This document shows positions 1 through 64,000 of a DNA stretch of 64,000 bases, one piece after another. How positions within the stretch are numbered: position 1 is the stretch's first letter; each line of letters begins with the position of its first letter. The position numbers were made by a program, and so were the translations under genes. This DNA is from Tetraselmis striata (Eukaryota > Chlorophyta > Chlorodendrophyceae > Chlorodendrales > Chlorodendraceae), in contig VCJN01002039.1 in assembly GCA_006384855.1 (NCBI GenBank), positions 186,001-250,000 of the forward strand, written 5' to 3'. The notes beneath the pieces were generated by a model. That model did no database searches. It saw nothing but the letters and a program-made list of their open reading frames with translations, and was not told where the DNA came from.

Positions 1-3000
1 CATCAAGCAGCGAGTCAAGGCCGCAACGAGCGCTGCATGTGCCGCGGCGCCTGGCTCCTCGCCTGAGGGCGGCGGAGGGACGAGCTTGCGGAGCAGCGTG
101 GCTGCGGCGCCCTGCGACAGCATGGCGTCCCGCGTCCCCTCATGCAGAGCCAGGCATGAAAGCGCCTGCGCAGAGGCAACAACTAGGCCTTGCCCGGCGC
201 AGTCACGTGACGCCTCCGCGGCGGGACTCCTGGCCAGGATGTCCAGCAGTGGGGACACGGACGCTACGCCCGGCAGCGGCACTGCACAGCCATCCTCTTG
301 CAGGCCCACCCCCGCCTCAACCACTTTGCCCAGGAGCTGCGCTGCCGCCACGCGGCCCTTCTCTTGAGCTGCTGAGTCCGCCAGCAAGCTGGTCAGGGTG
401 GCCGTGACTCTCCTCCCCGCAGAGCCCACCTGCTCAAGAGCCGACACACATCCAGCTGCGCTCAGCGGCACAGACCATCCCTTGTTGTTCCCCAGCCCTG
501 CCGCGACATACACTCATTTCCACGTCTTGACGCCCACAAGGCAGGGGAGAGGTGTCACCTTGGCGGCCATCTGTTGGCCAGTGCCCGACGAGCGGCAGCA
601 CAGACGGTCCAGAGCACACACAGCGGCAACAACCTCTTCGGTGGCGGTCCCCTCCTCTGGGCTCTCCAGCAGCAGCCGCAGCAGCGCCGTCACCCCGCCC
701 TCCTGAATGATGCGCTCTCGGTGATCGTCGTTGTCCGCGAGAAATGCGAGTGCGTCCGCAGCAACTTTGCGGCCAAAGCTGTCTCCGTGGAGCAGCATGC
801 CCATCAGGATCTCGATGCTCCGGGAAGAGTAGGTGACGGAAGCATTGACGGTGGAAGTGTCACCCCGGGCCAAGGAGCGCGCGGTGAGTGGCGGCATGCT
901 AATGTTGCATGCCGGATTGGATAACAGCATGCTGGCATCCCCGCCGCCCTGCAAGCTGGTAATTGTGTCATGGAGACTCTCCTCCAGCGCAAGGATCCTC
1001 AGCGCAGACGCGGCAGACTCCTCCAGGTGGCCGCCGTGCTGCAGTGCCATCATGAGCAGCTCCAGGCCGCCAGCATCCGCGATCTTCCTGCGCTCGTGGT
1101 GGCCGGTCGCCGCCATGCTTGCAAGTATGGAGGCTGCCACCTCAGCCTCATCTAGGCACTGGTCATCCACAAGTCCATGCGATTTACCACAGTGCACCTT
1201 GAGGACCTGTTGGCAGATACACAGAGCTGCGTTAGACCTTGATCATGGCTACCAGCCTACCTCGAAAGGAGAGGAGTGTGGGGAGTCGTGTTCAGTGGCA
1301 TGGCAGAGGAGGAAAGGAAGTGACTGTCTGGATGCAAGAGCATGATTGGAGGCAAAGTATCATCTAAGCAGCTGCGGAATTACTTGCTTGTTAGTGACTG
1401 TGCAACTCACGGTGCCATCCTTCATGTGCCCCGAGGGTAACAGTGAAGAGCATCTAATCTGATGACATTCAAAGCTTCGCAGCTATCATCTGCGCGAAAC
1501 GTAGCTAAGGCATAAGAGCTAAAGCGAATAGGCGTAAGTATAGGCATTGCAGGGCGCACCTGAATGGCGGCAATCACCGGGGCGTCGCCGATGGCGGGCC
1601 TGATGTCATGGTTGATGGTCAGCGATAGCAGGGTTTCAAGCGCAGCGAGTCGTCCGCGGTGCTGTCCCGCCAGGTCCTGCGCCTCAAGGAGCAGCTGCAG
1701 CAAAGGCGCGGTGGCGCCCGCATCGGCTAGCGCCTCTGTCACGCTTTGGCTGACCGCAAGCTGGCGCAGGGCGCAAGCAGCAGATGCCAAGCCCTCCCAG
1801 TCGTGGCGATTGGCGCAGTCTATGCTGTACGCTGTCAGGGCAAGGACACCTCCGCTGCTCACGATTTCTGAGCGCACGTCTGGGCCGACTGCGGAGAATA
1901 GCTCCAGCATGGCCGCAGCCTGGCTGAATGCCTCGTACTCCACCGGCCCTGTGCCCTGAGTTGGCAACTCGAGCAGCATACTGATGCAGAGCTCAATGCC
2001 GCCAGCGCCAGCCACCACTTCCGCGGCTCCGAGGTCACGCACTAGCATCCGGAGCACGCGTGCAGCGGCCTGGAGGTCGCCGTCCAGCTGCGTGACATGA
2101 AGCATCGCCATGAGCGGACCGAGGCCAAACGACTCGATAAGGTTGCGGCAGTCTGCATGAGCCGAAAGGCCCAGTAGCGCCCGGGCAGCGGTCGCTGCGC
2201 GGTCCTCGTCTGGTGCACCTTGCAGATCAGCGAGCTGCAGAGCGCCGCCGTTTGAGAGCAGCGCTGTCGCAAGTGTAAGCTCCTGCGAAAGCACAAGCAC
2301 GGTCTTTGCAGCTGAAGTGGACTCCGCGACCGAGCTTGCCAGCTGCTCCTTCAAAGCAGAGGCTAGGGGCGCCACCCGCAACCCTGACGCCCATCCAGGT
2401 GAGGAGCTGCGCGCACGGAGCCAATGGCGGAGCAGCTTCAGCAGTCGAAGGCGGCTCTTTCTCACTTCCACCCCGCAGTCTGGCCGAGATAGCCTCCAGC
2501 ATGATATTGCTGAATATTCTTTCTGTGGGCACATTTCCGTCAACAGCGAGAGCATTCAGGCAGAAAAACGCTGCCTCATCGTTGACAGCAGACATCAGAG
2601 CCTCCGCAAGTCGATCAACCCCATCATTCTCAATCAGCGTCTGCCCCAATTCCTGGGTGGGACGGTTGAGGCAGAGGTCGCCCAGCAAGGTCAGGGCAGC
2701 GACATCCAGGTACTGTGAGCCGCGGAGCAGAGAGGTGGTCAAAGCACGACTTAGCTCAGGGCTGAGCGCGCGCAGGCTCTCTTGGAAGCTGCTGTCTGCA
2801 CGCGCGACAGCCAGCGCCGCAAGAAGCGAGGTGCGGTCCTTTGTACCCCTTGACGCCGATGAGTACGGGTGCGCCAAGGCCTGAAGCAGGCCCATAATGC
2901 CATGACATTCACGTAAAGCGCCCAGAAAGGCGTCGCTTGACGAGGAGAGCTGGTGCAGGATGCGTAGCGTGGCAGAGCGGACATCTGCACTGCCAGGCTC

Positions 3001-5054
3001 AACTGGTGAGGCTCCCATCAGGCGAAGCTCTGCCAGAAGGGCTATTACGGCACCGGCGCCGATGATGTCGAGCAGGCCCGCCTTGTCAGCTTGCCGGGTC
3101 AGCGCATCGAGAACGTCAAGAAGTGACAGCGCAACATCCGGGTGCATCATACCAGGGTATACCACCGAATCTTCATGCTCTTGCCCATCCAACCACCAGC
3201 GAGTCACCGGGACAGCAGGCTGCATCGCACCAAGGAGCAGGCCGACCACACCTTCTCGGCGCAGCGCACAGGCTGCAGCAGCATTGGCGCGTGCAATGAC
3301 GCCAGCTAACTCCAGAGCAAGACGTAGTCCTGGACCGTTTTGTCCCTCTGCCCAAAGCATTTCGACCAGACGCTCTGGCAACCCAGCATCCACCAGCTCA
3401 ACAGCATACTGAGAAGCTCCTGCTGCCTGCAGCACATAAACACAGTCTGCTCAGCAACAATATCCGTTAGGCGCAAGACATGCAGGATTAACGACCAGCA
3501 CACTCAAGCATCGGAACGCATCTCACGCACCGTCATTGCACCCATCAAGAGGCGGCTAGTTTCAGGCGTTGCGCCGCCTGCATCAGGCCGGATGGCGTCT
3601 ACCGTCATGCGCAGCGCCCCTGTATTGGCAACGAGACTTCCAAGCAGTGGCTGGCCGCCCTCCAGCAAGAGCAATCCTATCAGATGAATGTTCTCGCTGG
3701 GTGATGCCGCGGGAAAGTCCAACTCCTGACCAAGTCACACAAGATATGTCAGTGCTCGGATCTTATTTCCTATTGCCACAGAGCACCAGCAAGTGTGATC
3801 TATGCATGTGATCTCTGGCATAAAAGCTTGAAAGGCAATGGAGTGCGAGCAAAAGCAAGCTCAGGGCTGCTGGGCGTAAACATTCTAAGAGCGCACTCAC
3901 CTGGCTAGCTGTAGCCTTTGGCTGTGGAGCGGAAAGCATATCGAGGATTTTTCCTCCTAGACCTGTCTCTAAGACTTGCTTTATGAATCCATTGACCGTA
4001 TGTAGCATGGAACAAAGCAGACTTGCTGCGCGCCTGGCAGCGACTGCATCATGGCTGGAAACAGAACATGACAACACAAAATATTACGCACTCGACAGGG
4101 TGTTGAGAACACACAATCCGAGCCAAGCAATGACGATCGGCGTCGTGGACTTCATACATGTGTGCTTGTATAGGGAAAGCACCTTGTAGCCAGGTCAGTG
4201 AGCCCATGCAACAAGCCTGCATGCTTTGCCACTGCATCCAGCTCCTCTGGCTGCCTCAGTCTCAAGGCTGCGACAACTTGAATCGCCTCCTGGGCGCAGC
4301 GCCTGTTTCCGCTGCTCACTCCTCCAACCACGCCAGCCAGGAGTGAAATACCTCCCTTTGAAACAATCTCCCGGGCAGAGGTGACATCTCCCCCTGCCAG
4401 CTTGCCCAGCAGCACTGCAGCTGCTTCCTGCTCATCCTCACTCTGCAGCCATCCGTGTACAATACCGATGTCAGGCACTCAGAGCTTTTCATTGCATGTG
4501 GCGAATGTATGTTGCTGGATTACATGCACCAATGGCGAGTTTGGCAGATGTTACCGATGACGAGAGCTGCTGAAGGGCGGCCTCAATCGCGAGATGCCCG
4601 ACCAGCGACCTGTGGCACGCGAAGGCAGAGCGGGTCACAGCATGATAAGACATGGATGGCGGTGTAGCCATTCAGGGTTGCCTCTTCGACCATCCCCTTT
4701 ATGCATGGGCCCGTCTCACGGAGGTAATGGGGGGGTAAGTTTGGGCAGGGACGGCTTGTCACCATCCTGCACGCACCTGTTGCTTTCAACCAGGACGGCC
4801 AGCGCCCAGGTAGCAGCTATGCGGCTTTCAGACAAAGCCATGGCATCACGCACCAGTTCCACGAGCTGTGACAGCCCCCCTGCCCCGCTATCCTCATGGG
4901 TGGAGGCGTAACACAGCACGCGCTGGACGTCCGCGACAGCGCGCAGCGTCGCGGTGGCGCTTGGTACGCCGCCTTCCGGGCTGCTTCGCAGCGCGGCAAC
5001 AAGGGCCCCAAACCCGCCACTGGTCCCGCCAGCCACTGGCTCGAGGAGCCCCAT
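1..5054 (-). CDS. Armadillo-repeat protein, multi-exon, 3' end beyond left edge
   Basis: The protein is built from repeated armadillo/HEAT-like helices, probably a cytosolic or nuclear protein-binding scaffold. Typical repeat cores are GGLELLMMAL, GGVTALLRLLLE, DAGATAPLLQLLLEAQ and GGVLALTAYS. Exons read right to left: 5054-4777, a weak one near 4671-4550, about 4478-4183, 4054-3901, 3725-3533, 3426 to 1560, about 1210-559, and 497-1. Introns are GT..AG and short; the one at 558-498 is only 61 bp. The Met at 5054 is the first start in frame with the first ARM-like exon. Armadillo sequence changes frame between about 2420 and 2310 with no convincing splice pair, so a tiny intron, base error or real lesion must lie there. 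Translation remains ARM-like to base 1, so the C-terminus is missing. The binding partner cannot be told from sequence. Family call is firm; exon edges at 4478-4671 are weak. Confidence 0.85.
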
Positions 5055-5059
5055 ACCGT

Positions 5060-6480
5060 CCCGGTATGGATCAGGCCGTAACGCTCACACCGACTCCAAT
5101 GCGCTGACGTCGTTTGTCCTGCAGCAAGGTTGTCCCGTTAGGCGGAACGGGGCGTCTTGACGCGCAAGAGACAATGGGGCCGCCCTCCTCGTCGCCCAAA
5201 GGCCGCTAGAGGGGGGGAAGGGCACAGTTAAAGACACTTGCTCAGAACACGCGTGCAGGAAGTTGCGTCATACGCAATGAAGCCGACGGTTTCGGGGCCT
5301 TCAAAGATCTCGTGGTAGCGCCGCTCGACTGCTAAGTGGGCGGAATTGCACGACGAGCGAGGAGGTAGTCAGGAGGGGGGAGGGAAGCATATCCAACCTA
5401 TGCTGCCAAGCTGCCAAGCTGCTCTATTCTGATGTTGCCACGAATAGCAAGATTTCCCTGTAGAGAGCGGGCTCTCACGGCTAGGTAGACAGCCGGCCAT
5501 CGTACCGTCAAACAATTTCGGAAGCGGGTTGCCCTGCCTCGAACGGGCTGCGTCGTGGTTCGCTTCGGTTGTAAGTGTTACGACTGCCGCCCGGTCCGGG
5601 TCCGAACACACTCAGCAACGTTGCCACGACGAATATTGCAGCAGGTTGTGTAAACTTAAAGCCAGGCCGTGCTCTTCCATCGACGAAGGGATAAACTCAC
5701 CAATAGCACGACTCAACGGCTCGAAGGGTAGAGTTGGCGTGCCAGGCGGGCAGAAATCTAACGTCCGCGGTGGTAGTATGCCCGTACCCGGTACCGGCGT
5801 AGTGATGAGCTGGATAAATATACTGAATGACGCGCTCTGCCTCAACGGCTTGCTTGATTGTTCCTGCTAGCTACTGCCAATCAGCGCGAGTGATAGGTCA
5901 GGATGCCTACCTTGCTGCCTGCGTTCCACTGGTGGTTGTCCCACTGGACGAGCGTGCTGGGCCAGAGCGCGTTGAGTGTTGAGCTAGCGATGAATCGCAC
6001 CCGCGATGTAGGGATTATCCGTCGTCGGCTCATCGCGTCCGCCGCGACGATAAAAAATTCCTGCGCGTTCCCCCCTCCCTTCCTCCCTCCTATTAGCGAC
6101 TATTATTCATCAAGCATTATATATAAGGACGATAAATAATCGTATATTAAAAGGATTAGCGACTATGAAGGATTAATCCCTTGCATCTGTGCTGCACTGG
6201 AGTCGTCGCGCCAGCAGCATGCATCGGACCGAGGCGCGCGTTCCCGCGCTCGCTGCCATCGCGCAGCGGCAGCACCCAAGGTACTGGTGTGAATTACAAA
6301 ACGGGCAGTAATAAATCCACGTACAGGTACTGCTAAAAGCAGTACTAAAAGATCAACAAGTAAGCCGCCTGAAGGTGGCCCGCATCGATGCAAGTCGCGC
6401 AGGCTGTTTTACACGGTCAAGAGCCAAAATTGGCAGGAAGGTAAAGTGAAAAGCGTGGAGGGAAAACGGAGTCAGGGAGG
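5060..6480. other. Intergenic stretch, no gene recognised
   Basis: Only short open frames without family resemblance occur here. The left part is the likely promoter and 5' leader of the leftward armadillo gene. From about 6040 the base composition becomes AT-richer, with short repeats such as ttagcgacta. I see no RNA gene or clear transposon end. Confidence 0.5.
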
Positions 6481-6481
6481 G

Positions 6482-6670
6482 CGCTGCGTGTAACGCAGCG
6501 AAAACCGGAAGATGGCAGGCTCGGCTGTTGTGGCTGCTTTTATGTCTACTCGTGCTGCACCCAAAAAGGGCGCAACGACAGGTGCCTAGTTCTCGTACCA
6601 CTGAGCAGCACTTGTAGCTGAAAAGCGGTTAGGGAAAGGGAGGAAACCAAATAAACAAGTTTAAATCATT
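6482..6670 (+). repeat. Left direct repeat of the tyrosine-recombinase element
   Basis: About 190 bp nearly identical to 9437-9627 and in the same orientation. It opens with a short palindrome (gctgcgtgtaacgcagc) and includes the phrase cacccaaaaagggcgcaacg. Differences between the two copies are scattered single bases, suggesting moderate age. Confidence 0.85.
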
Positions 6671-9436
6671 TCAAAGTTGAGTCTGGTTTTGCCATTTATG
6701 AGCGAACGGAGAGAGCGGTGGATTGATGGAGAATGAAGGGGTAGCGCCAGGTCATGAAGGAGGCACCGGGAAGGCCACCGCTGCGGAGTCCTGTTGGACT
6801 TGGAAGTGGCGGAGGGGGGCGATGTGGCCAAAGAAGAACCATGCGCCAGGTAAAGGAAGAACGTTGGGGTCAATGTAGTCCAGAACGACGTCGGAGTCAG
6901 TGGCCCAGCCGCCTTGGTAGCGAATGTGGGACAATGGAACTCCGATGGCGTTATTGGCGGCAGACGCTGCTCCCTTGCGAAGGCTGTGTGCTGAGGTCCA
7001 GGAAGTGCCGGCGGGAGGGGCAGGATCGACAAGCGCAAGACGGACGGCTGCAGACAGCCAGTCCGACATTGTAGCGGCGGTCCAAGGTTTTGACTGCTCG
7101 CTTGGAGTGACCGCCTAGAAGTTTGTTTCACCCAAGGCTACATTACCAGGGGGACATACTGTACGTGGTCGATGAAGTGGTGCAGGAGACGTGCAACTCG
7201 GGGGTGTTTTAACACCGGAAGGAGAAGCACGCGCAGATCGTCGGGACCCCGCCGGCCAGCGCGACCCTTCTCGCGGTACACCTGCAGGGTAATGTTATAA
7301 TCGTCGACATGCACATCCCGCACTCGGCAAGAGACGCCAGTAAGTCCCCTGGCAAAAAACACGAAGTTGACAACCGAGGCCACGAGGGCTCGGAAGTTGT
7401 ACTGGTACTCTGTGGTGGGAGCAGACACAATCAACTCGGCTCGCTCGACGAAGCTGTAAGCTGCATCCGCAGGCAGAGGAACTCGCAAAGGGGCGGCTTC
7501 CAGACGACCACGCTGCCGCAGCATCAGCTCACGCCTAGATGCAGTAAGGTGTAAGCTGTCCTTGGCGATTGGGTCGAGGTTGTGCAGCTCGAAGAACGCG
7601 TTGATTGCAGACAGATAGGTTTGCAGTGATTTAGCTCCAATGTGCCCTCGCTCACCAATCCAAGCAACGTACCGGACGACAGTAGCAGTGGTCGCCTCCA
7701 GCGGGCTGATGTTCTCGGAGTCGTGCCAGAACTCCGCGAACTGAGACAGTTTGCCGGCGTAGCTCTTGAGTGTCTGAGCGGTGAGGGAGCTGGAGAGCAG
7801 GTCGAGCGTCCGCTGCCGTAACTCGTCTGAGCCGAAAGCATATTGCAGTCGAGATCGCAGTGAAGCAGCCCAGGGAGCGACAGCTTCGGGCTCGTCAATT
7901 ACGTAAGTGCGTCGTTTTACCGACAGAGTAGCAGGGGGGCGACTACCGCTTGCAAAGTACTCGGCAACAACGGTTAGGTTTCCGGCGGTTGGCCGGTAGT
8001 TGCTGGACGGGTTTGCAGTAGCACCAGGACGGGTTTGCGGGGCTAGGTTCAGGTAAGAGGGCCGCCCCGCGCGCCCTTCGCGCTCGTAGCGCCTGACACG
8101 CGCGTAACGTACACGCGCGAAGCTTGGTCGTTGCGAACCAGTTGTAACACGCAGTGTGACAACCGACGGACGCAGTGATGAAATGGTACGTGAGGCAGTT
8201 GGTTGAGCCAGCATGTGCAGGTGTGCGGATGGTTGAGCCGCACTCGGCTGTAGTTGTAAGAAGCGCCGCACCGAGGAAGGTCTTAATGAAGTCAGTAAGG
8301 TGGGGGGGGGGGGGTCAGGTCCTGACACATGGCGCTCATCCCGCCTTTGAGCTGCTAGGGTGCGCTTTGCGGCGGTCACCGAAAAGTGGCCTCGCAAGGC
8401 TCCAGCAGCTCCGACGAAAGGCGCCCCACACCGTCACTCGTACGTGCTCACCTTCGCGGCCATGCCCGCGTCCACCGCCACGTCCTCGTCCAAGCACGCC
8501 CGCGCCCTGCAGCAGCAGCTGCCGCTACCCGAGCAGTAGCGGTGGCTTTTGCGCCGCTGGCAACTGTCATCTCGAAGACGCAACGCTCGTAGTCCCTCAT
8601 GAGGTCCCCAAAAATCGCGGAACCCATATGCTCAGAAGCAGGCTGAAAGTGCTGAGCTCGCGGCACGTCCAGAACACCTTGGTCACCGTGCACATGCTTG
8701 ACCTCATTAAGCCTCCGCAGGAAAGCCAAACGAAATCGAAACGCCTTGTCGATGGCTTCGGCGTGGTTCCGAGCTCTCGCGAGGTAGGGGGTGAAGTCCT
8801 GACTTGCAGCAGGGACGTAGGGCAGCAGCTCGTCGAGAGCTACGAAAAGTGCGGCCATGTGGGCGCCGAAACACGACATCCAAAGATACTCCTCCTGGGC
8901 CGGCAAACGCCGGTCATCCTGCTTGAGGTACTCGTTCGTTAGGTCGGTGCTCAAGGGGAAGAGTCTAGGCACTCGGCTGACCGGTCGAACGGCCTCGTAG
9001 CCATACTCTGCTCGCTGCAGTAGCTATGGCACCGCGAGGTAATAATCATCCTCGTCACTCACCGATTTTGCTCCGACACGGCCGCTCTGGGCTAGCTCTA
9101 GAAAGTCGGGGCGCACTGCGGTTCCCCCGCTGCCTGTCGGTTGTCCCGCGATGCGCTGCCCGGAGCCGGAACCATGTGCCCCATCTCCATCAACAACGCG
9201 CTCACGAGCCGTCAATTGTGCCAACGCTACTGTAAGCTCGCGCAGTAATGTAGAATGGGCCTTCACGTCTGCGTGTGACGACTCGAGCGTCGGCTCAACG
9301 ACGAGTTCTTCTCCATCTTGCATGGTAACGCACGGGCGTACGGATGAGAATATCACACACGGGCGGTGAGCCGGGTGTGGTCTTGAACAACTTGGGGTGA
9401 CCTTGCTCGCAACAGGTTACGAGACAGTTTTACCAT

Positions 9437-9627
9437 CGCTGCGTGTAACGCAGCGAAAACCGGCAGATGGCATGCTCAGCTGTTATGGCTGCTTTTAAGT
9501 CTACTTGTGCTGCACCCAAAAAGGGCGCAACGACAAGTGCCTAGTTCCCGTACCACTCAACAACACTTGTAGCTGAAAAGCGGTTAGGTCAAGGGAGGAA
9601 ACCCCATAAACTAGTTTAGATCATATC
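9437..9627 (+). repeat. Right direct repeat of the tyrosine-recombinase element
   Basis: Same-orientation partner of 6482-6670, opening with the same palindrome and ending in an AT-rich stretch (tagtttagatcat). A tRNA-like SINE sequence begins immediately to its right. Confidence 0.85.
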
Positions 9628-9734
9628 CCGCACGAGGCGGGATGGATATGGGTTCGATTCCTGGTCGATGTATTTCGGCAATATCGGCCCGGGTTGTCCC
9701 GGATGTAATCATTATACCCGGTTGATGCAGTAGG

Positions 9735-10587
9735 CACCTTTCGATACGGGTGGACGAGACGGTGGACGGGTTCTAATCAAACCCGTACAAAAACGTACCA
9801 AAGCATCTCGTCCACGTGTACTTATTCTACGGGCGTCCCGCATTAATTCGTCCACTGCCGCGTGAGCGATGGACGGGTTTAACTCGCCCAAAATCGCGCT
9901 AATCTCGTCCACCGCTCAGTTGACGAGTTCCTAAATAAATAGTACTTTATTAGTGCCCTTATTACATGCACCAACCCATGCTACTACCGCGCGCGCCGCG
10001 GCGCCGCCCCAGCACCCCCATCTCCACGCCCGTCATCACGCGCGCTGCGCTTTTGCGTCGAGACTGCAAATTGGGAGCCGTCGGTAGTTCTGGGCACTCC
10101 ACTCCGTCGCCGCTCAGACGCTTATCCGTCAGCGGGCAGTTCGGAGTGTTAGGTTATGGGCCTATGAGGATAGCACACGCAACGGGGGGGCACGTGCGGA
10201 ATCGGCGCGTGCGAATAGCCGGAATAGGCGCTTCGTTCGGGTGATGTGGGCGCCGCTACATGTATGGTACCTCTTTCGCGATCTCATCAGTAGACGATCC
10301 TATCCCAGCGAGTCCCCGCGCGCGGTCGAATTCGCCATTTCATCATGTCCATCCGAAATCTTGTCCACCCCCCGCGGCCCGTCGCTAAGAGGGTTATGCT
10401 TAAATGTAGGCTTTTTCCTTCCCCACTACTTTCCGTGCATTCTCTTGGCGCTCTCCATGTAACCAAAGAATATACCCACCTATATCGAAAGCAAAGCAGC
10501 CTGCAAACTAGGTGGACGGGATGAATCAAACCCGTATGGTACGTTCGGGAGATCAGAACCCGTCCACCGTCCCGTCCAACCGTGTCG
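9735..10587. mobile_element. Non-autonomous TIR DNA transposon (MITE-like) inside a SINE
   Basis: Terminal inverted repeats of about 45 bp begin GGCRCCTTTCGAYACGG and continue with runs of tggacggg. The left end is at 9735 and its inverted partner ends near 10587. Removing the insert joins the SINE in register, which supports a real insertion. The flanks suggest a very short target duplication of TA or TTA, as in Tc1/mariner or Harbinger elements. No transposase is encoded in the 850 bp interior. Confidence 0.7.
10428..10485 (+). repeat. Dispersed short repeat, copy 1 of 3
   Basis: A stretch of about 50 bp starting with tttccgtgcattctc and containing gtaaccaaagaatat. Related copies in the same orientation lie at 25646-25700 and 27080-27130. 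This copy sits inside the MITE near its right end, so the others may be relics of the same transposon family. Confidence 0.6.
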
Positions 10588-11007
10588 AAAGGCGCGTATT
10601 AGCCCTTCGGGGTTCGAATGAGGCAATGGTTTGTAGTAAGGGCTATATATGCCATATTGCCATACCTTTGACTGCAGTTGGAGCAAGATGTAGTCAAGTG
10701 TTGGGGCGGCTTTGGCCGACGCACGTCCCGGGAAGAACTCTACTTCCAGCAGCACCCATGAAATAATGATAGCAGTATATCTCGTCGTCATCCGCGCAAA
10801 CACAAGTGTTTCGCGTTATTTCCGCCGTTGTTTGTCAACAATTTCAAGGAAGAGTGGGGGCGCAGACACATTGCCGAAAATGTGCATTGGCATCATTACA
10901 AATTTTTTGGAGGGGCCCAAGGGCCTCACCGCCGTCATATCCTAACCAAATCACTAATCTGCACACCCGCTTTCGCGCGTAGTACGAGAATAGCATGCAG
11001 GAATGCA

Positions 11008-11842
11008 TCCTATCCTAACCAAATAGCGACCGCCGTGATTGCATATCTCGCGATTTCAACTGATGAGGTCATCCGCGCGCGTGATAACGGTAGCCGCTCC
11101 TCGATCCCCGCCGCGCCATAGGCTATGGGTTGCGGCTAGGAGCCCCAACCGTGCCCAGTGCGTCAGTACTCACTGACGGTATTTCATTGCGGCGCCTACC
11201 TGTGGTAGCCGCCTACCGCCATGGCGCCGCTCAGACTGGCGCACACATGGCGGGCGCGTCCGACTGCCCTCCGCCCGCCATGTATTCCTCATCGTCATCG
11301 GTAGTAGGGATGAGACCGAAGAGTTGATTACCTTTCTGTACGCTAGCCATAACCCCTAGGGGATAAACGTTGACTAACTTTCGGATTGGGGCGCGGTCGC
11401 CTCGACGTCGGCGACCGAAAACGCAGTGGATGGGTAATGGCGGCCGGGTGGTGGGTGTGCCACGGGTGGGCCGCGGGCCGCGGGTGAGCCACCCGTGGGC
11501 GGCGGCGAGTTCGTTACACACGATAACCGCGAGCCGTGCGATGAACGATGGATGCCCGTGCGCCGTCCATCCTAGGCTCTTTGACGTACCGACCGTTACG
11601 CGACCAAATAGGAAACGCGAGTGATTTGGTCACTCGCTGAGGTCCAAATTACTGGAGCCTCGTGATTTGACCACCAATCCGAACACTCGCAATGACCAAA
11701 AAGCGATTTGGTTTCCCAAATCACTATGAGATATGGACCGTACGATTCACGACTTCTGATGTCATCAAAGATCCTGCGGCCACGATATTTTTAATGTATG
11801 GCTTATCAAATTAGTCAGGATCGCGATTTGGCTAGGATAGGA
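11008..11842. mobile_element. Candidate TIR element
   Basis: The sequence tcctatcctaaccaaat at 11008 is repeated inverted as atttggctaggatagga ending at 11842. The interior has many further copies of ccaaat/atttgg words but no transposase frame. The two ends differ at two or three positions over 21 bp, so chance is unlikely but not excluded. No clear target duplication was seen. Confidence 0.4.
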
Positions 11843-11899
11843 CCGTGGTAAGAGGCAGACCCGCGGATTTGAATGAAGTCAGGGGAGGGTGGGTGTGGC

Positions 11900-12200
11900 C
11901 GTCGCGGTGCAACCCCATGGTGGGTGCGCTACGACAAAGGACAAAGATGGGGACAGACAAGCCCACCCTAATGCTTTTAAGCACACGACGAAGCAACATA
12001 TGAGAGCAGCGCTACACGGGATGGCTGCGTCGGGAACCGCACGCGGAGGTGCCGCCGTCCGGAAGTACGATGTGGATGTAGCTCCTCGAGGCGCTGCGGG
12101 GTCGATGCAGCCCCTCGGGCGGTACGGCATACTAGCACCGGACACATTAGCACCGTATTTGTGCCGTACTGCGCCTGGTAATAAGTAGACGATGAGGGAG
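11900..12200 (+). repeat. Direct repeat A (uninterrupted copy)
   Basis: About 300 bp from ccccatggtgggtgcgct to tgcgcctg...tagacgatgag. It matches the two-part copy at 14085-15395 in the same orientation, so the pair flanks the minisatellite region. These could be terminal repeats of a non-coding element or two independent insertions of one repeat. Minus-strand frames are open in both copies but match no family I know. Confidence 0.75.
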
Positions 12201-12489
12201 AGGAAATTCCAACTCCTTGTAGTAAAGATTTTACGGAAGGATGGGGGCGCATGCGCATCGCCAACATGTATGCGAGGGCGCCGGCTGCATGGCGCCGGCC
12301 AGGCGAGAGAACAGAGACCGCCCAGGGAAAAAAAAAGGCTGGCTACCGTCGCACGGCGGGGCGTGCGAATAGCCGAAGGATGGGCGGCGGCGGGCGGGGG
12401 GGGGGGGGGGAAGACGATGTTGTCTGTAGCCAGCTCCACGCAGCGACGGCTCGATGGCGTCGATCACGCGAGTGCCCGGGGGTTGCGAA

Positions 12490-13735
12490 AGAAGCATGGG
12501 CACGATGTGCGGGGTACATTGGCGGGGCGCAGGGTACAATGGCGGCCCGTTGGCGCCGACCAGCTGCGTGCGCAGGTCGCGGAGGCGACCGGCGGGGCAC
12601 GGGCTGCAGGGACTGCGGCCTGACGGCGCCGACCAGCCGCGTGCTTGGGCCGCGGAGGCGACCATGGCATAGGGTGCAGTGGCGGCCTCATGGCGCCGAT
12701 CAACTGCGTGCGCGCGGGCTGCATAAGCGACCAAGGTGAAGAGTACAGTGGCGGCCCGTTGGCGCCGACCAGCTGCGTGCGCATGTCATGGAGGCGACCG
12801 GGGCACATGGTGCAAGGACAGCCTGACGGCGCCGAGCAGTTGCGTGCTTGAGCTGCGGAGGCGACCAGGGCACATGGTGCAGTGACGGCCCGTTGGCGCC
12901 GACTAGCTGCTTTCGCGGGCTGCAGAAGTGGCCGAGGCGCATGGTGTAGTGGCGGCCCGTTGGCGCCGACCAGCTGCGTGCCCAAGTCGCGGAAGCTACC
13001 ATGGCACAGGGTGCAGTAGTGACGGCCCGTTGGCGCCGACCAACTACGTGCCCGAGGCTGCGATAGCAACCGAGGCGCAGCGTGCAGCGGCGGCCCGTGG
13101 GCGCCGACCAGTTGAGTACCCGGCCCGCAAAGGCGACCGGGAGACATGATGCAGTGGCTGCCCGTTGGCGCCGACCGGCTGCGTGCGCATGCGCCGCGGA
13201 AGCGACCGGGGCACATGGTGCAGTGACGTCCCATTGGCGCCGACCAACTGCGTACCCGGGCCGCGGAGGCGACCGGGATAGATGATGCAGTGGCGGACCG
13301 TTGGCGCCGACCGGCTGCGTGCGTAGGCCGCGGAGGCGGCTGGGGTACGCAAGGGTGGCCTGACGGCGCCGACCAGTTGCGTGATCGGGCCGCGGAAGAG
13401 GCCGCGCCATATTGTGCAGTGACGGCCAGTTGGTGCTGAGCGACATGTTGCGCGCGCATGCCGCCGAAGCGGCCGGGGCACAAGGTGCAGTGGCGGCCTG
13501 ATGGCGCCGACCAATCGCGTGTCCGGAGCTGCGAAGGCCATGGAATCACGACGTGCAGCAGCTGCGGCCTGTTGGCGCCGGCCAACCACGGCTTAGGCCG
13601 CGGAGGCAACCGGGAGGCACATGGCGCAGGGGCGGCCTGATGGCGCCGACCAGCGCAGGTGCCCGGAGGCGGAATATAGTGGTGGCCGGTTCGCGCCGAC
13701 AAGCTCTGCTTCTTGGGCTGCGAGCGATGGGCAAC
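12490..13735. repeat. Minisatellite, about 18 copies of a ~67-bp unit
   Basis: Units share a core close to cccgttggcgccgaccagct, then cgtgc, a cgcggaggcgacc segment and a ggcacatggtgcagtg joint. Spacing is 59-71 bp, most often 66-68. Divergence among units is considerable, so the array is not freshly amplified. Because 67 is not a multiple of three, each reading frame passes through the unit in rotating phase. Even so all three minus frames stay open for hundreds of codons (up to 435), repeating themes such as SWSAPTGRHC, QLVGANGPPLHH and AGRRQRAA. This reflects GC-rich, stop-poor units more than proven coding. Confidence 0.9.
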
Positions 13736-14084
13736 CCGATTGTGGCGCAGAGTAGCGCGTTGAAGCCGCATGTCCTACAAGTAAGCTCAGGAATCGTTCC
13801 TGCCCGGAAATGGCGGTCTTCTGCACCGGCGAGCCGAAGGCAGGCGGCAGGGGGGGGGTCTTGTGTCGCGAGGCCTGAAGAGCGCCCCCCCCCCCCCCCC
13901 CCCCCCGAATCAGTCGAACGGCTGTCCGTGTAGGACATCCACTTGTTGTCGGCGCAAAGAGCCGGCGCACGGTGCCCTCTGGACGAGCGTCGACCGCCTC
14001 CCGGCCAGCGAGACATGTCCTCGAGCTGGCGCGGGACATCACTTCTAAAGTAGCTTGTAAAACCTTGCATGTCACGAAGCCACG

Positions 14085-15395
14085 AGCTTTGTCGCGGTAC
14101 GACGACCCCATGGTGGGTGCGCTACAACAAAGGACGAAGACGGGGACAGACAAGCCCTGGTGCTTTAAATAAAGTAATAATTACATGAGCTAGCAACAGA
14201 AGGCGATATCGGAAATCACCAAAAATAAAAGGCAATCAGAAAGGTCCTCTACAACGACTGCGGGGTGGAAGCAGTAACATGAGAAGACGCAGAGTGGGCA
14301 CGAGCACACGCATCATACTTGGCCATCTGCACACCGGCAGAGAGAATGCCGCCCAAGGTACCATGCACGCAAGCCGAGACCCGCTGCAACAGCCCCCGCC
14401 GTGTGCGCGACAGGTGACGGCGGAACTCAGCAGGTTGGCTGGCGACAAAGTTTCGAAGTGCCTGAACGGATTGGCCACGAAGAAAGCAAGGTCGGGGCGG
14501 AAGGACCGCCAGGGAAGTTGCGCACAGCCAACAACACCGCGAAGATGTAGACCACTGTCAAAGCGGACTTCCCGAGACGGCCGCGGTCCTCAACCACAAA
14601 AGGGCATGTAGTACCGGTGAACACCCTGCACTGGGGCGGAAGACGCCCGGTCCGCTGCCAACTTAGCATGCTCCGCCTCGGTCGCCGCGATTCCCGGGAT
14701 GCACCAGCGGGGGTCGTTGCTCCAAGTGGGGGTCGTGGAGGACACGCTCGCGAAGTCGATCATGTAATCGCACGCCCCCCCCCCCCCCCCCCACCCCGCC
14801 AGCGTCAGGTCCGACGGCCGCGAGCGGTCCGCTGTGCGCAGCCCACTCGTCTCAAGGGTCAAGTCGCCGGCTCCCGAGCGGTCCCGGTCAAGCACCGCCC
14901 CCGCATCAATTGCCACAGATGCCCACAGATTCTTCAAAGCGGTATGCATGCGGTGCTTGTAGTTCGCTACGGGGCATATGGGTAGATGATCCACGATGAA
15001 ATCCGTAGCGCTCCGGTTCGAGCCATCCGTAGAGCGAAGCCATAAGGGATCAATACCACACGTTGGGCCAGGGCAAGTGACAAGCACGGAACCTCCGCGC
15101 GGGCAAAGGCCAAGTACCCGCGCAGCGGCGGCCGAATAAGCACCATGGGGAATCTTGCGGGCGGACTCGTGATTAAATAAAGCACACGACGAAGTAGCAT
15201 GAGGGAGCAGCGCTACTCGGGATGGCTGCGTCGGGAACCGCACGCGGAGGTGCCGCCGTACGGGAGTACGGTGTGGATGCAGCTCCTCGAGGCGCTGCGG
15301 GGTCGATGCAGACCCTCGGGCGGTACGGCATACTAACACCGGACACAGCACCACATTCGTGCCGTACTGCGCCTGCTAAATAGACGACGAGAGCA
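14085..15395 (+). repeat. Direct repeat B, interrupted by a LINE
   Basis: The left part (14085-14171) and right part (15173-15395) together match direct repeat A. They are separated by about 1 kb at a point where A reads tgcttttaagcacacg. The interruption is the truncated LINE at 14172-15172. Confidence 0.8.
14172..15172 (-). mobile_element. 5'-truncated LINE (non-LTR retrotransposon)
   Basis: The insert is flanked by a duplicated TTAAATAAAG (at 14165 and 15173), a typical LINE target-site duplication. Its 3' end on the minus strand has a short taattatta tail beside the left duplication. The minus strand carries fragments resembling the C-terminus of LINE ORF2, including a DYMIDFASVS box and a VPF/CPFVVEDRGRLGKSAL-like box, spread over more than one frame. 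Two further copies of its 3' end are in the window (37385-37668, diverged, and 42577-42838). Lengths differ because 5' truncation differs, as expected for LINEs. Confidence 0.75.
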
Positions 15396-15916
15396 CTGCT
15401 AGTATTAAACATTACATTGTCTTTCCTTATCCATATAGATTTTGATCAAGACACTCGTCACGTGCGGCAGCCAGGTATCGGTACCCTGTACCTGTAGCGA
15501 CCCTCTCGGGGCGGTGCTCATTCTCGCGTGGGCTTCAGGCAGCTTTACTGAAGTTGCCCGTGACGTTGTACTACGCGGTAGGCTCTTGTTGCTTACGCTT
15601 TTGTAATTCAAACCTGTAGCGACCCTAGCAGTGATGCCGCCTGCCGACATGCCAGCAGTTGCTGGGTGGTGGTGAGCTCAGGATGCTCGCGGGAGAGGCG
15701 AGGATGGAGTGTTTTCGTCGGCCATCGCCCTAGCGGGACAAGTATCTTTGTGCCAGCCAACAGGGCGACGAGCGCAGGAGTGGTTGTGCTACGTCACCTC
15801 CTACGCGCTGACCAAACAGGCCTCGCTCGACCCTGGCGTTTCCGTGAAGCGGAGGCTCGGCGGGTTTCATACAACCGTAGGTTTGGTGGGCTCCGCCTGG
15901 CAGCTGTCTAGCTGCG

Positions 15917-18900
15917 ATGGCGCCGGGGGAGGTGGGCGCTCCCGAGCAGCAGCAGCGGGAGGGCGTTGGCAGCCCGCTGGTGGCGAGGCACGCCTCCGAC
16001 ATCGGCCCCGCTGGCGCGGGCGGACGGCCCCCGGCGGTGCGGGCGGAGACGAACAACTGGGGCGAGTGGTCCCGGGTGAACAGGTCGATAAACAAAAAAC
16101 TGCAGAGCGGCGCCAAGAGCGTTGCCAAAGCCATCACGCGCGACGCGCGGAGCGCCCTGCTGTGCGTAGCGCCGGGGCCTGACAGCCCGCCGGTGTCGCC
16201 CAAGCCAGGCCTGGAGCAGCATGTAGCCCTGTCGTCCAATAGCGCCAGCGAGCCGGCTATCGCGCCGCACCTGTCGGCCGCGGCGTCCCGTCGTTCGGGC
16301 ACCAGCGACGAAGCGTCGCCCAGCTTCACCACCGCCACCACTTCCGCTGCCATACCCCTCTCACAGTGCGTGACACGGGATAATGAGGTGCAGGGCGCGA
16401 CGCCAGAGGACGCCAATGGCTGCTGGACGGAAAAGGTAGCCTCCTTGGCATTCCCTCCGCTCCTGCAAGCCGCGTCTTCCTGGGCCTTGAGCTGACTTCC
16501 ACCCAAGACCTGTGCCGGCTGGGCTCGCGGACCATCACACGGGCTCGCTGGAAGATCAGCTCACCCTTGTTGGATATGTTCTCCTGATGGCAAAATGCCC
16601 TGTGCCGTGCAGGAGGTGGTGGAGCTGGCGCATGCCATGAGCATCCAGTTGGACATCCGCGACAGGTGGGGCTGCGGGGCCGAGGGGGAGGGGGGCTCCT
16701 GGCTGGCAAGTTACGAGTAGCAATCCGCCCACCCGAAAATCTCGCAGAAGTACGCTCACTGTGCGCCGTTGCTGTGCAGAACCTATTTGCTGTCAACATA
16801 CCGAAACTGCTTCATCGGCGAGGAGGCGGTGAGTGAGGAGGAGCTGCCCCCAGCGTGTTGGACGAGTGTGTGTTTGGGGAAGGGGCGGGGGGGGGGGGCT
16901 GTTTGCAACGCCGCTCTCTGCATGCGACATTATTGGGGGTGAGCCGCGCATTGCGTTTCGTCTGCTGGTGGCTAGGTGAAGTGGCTGATTGCGGCAAAGC
17001 ACGCCAAGGATGAGAAGCAGGCGCTGGTGCTCGGAAACCGGATCCTGGACCTGGGCCTCATTGAGCACGTCACCAGGGATCACGCCTTCAAGAACGATCA
17101 CCTGTTTTATCACTTCACTCCGCACTGCTTTGCTCGATCGGCGGCTGTGAGGTGATCCTCCCTTTCCTAGTGGGAAAGGCAAGGGGAGGGGAGGGGGCCG
17201 GCTTGTAGCTGTGCCACTGCCCTCAATCTTGTGGTCATGTCGACAGCGCAGCTTCGCCGCACCATGCGCCCTGAGCTGTGTATGTCCCTTCATCACCGGA
17301 CTCAGCGCTGGCAAAGACGAGATCGTCGCAGCCTCGCTGTCCCAGGCTGTGGAGATCACGCAGCTGCGGCGGGCCCTAGCGGACATCTCGTCGGAGCTGG
17401 ATATGCAGAAGTGCACCATCGCGGCGGTCCTGGAGGCGGCGGACCAGAATCGCAGGTGCGCAGCGCCCAGCAGTGACGCCCACTCGCCGTTCCGCTGCTA
17501 CACATGCTACCCTGCAGCATCTTAACTGCTCTCTCCTTCTGGTAGGGTCACCGATGTCATCCAGAGCCGGCTGTGGTACATGGATATGTACCTCGCCCTG
17601 CTTGGCACACTGCTGGTTATGGTCTGCCTCTCCATGGGCGGGCTCTGGGGCATGCTGGGGACGGCGGTTGCGGCATGGGTGGGGGGCGTCGCGCTTCGGG
17701 ACATGCGCACGGTACAGCCGAGGCTACGGAGGATCCAGGTGATGCACAGTGCGGAGGCTTCTCAGCCTCGTGCTGGTGCGGCGAATGGGCACGGCACGGA
17801 CAACTCGGATGTCTGGGAGATGTGAGTCCATCTAGCCCCTGAGCTCCACCCATGTCCCTCCAGCATTACGTACTCACCTTTCCTTGCGGCCCTCACCTGG
17901 CCCACCGGACTCTACAATTCTCACCAGAGGCACTGTGCATCCGCAGATCTCCGCAGCAGAAGCAGCCCTCGCCAATGAAGACGACGCTCAACATGCGCCC
18001 GTTACGCGCCTCACCCGCTGCTGCTGTGGATGCTGCCGACGACGCCACCGTGCCTACCCCCGAGGAGTTCCAGGTCTGTCACCCAGTGACTTGCACGCCG
18101 ACATGCTAGTCACTATACCAAAATCTGCAGCAGCGACTTGGTACGTAAATTTTGGTATAACGGCTTGAAAGCAATACCCTAGAATATCCTGCTCTTATTT
18201 TGCAAAGGGTACCCACTCTCCAGTCTCAGACTTGTTGTCCGGCAACGGTCCAACCGTGTTAAGTGTCCGGTCCAGGGGTTATGTAGATGGAGGGATTATG
18301 AACGGAAATACGATTATTAATTAGTAATTCACCGACCCAACGGTATTGTTATTTGGTCTATAGCAATGCCGGGTTCCCTCCCTTCTCCATCATGAGCTTA
18401 AGATAGGCACAGGGCCAGCATTGGGAATGCCATCCAGTCATGGCGCAGCGACCCCTGACCCTCCTGGCCGTTGCCCCTGCTTGCCCCATCCTCCCTCAGG
18501 CTTGCCCAGATCATCCGCTGTTGCTGCGCCTCAAGCCAGAACTAGTCTACCAGCACCTCACTGACGGCGGGAATCCGCGCTGCGTCCCCATAAACCGCAC
18601 GGGCCACTTTGAATTTGAGACCCGTCTGTTTAAGGGTCGCGCAATGCTGTGGGTGACCGGGCTGCAGACAAGCCCACCGGGCCTGTTCAAGGTGCGGGGC
18701 ATGGACATGACCTACCGCCATGGACACTGTACCGATACCAATCGCACAGGCGCTAGACATGTAACCCGGTAGCTTGACCTATCGGCGACGCAAGAACCGA
18801 TTGTAATTGCCGCTGGCGAGTTGATGGCTATCCCTCCCCCCCCCCCCCCCCCTTCCCAGGGACGGCAGCGGAAGACAAGCCTGGTAGTGCAGGGCTTCTT

Positions 18901-19879
18901 CAAGGAGGCGCTGCCATTCGACGACGTGTTCACTGGGCAGGAGTTTGAGCGCCCCATCCGCGACCTGCCGGCAAGCTGGTTGGTCAATGTGCTCCTGCGC
19001 ATTGCGCGTAAGCTGAGCCCCTCATCCATATTCGGCCTGCTGAACCGGCCCCACATCCTGACGCCAGTGGTTGCTGGGGCGCAGTGTATAAATATCTGCA
19101 AGGTGAGTGCCTGTTTTACGTGCATATCTGCATCCTGCGGCCAATGTCTGTTGCGGGGGCGCAGGCGGGGTGTGTGTGTGTGTGTATTGGGGGGGGGGGG
19201 GGGGGGGTGTTAATCGCTGCCCATCTCACCGCAATGTTGTGGTGGCTGCAAAGGCATCTAGCAGCGAGACGCCGGACTTGAATGCGCCGCCACGGGAGGA
19301 CATGCTTGCGACGCTACCGAGCCTGAAGGAACGGCACACCGGGGAGCCGCTGCCTTCACCCCAGCGGAAAAAGTGGTTCACCAGCGCGAAGTAATATCCC
19401 CATGCCCAATGCCTCTTTCATCCCGCTTGCGGTTTTCCTCAGTGTCATCTTGGCCGTTCCTCATCTATGCGCCGTTGGGGCATGCCCATATGTTGGAGGA
19501 GAGGATTTCCACCTCCCTTATCGATGTCTACAACTTGGGCGACCTGGCTGCGCTTTCGGATTTCTTGTTGCAGGAACAGGGCAGGATTGCGATTTGACAC
19601 AGAGCACCTGTATACATTTCATTTCTGGCAGCACCTACTCGACCTGTCCGCGTATGAGCTCGACATGGGTGTTGCCCAGTTTGACATTTCGAGAAACCTC
19701 AACCGCCAGCCCCTGCAGCTCATGGTGAAACAGCAGTCAACAGGTGACCCCCCCCCCCCCCCCCCCCACCACCACCACACCACACATACATTTCAGCGCA
19801 ACATAATACCAGCCCGAGTTTTGTGCGCGCCATCCGGGGACCTGGCGCGGTGGATTATGCCTGTCCATTTACTGACTAG
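15917..19879 (+). CDS. DEP domain - transmembrane - DUF1769 protein, 12 exons
   Basis: Exons: 15917-16435, 16613-16665, 16780-16828, 16976-17151, 17252-17455, 17546-17821, 17947-18073, 18500-18691, 18860-19102, 19254-19390, 19574-19743, 19797-19879. All junctions are GT..AG, phases agree, and the sum is 2229 nt (742 residues). Residues about 180-260 form a DEP domain (DRTYLLSTYRNCFIGEEAV, then VKWLIAAKH, LIEHVTRDHAF, LFYHF). DEP domains dock signalling proteins to membranes and receptors. Residues 300-330 are a short helix or coil, and 349-385 are one or two membrane helices (YLALLGTLLVMVCL). From about 470 to the end lies DUF1769 (HFEFETRLFKGR, GQEFERPIRDLPASWL, TEHLYTFHFWQHLLDL), of unknown function. 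Introns 3, 8, 9 and 11 hold long G or C runs. Two adjacent genes are unlikely because exon phases carry through 17821/17947 and 18073/18500. Confidence 0.88.
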
Positions 19880-21640
19880 AGACATGTGCTATGCATCACT
19901 GTTACGGTTGTGTAGGAGAGTATTTGTGGAATTTCGAAGTTTGGCACGAGAACTTGCTGAGGCAAGATGATTAAGTTGATTTCACCATGAATGCGTATCC
20001 GTATCTGATCCAGAGAGATACAGCGAGCTATGTCCTGCTCTGAATGGCTGTTGGTAGGTCACAGTGTCGCATGCCTGATGCCAATCTTTTTTTCCAGTCC
20101 CCGGGCCCTCCCACCCCTGTCCTTGTAGGGATGTGACGGTTCAGGTCGCTTTCGGAAGTGTCCCCGGATCCAATTCGGGGATCTACCTGTGTAAAACAGT
20201 AAGTGTGATTTATCGGGAAGCAGAAGCCGCTTCTGCGCGGCCAAGCTATCGGGCTCCATGTCTGCTTGCCTTGACATACTACTCGAGGCTCCCATGCCTG
20301 CTTGGACCTACCACTCTGCCTCTGGCATGTATACAGAATGCCTGCCACTCAAATCTGTGATGAGTACTAGAAGCGACTTACTGCAACAGCCAGGGATGTA
20401 GCAACTGTACTCTTCTAGCAGCTATTGCATTGTCAGCGAAAGACAGCATCACCAAAACAGCACGTCAAATAGGCATAAATGCACAAAACACCATATTACT
20501 TTCCAGCGATTGGTCCACAAAGTGACATCACCCAACCTCCTCAGCGCTTTCCACGAGAAGTGCTCCATGGCATTAGTTTCATTGCATAGCACTTATGGTG
20601 TGACAAGCTACATGTGGCACGACGCACGGAGTGTGAATATATTCGTCAACAGCAACGCATTTGAATTTGAAATTGATACTTTCTTGCAACTTTGAACCCG
20701 CTTTGTCTTTGGTGCTAACATGCTAGCTCTCTTACGGCCCGGTGGCAAAAACCCGCATAGGGTCCACTCATTAAATAGTGCCTAGCGTGCAGCCCTCTGA
20801 AGGCCAGGTCCCTCAGCTAGCGGGCATATCCCGTCTCCTTTGTATTTTCGCTTTTGAGCTTTGGTAAATCCCCCTTCCCGTTCCTACCCTAACCTTATTC
20901 CCCTATGGCCATGCATTCTTTGTGCTGCAAGAGCCTCGTACAAACCCAACCAGTCTCCCCTTCACGATAGTTGCCGCCAACTATCCCGGCGGTTACAGCT
21001 GGAGCGCCCCTTGGACGCCCTCTTCCCTTCCGCTCCTTCCCTGCCAGCAGAGCTGCAGCGCTCCGGCTAAATCAGCCGAGGAGACCAGCCGGCAATGCTG
21101 CGGATGTTGGCCGCGGGTGCGGTCCGGGGCGTTGCGGTGCTGTTTTTTGGAGTTTATGCAGGTTGCCTTGGAGACAAGCATCTGCTGAGGGTGGCTTAGA
21201 ATCTGTTACATTTCTCAGGGCTCAATAGAGCCGTTAGGACTATCAGCAACTACACCTGCTCGCTATGGGCTCAGCTGGGGCTGCTAGCTTGTGCACCTTG
21301 GCACTGCTGTATTCTAGGTTGTAAAGCCTGTTTGGCCGCCACTCTCGTGGCTCCTGTCTCTGAACTATTGGTTAGGGTGGTGCCCAGAGTTGCATGACCA
21401 TCTGAAGTCATTCTAGAGTTTGCATGTTCGCCACATGCCTGTTGATGCTCCCTAGGAGCTGAGCTCATGTAGGAGCTCTCTGCTCCTTAATACATTACGC
21501 CATGTATGTATTATGTCTAAGTACTAGTGCCAAATATCGGCACAACAAATCCACCTCCCAGTGGGCAGTGCGGTCTGCCTAACACCGCAGCTGGCGGATT
21601 TCATGTCGGCACGTATGCGTTCCCAGCCTAGATTGGACCA
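19880..21640. other. Intergenic stretch, no gene recognised
   Basis: Downstream of the DEP-DUF1769 stop. Open frames are short and resemble nothing known. Composition is less GC-rich than in the genes. No RNA gene or repeat end was recognised. Confidence 0.5.
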
Positions 21641-22623
21641 AACATGCCAAGGCATGGCGCGCAGATACGCCGACCTTCAAGAGGAACTTCGAGTCTTAAC
21701 GTACAACCTCATCAGTGTCTCCACTTAGCGCCGGAAGCGCCGGCCGGGGGGCGCAAGCGGCAACAACAACGGCTAAGCACGCAAACGAGCCCGAATGCAA
21801 GGATGGCATTTAGAAGGGGGTCAGGAGGTCAAAGTCCCGGTGGAGAATGAAGACACTACCCGTCGCAAGTTTGACGCCCGTCCCGGGAATCTTGTCGTCA
21901 TGGACAACATCACCGACAACCCCGACCCTTACTGCGAGAAGGTAGGGTCTTCTCGGCGATTGGGATAACAAGTACCGCCTTGTGGCCTACGCGAGGTACC
22001 GATATGACGTCCAGGATGTGGACAGCTTGCCCGAGGACCACACCGAAGTTGACGAGTTAGACATCACCATGTGTGAGCCTTGGTTATCGACGCCGCAGGG
22101 GAAGCCCGGCATCCCGCTCACCTTTGCCATCGCGGTGGCCCAACAGAGTCGCAACTCGGAACCATACTCGTCGTCTTGGGAGGCCGTAAAGAAGATGAAA
22201 TGGTTGCCTATCACCAATGTAATGCCTCTGTCGCTCTTCAACTCGTGTTTCTCCAACGTCCGCCGGACTGCCCGCCACTGCTAGTACAACTTCCGTGGCA
22301 CCAAGCTAACTGTCGTGACAAGCATGAAGGGCGTCTCGGAGATCAAGGACTCCCGACACAATAACCTTGGTGTAGTGCGCCGACCCTTATTCGCAAAGCT
22401 TCGCTACACCATACCATTGCGTGAAGAGGTGAACATGGAGTGCGGTGCTTCGTTGCCCCTCGACGGCATCATGCACATGGAGATCACTTACGAGCTTGCA
22501 AGACTCCGTGCCGCGCTCGTCAACGCCCACATAATCGATGTCGATAAACAACATAGGTGGTTCAACGACCACCGCTTCAACGCAGACGAGAAAAAGTGCG
22601 TTTTGGACATGTTGACAATATAG
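21640..22623 (+). other. Unrecognised coding remnant, probably from a repeat
   Basis: Two adjacent open blocks (about 21982-22284 and 22315-22623) have protein-like, mixed-composition sequence, for example YRLVAYARYRYDVQDVDS and ECGASLPLDGIMHMEITYEL. The second block ends in a stop with an AT-rich stretch after it. The composition differs from shadow frames, so these were probably coding. I do not recognise the family. Their position next to a LINE fragment suggests a mobile-element origin, but this is inference. Confidence 0.35.
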
Positions 22624-22949
22624 TGATAGTGGTGATGACCATATACGTAGGGGCTGTGGGGTAGAGGAGGCGGCCAATATGCGATTGTTGGCTACTCATC
22701 GTGCCGTTTAGACAAAGCGATTTGGGCACTGTAACTATTATTGGACACTTCAAGTATTTATCCTTGCACGCCTGTCCCACAATCATGCATACGCCGTAGA
22801 AAACAATAAAATGACGGGATGGCGCGTGTCCAATAAACAACGGGCATTCCTTGCATCCGTGCAGCGCAAGCCCAATTTTGCACGTTTTGAGCGGGAAAAC
22901 AAGCGCACAATGGGATTATTGAGCGCAATTCTCACTCCAAGACACGCGT

Positions 22950-23960
22950 TCTTACAATTTCACGCAATAAAATTGCCCAACGGACAAGCTACTTTCACAA
23001 GTAAGCAACCTAACATTGTTTCGAACACCTGTCTGTTATTATCGATACATTCGATGGGCACAACATCTAGGTTGTGATGTACCAAGCTGCACCGACACAT
23101 CATCGGCAAGGCAACGACTACGGGTGCCAGGCCAGGTATACGCGGACGACGTTGTTGGTCTCAGATGCTCGTTCGATAAACTGCATGCCATGTTCGCACA
23201 CTTTTCCCAATGGGGTTCGGGGTACTTATTAATAAGTGTGGGGTAGTGATGGCATTATACCGATATTCCGACGAGACCGCGATACGCGAACAGCAAGCCG
23301 CTTAATGGCAGCTTGGGGGCGGGGCGGGGAGGGGGGGGGGGGGGACGGGTGCCGGTTGTACATGAATATGGGTATTTAGGTACGGTCATTAACTCTGATT
23401 TAGGCATGCGGCATATAGTAGACGACCGCCGGGTTAAGAAGGGTAAGCGCGCCATTGATGAGGCGCTCGATCCAGTATTAGTCGGTGCACGGGGCATAAT
23501 TCCTATCTCTGTGCGTGTGTCTGTCGATAAAACATGTCTTATACCGGTTCTAACTTACGGGTGTAAAGTATGATGGGAAATGGATAGAATTAGCGGCGCA
23601 AGTAAATCACAAAACGTACTCAATAAGTGCTTGCGGTTCCTTATTGGGGTGGGTAAAACTCGTCCTCTGGGGTAGCCACGCACTGCACCGAACGATGATG
23701 CGGGAATTGTATATTGCGCCCATAGAGGCCACGGCCGCTGCGGCACGGGCTCGGGTGTTCCTTAAAGCATCCGACTTGAATGCATATATAACCCATTTAG
23801 TACATCAGCCAAGTCGGGCGCGTACTAATACGTGGACGTCGGGGACTATGCGGTGTTTAGATCGACTAGCTAGGGCAAACGTAGGGCTAGCTGACGAGGT
23901 GGCGTACCTTCCACTTGAGTGGAGGTCACAATACCCGCGGGCGAGGCCGCTAAGCTAGTG
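22950..23960 (+). mobile_element. LINE reverse-transcriptase fragment, degenerate
   Basis: Near 23140 the translation reads VYADDVVGL, the catalytic YxDD box of reverse transcriptase, followed by a LINE-style segment (FDKLHAMFAHFSQWG). Downstream, 23350-23575 gives YGYLGTVINSDLGMRH and LIPVLTYGCKV, typical of the thumb region of LINE RTs. A further block at 23644-23900 continues in another frame. A poly-G run at 23331-23344 sits inside. Several stops and frame changes show the copy is dead; the endonuclease end was not found. Confidence 0.75.
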
Positions 23961-24426
23961 AATGCGTCGGTGTGGGCGCGTTGCGAATCGTTGACAGCGT
24001 TAGCACGCACTAACACATGGGATGTACGGGTATATGCCCACGCATCTTGTGCCTCAAAACCCGTTGCCACATTACGATACGCACGGGTGTCCCCGCGGGA
24101 TTTGTGACCGAGCTGCACATTACGATACAATAAAGCACCCGCGTATGTCCCACTGCCCGTCGATTGGCCCGCATTCATGCCATGCTTGAGCGGTTTCTAG
24201 AACACTGACCAACACATGGCGGGAGTGAATTTGAGACCAAAAAAACATATGTTGTTGGAGTGTCTGCGGTGGGAGGTATTGTCTATTTATTATAGCATCG
24301 CGCCCCGGGGCGCGAAGCTATAACATATTTTAGGAATGCTGATTGACCATGTAAACAATCACTTGAGCACCAACCGAGCATATGAGATCTTCATTGTGAC
24401 CTAAATGATGCAGGGTGTGAGTATGG

Positions 24427-25056
24427 GTGGCAAAATATCACCGTCAAATTTTGGACTTGGTGGTTCCAGAGTTTAGGGATTTTATTAGTAGCCATGTCAT
24501 TGCGTCAACCCTCAAGGACTTTACTGCCTTTATGTGGGGCAGGATCCCTCCCTCCCTTCACGGCGCCCTGGATTTAGCTGTAAATGGGGATTTTCCAGTT
24601 ATGGCGTCGGGCCCTCGCTCCCTCACATTGTTCCCTTTTTTGTTGCATATGTATCGCACTCCCGAAATGATTTGCTCCGAGAGATGGGGCTTGCCCCAAC
24701 CCGCGTTACTCGAATGGGCCGACGCCCACAGGGGCCGGGCAGACCTTTCGTGGTCAGTGCCGGGTATTTTGAATGGCCATATTTCAGACGGTGATCCAAC
24801 CGTGTTGGTAATTCCGCCACACACTTCTAAATTAGTCTTGCAGAATGCTTCGGCAATTTGCTTCATGACCGTAACGGAGCGTCACCTACCCAGGGCTTTC
24901 CGTGACTGGATCGCTACCGAAATAGCCGTCGTAGAGACGCTGCAAGGGTTTCACTGGTGCCAGCCCTGTCCCGGGGGAAACACGACCCTGCTTGGTACCT
25001 TGCCCAGCGCGAGTTGCGCGGCGCGCCGCCTGCGTGTCGCTGCTGTACTCGTATAG
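24427..25056 (+). CDS. Unrecognised 209-residue open frame, repeat-associated
   Basis: An uninterrupted frame of mixed composition, with words such as VPEFRDFISSHVIAS, LFPFLLHMYRTPEMI and HLPRAFRDWIATEIAVVE. It does not look like a shadow frame. Its last third is repeated at 26590-26765 with changed bases and a small local duplication, so it belongs to a multicopy family. No signal peptide, membrane helix or catalytic motif is evident. It may be part of a mobile element or a duplicated host gene; I cannot assign a function. Confidence 0.4.
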   Translation: MAKYHRQILDLVVPEFRDFISSHVIASTLKDFTAFMWGRIPPSLHGALDLAVNGDFPVMASGPRSLTLFPFLLHMYRTPEMICSERWGLPQPALLEWADAHRGRADLSWSVPGILNGHISDGDPTVLVIPPHTSKLVLQNASAICFMTVTERHLPRAFRDWIATEIAVVETLQGFHWCQPCPGGNTTLLGTLPSASCAARRLRVAAVLV

Positions 25057-25645
25057 CTGTCGGACAGCACCGACGTACCGCCGCGTGCTGCCTCAAGCTC
25101 ATGTTACGTTTCGTACTCATCATCGTCGTCGCGGCACCCGATGTAGGTTACCAGTAGTTTATTTTTAGTCGCATTACCCCTGTACAGGCGTCAAAACAAA
25201 TGAACGGGTTTTGACAGCTCAACGACTTCAAATCTGTGCCTCGGGGGCGGGAAAAAAACACCGAGCCGCTCGGTACCGGGTCTAAATAAGGCAGGCAGGT
25301 CCGATTTATTTTTATGTTTTAGGACCCCCCCCCGCCCCCGCTGTTTCCACCCTCCTCTACTTTATTTATGTTGATCTCACAGTACTTAGTAGAACATGCC
25401 CAAAGTTGCATATAATAACTACCATTGGCATGACTTTTTTTACTGTTTCAATGCATGGCTCTGTGCATAAGGGTGTTCCCTGCCATATGCAAGCATAAAA
25501 TGGAGAGGGGGTGGGGCACTTTTTGGAATCATCACCATATTACAATCAGCATCATGACAAATTCACCATACGGTGGCCTATCCACCCCTCCATGTAGTGC
25601 TATGACGCTGCTAAGCTGATGTATGCCTGGCCTGGATATTAAAGA

Positions 25646-25700
25646 CTTTCCGTGCGTTCTCTAGACGCTATCCACGTAACCAACACAGTATATTCACGGC
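25646..25700 (+). repeat. Dispersed short repeat, copy 2 of 3
   Basis: Begins ctttccgtgcgttctctag and includes cacgtaaccaacacagtat. Same orientation as the copies at 10428 and 27080. Confidence 0.55.
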
Positions 25701-26589
25701 GGCGGTGCGGGGCTGATTCATGCACCGCTCCCAACCGCCAAGTACTGCTTAAGTACGTGAACATAAAGTTGAGGCCACTTACAAAGTGAACCCCTCTTCT
25801 GTTTCTCCGGAAAGTAGAGTACTAAAACATAACATTGAATCGGACCTGCCTAACAAAACAAATCGACATTTTTAACTCAGGCTGATGCGGCCCGAGCGTT
25901 ATTATTTGAGCGGCGCTCTCCGTACGCTCGCACGCCCGTGCGCAGGATGTCCTCGAAGTGAGGCGGGCCCGCCGCGCGCGACCCACGGTGCGCGGACTTA
26001 GCGCGGACTCAGCGCGTGCGACTAAGTACCGCACACAATTTATACAGCCTCAACGGCTTATGCAATGCGCGCTTATTTTGTGATTTTTGCGCATTTTATT
26101 GCTGACCGGCAGTGTCAGTTTTTCCTGCGCGCACTAGCGGGCGGGTATCGCTGATTTTTGTAGCGCATACGCCAAACGCGGTCATGGGCTCGCGACGCAA
26201 GATAGCCGTAACACCTCACATGTGCTCAAAGTAGGGCATAGAATACCCAAGATAACCGTTTATGTACACCGCGTACATGCGATGTAACACATTTACATGT
26301 GGCAGATGTAGCATTTCACCGATGCTACATGCAGATGCGGATATGTCCGCCATACGCATTCGCATTCATTGTACTAGGGCCGGCTACGGGTAGCTTGAGG
26401 GAAGATGAGGATATATATGCCCTCAGGGCAGCAATCGGTTTGGCGACATGTGGCGTGCAGCGCCTGCGCACGGAGTAAGACATACCCGTTCATTACTTTT
26501 GACGCCTGTAGTACCTACCCCGCGGTAGTCCCTCAGGACGAGTTACACCGGCGGTATGTACAGTAATCGTAGATCGCTACGACAGGTAA

Positions 26590-26785
26590 GAGATGCTTCG
26601 GCAATTTGCTTGATGACTGTAAAAAGGTAAAAATTTGCTTGATGTCTATAAAAAAAGGTAACGGAGCGTCGCCTACCCAGGGCTTTCCGTAACTGGATTG
26701 CTGCCGCCGAAACGGCCGTCGTAGAGACGCTGCAAGGGTTTCACTGGTGCCAGTCCTGTCCCGGGGGCGGGAAAAAAAAGAAGCC
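26590..26785 (+). repeat. Partial second copy of the 24427-25056 sequence
   Basis: From gatgcttcggcaatttgctt to gtgccagtcctgtcccgggg this matches about 24846-24975. It differs by an extra repeated stretch near the start (gctt-gatg plus a/t-rich runs) and scattered substitutions. The copy lacks the N-terminal two thirds. Confidence 0.75.
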
Positions 26786-27079
26786 ATAGTCGCTCTGGTT
26801 CGTTTTTCCCACGCCCGCCCGTGAAGGTTCGGGCGGCCCTACGACAGGTATGAGGTATCTGTAAGTACGAGTAGCCCGGCGGCCGGTAACGTTACAGGTC
26901 GTACAGCCCGTACGGTGAGTCGCTGTGTGCGCGATAGATCACATGTGTATCAGCACACGTCACATTTACATGAAAGTACCCGTGTTTCTGTCATCGCTAT
27001 AATCCGTCTATTTAAAACACCCTGTGATATGAACCGCGTAGGTGAGCCGAGCAGATGAGCGGACGACTCGACGAACGTA

Positions 27080-27130
27080 CTTTGCGTGCATTCTCCGGAC
27101 GCTCTCCCTGTAACCAAAAAGTTCACTCGA
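27080..27130 (+). repeat. Dispersed short repeat, copy 3 of 3
   Basis: Begins actttgcgtgcattctccgg and includes ctgtaaccaaaaagttcac. It is followed by a repeated tcgacgaacg word present on both sides (27067 and 27129). Confidence 0.55.
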
Positions 27131-27531
27131 CGAACGATGCGAACATTACTTACAGTTCTTAAATATTGCTGCAGGCGCGATATTACACCACGAACGCGTT
27201 TCCGAGAGGTTTGCCCCTTGCACCAGAGTCGCGCATGCGCCGGTAGTTAGCCACACCTGTTGCTGCAGCTCTCGACGCCAGCGCTCGCAAGCCAGTCCCT
27301 TCATGCGACTGCAGTGTTGCTTCCCCTTGCCGCTTCCTGCCGCAGGGCTTGGGCTCGTCAGATTGCAGTGCAGCCCCTACACTCTGGTGGCAACTTCTCC
27401 GGCGCGCAGGCGCTACTCTGCAGTCCGCCCGGTAGTGGCCACGAGCCGCCTGCAGGTGCACTCGCGGGCGTGTACTTCTGGCGAAACGCGTAAGCGTCGC
27501 CGCGGGGCAGCGGTCCCGGACAAGCGGCGGC

Positions 27532-30500
27532 ATGGCGGAACGCGCCAGCCCACCGCAGCCGCGGGCGGCGTTCGCGGACGTCATGGATGTTGTGACGGAG
27601 GAGGACGAGGGTACAGGGGAGGGGCCGGACGCGGGAGCCGCCGTCGCTGGCCGGCCGGCGGCGCGGAGCGCGCTCAAGGGGCAGGACTCAGACGCGCGCG
27701 AGCGAGCACCCCGGCAGCGCGTGGTAATACGGACCAACTCTATTGGCAGTGCCGCGCCGAGCAAGGCCTCCTTCGCTGGCTCTGGCGCTTCCAGCGCTGC
27801 GATGGGCGCGATGCTGATGAACAACACTGGTCTCGGCCTCACCATCTTGCAGCGTGACGAGTGGTCCCAGAAGGTTTGACGGATGGCGACCCCCCCCCCC
27901 CCCCCGCTCTCCTCTCTCTTCCGAGAGCCTCTCCGGAAATCCGGCCCCGGGTGCCGGTCCTTCCCCCTCCTCTGCCCCTGCTTAAGCGTACCAAGCGTGG
28001 CTAAGAATCAGGTGTGGCCCACATGCCCGTCGAATAACCCCCCCCCCCCCCCCCCCCACGCGCGCTTCGACACGCGCCTCCTCCGTTTTGACCTGCAGGA
28101 GATAGACCAGCGGAACCAGGTGCTCCCGATGCTCCACCTGACGATGGGACAGATCGACGGCACCGTGAAGCCCAAGTTTTCGCACTTTTCGGCGGAGAGC
28201 TCGCCGGCAGAGAACATGGAGTCTTTCGGCCACCTGTTCTACGAGGTGCGAGACGAGGTCAAGGCTGCAGAGGCCATGCAGGTCGCCATGCATGCTGCGA
28301 CAGAGCGCTGACCCCACGTTGAACCCCGCTGCGCAGGAGCTGTTCGAGATGGAGCCGCAGCTGAAGAAGGACCTGTTCTCCGCGAAGCCCGCCCAGGTGC
28401 TGGCCATCAAGCTGGGCTTGATCCTGAGCGAGCTCATCCGGCTACTGGAGATAGAGTCGCCCCGCGCCCTGGGCGGCATAATATCCGAGATGGCGCTGCG
28501 CCACATTGAATACGGACTGATGAAGGAGCACGTGGCGCCGTTCCGCGACGTCATGGTCTCCTCGCTCAAGAAGGCTGTGACGGAGCGCGGCCACAAGTGG
28601 AAGCCCAAGACAACCAAAGCCTGGATCTGGGCCCTCACCGAAATTGCCAACCTGCTGGTGGAGGCTGTCAATCAAGGCCGCCCCAAAGTCCAGACGCTGA
28701 GCAAGTGCGCCACGGCTCCCCCCCCCCCCCCCCCCCCCTCCCTTGGCCCAATCTTCACTGTTCCCCCTCACATTTGACATCACAGTAATAGACTTGCAAA
28801 ACTCTGATTGTTGTGCGGCGAGTGTGTCCCCCCCCCCCTCCCTCTCTCCCCTTCCCCGGGTCCCCCATAAACACACCCTTGACCTCTTGAACTGGGGCCA
28901 AACATCGTGCAGGCGATTGACATGGGCACGGCGCGCCGCAGGTCGTGGCAGTTTATGTGTGAGAAGATGTATGAGGAGAAGCTGGCGCGCGCGGCGCGTG
29001 GGCGCAACGCATCCAGGCTGGCCAGCAAGGTGGGCTCCAAGCTAAAGAGCCAGACAGATGCGAGCCTTGCTGGCATTGCCGAGGAGAGCAGTGATGGTGA
29101 GGAGGTACAGGAGCTGGCAGAGAAGGAGTCCAGCGGGCTCACGATGGCTGCCATGGCTGCTGCATTCAAGGCCGGCGGGGTCACCGCTGTCAAAGCGCTG
29201 ATAGCTGGCAGCAAGGAGGACCGCAAGGACACCAGCGGCAACTTCACCCTGTGGCAGAAGAAGCAGGCGATGCTGAGCCCAGATTACCTGGAGGGCCGGC
29301 TCGCGGTGGGGCAGGCCTTCTTGGATGTTTTTGCAGCGCGCAATGCGTGGGCGGTCAAGGACTTTGACTTTGGGCTCAGCCCCACGCATGCGGCAAAGAT
29401 GGGCGAGGCGCTGGAGCTCATCGTCAACAGCGCCACCAAGCCGCAGATTCTGCAGCACAAGCTGCGCGTACTGTCGCTGGGCCACGTGCAGATGGGCATC
29501 AAGCCCGAGTTCTTCCCCCACTTTGGCACGGCGTTGTTTGCCTTTCTCGAGCAGGTGGCCGCCCCGCCATCTGACTGCCGTCCATGTCACTCAGCAACGG
29601 TGGTATGCCGGTTAGGCGATGTGAGTTGCTGGCGCGCCCCTGGCTGTCACCGCCTGTGCCTCACCCTCTGATTGCCCTGCGCAGGTGCTGGGGAACTACA
29701 TGATGTGGGACAATCAGACAGAGGAGGCATGGAAGTGGATGTGGGACATTGTCAACGCGGCCTTCACCCGCCACATGATCTCGGCGGCGCAGCTGCTGTC
29801 CACGGTTGGGCAGTCGTGGGAGCACATTGAGACTAACTGCGACATCAACGAAATCAGCGATGCCTTTTTCGAACACCTCTTTCGGCTGGTGCCGGCGCTG
29901 CAGGAGTTCTTCACCAAGCCCAAGAAGATGCAGCGCGTGATGTTTATCAAGGCGATGGACCTGATTGTACGCAGCGTGGCGGACACCAAGGTGCTGGAGG
30001 TTGACCTCAAGGCGATCGCGATGCGCCACATTAAGTATGACATTCGCGCAGAGCATCTGGACGTGTTTGGCCAGGTGCTGCTTCAGGCGCTGGCAAACGC
30101 CGCCGGCACCGACAACTGGGATGAGGAGATCGAGGGTAGCTGGGCAGACATTTACGGCCACATTGCCGCCATCTTTGGGCACGTCATCTCCACCGGCCGC
30201 AATCTCGTGTCCAAGGCGCTCGCCACCAACAGCTCTGACGAGCTTCGCCGCGCGCTGCAGATCACCCCACGCAAGCGCCGCATCGTCAGCGCGCTCGAGA
30301 TTGACGTGGACGACAGCGTGGTGTCGCCAATCGTGTGGACCATCACCGAGGGGCAGCTGCACCTGACGGACGTGCTCCTCAAGGACGTCCTCACCATCCG
30401 CGGGGACCGTGAGCACTACTACTACGGCCGCAGCCTGCTGTGGGCCAAGCATCCCTGGATCTGCCACCTGCTGGTGGAAAAGGCGCCCAAGCTGCTGCCC

Positions 30501-32555
30501 ACCTTTCTGGACGGGCACCTCTGGATCAGCCGTCACAGCGAGGAGGGCTTCCGCCGCGTGAACTACTACGTGAAGGAGCTCTACGGGGATCCCTACGTGC
30601 CTGGAAACTGGAACACCTACAACACGCCGCTCGGCCTGCTCGTCTCGCGGCTGCCGGCGAGCGAGGTTGCCGTGTTTGCGCACCCATGCATCCAGTTTGT
30701 GGTGGACCTCAAGTGGGAGCAGTTTGGCAGGCGGGACTTTGGGTTTCTGCAGGCGCTCAACCTGCTCAACTTGGCGCTTGTCACCACATACATGCAGATC
30801 GGCAACCATTACCCCTATGCCAGCTTTGTGCTCTCCCTCCTGCAGCTGGTCACCGCCAGCGGGAAGATCCTGTGGTTCATGCGGAAGAGCTGGCAGCAGC
30901 TGGCAAACGGCTTTGGGCACCGGTACCGCCTGGCGGGCCTGAGCGTAACGGTGCCCTTTGTGCTGCATGATGTGTTCACCCTCATCAGCCTGATAACGTC
31001 CGTCCTGCTGCTGCTGCTGTTCTGGAAGAGCTGGACGGCTAACCCCTTCCGCTGGCATAGCGCCCTGGACCCCAGCAAGGATCTTGTCAGCCAGGACCCC
31101 AACTGGTTCATCAACCACCATGACCCGCACACGCTGCGTGACTGGGCCATGGTCGCGGCGTTTGCGACCGGGCTGCTGTGGATCCAGATGAGCGAGTGCT
31201 TCAAGATGTCCAACCGCCTGAGCGCGCTCATCTTTGCCATCATGGCGGTGCTGAAGGAGGTGATGCGCTTCATCCTGGTGCTCGCGGTCTGGGGCATCGG
31301 CTTCAGCATCATGCTGTACTGGCTCTTTGTGGCGCACAACCTGCGCGAGGGAGAGGACATCCACGAGGCGCTCGGCGTTGACCTGCAGCTCACGGAGCGC
31401 AGCGACGTGGGCGATGTTGTCTACTGGGTCGTAATGTCGTGCCTGGGCATCACCGGCATCGACGCCATGATGCAGGCGGGCACGCTGACCCGCGTCGTCT
31501 ACGCGCTCTGCGTGCTGACCACCGTCGTGGTGCTGCTCAACCTGCTGGTGTCCACGATGGTGTCCACGTACGACATCCTGCAGATGAGCTTCCACGAGCT
31601 GGCGGTGCAGACACGCGCGCAGCTGGTCATCCGGGCCGAGGAGGGCTGCTCCATGAAGCGGCGCGCCAAGTACTTCAACGCGTGCAGGTTTGGCGAGAAG
31701 GTCGACTTTGACGACGGTGACGACGGCCCCAGCGGCGGCATCCAGCGCCTCGTGCCTGCCTCGGAGCGCCGACACCCCGCGTACCGCGTGCTTGACCCAA
31801 TCGAGCGCTACGCGGGTGACTGCAGCCCCGACACACCTTTCGGCAAAGACGACATGATCTCCAGCGCCACCACCACCGAGGACCTGCTGGGTGTTGGCAC
31901 CAAGCACACCGTGAACCACCAGGCGCTGCTGCGCATCAGCGAGGAGGTGGGCCGCCTCTCCACGGAGCTCTTCCTCATGAAGAACGCCACGAGAGACGAC
32001 GACAGCACGAGCGTCACTGGCTCGCAGATCGATCCGGAGGAGAAGGCTTCCAGTGCCGGAAACGGCGGCGGCAGCGCTGGCAAGATGGCCAGCGCGGACG
32101 GCGTCTTTGGGGGCGGTGGCGAGGAGACCAAGTACGCATCCTCCACGGGCCTGCTCGCCGGGGCGGAGGAGGCGGTGAAGGACCCGCTGGCCAACCTGCG
32201 CGAGGTGGCCCACGAGGAGCTCGCGGCGCATGGAGACCTGACCTCCCTGTGGCTTGTAGTCGACGGCATCGTACGCGACGTGACTAGCTTGCTTGGCTAC
32301 CACCCCGGCGGGAAGAAGGTGCTGCTGGATGCGCATGGCAAGGACGCCTCGGAGCTCTTCCACAGCAGTCACATTGGCCCCTCATTCACCATCGCCTCCG
32401 CGATGTGGAAGGCCATGCCGCCCATCGGGCGCATGCAGGCCCTCGAGGCCGCCATGAACCTGCCGGGCGCGGTGCCCCAGCCGGCAGCTGCCACCCAGCA
32501 CGACGGCATGACCATGTACTCCCCGCACGACCTCGACCTCGACCTCGACGTGTGA
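27532..32555 (+). CDS. Triple globin - TRP-like ion channel - cytochrome b5 fusion
   Basis: Exons: 27532-27873, 28099-28245, 28337 to about 28700 (donor not settled), 28913-29554, 29685-32555; roughly 1455 residues. After a disordered N-terminus come three globin modules. Module 1 has FGHLFYEELFEMEPQLK across an exon junction, with proximal-His helix MALRHIEYGLMKEHV. Module 2 has LSLGHVQMGIKPEFFPHFG. Module 3 has ISDAFFEHLFRLVPALQEFF and IAMRHIKYDIRAEHLDVFG. Each keeps the F8-type His. Next is an ankyrin-channel-like linker (HPCIQFVVDLKWEQFG), then six membrane helices with a pore loop (VVYWVVMSCLGITGID) and S6 (VVVLLNLLVSTMVSTYD). The S4 helix lacks regular Arg/Lys, so voltage gating is unlikely. 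Near the C-terminus a cytochrome b5 domain shows HPGG (32301) and a second His in FHSSHIG. Inferred role: a heme-controlled cation channel sensing O2, NO or redox. The antisense strand is also largely open, a composition effect. Confidence 0.9.
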
Positions 32556-33012
32556 TGGGAAGGATGGGTAGGAGCGAGAGCCAGCAACCTGGCTGCCGCG
32601 CACATGCGGGGCTGAAATAGCGCCTCGCGGCTGCGCCTCACAGCACCTGTGCGGTGACTGCTTCGGGGCGGAATGCGTCTAGGATTCCTGTGACCCGTTA
32701 AATATCAGTAGCGACTATTAAGAGCACATGTTAAGGAGGGTGGATAGTAGGGGAAGGGCGCGCGGGGGCAGAACTGGGGAGCCCAGGGTCTTTGCCTGCC
32801 CGAGTTGGCGACCGTGTAACATTACCGCGACCCGTGCCGTGCCTGCTCAATCCATGCTCAGCGCCAGCCGCGCCTTGCCTGCTTGCTAATATGCATCCAC
32901 AGCGCAGTTGCTGACTACTGGGCGGCCACCTGCCACCACTAACTAACGCAGTCTTGAGCCCTAACTAGACACACTGGCCGGAAAACACCACGCCCACTAC
33001 CGGTAGCTGCCT
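32556..33012. other. Convergent intergenic region
   Basis: Holds the 3' untranslated ends of the rightward channel gene and the leftward aminotransferase gene, 457 bp apart. No terminator motif or RNA gene was recognised. Confidence 0.5.
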
Positions 33013-36960
<3,948 letters not shown>

Positions 36961-37384
36961 GGGCTGAGCAAGACGACGAGTTAGCTGCAAGGACGACCCG
37001 GGAGGGACACCGACGCAATTAGCAACTACGCGTGGAAAGGGACGGAGAGCACGCAGCTTCGTTGACGGCTGTATCTACAGAAAGGCTGACTACGCGTCGT
37101 TAAGTGGGGGGAGAGGGACTCGACGAGGGCTGACGCGCTGATGCTGCGCTGTTGACAATAGCCACGCGACGCGGATGACGACAATAACGACGATAATAAC
37201 GCGACGACGCGCGCGGCGCGTCGACGTAGCGACTGGAGGCGCGCGAAATACAGGTACCTGTACCTGTATGATCAGTAGCGGCAGCTTAGCAGTTAGGGCA
37301 TCTTATCATGGCGACCCCATTAATCCTTTGTATATAAAATGGCAGCGGCGCTTCCATATATTTACATGGACTAGCTGCATGCAA

Positions 37385-37668
37385 AAGGCGATCGGGAAAT
37401 GACCCGAAAAGGCGCTAATAGGAAACGCCCACTGCGGCAACTGCGAGGTGGAAGCAGCAGCAGCAGAGGAGGTGAATGAGCACGAGCGCACGCAGCAGCG
37501 TTAGCGTCTGCACACCGGCAGAGAGAGAGAATCCATGCCCAATTGGTATCATGCACGCAAGCAGACCCGCTGCAACAACCCACGCCCCATGCGTGACAGG
37601 TGATGGCGGAACTCCGCAGGCTGGCCGGCGATGAAGTTCCGAAGAGCCTGCACGGAGTAGCTTCTATA
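37385..37668 (-). mobile_element. Diverged LINE 3' fragment
   Basis: Shares with 14172-14480 the ordered words ctgcacaccggcagagaga, catgcacgcaagc, gacccgctgcaacaac and caggtgatggcggaact, with many substitutions. The fragment is the 3' end of the same LINE family on the same strand, older than the other two copies. Confidence 0.7.
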
Positions 37669-37724
37669 TGTATGAAGCAGTAGCACAATTACGTAGTCGC
37701 TATTAATATCTTAGGCTGAGCATA

Positions 37725-37870
37725 CATATACATGTATACGACCTACAATTGCATTTTGTATAAGTATATATACATATATAGATTTGTATATACATATATG
37801 TATTCACACATATGTACATACATATTTATATATACATATGTGTATATGTGTGCGTGTGTGTATGTGTGTG
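37725..37870. repeat. TA/CA-rich simple sequence
   Basis: A run of tatatacatata-like words passing into gtgtgcgtgtgtgtatgtgtgtg. No coding content. Confidence 0.9.
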
Positions 37871-38536
37871 GGTAGCGCGCGCGGCCGGCACACACGTCGT
37901 TGTCTAAAAATATAGTACACCTTTATGCGGAATATAAGGTGTATTATTCATTATTCTGGGCCACACAGAATCCATGAGTACTTCAGCGACGCTGCTTCCT
38001 GCAACTCCAGCAGCCATGTCGCGTACCATCGGAAGGCAGCAGGCGGAATTTCCGTCTGCTGATCGAATCTGAGAGACGATGTTTGGAATGCATTCAGGGG
38101 CGGCGACGACAAGCTGCAAAGTAGCACGGAATACGCATTTCCGGCGGCTGCTTTTCGATAAATAGCGCGCGTAGGAGAATGCGGTGACCCCCCTACTCGT
38201 AAGACAGTGTTCCGTCATCACTGCCCTCCAATGTCTTAGTCTTGTGGAATAATGGCCCGGTATCTCAATTGATGAACATGGCGGAGTTATCGCTGCAGAC
38301 TGGATCCTACCTAAATTGCAGGCCATGATAGAGGCGCTTCAAGGTTTTTCTGTTGCCAGTTCTATCGTCCTTACGGAAATACAAGGGGGGACGTGGGTGG
38401 GGGGAGGGATGCTGGCCCTGCCAATGGTTAAGCAGCTCATTGTCACGTTTTACATGAAGGACAAGTAATCGTCCATACAGCAGCCTGATGCTTCCTCAAA
38501 TATTCAGTACTATATACATATCCACACAAGCAGCGT

Positions 38537-38541
38537 GTATA

Positions 38542-38579
<38 letters not shown>
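38537..38579 (+). repeat. (GT)n microsatellite
   Basis: About 20 gt dinucleotides, starting tatgtttgtgtgtg and ending tgtgtgtgatcat. Confidence 0.95.
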
Positions 38580-38580
<1 letters not shown>

Positions 38581-39351
38581 TCATATCCCGTACCTATTTG
38601 ATATGAGAAAAGGAAAGACGCCGAGCGATAGTAAGTAGCACCATGAGCAGGATAACGCATAATAGTACATAACAGATCAGTGAGATACCAACAAGCGAAT
38701 CAGAATTGTATTAGCAATCGCGATAGCTTAATTTGTGTAGATTCTTTTAATCCTTAGCAAGGAAAGGTAAGATTGAACGCGCCCATCACAAAAAGGTCTG
38801 GGGGCGGTCGCTGAGACACATTACATGGTCCCATTGGGGTGCCTGGCTGAAGCCCCAACAAGCGTAAACGACAGGGCACATCGAAGGGTTGCGACCAGCT
38901 CGCAACATATTTGCGACGTTCCAAACATCTATGCAAGAATTGCGACTTGTATTGTTACTTCGCCACTTCCGCAAAACCTTCACTGCGGCTGTGTCTTATT
39001 GTGTTTGCGGAGTATCTCTGCCCGAGTTTCGTGTGTATCTATCATTGAGCGGTTGCCAGGCATCAGCAGACGATCACACAAGGACACGAGGTAAGAATTT
39101 GCGACATTTTTGACTCTGGCAGGTCAGTTCCGGCGGGCAGCAGCACATAGCACACAAGCACAAGTCAGAGTGGGCAGCATCCTCATTCAAATCCTCTTAC
39201 AAGTCTACCCAGCCGGGCAGCAGCCTCACCACCTGCCCTGTGCATCCTCCCGCCAGCCAGTCGTATAGCCTGTGAATGATCACCGCTGCCATCTAGCGGA
39301 GCGGTGACGTTGCACGGAGGTCTTTGCAAGGCTACTGCGCTAAGACGCCGC

Positions 39352-40329
39352 TCATCCGCTCTCTGGCAGAGGCGCTCCCAGGGCTGCAGCCTCCAGCAGC
39401 TTATTCTGCAACGTGCGCCTGTTCCACCTTGTCAGCCAGCGCACGCTTCTGATGTCGAGCTCATTCTGCAGGTGTTTCTTTGTGAAGCATTTGGAGAGCA
39501 CCATATCTCTGCTCAAGCCCCGCTGGTCCTTCTCCTCACGCTTCCCCTCCTTGGGCTGGTCTGCTGTAGCTGATTCTGCAATTTGGTGCTTGGAAGTTAG
39601 GGAGGGTAGGGTGGGACTGCCAATGGGGCGATTGATGCTTGATTCACTCCCTTAGTATTCAATTGTCTTTACTTGTGCATTGGAGTCGAAAGCTATATGA
39701 ACATCTGTGCTAGGCTATCCCCAGCTCTATTCAGCAATGCTGAATATGGCATAGATGCAGATCCAAGCTCATTACGATAGCAATGGCACCCAATGAATAT
39801 GCAGCCAGCAGCCGCGTCTGCTGATCATCAATGTGGGCAATTGGCTCCCACCTTGTGTCGCTATACTTGTGAGTGTGTGGCACCATCTGCTGTCGGCGCT
39901 GGGCATTGGTGCCTTTGCCCCGGGGTCTTGCTTGTGCAATGGCTCTCCCTTTGGAACCGGGCCATCTGGGGGCGGCGGTGCCCCCTGCATGGCGTCTTTA
40001 GCGGCAGTGGGGTGTGATTCTCCGACGGTGCAGACTGCCGGTCTCTCTGCCACTATTAATGCAGCAGACGCCTGCTCACGGAGCTGCTGCAGGCCTGCAT
40101 CCTGCCGCATCAAAACTACCGTCTCGTGGATGACTGCCGCACAATGCAGACGCCACCAGCGCTCACCATCTGGTGAGGAGGTGTCCGAGAAAAGGGAGTC
40201 GTCACCAGGATCAGTCCTGGAAATTGCGCCGGATTCCCAAGATCGTTCCCCAGACATCGGCCCCTCCAGGGCTGGAAAAGGCGCCAACCCCCAAGACGCG
40301 CCTGACGAGCTGTCACCACCCTCCTCCAT
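39352..40329 (-). CDS. Unrecognised two-exon protein, about 233 residues
   Basis: Exon 1 (40329-39852) starts at an ATG just downstream of a C-rich tract. Exon 2 (39575-39352) ends at TGA. The donor CAAG|GTGGGA and the acceptor TTGCAG fit, and the phases match (1 then 2 nt), giving 702 nt in all. The N-terminal half is acidic and disordered (SLFSDTSSPDGERWW). A predicted helix follows (HETVVLMRQDAGLQQLREQ), and the C-terminus is basic and helical (DIRSVRWLTRWNRRTLQNKL). It resembles a small regulatory or nucleic-acid-binding protein, but I recognise no family. An upstream exon is possible, since an acceptor-like GCGCAG lies at 40347-40345 in frame. The overlapping plus-strand frame is rejected because it lacks splice support. 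Confidence 0.55.
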
Positions 40330-40439
40330 AGTCCACCTCACGGGCTGCGCAATACAGCAGGACAGAGGGGGGGGGGGGAGGGGGCGGCGGGGAGAGTGGG
40401 CAATATCAAGCACAGACAAGGTCCTGGTGTGGCAGTAGG

Positions 40440-43400
40440 ATGTTTTCCGGGCGGCAGATGGTGCATGTCCTCTTCAATAAGGTAGGACAGTGCTTCAGGG
40501 CGCCAATCTACTGCTTGGTTGCCCCTTGCACCACAAAGACAATAATGACTCTGCTGTGTTGTAGGGGACTGGCCGCCCCAAAATGCTGTTGCGCCAGCGC
40601 AGTAGCAGTGTTACAAACCCCGGAGTGTTTTTGCTAACAGCTAGCGAAACGAGTGACGTGATCATCGATACATCTTGATACACCCAGCAGTTGTAATGAT
40701 TTAAAGAGACACTATGAAATCCCCATATCATTTATACTATTAGATATTTATGTAGCAGTGCCAGGCACCGTGCCCGCGCGGCATGGTATTGCCCAGCGAA
40801 TGTTTCAGTGACTATTTCTACGGCAAATACATGAGGCGTTGAGTTGGTTTGAGGTAAATATGTTGAGCTGACTGAAGTCGACTGACAAAAAGACCATAAC
40901 TCGAGCCGGCCGAGAGCAGGCGGGAAATCCGAAAACAGGCATTGCGCGCATATATATAATATACCTTTCAGACTTTCAAGAAGACTTCCCAGTGCTGCTT
41001 CGTTAAAGTCGCCCAGCAGCAGCGGCGTGCCGGCTCATCCAGCAACGCTACGTTCGCCGGATCTGCACAGAGCGCGCGCTATGGGCTATACAACCGTCCC
41101 AGATCTACACCCGGTCCAATTTGAAGCGTCCTTGTCGAGTTAGCTTGCTGCTTTGTACGGCAGAGTACAACAAATTATGATAGATGCATTCGTGGAACTA
41201 GAAATATGCTTATGCATCGTGTTTGTATGTAGCATGAAGCGTGCGTGCCGGGGGGGGGGGGGGGGGGGGACCTGCTTGGGGGCGCGATGTGGCGCCCACG
41301 CGCGCTTGGATGAGCGCCGCCGCTCCAACTCCTGGCCCTTCTGCCGCTCCGCGGCACCGCCCTGGCGCCCTCCAGTATATGCTACATATCACATCAGCCG
41401 ACGGTGCCGTCAGCGCGCCACCAGTCAGGCCGCACTGCCCTCTCAGCTATCGTCCGGTTCCCCCTCTATCTAGGTAATTCCAGGCGCCAGCTATACATTA
41501 TAGGTGTGATAGTGACCTTGATCGCGCCTTATGCGGGCGAAACGAGTTGATGATATTTCACATATTTAATAAAGCGAGTAGGTGGCGCCAGCAGCAGGTT
41601 CCGTCGTACGCCGAGTGGACGACCGCGTGCGAGGGCGTCAGCTCAATGTGAGTACAGTAATCCTTACCTGCTGTATTTATTATAGGCTGATTATGGGACA
41701 CTGCACAGCAATCTCGCGCGGACTGGCACGCGGATAGTGTGTGTCACGACTCGTGCTCACAGCAGTAAGACTAGATTATCGCGCCGGCGGACTGCGCGTT
41801 GGCCGACAGTAAATATTAGTTGAATACAAATGATTCCGTCGAGCAAGAAGCGTAATCGTCGGTCCATCAACCAGTGCATGTGTTATCATTTCACTGATTG
41901 TCATGAGACACTTGTCTCGGCTACATTCAAAAATTGCTGCTGCGCTTATCACAACGTGCTGTACACGTAGGTGTATGGCATGCGCGGTTTCCATTCTGCA
42001 AGTTACTACCTGATCGGCGGCACTTGTTGGTGGGGGCACTTGAATGTGGTTCTTATTTTTAAGACTCCCGGCAATAACTCCAACCTCACAGTATATTTGC
42101 AGAAGTGTCATAAAACATATACCTACCGTATGGAGACTTGCCTCACACGCGATCTATATCTTTATCTCGATGGAGGCCAGGGTCTGTTCTGGTACGGGTA
42201 TACCTATATGTGCGAAGCAATAAAACGGGTAGGGTTGAGACATCAATGCCGAAGGTTCAGTGAAATACAATAATTGTGTTAGTGTGTGTTGTGTAGTCAT
42301 GTGTTGTGTCGACACAGCATTGTTGAAGACACAATTATACAGTAGCCTTCTGATATTGGGGTACCTAGAGGCAGTGAGAATCGTAAGATACTTAAGGGGT
42401 GACGTAGTCTCGATAGCTGTGGAACATGCCGAGGTGGGATTTTCGCTTGGTGCCGCCGGACGAATATTAAACGGGTAAGAACTTCGGTTCTTCCGAGGCG
42501 CGCCCCCAAGTGACGTAGCCCCATCAGCAGCATGATAGTGTCAATATTATGAAAGGGGAAGGCCTTCTTTATCTTAAATATAATAATAATAATTACATGA
42601 GCTAGCAGCAGAAGGCGATATCGGAAATCACCAAAATAAAAGGCAATCAGAAAGGTCCTCTGCATCGACTAGAGGGTGGAAGCAGTAACATGAGAAGACG
42701 CAGAGTGGGCACGAGCACACGCATCAGACTTGCCATCTGCACACCGGCAGAGAGAATGCCGCCCAGGGTACCATGCACGCAAGCCGAGACCCGCTGCAAC
42801 AGCCCCCGCCGTGTGCGCGACAGGTGACGGCGGAACTTTTAAATATCATTGTATAGAATTTAATTCGGTCGTCGCCCGCCGCAGAAGAGCAAGATCTACC
42901 GCGCCCGTCGTCGCTATTATAAAGAACCATTTCTCCATTTCGCTGTGAAATAAAAAATCGAAAGTATACCGGCACTAGTTCGTGATATGCCCGTGTAATA
43001 TCTGCCTCTGCTGCTCTGCTACGACTCGTACTGCCCTGTTCAGCATATAAATATTGTTTTGAGTGATCGCCCTATTTACCTACTTGCCCGAAGCAGAGCT
43101 GCAGTTGAGATCGCAGAGAAGAGCCTGGAGCAGTAGAAACCTTTGTGGCGCCTCCCCGTCCCTAGACTTGTCCCTGCTGCCCGCTCCTGTCAACAAGAAG
43201 TAGGGCGCAACCTCCTCGTCCCAGACACATCTGGCCTCAGGTCGACAGCTTACAGGTTCGCCCTATTTGGCGACCTCTCCGCCCCCCGAATCAGGGCCGA
43301 ATAGTGCTACCCGGTGGAGCTCAGATCTGCGTCTCACCAGTCACGGGGGTAACCTACCAGGGGGAACGCGACGGCCGCAACCAGCTGAACCTCCGCCTGC

Positions 43401-43440
43401 CCACACCCGCCCAGGTCCCCACCACCCAGCACGCCTCTCG
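40440..43440. other. Gene-poor stretch with one LINE fragment
   Basis: No gene recognised over about 3 kb. It contains a G run at 41251-41269, AT-rich parts, and a truncated LINE at 42577-42838. The last 300 bases are probably promoter and leader of the proteasome gene. Confidence 0.5.
42577..42838 (-). mobile_element. Truncated LINE 3' end with (AAT)n tail
   Basis: About 260 bp are nearly identical to 14180-14430, from ttacatgagctagcagcaga to gacaggtgacggcggaact. At the 3' end (left) is an aataataataat tail, and TTAAATAT occurs on both flanks (about 42575 and 42839) as a probable target duplication. High identity to the copy at 14172 suggests recent activity of the family. Confidence 0.75.
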
Positions 43441-43442
43441 CG

Positions 43443-46338
43443 ATGGCCGGTACCCCGCAAGTCGCGTTCCCGATGGGCACCAGCGGCCCGCTGGGCGTGC
43501 ACCAGCAGGCGGCGGGGCAGCACCGGGCGCACGCCTCCTGGAGCCCGTGCGCCCCCCGCGCCCCCCCCCCCCCCCCCCCCCTTCCCCCCGTTAAGCCCCC
43601 ATCCCGTATAGCATCCCTCTGCATAACGCCGCCCAGGTGCAGGAGGCGCGCCAGCTTCCTGACCGCGCTGAGTCCCCGCTGTGCCCCTTGTCATCCCCGC
43701 TTGGTTCACCTCTGCACAGATACGACAATAATGGCGGGTGAGACCCCCCCTCCCCCTTCCGTGTCCCTCACGGAAGCCTGATCTCCTGCCCTCTGCCTCA
43801 CAGAGCCACCGCTGCAGCGGCCCGCACGCCTTGGGCGGCATGGGTGCCCCCGGGGGGTGGGGGGGGGGGGGGGGGGGGGAGGGGGGATGGCACAGCGGAG
43901 GGTAAGGGGGGCTGGGCTGAGACATGCTGGTTGCTGCGCGCAGGACCACCGTGGCTGTGGCGGGGGAGGACTACTGCATCATTGCCGCCAGCGTGCGCCT
44001 GGCGACCGGCTACTCCATCCTCACGCGGGAGCACACCCGCATGAAGGCGCTGTGCGTCCCCCCTCCCCTCCACCCCCCATAGGCACCCCGCCGGAGCGCC
44101 GCCTCCATGCGATGCAGCGTCAGACAGCCCAGTGGCCTGCCGAGGGATTCTGTAAGGGGCCTGCCGGTATCAGCGGCGGCGCCTGTGCAGCCTGGAGCAG
44201 GTTTGCATGTGAGAAATTGTTCTAGAGGGAAGAGGCGCGGGCGGGGTATAGCACTACTCATTTGGATTAGTTGGCGACTCCCAAAGGAATGGGCTTGTTG
44301 CTGACTGTCACTCGTTTCCACGGTTAGTACTAGTCAACAAGTCTGGTTATTAAGTCAAGTCGCGCAACGTAGTGCGCGGATGACCGCCTCTCACCCATTC
44401 AAAGTAAGCGGTCGGACAACATTTTAACCGCCAGCTGGAATGACAACTTCTGACCTCATCCCACCCGCCGTCGGGGTAAGTCGGCGGAGTTCCATTGATT
44501 TATGGGTCGCTATGTACTGGTTGATACTACCCATCAATCCAATTCGGGAACCTCGCCATACTAACCGTTTACAGACTACCACTTACGGGTCCCCCCACAC
44601 ACCCATACAAACCCGTTATATCAGCCTCAAACAGGGGTTGCATGCAAGCTATAGAACCATCTGTTGTAGGCCTGTCATAGTTTTGTGTGCATCCGATCTC
44701 TGACGGGTAGGGCAGGTTCCTATGCATGGTGTTTCCATTGCCGCGCCGGCGCCTTGAGCACAGTGTGTGGCGGCTGGTCGCTGATCCCCCCTTCCCCCTT
44801 TTGCGCCCCTCCCCCGCATTGGCAGCAACTCCAAGTGCGTGATTGCCTCCTCGGGCTTCCAGGCCGACTTCCAGACGCTGCAGAAGCTGCTCGCCGCGCG
44901 GCAGGTGATGTACCAGCACAGCCACAACAAGCCCATGAGCTGCACCGCTATGGCGCAGCTGCTGGGCAACACGCTGTACTACAAGCGGTTCTTCCCCTAC
45001 TACACCTTCAACCTCGTCGGCGGCGTGGACAACCAAGGTGCCCCCCCCTCACCCCCACTACCCTCCCATCTGCCTGCACGAGCCGCGTCTGTGGATATCG
45101 AGGTGTTGCTTCCTCCCCCAGGCGGCCGCCTCTCACCCTGGGGGCAATGCCGTGCGTGCGCAGGGAAGGGCGCCGTCTTCACGTACGATGCCATCGGCTC
45201 GTTTGAGAGGGTCGGCTACTCGTGCCAGGTGTCCCCCCCCCCCCCCCCCCCCCCCATTCTCCCTTCCCTTTCCCCTCTGCTGCTCCAAGCCACCACACAC
45301 CAAAGCTGTTGAACAATTCAACGATACACACTGCAACTGTTGATAGAGAGATCAGCTCATGACGACAGGTAAGCGGTCATCATGTTTTGCGCCCAGTGTT
45401 TTTTGCTCTCCAAGCCGTAGGGGAGGTTGATTTATCCCATGCTCACCCACCTGAATCACAGCATGGAGAATTGCCCAATGGCAGAGAACCTCCCCAAAAC
45501 GGTGTTTTGTATGCGAATGCGGATTGTCCTCTGACATCTCAAAACTGAGGATGTTTAGACGAGTCAAACATAAAATGGAAAAGTATGTGATTATCGAATG
45601 GGATTTAGCCGGGAGCATCATGGTGCGCAGCAGAGCGATCGTCCGTGTTTCCTCCCTGCCTCTGCGCTGATGAGGGAGATACCGCCGCTTGCACTGCTGC
45701 CGCCAGGGCTCGGGCAAGGACCTCATTCAGCCGGTGCTGGACAACCAGCTCAAGGCCGCCAGCCCGCTGCTGGTGCCGCCCCAGGTGCGCCGCCACCTCA
45801 ATGCCACCCAACTCCATTCCCATGCCATCACTACTGTTCCCCGGCCCCCCCGCCGTGTACTTCCCTGCTGACTCGCTGCCTCGGATGCGCCGCGCAGAGC
45901 TCCGCCACTGCGCTCCCCAAGGAGGAGGCGCTGGACCTCATCAAGGACGCCTTTGTGGCCGCCGGCGAGCGTGACATCTACACCGTGCGCCCCTCCCCCC
46001 CGCCCCCCCTTTCCTCCTCCCCCAGCCTTGCTCCCGTGCTTCACCCCCCATGCGTTGCCTTCCCATCTCGACCTCCTGCTGGCTACCCTTGACCCTGGGG
46101 CACACCCTGGAGATATTCAGGAGGTATTCATTTACTCGTGTGATTGCACCTTTCCGTTGTGTTGTACAATGCAATACCTGCCCAAAACCTGGGTTATGCG
46201 CATAAACCCTATCCCTGATCCTGCCGCCGCCGCCTGTGTGATGATGCGATCCGCCCGGTGCAGGGCGACGCGGTGGAGATCTGCATCATCACCAAGGACG
46301 GCGTGGAGCACCAGTCGATGCCCCTCAAGCTGGATTAG
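43443..46338 (+). CDS. PBF1: 20S proteasome subunit beta-6 (PSMB1/PBF1 type)
   Basis: Eight exons: 43443-43546, 43720-43737 (only 18 nt), 43944-44051, 44826-45037, 45164-45228, 45707-45784, 45898-45984, 46264-46338. They sum to 747 nt and encode 248 residues, matching the usual length. Diagnostic segments are ASWSPYDNNGGTTVAVAGED, YKRFFPYYTFNLVGG, GKGAVFTYDAIGSFERVGYS, IQPVLDNQLK and AAGERDIYT. This is a structural, non-proteolytic beta subunit of the core particle ring, in cytosol and nucleus. All junctions are GT..AG and phases agree throughout. Introns 1, 2 and 5 each hold a pure C or G run of about 20 nt. The gene is convergent with the EF-hand membrane gene. Identification is secure from close agreement with the plant sequence. 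Confidence 0.97.
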
Positions 46339-46339
46339 G

Positions 46340-46923
46340 CGGAGGCCAGGAAGTGGGTGCGGATCCTGCGGCTGGCTGCGCCCTGCAGCTGCTCTGGGTC
46401 GGTAGTCGTCAACGCTGTAAGGATGCCGCGGTTGTAGCAGAGCTCCGCACTGCATGCTGCCATGGGCTACCATACGGCGGATTGATCGCTATTTCATTTG
46501 GCCTGCTGCCCAACACACGGTCAGTACACAGATGCCACGCTCGTCGATGGCCTCCGCGGAGCCCAAAGTCCCCAAACACAGAAGAACATCCCACCCAGGG
46601 AAGCACTTGTCTATTAATGCTCATGCAGCGCATCGTAAGTTTTGAAACTGCAGGCGCATTGAAATCCTTGATTCGAATCGATGCGAGTATTCTGTGTCCG
46701 CCGGCGTCTGATGGAGGTCATCAGCTATGCGCCGCTTCTTGGGCAGGATGCACTTAAGGCGTGGACGACTGTCATTGACCAACAGGATGGTCTGATTCGT
46801 TCAAGTGATCCGGCGTAGGGAACGTCTTCCGCAGCGCGGCAGGCTACAACAAGTGGTGGCTGTGTGGCTATGTTCTGTACGTTAAAACAACCAGCGCCAA
46901 TAAATAGTGCGCTGGTACATGTT
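46340..46923. other. Convergent intergenic region
   Basis: 3' regions of the proteasome and EF-hand genes. Nothing else was recognised. Confidence 0.5.
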
Positions 46924-48520
46924 CTAATGGTGGCGATGCTCATCGCTGTGCTGATTGGTGAGAGACACTGCTCCCGCGCTACCCTTGTTGCGTGGCTCAT
47001 CTTGTTGATGCTGCGGACTGGGGGCGACCTTGCTACCTTGATTCCGCACTCGGGGCTCGACATGGACTGATCCTCCTTTGATGGCGCTTCTCACCCGGGC
47101 CGACGTGCCCTTAACCATGCCGAAATTGTGCCAGACTGCCAGGTACGACAGCACCAAGAGACTCGCGCCAAGCACGTGCACAAGGTGGGCAATGATGACA
47201 GCGCCAATGGCAAGCTCGGCCGCTCCGTTGCGGAAGTGGTCCTCCCGCATGTTCAACACCGACATGGCCGCGCCTGCCACCATGGACAAGACGCAGAGGA
47301 CGCGCGGAAAGAAGCGTGACAACGTTCTCCAGTGGTATCCCGCCAGGGGCCATCCCGCTGGCTGTGCTGCAAACAGAAGCGACACGCCACCTGCTGCACC
47401 CATAGCAATCCAAAGGCACGTCTCCGGTGGCGAGCCGCCGGCATCGCCGGCTGTCCAGAGAGCTGCGCAGCCGATGAGGATGCCATACCTGTGGCGCGCC
47501 AGCGGGCCGGAGGCTGGCTTAGTTGCGAACCGCGGAGGGAGTCTGCACGCCACGGGCTCTCAGGCGCATGATTTGCCAAGGCACATGTCAAGCAGCTGGT
47601 GGCTCGCACCCCATCTTCGATGTCACGTGCAGATTCACGACTTCGTATACCGGGTATACGAGGCACATAGCTGTGGGGCTGATGCCGTCCTTGTAGTCTT
47701 CATCCGCGGTCTCCGGGCGCCCCGCGAGCTCGTACCCGCCGCCAGAGTTGCGCGCCCGGTACAGCGGGACGATCCTTTGGTAGCTTGGGTAGCCAGGATA
47801 CACATAGTACTTGACGGCTGTGTGGATGGACAAGCGATATATGACGACCGCGAGGACGAGCCACCAGGCGGGGAGGCGCCAGTAGAGGCCCACCGGCAGG
47901 AATGCAAAGCCGTAGTAGACAAAGTGTATCACGTGGCTGGTCACAACGTGGATGCGGTTGCAACTAAATGCGCACATGAAGCAGCACACGAAGAAAACCA
48001 TCCAGACGGTGATGAGCCACCCCACTGTGTCATGCACACGGCCCACCAGGACATGGTTGCACAAGAAAACCGCGAGGGCGCCATAGGCCGCTGAAAATGC
48101 CATCGCTTCGATCCCCGTCTGTTGCGGAAAGGACAGGAAAAAGAGTGTCGCCCAGGGAGGGGGGGGGGGGGGGGGGGGGTCAGGGTTTGGCAACAATATG
48201 CCGCTCATTCTCCCTAAATTAGTGGCCGCGAGATGCTTCACTGCCACTGTCATGTCATGACACCGTGCCGTGCGCCTTGTTGCAGTCAGTCAGCTAAGTC
48301 GGTCCTCGGGGTGCACCTGAAGGATGGTGACGACTGTGTCAGCATACAGCCCACCGCCGTCCACGGGGTGTATCGCATCCGCCGTGAACTGCGGCAGCTC
48401 GTCGCCGGATATTTTGCCGTCGCCGTCTTTGTCCACCTTGGGCCTCAAAAGCAGCGCCAGCACCACCCACAGCGCCAGGTCGGCGCCAATCCATATGAGC
48501 GCCACCTGCCAGTCGTCCAT
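46924..48520 (-). CDS. EF-hand multi-helix membrane protein of unknown family
   Basis: Three exons, right to left: 48520-48317, 48118-47610, 47542-46924. Sites are GT..AG, phases agree, and the sum is 1332 nt (443 residues). A first membrane helix (ALIWIGADLALWVVLALLL) is followed by a canonical EF-hand loop DKDGDGKISGDE at residues 30-41, with Ca2+ ligands at the expected positions. About eight more hydrophobic helices follow, for example TVWMVFFVCCFMCAF, WWLVLAVVIYRL, VLCVLSMVAGAAM and LGASLLVLSYLAVW. A polar, basic His-rich tail ends the protein. It is probably a Ca2+-responsive membrane protein, but I cannot place its transporter or receptor family. Intron 1 has a 21-nt G run (plus strand). 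Start at 48520 is the first Met before the helix. Confidence 0.75.
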
Positions 48521-48529
48521 GCTCGCCAC

Positions 48530-50740
48530 CAGTTCCGAACGCAAGAGGGGCAGAGGATCTGGCGACCTGCTGCGAAGACGAACCGCCGACAAATCAACGC
48601 GGCAAGGAGGACGGCGTACGGGGTGCGAAATATAGGATCTCTACTTGAAAAGCTGTCGCCTGGGACAGAGCTTGAAGGCGCCAGGAGTGCGCAAGGGCAT
48701 GCTGCAACGCCATTCGCAATAAAGCGGGGTGGCGGCATGCGCCCGCCGAGCGAGCCGCGCCGTGCGGGCGCGCGCGCGGCGGTCGCGCAGTGATGTATAC
48801 TTTCCACATAAGTTCCAGGTCCGTTCTTGGCAGAATAACCTGAACTTCAGACGAAGTTCATGAGAACGGTACGAATAGTACATTACCTTTTGAAAGCCAG
48901 GGCCAATGACCTGAAATCGTGCGCGCCATGCTCTATTTCGTCCAGGTCTTGGGTCACAACATTTGGGTTCTTCTCAAGATGACCTGTGATTCTGACAAAT
49001 AACCGTGCAACACTATTATTATATCGGGAAATATCCTTGCTGCGCCAGATCGGGCGTTACAGGGCGAATTCATGCACTGACAGGCACATGTGTTGACGCA
49101 CCACGCGTGCTGCCGGAGGTCATGCATGGTAGTAGTGTGGGGTGGGGTGGAGCCGGGCAATCCAGTGTAGAGAGACATGAGAGTACATGTTTTATGGTGT
49201 TGATGCCATCGCAAGAACTGCAGTAGTGGCGCCCTCGCGTGACAGCTACATACTATACTTTGGACTTGTCACAGTGAGCAGCCGTGAAAAAGCACGATGA
49301 ATTCAGAGAGGTGCAGGGAAATTTCTGAATAAAACTTACATAATAAACGTATGCGTGATGACACTCTTGTTTCAAATAATATCCGCTGTGTTGGGTGCAC
49401 GTGCACACGATTGACCTATCATACTTGCTGGCTTATGATCCCCCAGAACAGAGCGAGACACGTATGTGCGCCGCCTGACTGCTTGATTGCTTGGATATAT
49501 CCTGTTGTATTAGCAATGCGTTTATTCATCAGCACCTAGGAAGCACGGCGCCATTCGCTGCCTCTGTGGGCTCACCATGATGCGCAGGTGCAACGGGCAT
49601 CTATCTATGTTCCACTACGGAAAAGCTTTGCCCTTCTGCCGGCAAGGAGGGCGTGAGAACCCTACTCGTATATTTGCGCATGCAACGATGATAACAACAC
49701 ATCCAATATTTTGTAAATTTGATTTCATTCTTGAACCATCACCGAAATACATACATACAGGAAATCTACTGTACCCTAAATGACGACTTCTGCACAGCCC
49801 TACATGCATCATGGATACATGGTGTGTGCCGGTAGTAGTTTTATTATACCAAGGGCTCACGTGTTGTTAATTACATCAAGGGGTCACGCGCTGGTATGAG
49901 TACGGCGGAAAGTGTGGCCCGGCCAGCGCAGTTGCCATAGATGGATAGTACGGATATGATAGCGCAATGAAAAATGTGTTATTATGTTCCCGCCAGGCGC
50001 CAGGGTAACGCCACATGCGCTGCTTTCGCATAATTGTAAGTGGTGAGGTGGTGAGGCACAATTGGTCTGCTGCCCTTCCAAAGTTCCAAGCGATCACCTC
50101 AACAGTAATTATTACAGTATAACCCTCAGTAACATACATGCACGCGCGATCGGGGGCTACTATGTATAGCTGCCCATGTATTGTTGCATGGGTAAATCGA
50201 TTGAACATGTCAAAACCATACTAATATGATGGATGTATGCTTGGTTAGCGGATAATACGCTCAGCACCAGCATGCTATATGCCATGATAGGTCGAGCAGG
50301 CCGAGGAAACTGTGGCAGTTGGTACTGCACGTAATACAGCAGCATGTACTAGTCGTTCAACCACCAACACATGGTGTGTGGGGGAAGGGGGGATGTGTGA
50401 ACCGCGAACAAAATGTTGGCAATTTAGCTTGTGGATGCGCATGCCGGATTGCCTACTTACTGACAAAACAAGCACAACAGACTTAAAAAGGGTGTCATTA
50501 GATAATAGCAGCATTGGCGGTAGCGGTAGCTGTAGCGGCAAAGCCAAGCCATTGCCATCAGCGTGACTGCTGTTCCGCGAATTCTCCCCAAATAATTTAG
50601 CGCAGTCCTTCTGCCGCTCCACCATAGGGTTCTGCGCGGACTCCGCTCGCCCGACTGCACCGCAGGCCACCATGCCGCTGGTACGCTAGGTAGCCCATAT
50701 TGGGAGCGGGGAGGTGTGGCTGCTGCCAGAAACACTCGAT
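48530..50740. other. Intergenic stretch, no gene recognised
   Basis: About 2.2 kb with only short frames, GC-rich beside the EF-hand gene and AT-richer from 48950 to 50450. No repeat end, RNA gene or conserved frame was seen. Confidence 0.5.
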
Positions 50741-50830
50741 ATGCCGGACTACGCCGTTGGCGAGCCCAGCGTGTGCTCCAGCGACTTGATGGCGGAGCCC
50801 AGGCGGGTGGACAGCTCCGCAGCCGCGCCG

Positions 50831-53800
50831 TCAAAGTGGCCGGCGCTCAGCACAGAAGCGGCCGCCACCAGAGCGGGGTGTGGCGTAGTCGACAGTTGTG
50901 GCTAGAGTGGCGCTGTGGCGGCTGGACTTGATCTTGGAGGAGATGCGCTCGAGCAGCTCGTTGCGCTTGGTCTCTTCGCGCATGACGGTGCTCTGGAACG
51001 ACTCGCGCGCCTGCGCCACGGACACAAGTACCGCTGTCAGCAGAGCCAGAGCCAATGCAATCTGGACTCATCGATGCCTGATGCCCAACCAGCCTAGTGG
51101 GCCTCCTTGCGCCACTTGCAATGGGCGATCTGGGCTTGTGGCTGGCACGGTGTCAGAGCATCACTGTTTGCATCACTCCTATTGCCTCCCTGATAACTAC
51201 GCAACATCTCAACCATGCCGCTAGTTGCCTGCTTCACACGAAATGCCACACACTGTAGCGGCACCGACAGTCTGCGAAATAGCGCGTGTCAATTTATTGA
51301 TGGGTCTGGTACATATTGGCGGGCCATGTTGGGACTCTGAGTATTGGTTCTTTAGGTGTCCGAGCGCCGATGTCAAGGTGTGCTTCTGTGCGTGTGTGAA
51401 TGCGGGGGGGAGGGGGGGGGGGGGGGGGTTCTGCATGCACATGGGGGAGGGGAGGGCGGGGGCGAGGTGAGGAGGGCGGCACCTGCCGCAGGTGCGCCAG
51501 CTCGTGCTCGATGTCAGCCAGCATGCTTGGCGAAACGTCGCTGCCGGGCGAGCTGAACCGCACTGACAGGGGTGAGCCGAAGCGGGCAGAGGCGCGCGGC
51601 GGCGGCGCAGAGGCCGCGTGGTGGCGGTTCCGGGTGGGGCTGGCGCTGCGGCGGCGCGGCGGGGAGGCCGAGCCAAAGGAGGAGCGCGAGCGCGAGAGGT
51701 CCTCCCGCATGAGGGAGACCTCGTCCTGCAGGCTGTGCACCTCGTCGTCCCGGTCCGCCAGTGCGGCCTTGAGGCTGCTTGTCGTGTGGGCCATTGAGTG
51801 CTCTGTCTCCACGCGCTTGCTGAACTCCTCATCTGCCGCCGACCTTAGTTCCTCCACCTGCGCAACAGGGTGGTGACGCCGGCTCAGGCACGTCGCACTC
51901 GCTCCATCCTGCTCCTGGCCGTCGGATCCAGTGCAGGCCGGAGGAGGAGCGCCGCACTGAAGGACACTGCAACCACAGCGAAATAGCCATTGCGCGGGGG
52001 CAATTGGGGACAGAGCTGGCCCGGTGGCCCTGGGGCGCGACCGGCCAGCGTGGGCGTTGGATGTACTGCCGCCCGGACCTGCAGGGTGAGCTCCTGCCGC
52101 AGTCGCTCGCGGCTGGTCTCCTTCCTGGCCATCTCCTGCAGCCGCGCCGACACCACGCCCAGGCGCTCATCCAGCTCCACGCGCAGCGCGTCCTGTTGCC
52201 TCAGCGCCAGGGCCTCCACCTCCTCCAGGCGGGCCGCCCACGCTGTCGCGATGGAGGCACGCTCGTGCGACCAGCTGCGGTCCGCCTCCTCCAGACGCTT
52301 CTGCCAGCGCGAATTGAGGTCGTCCTGCGTAAGGGCTCGTCTGCATTAGCACCCCGTCTAGGCACATAGAGCGGCAGGCGGATGAGGGGCAGCGGCAGTT
52401 CATTCTTCCTGACAAGCAGCGCTTGTGTGGTGTTCCGCATCCCCATGCACTGCATGTAGGCGTGCGGCACACTCTGGTGATACGTGCAGATCCATGCTCA
52501 ACCATCCGCATGGCCCCCAGGCAGGGAGACTTTCTGATGACTAAAGAACTGCGCGCCATCATTGTGCGTACGCATGGGTGTTAGCGGTGAGAGGACAGAA
52601 GGCAGCGCACCTTCTCCTTGCGCCACGCCAGCTGCGCGCTGTCCATGAGGTCGCGGAATTGTGCCTCCATGGCCGTCTTCTCCTCCTGCCACTTGCGCTC
52701 CAGCGTGACCTTCTGCTCTTGCCACTGCGACTGCACCTTATGGATGTGCTGCTCGTAGCTCCTGCGCAGCGCGCCACCACGACAGCCCGTTCCTTCAGCC
52801 GGGGGCATCTACAACTTAGCACTGCGCGGCAAACACTGTTGGCCAACTCTCCACCGCCCCCAACTTACATCCCACTGTAAATCCCCTGACGGCACTAGGC
52901 GCCTATGCCGCTGGGTCCATGTGGGGGGCGCACCGCTCTGTGCGTGCCACCTCCCATTGCATCTGCTGCTGGCTATCCTCCAGCCTGCGCGTCATCTGCG
53001 CCTGCAGCTCGCGGTGCTTTGCCGTCCACTCCGCCTCTCTGCGGCCCAGCGCTGCCTCCGCCTACGGCAGGCGGGTCAACGGCACGTAGCGTCAAAATCT
53101 CCTCCCCCGGCGTGCAGTGGGTTTGCTAGTGGCGGCTGCAGCGGGGCAATTTCGGCAGCGAGCTCGAGGCGCATGCATAGAATGCTCTGCAACTGTGGGC
53201 CGAGACTTTCTGGCCAACACTTCACTGGCAAGGCTTTGTCTTGGAAGATTCAAGCGCTGAGGGCTGAACGCCTTGGTACAGCTGGCACTGGAGCCCGGAC
53301 GAGGTATATATAGTCACTGCCAGGATACACTGGAGTGGGAGCGAGTCCAGGTACGCAGTGGGCACGGGGCTCACCTCCTCCTGCATCTGCTGCCGCTCCC
53401 GCGTCACCGCCGCCTCTGCTGCCGCGGCCTTCTGCGCCCAGCGCGCCTCCAGCGTCTTCACCTTTGCCGCCCAGTCCGCCTCGGCCTCGCCCATCGCGGC
53501 CTCAAAGCGCTTTGTGGCAGTGGACATGTGCTCTGCCCACTGCCGGTCGTTGTCGGCGGCCTCCGCCGCGCGCTCCGCCGCAAGCGCCACCGCCGCCGCC
53601 TCGTCCTTCACCTTGCGGTCCAGCGCCGCCTCCGCGTCGGCGAGCGTCGCCTCTGCGGCGCGCAACGCCTCTGCCATCCGCTCGGCGCGGTGTTCTGCGT
53701 TCCTTGTGGCCTCGTTGGCCGCCTGCTTCTCAGACACCAGCGCCTCGCTCTTTCTCGCCAGCTCTCGCACCATCGAGTTGGAAGTCTGCACCAAATGGCG

Positions 53801-55300
53801 ATGCGCACAAAGTGGTCAATCAGTGCAGCCGTACTGCCCCCACTGTCTCGGAATCGGGACTCGCGGGATGCACACCTTCCACATAGATAACAGATGGCCC
53901 TGGTGGTGCTGGTGCGTGGTATCCAGAGGGGGGGGGGGGGGGGGGGGGGGTTGCTCAAGCAAACCTGCAGCTCTGTCCTCAGGTGGGAGCACTCCTCTGT
54001 CACCTTGCGATAACGCGCCTCCTGCTCGGGAACCTGCCGGTCCCGCCGGCCAATCTCTGCCTGCAAGGTCATGCTCTGTGCGGAGCAGCATATGGAGTGT
54101 ATATCAGCGCGAGGAAGGTGAAGTTTCTGCCTGGTGGATCTCGAGGTATCGGTGCTTGGACAGTAAGCGTACCTTCTCCTTGTACTCCAGCATCGCCGCG
54201 TCGCGCTCCTCCAGGGACATCTCCGTCGCCTTGAGCCGCGTGCGCAGCGCCTCCGCCTCCTGCCGGCTTTTCTCCAGTGCCGCCTCGCCGGTGGTCGCGC
54301 GGCGCTTCGCCTCCTGCAGGTCACTGGCGCTGCGGTCTGCGGCCGCCGCAGCCTTCTGCTGCGCGTCCTGCGCCTTTGTTCGCAGGATGTGCAGCTCTGA
54401 CTTGCAGCGCTGGAGCTCCACAATCTTGGAAGTAAGCGTCTCCTGCACCCACGCCGCAACAGCAGGTTGACGGCAGTGAGTCCGCAAGGCTCAACAGAGC
54501 ATAAGGCAACATAGCAAGGCGCAATCCCAGCGTTGGGGCTGACCCAGCGGCGGACGCTCAGACGCTGTGAGGCGCTGATGCGGATACCGAGGCGTAATCA
54601 AGCAGGACCCGGGATGCCATATTGCCGACAGCCCATGTGAGGTATGGATGGTGCGCGCTGAGGATGGGGAGGTAGCGGGGCGGTCTCGGAGGGTCAGCCA
54701 CACAGGGCATGATGAGCGCACTACCGCACCTGGACCGCAGTGTTCTCTGCGCGCTGGCACTCCAGCTCCAGTGTGTTGGCCTCTGACCGCTCACGTGCGC
54801 GTTGCAGCTCCAGCCCCCTCTGCGAGAGCAGCTGCGAGAGGTGCGGAGACAGTGGATGCGCAGAGGGAAGGGGACGGGTCTGGCTTAGACTGCTACCCCC
54901 CTCTCCCCCCCCCCCACACCTGCCAACACACAGCATCCCCCTCCCCCGCGATGCATCCCCTACTACGTGCTTCAACAATAGGTGGATCATCAACCACACC
55001 TCATGCTCTCACATGACCACCTCACCTCATCTTTGTGACGCAGCCGGTGCTCCAGCTGCTCCGCATCGGCGCGGCACAGCTGGATCTCATCCTGCAGCTG
55101 ACCGATGGTGACCTGCGAGCCCGGTGTGCAAACCCCACGTGCGCCTTCGTATCAGCTCCCCACAGCCACAAGCAAATGTGTAAATGTGTACACTGGCGGT
55201 CGAAATGGGGATTGCATCGAGCGCGTGCCCAGTGCTGCATGAACGCGAAGATTGGCAGATAGCTGAGTGCAACAACAGGTGGTATCTGCGGCAGAGTGCG

Positions 55301-55338
<38 letters not shown>

Positions 55339-55800
55339 CTATGGCGAGGGTGGCTCCAGCATATTTCACCTTGCTCTTATGCAGCAATCGACTGCGCTCC
55401 TCCAGTTCATAGTCCTTCTTCGTGAGAATTTCCTGCGACGGCGGGGTGGGTCGCGCCCTACGCTCAGGCCGAACCCCCCTGGACACGTTGAGCATGCCTT
55501 CAGGTTCCCCTCCCGACTGAGCCAGCTGGGATGCGGCAGACTAGCACAGTCTGGTCGACCAGACATGGGAGCTCAGTCCGGGGCAAAGCAGCTGGCTGTG
55601 ACGCATAGGCAGGGGATCACGTGCAGGTCGGCCTCCCGCTCCGAGCGCCCCTCGAGGAGAGCCATCGCGGCGGCGGCGGCGCGGTCGTCAAGTGCCACAG
55701 AAGCAGCCAAATCCTGCGTGGCGGGGACGCAGTCGACACAGGGCCTGCGCCTCTCTGACAGAAGTTTTCACCTCAAGTTTGGGCACGTTGATAGCGCAGA
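50831..55800 (-). CDS. Long coiled-coil protein, about 13 exons
   Basis: Minus-strand exons are separated by GT..AG introns and nearly all encode charged heptad-rich helix. Approximate exons: 55800-55750 (tentative first), 55714-55621, 55431-55372, 55110-55027, 54835-54730, 54442-54173, 54075-53966, 53790-53373, 53063-52955, 52765-52612, 52327-52084, 51858-51489, 51020-50831. Sample segments: ELARKSEALVSEKQAANEA, WAAKVKTLEARWAQKAAAAE, LNSRWQKRLEEADRSWSHER. Near the C-terminus is a low-complexity SPPRRRSASPTR stretch, then a final helix ESFQSTVMREETKRNELLER. This pattern suits a centrosomal, basal-body or cytoskeletal scaffold, but that is inference. Introns carry G runs (on the plus strand) at 51413-51428, 53928-53950 and 55302-55338. 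The 5' end is not certain. Confidence 0.75.
55302..55338 (+). repeat. 37-nt pure G run in an intron
   Basis: The longest homopolymer of the window, in an intron of the coiled-coil gene, where it reads as C on the coding strand. Shorter relatives lie in most other genes. Confidence 0.95.
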
Positions 55801-55932
55801 TGTTGTTGGCCGATAATGGACGACGTCGGTCGCGCAACAGCCCGCCCTCGCGCCGTCCCGTTCGCCGACCGACTGCTCTGCGGCCAGGCGCATGCTGAGA
55901 CCTACGGATGTGCGCCGCTGCAATGACATGCA

Positions 55933-55968
<36 letters not shown>

Positions 55969-56089
55969 CTACTCCGGGCCCGCCCGGCCTGCCGGCAGCG
56001 CCGCGCGCGCAAGCATCACCACCACGTCGCGCCAATGCGTTCGGCGTTTTATCCAGTTTGACGATATTGCGCGCGTTTTATCCAGTAGT

Positions 56090-56990
56090 AGGTTTAAAAG
56101 ATAAGTTAAGACAACTTCAGCTTATCGACTTAAAAAATGGAAAGTTAGGTTAAGTCACTTAAGTTTCAGCTTAAGAGCTTAACTTATCTTAAGAGACATA
56201 ACATAACGGACTCAATTCTGCACTACAACTAAGGATTATATCTAAACCCGAAACCAACCGGCCCGTTAGTCAGCAACCGTTCGCTAAGCGGCTCGTACGA
56301 ACAATTAACCCTCAAATGTATCCGGCTCGTATTCCTTAGCAGTTCGTTAAAACATCGCGAGTACGAGCACCGGTACTGGCGAACAAGAGTGCTACTCGGC
56401 CCTCGTCGCGCATCGCCGATGCTGACTACCGGCATCCCCGAGGGAAGCAACTACATTATGCTGAATGCCGTGACGCCGAGCGGCATTCTCAACGCCCCAG
56501 ACTAAGCGCAACAGAAACTCAACAGAGGAATGTAAACCAAGCAACGCGATAAGCTCGCCAAATGCGTGACTGGTGTTCATGGCAAGCTATTGTATGAGAG
56601 GTACATCCCAGAGATAGACAACATTCCTATTTCTGAGGTTCAGGATGCCATGCGTCAGGCGGCTGGGGCGTCGGAAACTAGGCCCGCTAAGGACCAAGAC
56701 ATGTCTAATTCTGACGATGACTATGTATCGTCAACTCGTCGGTCGACTCCGTGGCTAGTGAAATGAACTAGGTTGTTGGCATGCTTAAGCCTTGCTACTT
56801 GTGCTGCCCTACTGCCGTGAGGCTCGCCACAACAAGTGGCTGTGTAATTGCTTGGTTTTGCGGATTTAATTTACTACTATTTGAGCACTTAAGTCGACCC
56901 CAAGCCAAGTCATTTTCCGGGAGTGACTTAACTAAACTAAAATGACTTAACTTACCTTACGAGACTTTATCTAACTGTGTTAATCCCAAC
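56090..56990. other. Palindrome-rich AT region with a short frame
   Basis: AAGATAAGTTAAG (56098-56110) and its exact reverse complement (56178-56190) bracket 93 bp made of ttaag/cttaa words. A second cluster of gacttaact/ttaacttacc words lies at 56885-56975. Between them is a 66-codon plus frame (56566-56766: LLYERYIPEIDNIP, SDDDYVSS) that looks protein-like but matches nothing I know. The arrangement suggests a small DNA transposon with subterminal repeats. Confidence 0.35.
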
Positions 56991-57391
56991 CCCGGTGAAA
57001 ACTTATCGCAGCGCCACAGCTTCCCACGTACTATATACGTCACAAGATGGCCGAAGATATGGCTCATCCCCCAGCCGTATCGCTAGCCAATAATAACCCG
57101 AAGTGTTTAAGTGTTTCCTTGGACCCTTTGATTCCTTGGCAACTTGGTGACTTACTTTCTGGTTCCCTTGGCTCTTGCTTGGTTCTTGACTCCCTGCCCT
57201 CCTGCTAGACCTTTGGTTTCATGCTTATATCTCTCTTTTGCTGGGAACCTTTCACAATTGCTTTTAGTGCGCATATGCGCATATGTTGAAGCACTGACGT
57301 AAGAAAAAAATAACCCAAAGTGATTGACAATAAAGTAATTTCCCGGCACTACGGATACGGAGTACAATAGTATGTAGCGGGGTATAGGCAT

Positions 57392-57410
57392 AAAACCCTA
57401 AAACCCTAAG
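57392..57410 (+). repeat. Interstitial telomere-like repeat
   Basis: Two and a half units of the TTTTAGGG type (complement strand), inside AT-rich sequence. Too short to be a telomere; it may mark a repaired break or be chance. Confidence 0.5.
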
Positions 57411-57429
57411 AATCCGCTGCCTCAGCTCA

Positions 57430-57620
57430 TTTCTGAACGTATGTATAGATGATATATACAAATATGTATAAATATATCTGAATATATGTACGGATTATAT
57501 AATATATATGAAATTTAGATGTATAAATACATGTATAAGATAAACAATGAAATGAAAAATAATATAGATATTAAATTACAGAAAGTTGTATCTATATGTA
57601 TATATGTACTATATGTTCAT
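57430..57620. repeat. TA-rich simple sequence
   Basis: Irregular atatatgta/tataaata words with no coding content. Confidence 0.85.
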
Positions 57621-57836
57621 ATTATCTATCACGTTTTTATTTATATTCCCCACACCGGTGGGGCCTCGTTCGAACCCGCCACGTAGGACCCCTACATGGG
57701 GGTTACCAGGTACGCGACAATACCTCTTCGGATTATGATGACCATTCAGAGGCAATCAATCCTACAGCCAGCCCCCACGCTAAAAACTCGTATTTCTAGA
57801 GGGACTTCAGGTTGGGGTATTCAGGCAATTTCCGGG

Positions 57837-58175
57837 AGGTAAAAGTAAAAGTAAAGTTCGCCCCGGGACATCGGCCGAAGCCGCCCCAACACTTGACCTC
57901 TTGCGCGAACTGCAGTCGTAGGTCTGGCATAGCTCGTAGACCATTGCCTCATTTTAACCCCGAAGGCCTTAAGGGTCTAAGGGTCTAAGGTCGAGTAGTC
58001 CAGCCTTAGACCCTTAGGTCGAATAGTGCATGAACAGGGTAAACCCAGGACACGCCGGGACGGTACTGCCGAAATATTTCGACCAGGAGTCGTTTCCGGG
58101 ACCTCTCGCGTACGAGACGACCGCTCAACCGAGCGGCCAAGGGATGTACCTTGTACAGGGTAAGGAGGTACCCGT
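57837..58175 (-). mobile_element. tRNA-derived SINE, copy with internal hairpin insert
   Basis: Read on the minus strand it has a tRNA-like head (ccgctcggttgagcggtcgt, then cgactcctggtcg), a unique body, and a 3' end reading cggggcgaactttac followed by a (ttttac)n tail. It aligns with the copy at 61285-61545 over tctggcatag, gtagaccattgcctcat and cgccccgggacat. An extra stretch at about 57965-58020 contains gggtctaagg and its inverse, able to form a hairpin, and is absent from the other copies. Confidence 0.8.
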
Positions 58176-58748
58176 AAATAGGGGTATTCAGGCTGAACTG
58201 AATTCGGCTGAAGTTGTGACTTCAGGCTGAAGTACCCTGAACACTGAAGGCCTTTCAGTGCAACCCTGCTGGTCGTGACCGGTACAAACTGAGGCTACGA
58301 GTACATTAATTTAAAATAACCAGTTGTATACTCTGTGTCATAGTGACAGTAAGGATTGGTGCCGCCTTAGTAGGCGGGCACACCGGTGAAAACCGTTGCC
58401 CCATTCGAAATATCCCGTTGAAATATTCCGTATTTACTTTTGCGTGCCGCCGCCAGTCCGCCACCAGCACGCTGCACCTGCTGGGATCAGCCACCCGAGG
58501 GCGAGCGCCGCACTTCTAGCGCCGACAACCTCGCAGCTAGAAGAAGCTGTGTCGCTAGGCAAGCCCGTAATTCAAGCCCCTCTCGAGAGTTGCGGGCGAC
58601 CAGCGGAGCGGTTCGGCATGCCGGAGGAGACCCAGCCTCGGGCGGCGGTGGAGAGCCAATCGGAGGAGCCAACCGCCGGCGACAGCCTGGTGTCGGCGGC
58701 CGTGAAGGCGAGGCCTGCTCTGCTCGCTGCAAGCCCCGCAGTCTGGCA

Positions 58749-61234
58749 ATGCTGAACGTCGACACCAGCGATGACGTTGCGCTGATGCTGCCGATGCAGG
58801 TGCTCAGCGCGGGGGACCCGTGGCAGAAGGCAGCGTTCACGCGAGTGGCGTTCGAGCTATGGCGGGGCGGTGGCATCACGGAGGTGCTCACTGGCGGCTG
58901 GGGACTGACCCGCGAGGGTCGCCTGAGTGCTGTCGACCGGGAAGTCGAAAAGCCCAACATTCCCATATTTTGCTGAAGAAGGCCTGCGGGGGGGGGGGGG
59001 GGGGGGGGGGGGGCGGGCGATGGCGGTGCAGGTTTTGGGCAGGTCTCGACACACGTGAAGGAGGATGAAGATACGCTGAAGCAGTTTGGGGGTGGGGGGG
59101 GGGGGGGGGGGGGGGGCATGAAAGGGCTGAGGGGCGACAGCGAAGAGGCTGCTGCGATTTTGATCGGCTGGATTTTCTGTGGGTGCAGGTGAGCCTGCCA
59201 GCGGATCCGCCCTGCCCGGAGTGCCCCGCGCGCGACTATGCAGTGCTGGGCATGCGGGTGGTGGGGCCCGGGGAGATGCCCAAGCTGGGCAAGGGCGGCA
59301 CCCTGGCCAGCCAGCGCGCCATTCTGCACAGCCTGGCGCACATCGAGAGCTGGGCGGTGGACCTCGCGTGGGATGTGGTGGCGCGCTTTGGGCGCCAGGC
59401 CAGCTACGCGCTGCCGCGCGCCTTCTTCAGCGACTGGGTGCAGGTAGCGGAGGACGAGGCTCGCCACTTCAGTCTGTTGGCGGCGCGCCTGGCGGCGGGG
59501 GGCAGCTCGTACGGCGCGCTGCCGGTGCACGACGGCCTGTGGGAGTCGGCGGCGAAGACGAGCTACAGCCTAGGGGCGCGCCTCGCGGTGGAGCACTGCG
59601 TGCATGAGGTGAGACAACATCTTGCCGCGTGCTGCTGGAGGATCCATGCCTTATGAGGGAGCTCTCACTGTGGCCGACTGAGGTAGCGGTGGTCTGGCCA
59701 GGCGAGGGGGCTGGACGTGCTGCCCCAGACCATTTCCAGGTGGGTGAATTTGCGGGCCCAGTGCAGCTTGAGGTTAGGTGGGTACCCTTGCAGCCGGGCG
59801 CTGCATGCTTTGACTGCCACTCAGGAGGACCCTATCATGCATCCATGTAGTCCATTCCGCCTGGGATGGCCAGGACCGGGGTGTGAACAGCGATGCTGCC
59901 CCCATTGCACTGCCAGAGCACACGAATGACAGTGCCGGCCGGCTGGGCAGGCTGCGCAACGGAGGGGACGCCGAGAGCGCCGACTTGCTGCAGGATGTTA
60001 TCTATGAGGTGCGGCTCACGGCTGTGATGGCATCACTCCCCCCCCTTCATCTCGTTGAGCCATGCACCGCTACCCACACCGCCCTAGGCGCTGAGCCGGC
60101 GCATACCCACACTGCCATGCGTGCAGGAGGAGATCACGCACTGCGCGGCCGGCGTCCGCTGGCTCACGCACCTCCACGCGCTGGCACTGAGCGACGCCGC
60201 TGATGACTCCTGCGGTACCCCCCTGTAATACCATGCTTACAGACTGGCAAAAGGGCGCAGCTGGTCAGTGGGGGTGTCATGCTTCGGATGCTGTAATTCA
60301 GCCTATGCGGCAGGCTGAGCTAGCGCATCTGTGGAATGCAGAGTGGGTGCGCGAGGCGCGGGCGCACACGTCGGTCGAGGGGTGGTTCCACTCTCTCATG
60401 CGGCAGAACTTCAAGGGCGTCCTAAAGGTACCCTCACCCCCCACCTCCATGTCAACCAGTGACAGTACTTTCGGAACTGAAGGTATTACCCTATTAGACA
60501 GTGACGTCAAAGAGCCGGCAGCAGTGAGCCAAGCGGTGTGGGGCTGAGGGCAGGCGCTGTTTCCTGGCTAGCTCGTTGCTGGGAAACTGATACACCTACT
60601 CGCGCGCGGTGCAGCTCGGTCCACAGAAGGGCTGGTTAAGGCAGTTGTGCGGCATTGGTACAACAGCACCCACACAGCCGTACCGAAGCCTGGCTTGGCA
60701 CGGGTGCTTACGCGGTAATAAGAACACTTCGAGTAAGAACCTCCCCCACCTGTCGAGAGGTCATACAGGCGAGGCTACCGCTTGCGTGCAAGTCCAATTG
60801 AGGCAGGTTATTTTATGTGCGTCGGCTCGCGTAGACTGAACTACTGCGAAAAGTTGGTTAATGCAGGCATCCCCCATTCTAGACTTGTATAGCGGGTCAT
60901 TATCGGCACGTTGGCACCCACAACCTGCAGTTTATGCTGTAATACTGAATAGCCAAGCGAGCAACACGCCAACGCTTGGGCAAGGGTTGCACCAACTGCG
61001 GCTGGGGCACGCCTGCAAGCGCACCCAGCATGCGGACGCGCTCACCGCCCCGCCCCCCCCCCCTCTCCATCCTGCCCTGCCACTCCATCCCGGCTCGCGC
61101 AGCCACCCTTCAACGAGGAGGCGCGCGCCAAGGCAGGCTTTGGCCCGGAGTGGTATCTGCCCCTCACCACGCGAGGCGACGGCGACAAGCCTGGGACTAC
61201 GCTGCCGCCGGGAAGCACGGGCCATGCGGCGTAG
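58749..61234 (+). CDS. DUF455 ferritin-like diiron protein, 7 exons
   Basis: Exons: 58749-58943, 59189-59608, 59702-59739, 59891-60008, 60127-60214, 60342-60427, 61103-61234. Phases agree, giving 1077 nt and 358 residues. The DUF455 signature runs through: GPGEMPKLGKGG, LHSLAHIESWAVDLAWD, VAEDEARHFSLLAARL, LPVHDGLWE, ARGLDVLPQTIS, AESADLLQDVIYE, EEITHCAAGVRW and PPFNEEARAKAGFGPEWY. Candidate metal ligands are E118, E155-x-x-H158 and E259-x-x-H262, the ferritin-like four-helix pattern of diiron oxygenases related to MiaE-type enzymes. The substrate is unknown. Intron 1 has two G runs of 23-26 nt. An upstream exon is possible because the frame stays open to 58440, so the N-terminus and any targeting peptide are uncertain. 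Confidence 0.88.
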
Positions 61235-61284
61235 CATCGGTTGCGCGGTTCAAGGAGTGAGCGGGCAGAAAGGCCAGCGCACGT

Positions 61285-61545
61285 GTTAAATGTAAAGTAA
61301 AGTTCGCCCCGGGTCATTGGCTGAAGCCGCCCCATCACTTTACCTCCTGCGCCAACTGCAGTCGCAGGTCTGGCATAGACCGTAGACCATTGCCTCATCC
61401 GAACCCCGATGGGCTGATGCACCGACCAGGTAATTCGGGACACGCCGGGTCAGTATCGACCTCAGTGGGAGAGCCAGGAATCGAACTGGGGACGTCTTGT
61501 ACAAGAAACCACCGCCCAAGCGGACGAAGAATGTATTATGTACGT
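61285..61545 (-). mobile_element. tRNA-derived SINE, best-preserved copy
   Basis: On the minus strand, cgtccgcttgggcggtggtt, ttgtacaag and cagttcgattcctgg form a tRNA-like head with a clear B box. The body follows (catcggggttcggatgaggc, ggtctatgccagacc, ctgcagttgg), ending cggggcgaactttactttac. It lies between the stop codons of the convergent DUF455 and CAX genes. The T-arm pairs imperfectly, so this is not a working tRNA gene. Confidence 0.82.
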
Positions 61546-61706
61546 GTATGTACGTGTTGCCATTTACCTGCGACGCAGCGTAAGCTGATATCTGCAGGCG
61601 GCATTGAATTCTCATCCGCATAGTCGTTCCTATGTTGTAATCCGGGTTTAAAAAAGAGGGGAGAAAGAAGAAGGCGCAGCCGATGCCGGCTGGCGGGCTG
61701 TTCTGT

Positions 61707-62899
61707 TTATTGCAGGCCGGGCTCGATGTCGGGCACGTCCTTGTGGTGGAAGAACGCGGCGCCGACGACGACGTACACGAGGATGAGCGTGAGCCCCTTG
61801 AGCCAGTTGCTCTGGCCATCCTGCACAAAGAGGCACACGGTAACGACCGAGCCGAAGAGCGTGACGGTCTCAAAGGTGTGCAGGTTGAGGTCAAGGTCGA
61901 TCCCCATTGCCCATGCGGTGATCACGGAGAGCGGGATGACAAGGACGCTGATCTGCGTGGAGGAGCCAATGGCGACGCCCAGGCTGATGTCCATCTTGTT
62001 CTTCATGGCGAACATTACGGCGCTGGCATGCTCCGCGGCGTTGCCCACGATGGGCAGCAGGATGGTGGAGATGAAGGCGACCGGCAGCTTGAGCTGCTCC
62101 GCAGCGCCCTCGATGGTGTTGACCACGTAGTCGCTGAGGATGGTGACAAAGAGCGTGAGGATGGCCAGCCAGGCGATGGCACCCCAGAAGCCTAGTACCG
62201 CCTCCTCCTCCTCCTCCTGGCCGTCGGCGCCCTCCTGGCCGGGCTCGGCCTCCGACTCGTACAGCTCCCGGTGGCTGACAAGCTGGAAGTAGAGGTAGGC
62301 GCCGTACATGCCCAGCAGCACGACGCTGCAGAAGCGGCTGAGGCTGACGTCGTCGGTTGTGCCGTCCAGCTCGCTGTGCGTGGCGTGTAGCACGTTGGGC
62401 AGCATCAGCGTCAGCACGCCCAGCATGAGCAGCCCTGCGCTCGCGATGACGCCCTCCTTGGCAAAGCGCTGGATCTTGAAGCGCAGCCCGCCAAAGAAGA
62501 AGGCGCAGCCGAGCACCAGCAGCATGTTGCTCAGGATGCTGCCCAGCAGCGACAGCTGCACGACGCGCAGCAGCCCCTCGCGCAGTGCGTACATCGCGAC
62601 CACCATCTCCGTGATGTTGCCGAAGCTCGCATTGAGCAGGCCGCCGATTGTGGGGTTCGTGTACAGGGCCATCTGCTCCGTCGCGTACCCTAGGCGCTCC
62701 GCCAGCGGGCACAGCCCAATGAGCGAGAACAGAAAGGTCCAGCCGTCGTCCCAGCCCAGCCCGTTGGACAACATCGCCAGCAGGATGCTCGGCAGCAGCA
62801 GGTTCAGCTTCGTGGACAGCAGCATCTCCTGCGGGGAATGGCGCACATCCGTTGCCCACGCTCAGAATACGCGCCTACAACGGAGGGTATGTGGGAGGT

Positions 62900-62930
<31 letters not shown>

Positions 62931-63343
62931 ATCGCACCCGCAGGCTGCGGCGCAGGTATGGCCCCCAACCATCCGCAAGCACGCCACGCTGCAAGCCGCA
63001 GCCGCCCGCACGCCGCGCGTCATCGCCGACAAGCAGGTTGGTGAAGACCTCCTCCTCATCGGTGGTGCGCGGCGAGGAACGCTTGCGAACCAGGTCGGCG
63101 CCGTTGGCCATCTCCACGTCCCCGGCGTACTTGCCGCCCTTCAGCTCCGGCAAGTCAATCTGGCCGTGGTACGCACGTGGTGGTCAGCGCGTGGTACTCA
63201 GCGTTTGGGTCGCCACCCGGCTGAAGCAAGCCTCTGCGTGCCTGCTATGACCGGTGCTGGGGTCGCACCTCCTTGCTGCTCCCCCCGCCGCGGTCCATAT
63301 GGTCCCGCGCCGAGTCCACCCTCGTCGTGTTTATCCCCGCCAT
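61707..63343 (-). CDS. CAX: CAX-type Ca2+/H+ antiporter
   Basis: The main exon (about 62829-61707) follows an acceptor before [17 protein letters not shown]. Eleven or so membrane helices are arranged as two inverted halves. The first alpha-repeat is [20 protein letters not shown] and the second is [20 protein letters not shown]; both carry the GN[A/I]xE core that binds the ion. An acidic loop between the halves ([12 protein letters not shown]) is typical of vacuolar CAX. The protein probably loads Ca2+ into the vacuole against H+. Upstream exons include about 63165-62960 ([33 protein letters not shown]) and a likely first exon 63343-63266 ([15 protein letters not shown]) ending GAG|GTGCGA. 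The 5' splice sites are not settled. The intron at about 62955-62830 holds a 30-nt G run. CAX is a family name; the paralog number cannot be given. Confidence 0.92.
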
Positions 63344-63479
63344 CACCACCACGTGCGTCGTCGCCGAGTCCTTGCAAGCACCTTTCACGCAGCCGGCGCA
63401 ACCACCACTCAGGGGCCACCGCGGACGATCCGAACTCTACCCAGTGTGAGTGAAATAAGCGTCAATTGGACTAGGGGGT

Positions 63480-64000
63480 GATGGCGAGGCGCGTCCGCGA
63501 GGCAGAAGGGGAGGGGGTGTGGAGGGAGCTTCCGCTGGCTAGCTACACTCAAGTCTGGACATTTTAACGACAATCACGCCAGATACTCGCGCGTATCTTA
63601 TTAGTTATGAAGTTGGTCCGCCCGCGTCAGCTTCTGGGAGCTAAACCCGGCAAGGGGCGCAGCGATGCGGATCGTACCACCGGGCCTCTTGCGCATATCT
63701 CGGTGCCTGAGGCACCCCCTGCAAAGTTTGAGTGTGGTTCGCCTTTCTTACCGCGGTCAGCGGGGCAGTGCGGGACGGCACAGACTGGTCGTGAATATGA
63801 GGGCTGTGATGCTGCGCTGCCTCGTCGGGACGCGGGCGCGGGCGGCGAGGAGCGATTCGCTATTAATACGGGCCACACCTAACCTGTTGGTACCCGTACG
63901 GTACCTCCCTACGTATAACACCTACCTAGCTAGAATACGTACAGGTACTATCGTGTTCTCGTCCGCACGACTAGTGGCTACTATAACCTTCGTCGTGGGA
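63480..64000. other. Right-edge intergenic stretch
   Basis: Probable upstream side of the CAX gene. A 91-codon plus frame (63607-63882) has no recognisable family. No RNA gene or repeat was seen. Confidence 0.45.

Follow-up and report, generated by a model that had tools for sequence, protein, structure and literature searches.

Coupling of a globin sensor to a signalling output is familiar from the bacterial globin-coupled sensors (HemAT and others), whose outputs are, to our knowledge, methyl-accepting, cyclase, kinase or similar and never a channel. Fusion of a TRP channel to a further functional domain is likewise known from the TRPM2-type chanzymes, named as such in entry titles, in which that domain is an ADP-ribose-related enzyme domain and not a haem protein. 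A green-algal TRP channel, which we take to be Chlamydomonas reinhardtii TRP1, is found under PDB 6pw4 ('TRP-like ion channel'), and we know of no globin or b5 part in this protein. The nearest literature case to the protein described here is that of the Guillardia theta chimeric globins EKX33177.1 (1060 aa) and EKX39126.1 (1497 aa), in which three globins and a putative b5 are united in one large protist protein; as far as the available part of the source goes, and compared by description only, their b5 is N-terminal and a channel is not mentioned (PMC4101818). Neither of the two was recognised among the at least 21 proteins found in our homologue searches, and, among the titles and abstract openings listed in a survey of open-licence PMC texts, there was no protein joining a globin to a channel.

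The window analysed here, a stretch of 64,000 nucleotides from Tetraselmis striata (contig VCJN01002039.1, positions 186,001 to 250,000), contains one gene whose protein joins globins, a TRP-type channel and a cytochrome b5. The gene lies on the forward (+) strand, as do all its parts given below, and runs from the ATG at 27532 to a TGA stop ending at 32555, exactly the coordinates assigned in a preliminary description made from the sequence. Its five exons, bordered throughout by GT donors and AG acceptors, join to one open frame of 1446 codons without stop, in agreement with the single exon chain proposed there. Pfam on the spliced protein, the domain search that had been suggested, finds all three families above their curated cut-offs (22 bits for Globin, 25 bits for Ion_trans): Globin at 5.8e-27 and 95 bits, with three stretches if matches up to E 10 are included, Ion_trans at 3.2e-9 and 36.8 bits, and Cyt-b5 at 2.8e-12 and 46.9 bits. 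The anatomy of three globins, TRP-like channel and C-terminal b5 in one protein is thus borne out. As in the globin-coupled sensors, a globin, here a presumed sensor, is combined with a putative signalling output, here channel and b5, and by the list of outputs given above the window protein carries none of those known for that class.

Exon 1 (27532–27873, residues 1–114) encodes a leader and is called from its open frame and GT donor; no Pfam family matches it, nor does a similarity block cover it in any of four paralogues compared, so that its inferred start codon lacks independent support. Exon 2 (28099–28245, residues 115–163, AG/GT borders) holds the N-terminal part of globin 1 and recurs as block 114–163 in paralogue C831 at 58% identity, exon 3 (28337–28704, residues 164–285 plus two bases) holds the main part of globin 1, and exon 4 (28942–29554, last base of codon 286 and residues 287–490) a variable linker followed by globin 2. 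Exon 5 (29685–32555, residues 491–1446), a single open frame with Pfam matches, carries in order the end of globin 2, globin 3, an ankyrin-like skirt, the channel, a tether, the cytochrome b5 and the stop. The similarity blocks of C831 stop at the window exon ends (about residues 114, 163, 286 and 491), which provides independent support for the splice model; over 378 codons the two genes differ at 103, 81 and 138 first, second and third positions and are too diverged for us to make any dN/dS claim. That separate globin, channel and b5 genes were misjoined in assembly or gene model might be read from the absence of an annotated Tetstr1 model of the window gene among the at least 21 proteins found. 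Globin 3, channel and b5 share one uninterrupted exon, however, database protein P0001 (951 residues) equals window residues 496–1446 of exon 5 but for three substitutions (99.7% identity), and the same chain is seen in paralogues and in a T. astigmatica protein; an artefactual fusion, already contradicted for exon 5, is extremely improbable and was rejected. An open frame of 906 residues running antisense to exon 5 was also rejected as a gene. It has no Pfam match at E up to 0.001, and the length of its 899-residue part in exon 5 is reached in 17 of 200 synonymous-codon shuffles, at a third-position GC of 88%.

The same architecture, which the preliminary description had proposed to look for in algal genomes, is complete in two gene models from Tetraselmis and in the T. 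astigmatica protein, which stems from MMETSP, a transcriptome project, and which speaks against the separate globin and channel transcripts considered earlier. The T. striata genome itself holds four further paralogue groups with the globin–channel part, and the architecture shared by these groups, the Tetraselmis models and the T. astigmatica protein argues against a chance fusion. Beyond these, a Symbiodinium natans protein and two others align over globin 3 and the channel and have no b5. The three relatives P0017–P0019, at 20–25% identity, keep the proximal His and the CD1 Phe of globin 3. Ion_trans scores below cut-off in P0003, P0004, P0006 and P0017 and is undetected by Pfam in P0005, P0018 and P0019. 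The taxonomic range given by these searches, each of which scored no more than about 8,000 candidates, is a lower bound. Searching with two short peptide patterns gave 13 matches in viral_contigs, none confirmed, and 15 in genome_contigs, with no confirmed prokaryotic relative; a fold search with relative P0007 gave no viral match at E 0.001 or better, and a plasmid search no near-identical match.

All three F8-type His motifs named earlier (RHIEYG, GHVQMG and RHIKYD) are present, with histidines at residues 219, 467 and 605. The Pfam Globin stretch in globin 1 spans 28385–28651 (24.9 bits with exon 3 alone against the cut-off of 22), its profile matches PDB 3wfw at 2.3e-9, and proximal His219 (28502–28504) is His in 6/6 aligned sequences containing globin 1. 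Globin 2 scores 24.5 bits with exon 4 alone, also above 22, and the best 60 of 69 PDB rows with its profile are all globins (top 3.4e-4); its proximal His467 (29483–29485), with a likely distal E7-type His435 upstream, is His in all six green sequences that have globin 2. For globin 3 (29781–30182), both the proximal His605 (30027–30029) and the CD1 Phe are kept in 20/20 aligned sequences, the E7-type Gln in 15 only. By alignment, the CD1 Phe is Phe177, Phe427/429 and Phe566 in globins 1, 2 and 3. PDB neighbours nearest to globins 1 and 3 are Hell's Gate globin I relatives, and in sequence and fold globin 3 is similar to Hell's Gate globin I and to the globin domains of flavohaemoglobins. Absence of a globin fold from the three modules had been named as counter-evidence: for globin 3 the fold is predicted by the models, and for globins 1 and 2 support comes from profiles, globin 1 being absent from the models and the P0007 globin 2, like the b5, outside the well-tested range of VIA. 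The middle module of P0017–P0019 is unrecognised as a globin (a comparison with globin 3 gives probability 0.9) and has no His at the proximal position, which in paralogue C1395 is, by eye, a Tyr. Such losses would suit globins that structurally replace ankyrin repeats, largely without haem function, in a channel that, like other TRP channels, senses force, temperature, lipid or Ca2+, as would P0007, where the globins directly precede the part aligning with TRPV ankyrin regions. The unbroken conservation of His and Phe in globin 3, P0017–P0019 included, and of the globin 1 proximal His makes this reading rather improbable.

Between globin 3 and the channel lies a region of ankyrin-like helical pairs (paired helices in the models), strands and a pre-S1 motif (VDLKWEQFGRRDF) at 30195–30680, followed at 30684–31643 by six helices S1–S6 and a helix continuing past S6 (Ion_trans 35.7 bits on exon 5). 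With the channel profile, the best 60 of 137 PDB rows are all TRP channels, and 6pw4 is matched at 1.3e-6 over the channel part only; in a single-sequence PDB search with exon 5, globins and b5 are returned and no TRP chain stands among the best 60 of 104 rows. Foldseek with relative P0007 gives TRPV3 at 2.1e-8, in superpositions that are loose (rmsd 12–15 Å in the top rows). The first VIA table is filled by globins and holds little information on the channel, and absence from VIA tables excludes no fold and no TRP subfamily. In the models the ankyrin-like region, pre-S1 linker and post-S6 helix align to TRPV structures, and where VIA pairs P0007 with TRPV chains the alignments start within the ankyrin-like region; the pre-S1 match to TRPV Inactive is weak (18.1 bits). 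Identity of P0007 to the TRPV channels (Nanchung/Inactive, TRPV1–6) is 12–17% in the VIA TRPV rows, and the window protein differs from them in the globins preceding a short ankyrin-like region and in the b5 after the channel. Pfam ankyrin families give no match in the window protein at E up to 10. Because ankyrin repeats are not recognisable by Pfam, we call the channel, TRP by profile, TRPV-like in its predicted fold and do not file it as TRPV. The polycystin family was rejected (PKD_channel 16 bits, below the cut-off of 22.4). The pore loop of the six-helix channel noted earlier is recovered at low confidence: a pore helix and filter-like loop (SCLGITGIDA), placed by inference at 31407–31466 between S5 and S6, are predicted in both models with pLDDT partly under 50 in the window protein and about 50–67 in P0007. 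The filter-loop acid varies among relatives, so that the pore would not necessarily select for Ca2+.

The joint between globin 3 and the skirt is of fixed length: of 22 sequences, 18 have 99 residues from the globin 3 proximal His to the skirt motif and three have 95 (one unmeasurable). The distance from globin 2 to globin 3 is 138 in five of six measurable sequences, that from globin 1 to globin 2 is 243–293 in four sequences, and that from channel to b5 is 178–369 in 16. In the P0007 model, one 41-residue helix joins globins 2 and 3, and the gap between the final globin helix and the skirt is three residues. Confidence in the window-protein model is modest (pLDDT 64.5, pTM 0.48), and neither model certifies domain packing.

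The tether to the b5 (31818–32192), which differs in length among relatives, is predicted to be mostly disordered (pLDDT under 50 at exon-5 residues 729–748 and 767–833). The C-terminal HPGG b5 domain of the preliminary description is found at 32211–32375 (Pfam Cyt-b5 47.5 bits on exon 5; Foldseek 3ner_A, TM (target) 0.83), and its axial-ligand-type His1363 (HPGG, 32301–32303) and His1386 (32370–32372) are both kept in 16/16 aligned sequences with b5. The b5 is absent from P0017–P0019 and from P0011, and none was found in the adjoining stretch searched beside C1395. It is therefore not essential and, judging from P0017–P0019, lies outside the core. Cytochrome b5 acts as a reductant of red-cell haemoglobin and, in vitro, sustains the NO dioxygenase activity of a globin, cytoglobin (PMC3820574). 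As a rival reading, the protein might be a channel-enzyme ('chanzyme') whose globins, re-reduced by the tethered b5, work mainly as a NO dioxygenase or other haem enzyme at the membrane, the pore being gated otherwise or by product: an on-board electron donor fits turnover better than sensing, the likeness of globin 3 to Hell's Gate globin I and flavohaemoglobins points the same way, and the TRPM2 entries illustrate that TRP channels can bear enzyme domains. We nevertheless consider such an enzyme unlikely, though worth keeping in view, since globin and channel without b5 in P0017–P0019 make an internal donor dispensable, the fixed globin–skirt spacing looks like mechanical coupling, and globin 3 does not keep its E7-type Gln throughout.

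On a slight balance of probability we favour a cation channel gated by the redox state or bound ligand of the haem in its globins, to which the tethered b5 would donate electrons. This idea agrees with the observed spacings and with the conserved residues presumed to ligate haem. A rigid globin stack on the ankyrin-like skirt would form the cytosolic sensor of a TRPV-type cation channel, up to 16 haems being held if the channel is a tetramer. Binding of O2, NO or CO, or a change in haem oxidation, in globin 3 (in green algae also globin 2) would shift the F and H helices of the globin, and this movement could pass through the fixed-length joint and the skirt to the pre-S1/TRP-helix region and so alter pore opening. 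Globin 1 and cytochrome b5 would sit on tethers of variable length, and b5, supplied with electrons by a b5 reductase of the cytosol, may bring oxidised haem of the globins back to its ferrous form, which binds ligand, and in this way reset or tune the sensor. We give about an even chance to the wider proposal that these are the first globin-gated channels, common to green algae and dinoflagellates, in which haem gas binding or oxidation directly gates a TRPV-type pore and, in green algae, b5 re-reduces the sensor, ion flow thereby reporting both gas and electron supply. If so, haem sensing would be wired directly into an ion channel without second messenger, the TRP superfamily would gain a haem-protein sensor and globin sensors a channel as output. 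Such a channel would offer a handle on O2/NO sensing by motile algae and on a link between redox and ion signalling in single cells, and might be put to use as a genetically encoded channel gated by gas or redox state. Because the globin–skirt spacing is fixed, gating lends itself to a direct test.

As a side observation, PF23317, absent from our own Pfam scans, is given in the precomputed Pfam list of the database for P0001, P0002, P0007, P0008, P0010 and P0017.

The window gene encodes a protein that unites two known kinds, globin sensors and TRP channels. The preliminary description had placed it at 27532-32555, coordinates exact to the single base, and its claim of one exon chain holds, with five exons, GT-AG introns and 1446 stop-free codons. 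Exon 1 (27532-27873, +; residues 1-114), comprising the leader and start codon, was drawn from the open frame alone; exons 2 (28099-28245, +), 3 (28337-28704, +) and 4 (28942-29554, +) have GT-AG intron borders, and exon 5 (29685-32555, +) is uninterrupted and holds globin 3, the channel and cytochrome b5. Evidence for the exon 1-4 junctions comes from a paralogue on contig C831, since its similarity blocks stop at the same protein positions as the window exons, about 114, 163, 286 and 491 (genome searched: 2,903 contigs, 224,097,584 bases).

That three globins, a channel and b5 share one protein was borne out by a Pfam scan of the spliced protein, which finds all three families above cut-off: Globin (95 bits, three stretches counted at E up to 10), Cyt-b5 (46.9 bits) and Ion_trans (36.8 bits). 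PKD_channel stays under its cut-off at 16 bits, and no ankyrin family appears at E up to 10, the skirt being the ankyrin-like helical-pair region between globin 3 and the channel. In profile-profile comparison globin 3 matches globin 1 with probability 98.6 and globin 2 with 96.8, and globin 1 matches globin 2 with only 44.8. Against the PDB, globin 3 (14 sequences) gives the strongest match of the three (3wfw, 3.1e-15; best 60 of 336 matches listed), globin 1 retrieves relatives of Hell's Gate globin I (3wfw, 2.3e-9), and globin 2 retrieves globins throughout the best 60 of 69 matches, weakly, with 3.4e-4 as the best.

Three protein searches (15, 17 and 17 matches), each scoring the 7,990 to 7,996 candidates sharing most words, returned at least 21 different relatives (P0001-P0021), which are not 21 independent cases because P0001 hardly differs from the window protein and P0009 is closely similar to P0012. 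In an alignment of 16 members (window exon 5 and P0001-P0015), Pfam at E up to 1 detects Globin in 16/16, Cyt-b5 in 15/16 and Ion_trans in 15/16, the last under its cut-off in P0003, P0004 and P0006 and undetected in P0005. P0005 matches the window query at 47% over the entire query region, and carries the label MMETSP0804 and taxid 1074897 (Tetraselmis astigmatica); as we take MMETSP to be a transcriptome project, the entire domain chain would on that basis lie on one transcript in this close relative. P0003 and P0004 are gene models labelled jgi Tetstr1, presumably Tetraselmis striata. Their best blocks match paralogous contigs C1240 (99.75% over 799 residues) and C11 (100% over 578 residues), respectively, with lower identity in other blocks where linkers align badly. 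These matches make Tetraselmis striata, or else a strain very near to it, the almost certain source of the window, although no Tetstr1 model for the window gene was among the proteins found.

More distant are P0017, a Symbiodinium natans protein whose gene lies on a 460,131-base contig, P0018 and P0019, which lack b5 and show 20-25% identity across globin 3, skirt and channel. The assignment of a channel to them comes from this alignment, because Pfam scores Ion_trans under cut-off in P0017 (17.6 bits) and does not detect it in P0018 or P0019; the Pfam globin match of P0018 is likewise under cut-off, and P0019 reaches only 0.019 with TRPV2, its top match in the PDB. No globin was recognised in their middle module, for which profile comparison with globin 3 gives a probability of 0.9. 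A skirt-plus-channel query, used in one of the three protein searches, retrieved 17 proteins, among which we found no channel of this type without a globin-type module, a precomputed globin domain being present in 16 and P0018 being the remaining one.

Presumed haem ligands were compared in the window protein and 19 relatives (P0001-P0019), with E7, CD1 and F8 labels assigned from the alignment and globin numbering. Globin 3 keeps its proximal His and CD1 Phe in 20/20 and its E7-type Gln in 15/20. All six sequences that include globin 1 (window, P0003, P0004, P0005, P0017 and P0019) have the proximal His of that domain, letters A and M in two further rows belonging to unrelated N-termini left out of the count. 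The globin 2 proximal His occurs in 6/6 green sequences with the domain (window, P0003-P0007; letters in P0009 and P0010, again unrelated N-termini, left out) and in 0/3 of P0017-P0019, and His435 is a distal-type His in globin 2. The b5 domain is missing from four of the 20 (P0011, P0017-P0019), and its axial-type His pair is found in all 16 that have it.

Counted from the globin 3 His, the first skirt motif lies 99 residues away in 18 of 22 sequences and 95 residues away in three; in the remaining one, P0021, this distance was unmeasurable. Globins 2 and 3 lie 138 apart in 5/6 measurable sequences, the exception being P0006 (249), whose inserted sequence looks like intron read-through. The globin 1 to globin 2 distance is 243-293 (n=4) and that from channel to b5 178-369 (n=16). 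Because the first two distances are nearly constant and the last two vary, globin 2, globin 3 and the skirt share a fixed frame, with globin 1 and b5 on variable tethers. The architecture proposed in the preliminary description stands, and its TRP-like channel with globins and b5 is sharpened to a TRPV-like channel in which globin 2, globin 3 and the skirt form a fixed unit and b5 is tethered. Mainly because of this spacing we infer from the anatomy that globin 3 would gate the channel mechanically and that b5 may serve as a mobile electron donor on its tether; should gating by globin haem be demonstrated, the protein would represent a channel of a new kind.

Among the open-licence PMC papers listed by our searches, none was seen to describe a globin fused with a channel. 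In that literature, two chimeric proteins of Guillardia theta together carry six globin domains, along with a putative cytochrome b5, and no channel is mentioned in the abstract and Findings (PMC4101818); Symbiodinium haemoglobins are described as 174 to 247 residues long and lacking transmembrane parts (PMC3631397); b5 is supported as reductant of haemoglobin and cytoglobin (PMC3820574); and C. elegans has a redox-active, membrane-bound globin (PMC3520999), an analogy to the window protein in function only.

Five paralogue groups occupy seven places in the genome: the window, C536 with C1240, C11 with C605, C831, and C1395. C536 and C1240 are 97.7-98.2% identical in DNA and are probably alleles or recent duplicates. 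Among the paralogues, the C831 copy (L029, C831:70500-79500) has the highest identity (65% over 379 residues) and contains the three globins, the channel and b5; a stop within its tether alignment may be an intron. In the divergent C1395 copy (L030, C1395:72500-81500), Tyr occupies, by eye, the position of the globin 2 proximal His, and the stretch C1395:65000-73500 beside it yielded no b5. Further globin matches on C1817, C564 and C238 (L003, L004, L006) are probably separate globin genes, because in the search of genome contigs these three gave no match to window exon 5.

Elsewhere in the window, an antisense open frame of 906 residues (29661-32381, -) overlies exon 5. We rejected it as a gene: high third-position GC seems to have given rise to it, because 17/200 codon shuffles produce a frame as long as its part within exon 5 (899 residues) and Pfam gives no match. 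Just downstream of the window gene, on the opposite strand, an open frame holds a class-III aminotransferase-like piece (34400-34807, -; Aminotran_3 26 bits, under the cut-off of 30.5). A degenerate tandem repeat (12526-13513; period about 67/136/205 bases) lies within a long open frame with no Pfam match at E up to 0.001. An open frame with a phage-integrase SAM-like N-terminal domain (7141-8433, -; 4e-8) is perhaps a tyrosine-recombinase mobile element, and a sodium/calcium exchanger family protein is encoded at 61710-62861 (-; Na_Ca_ex 9.3e-42).
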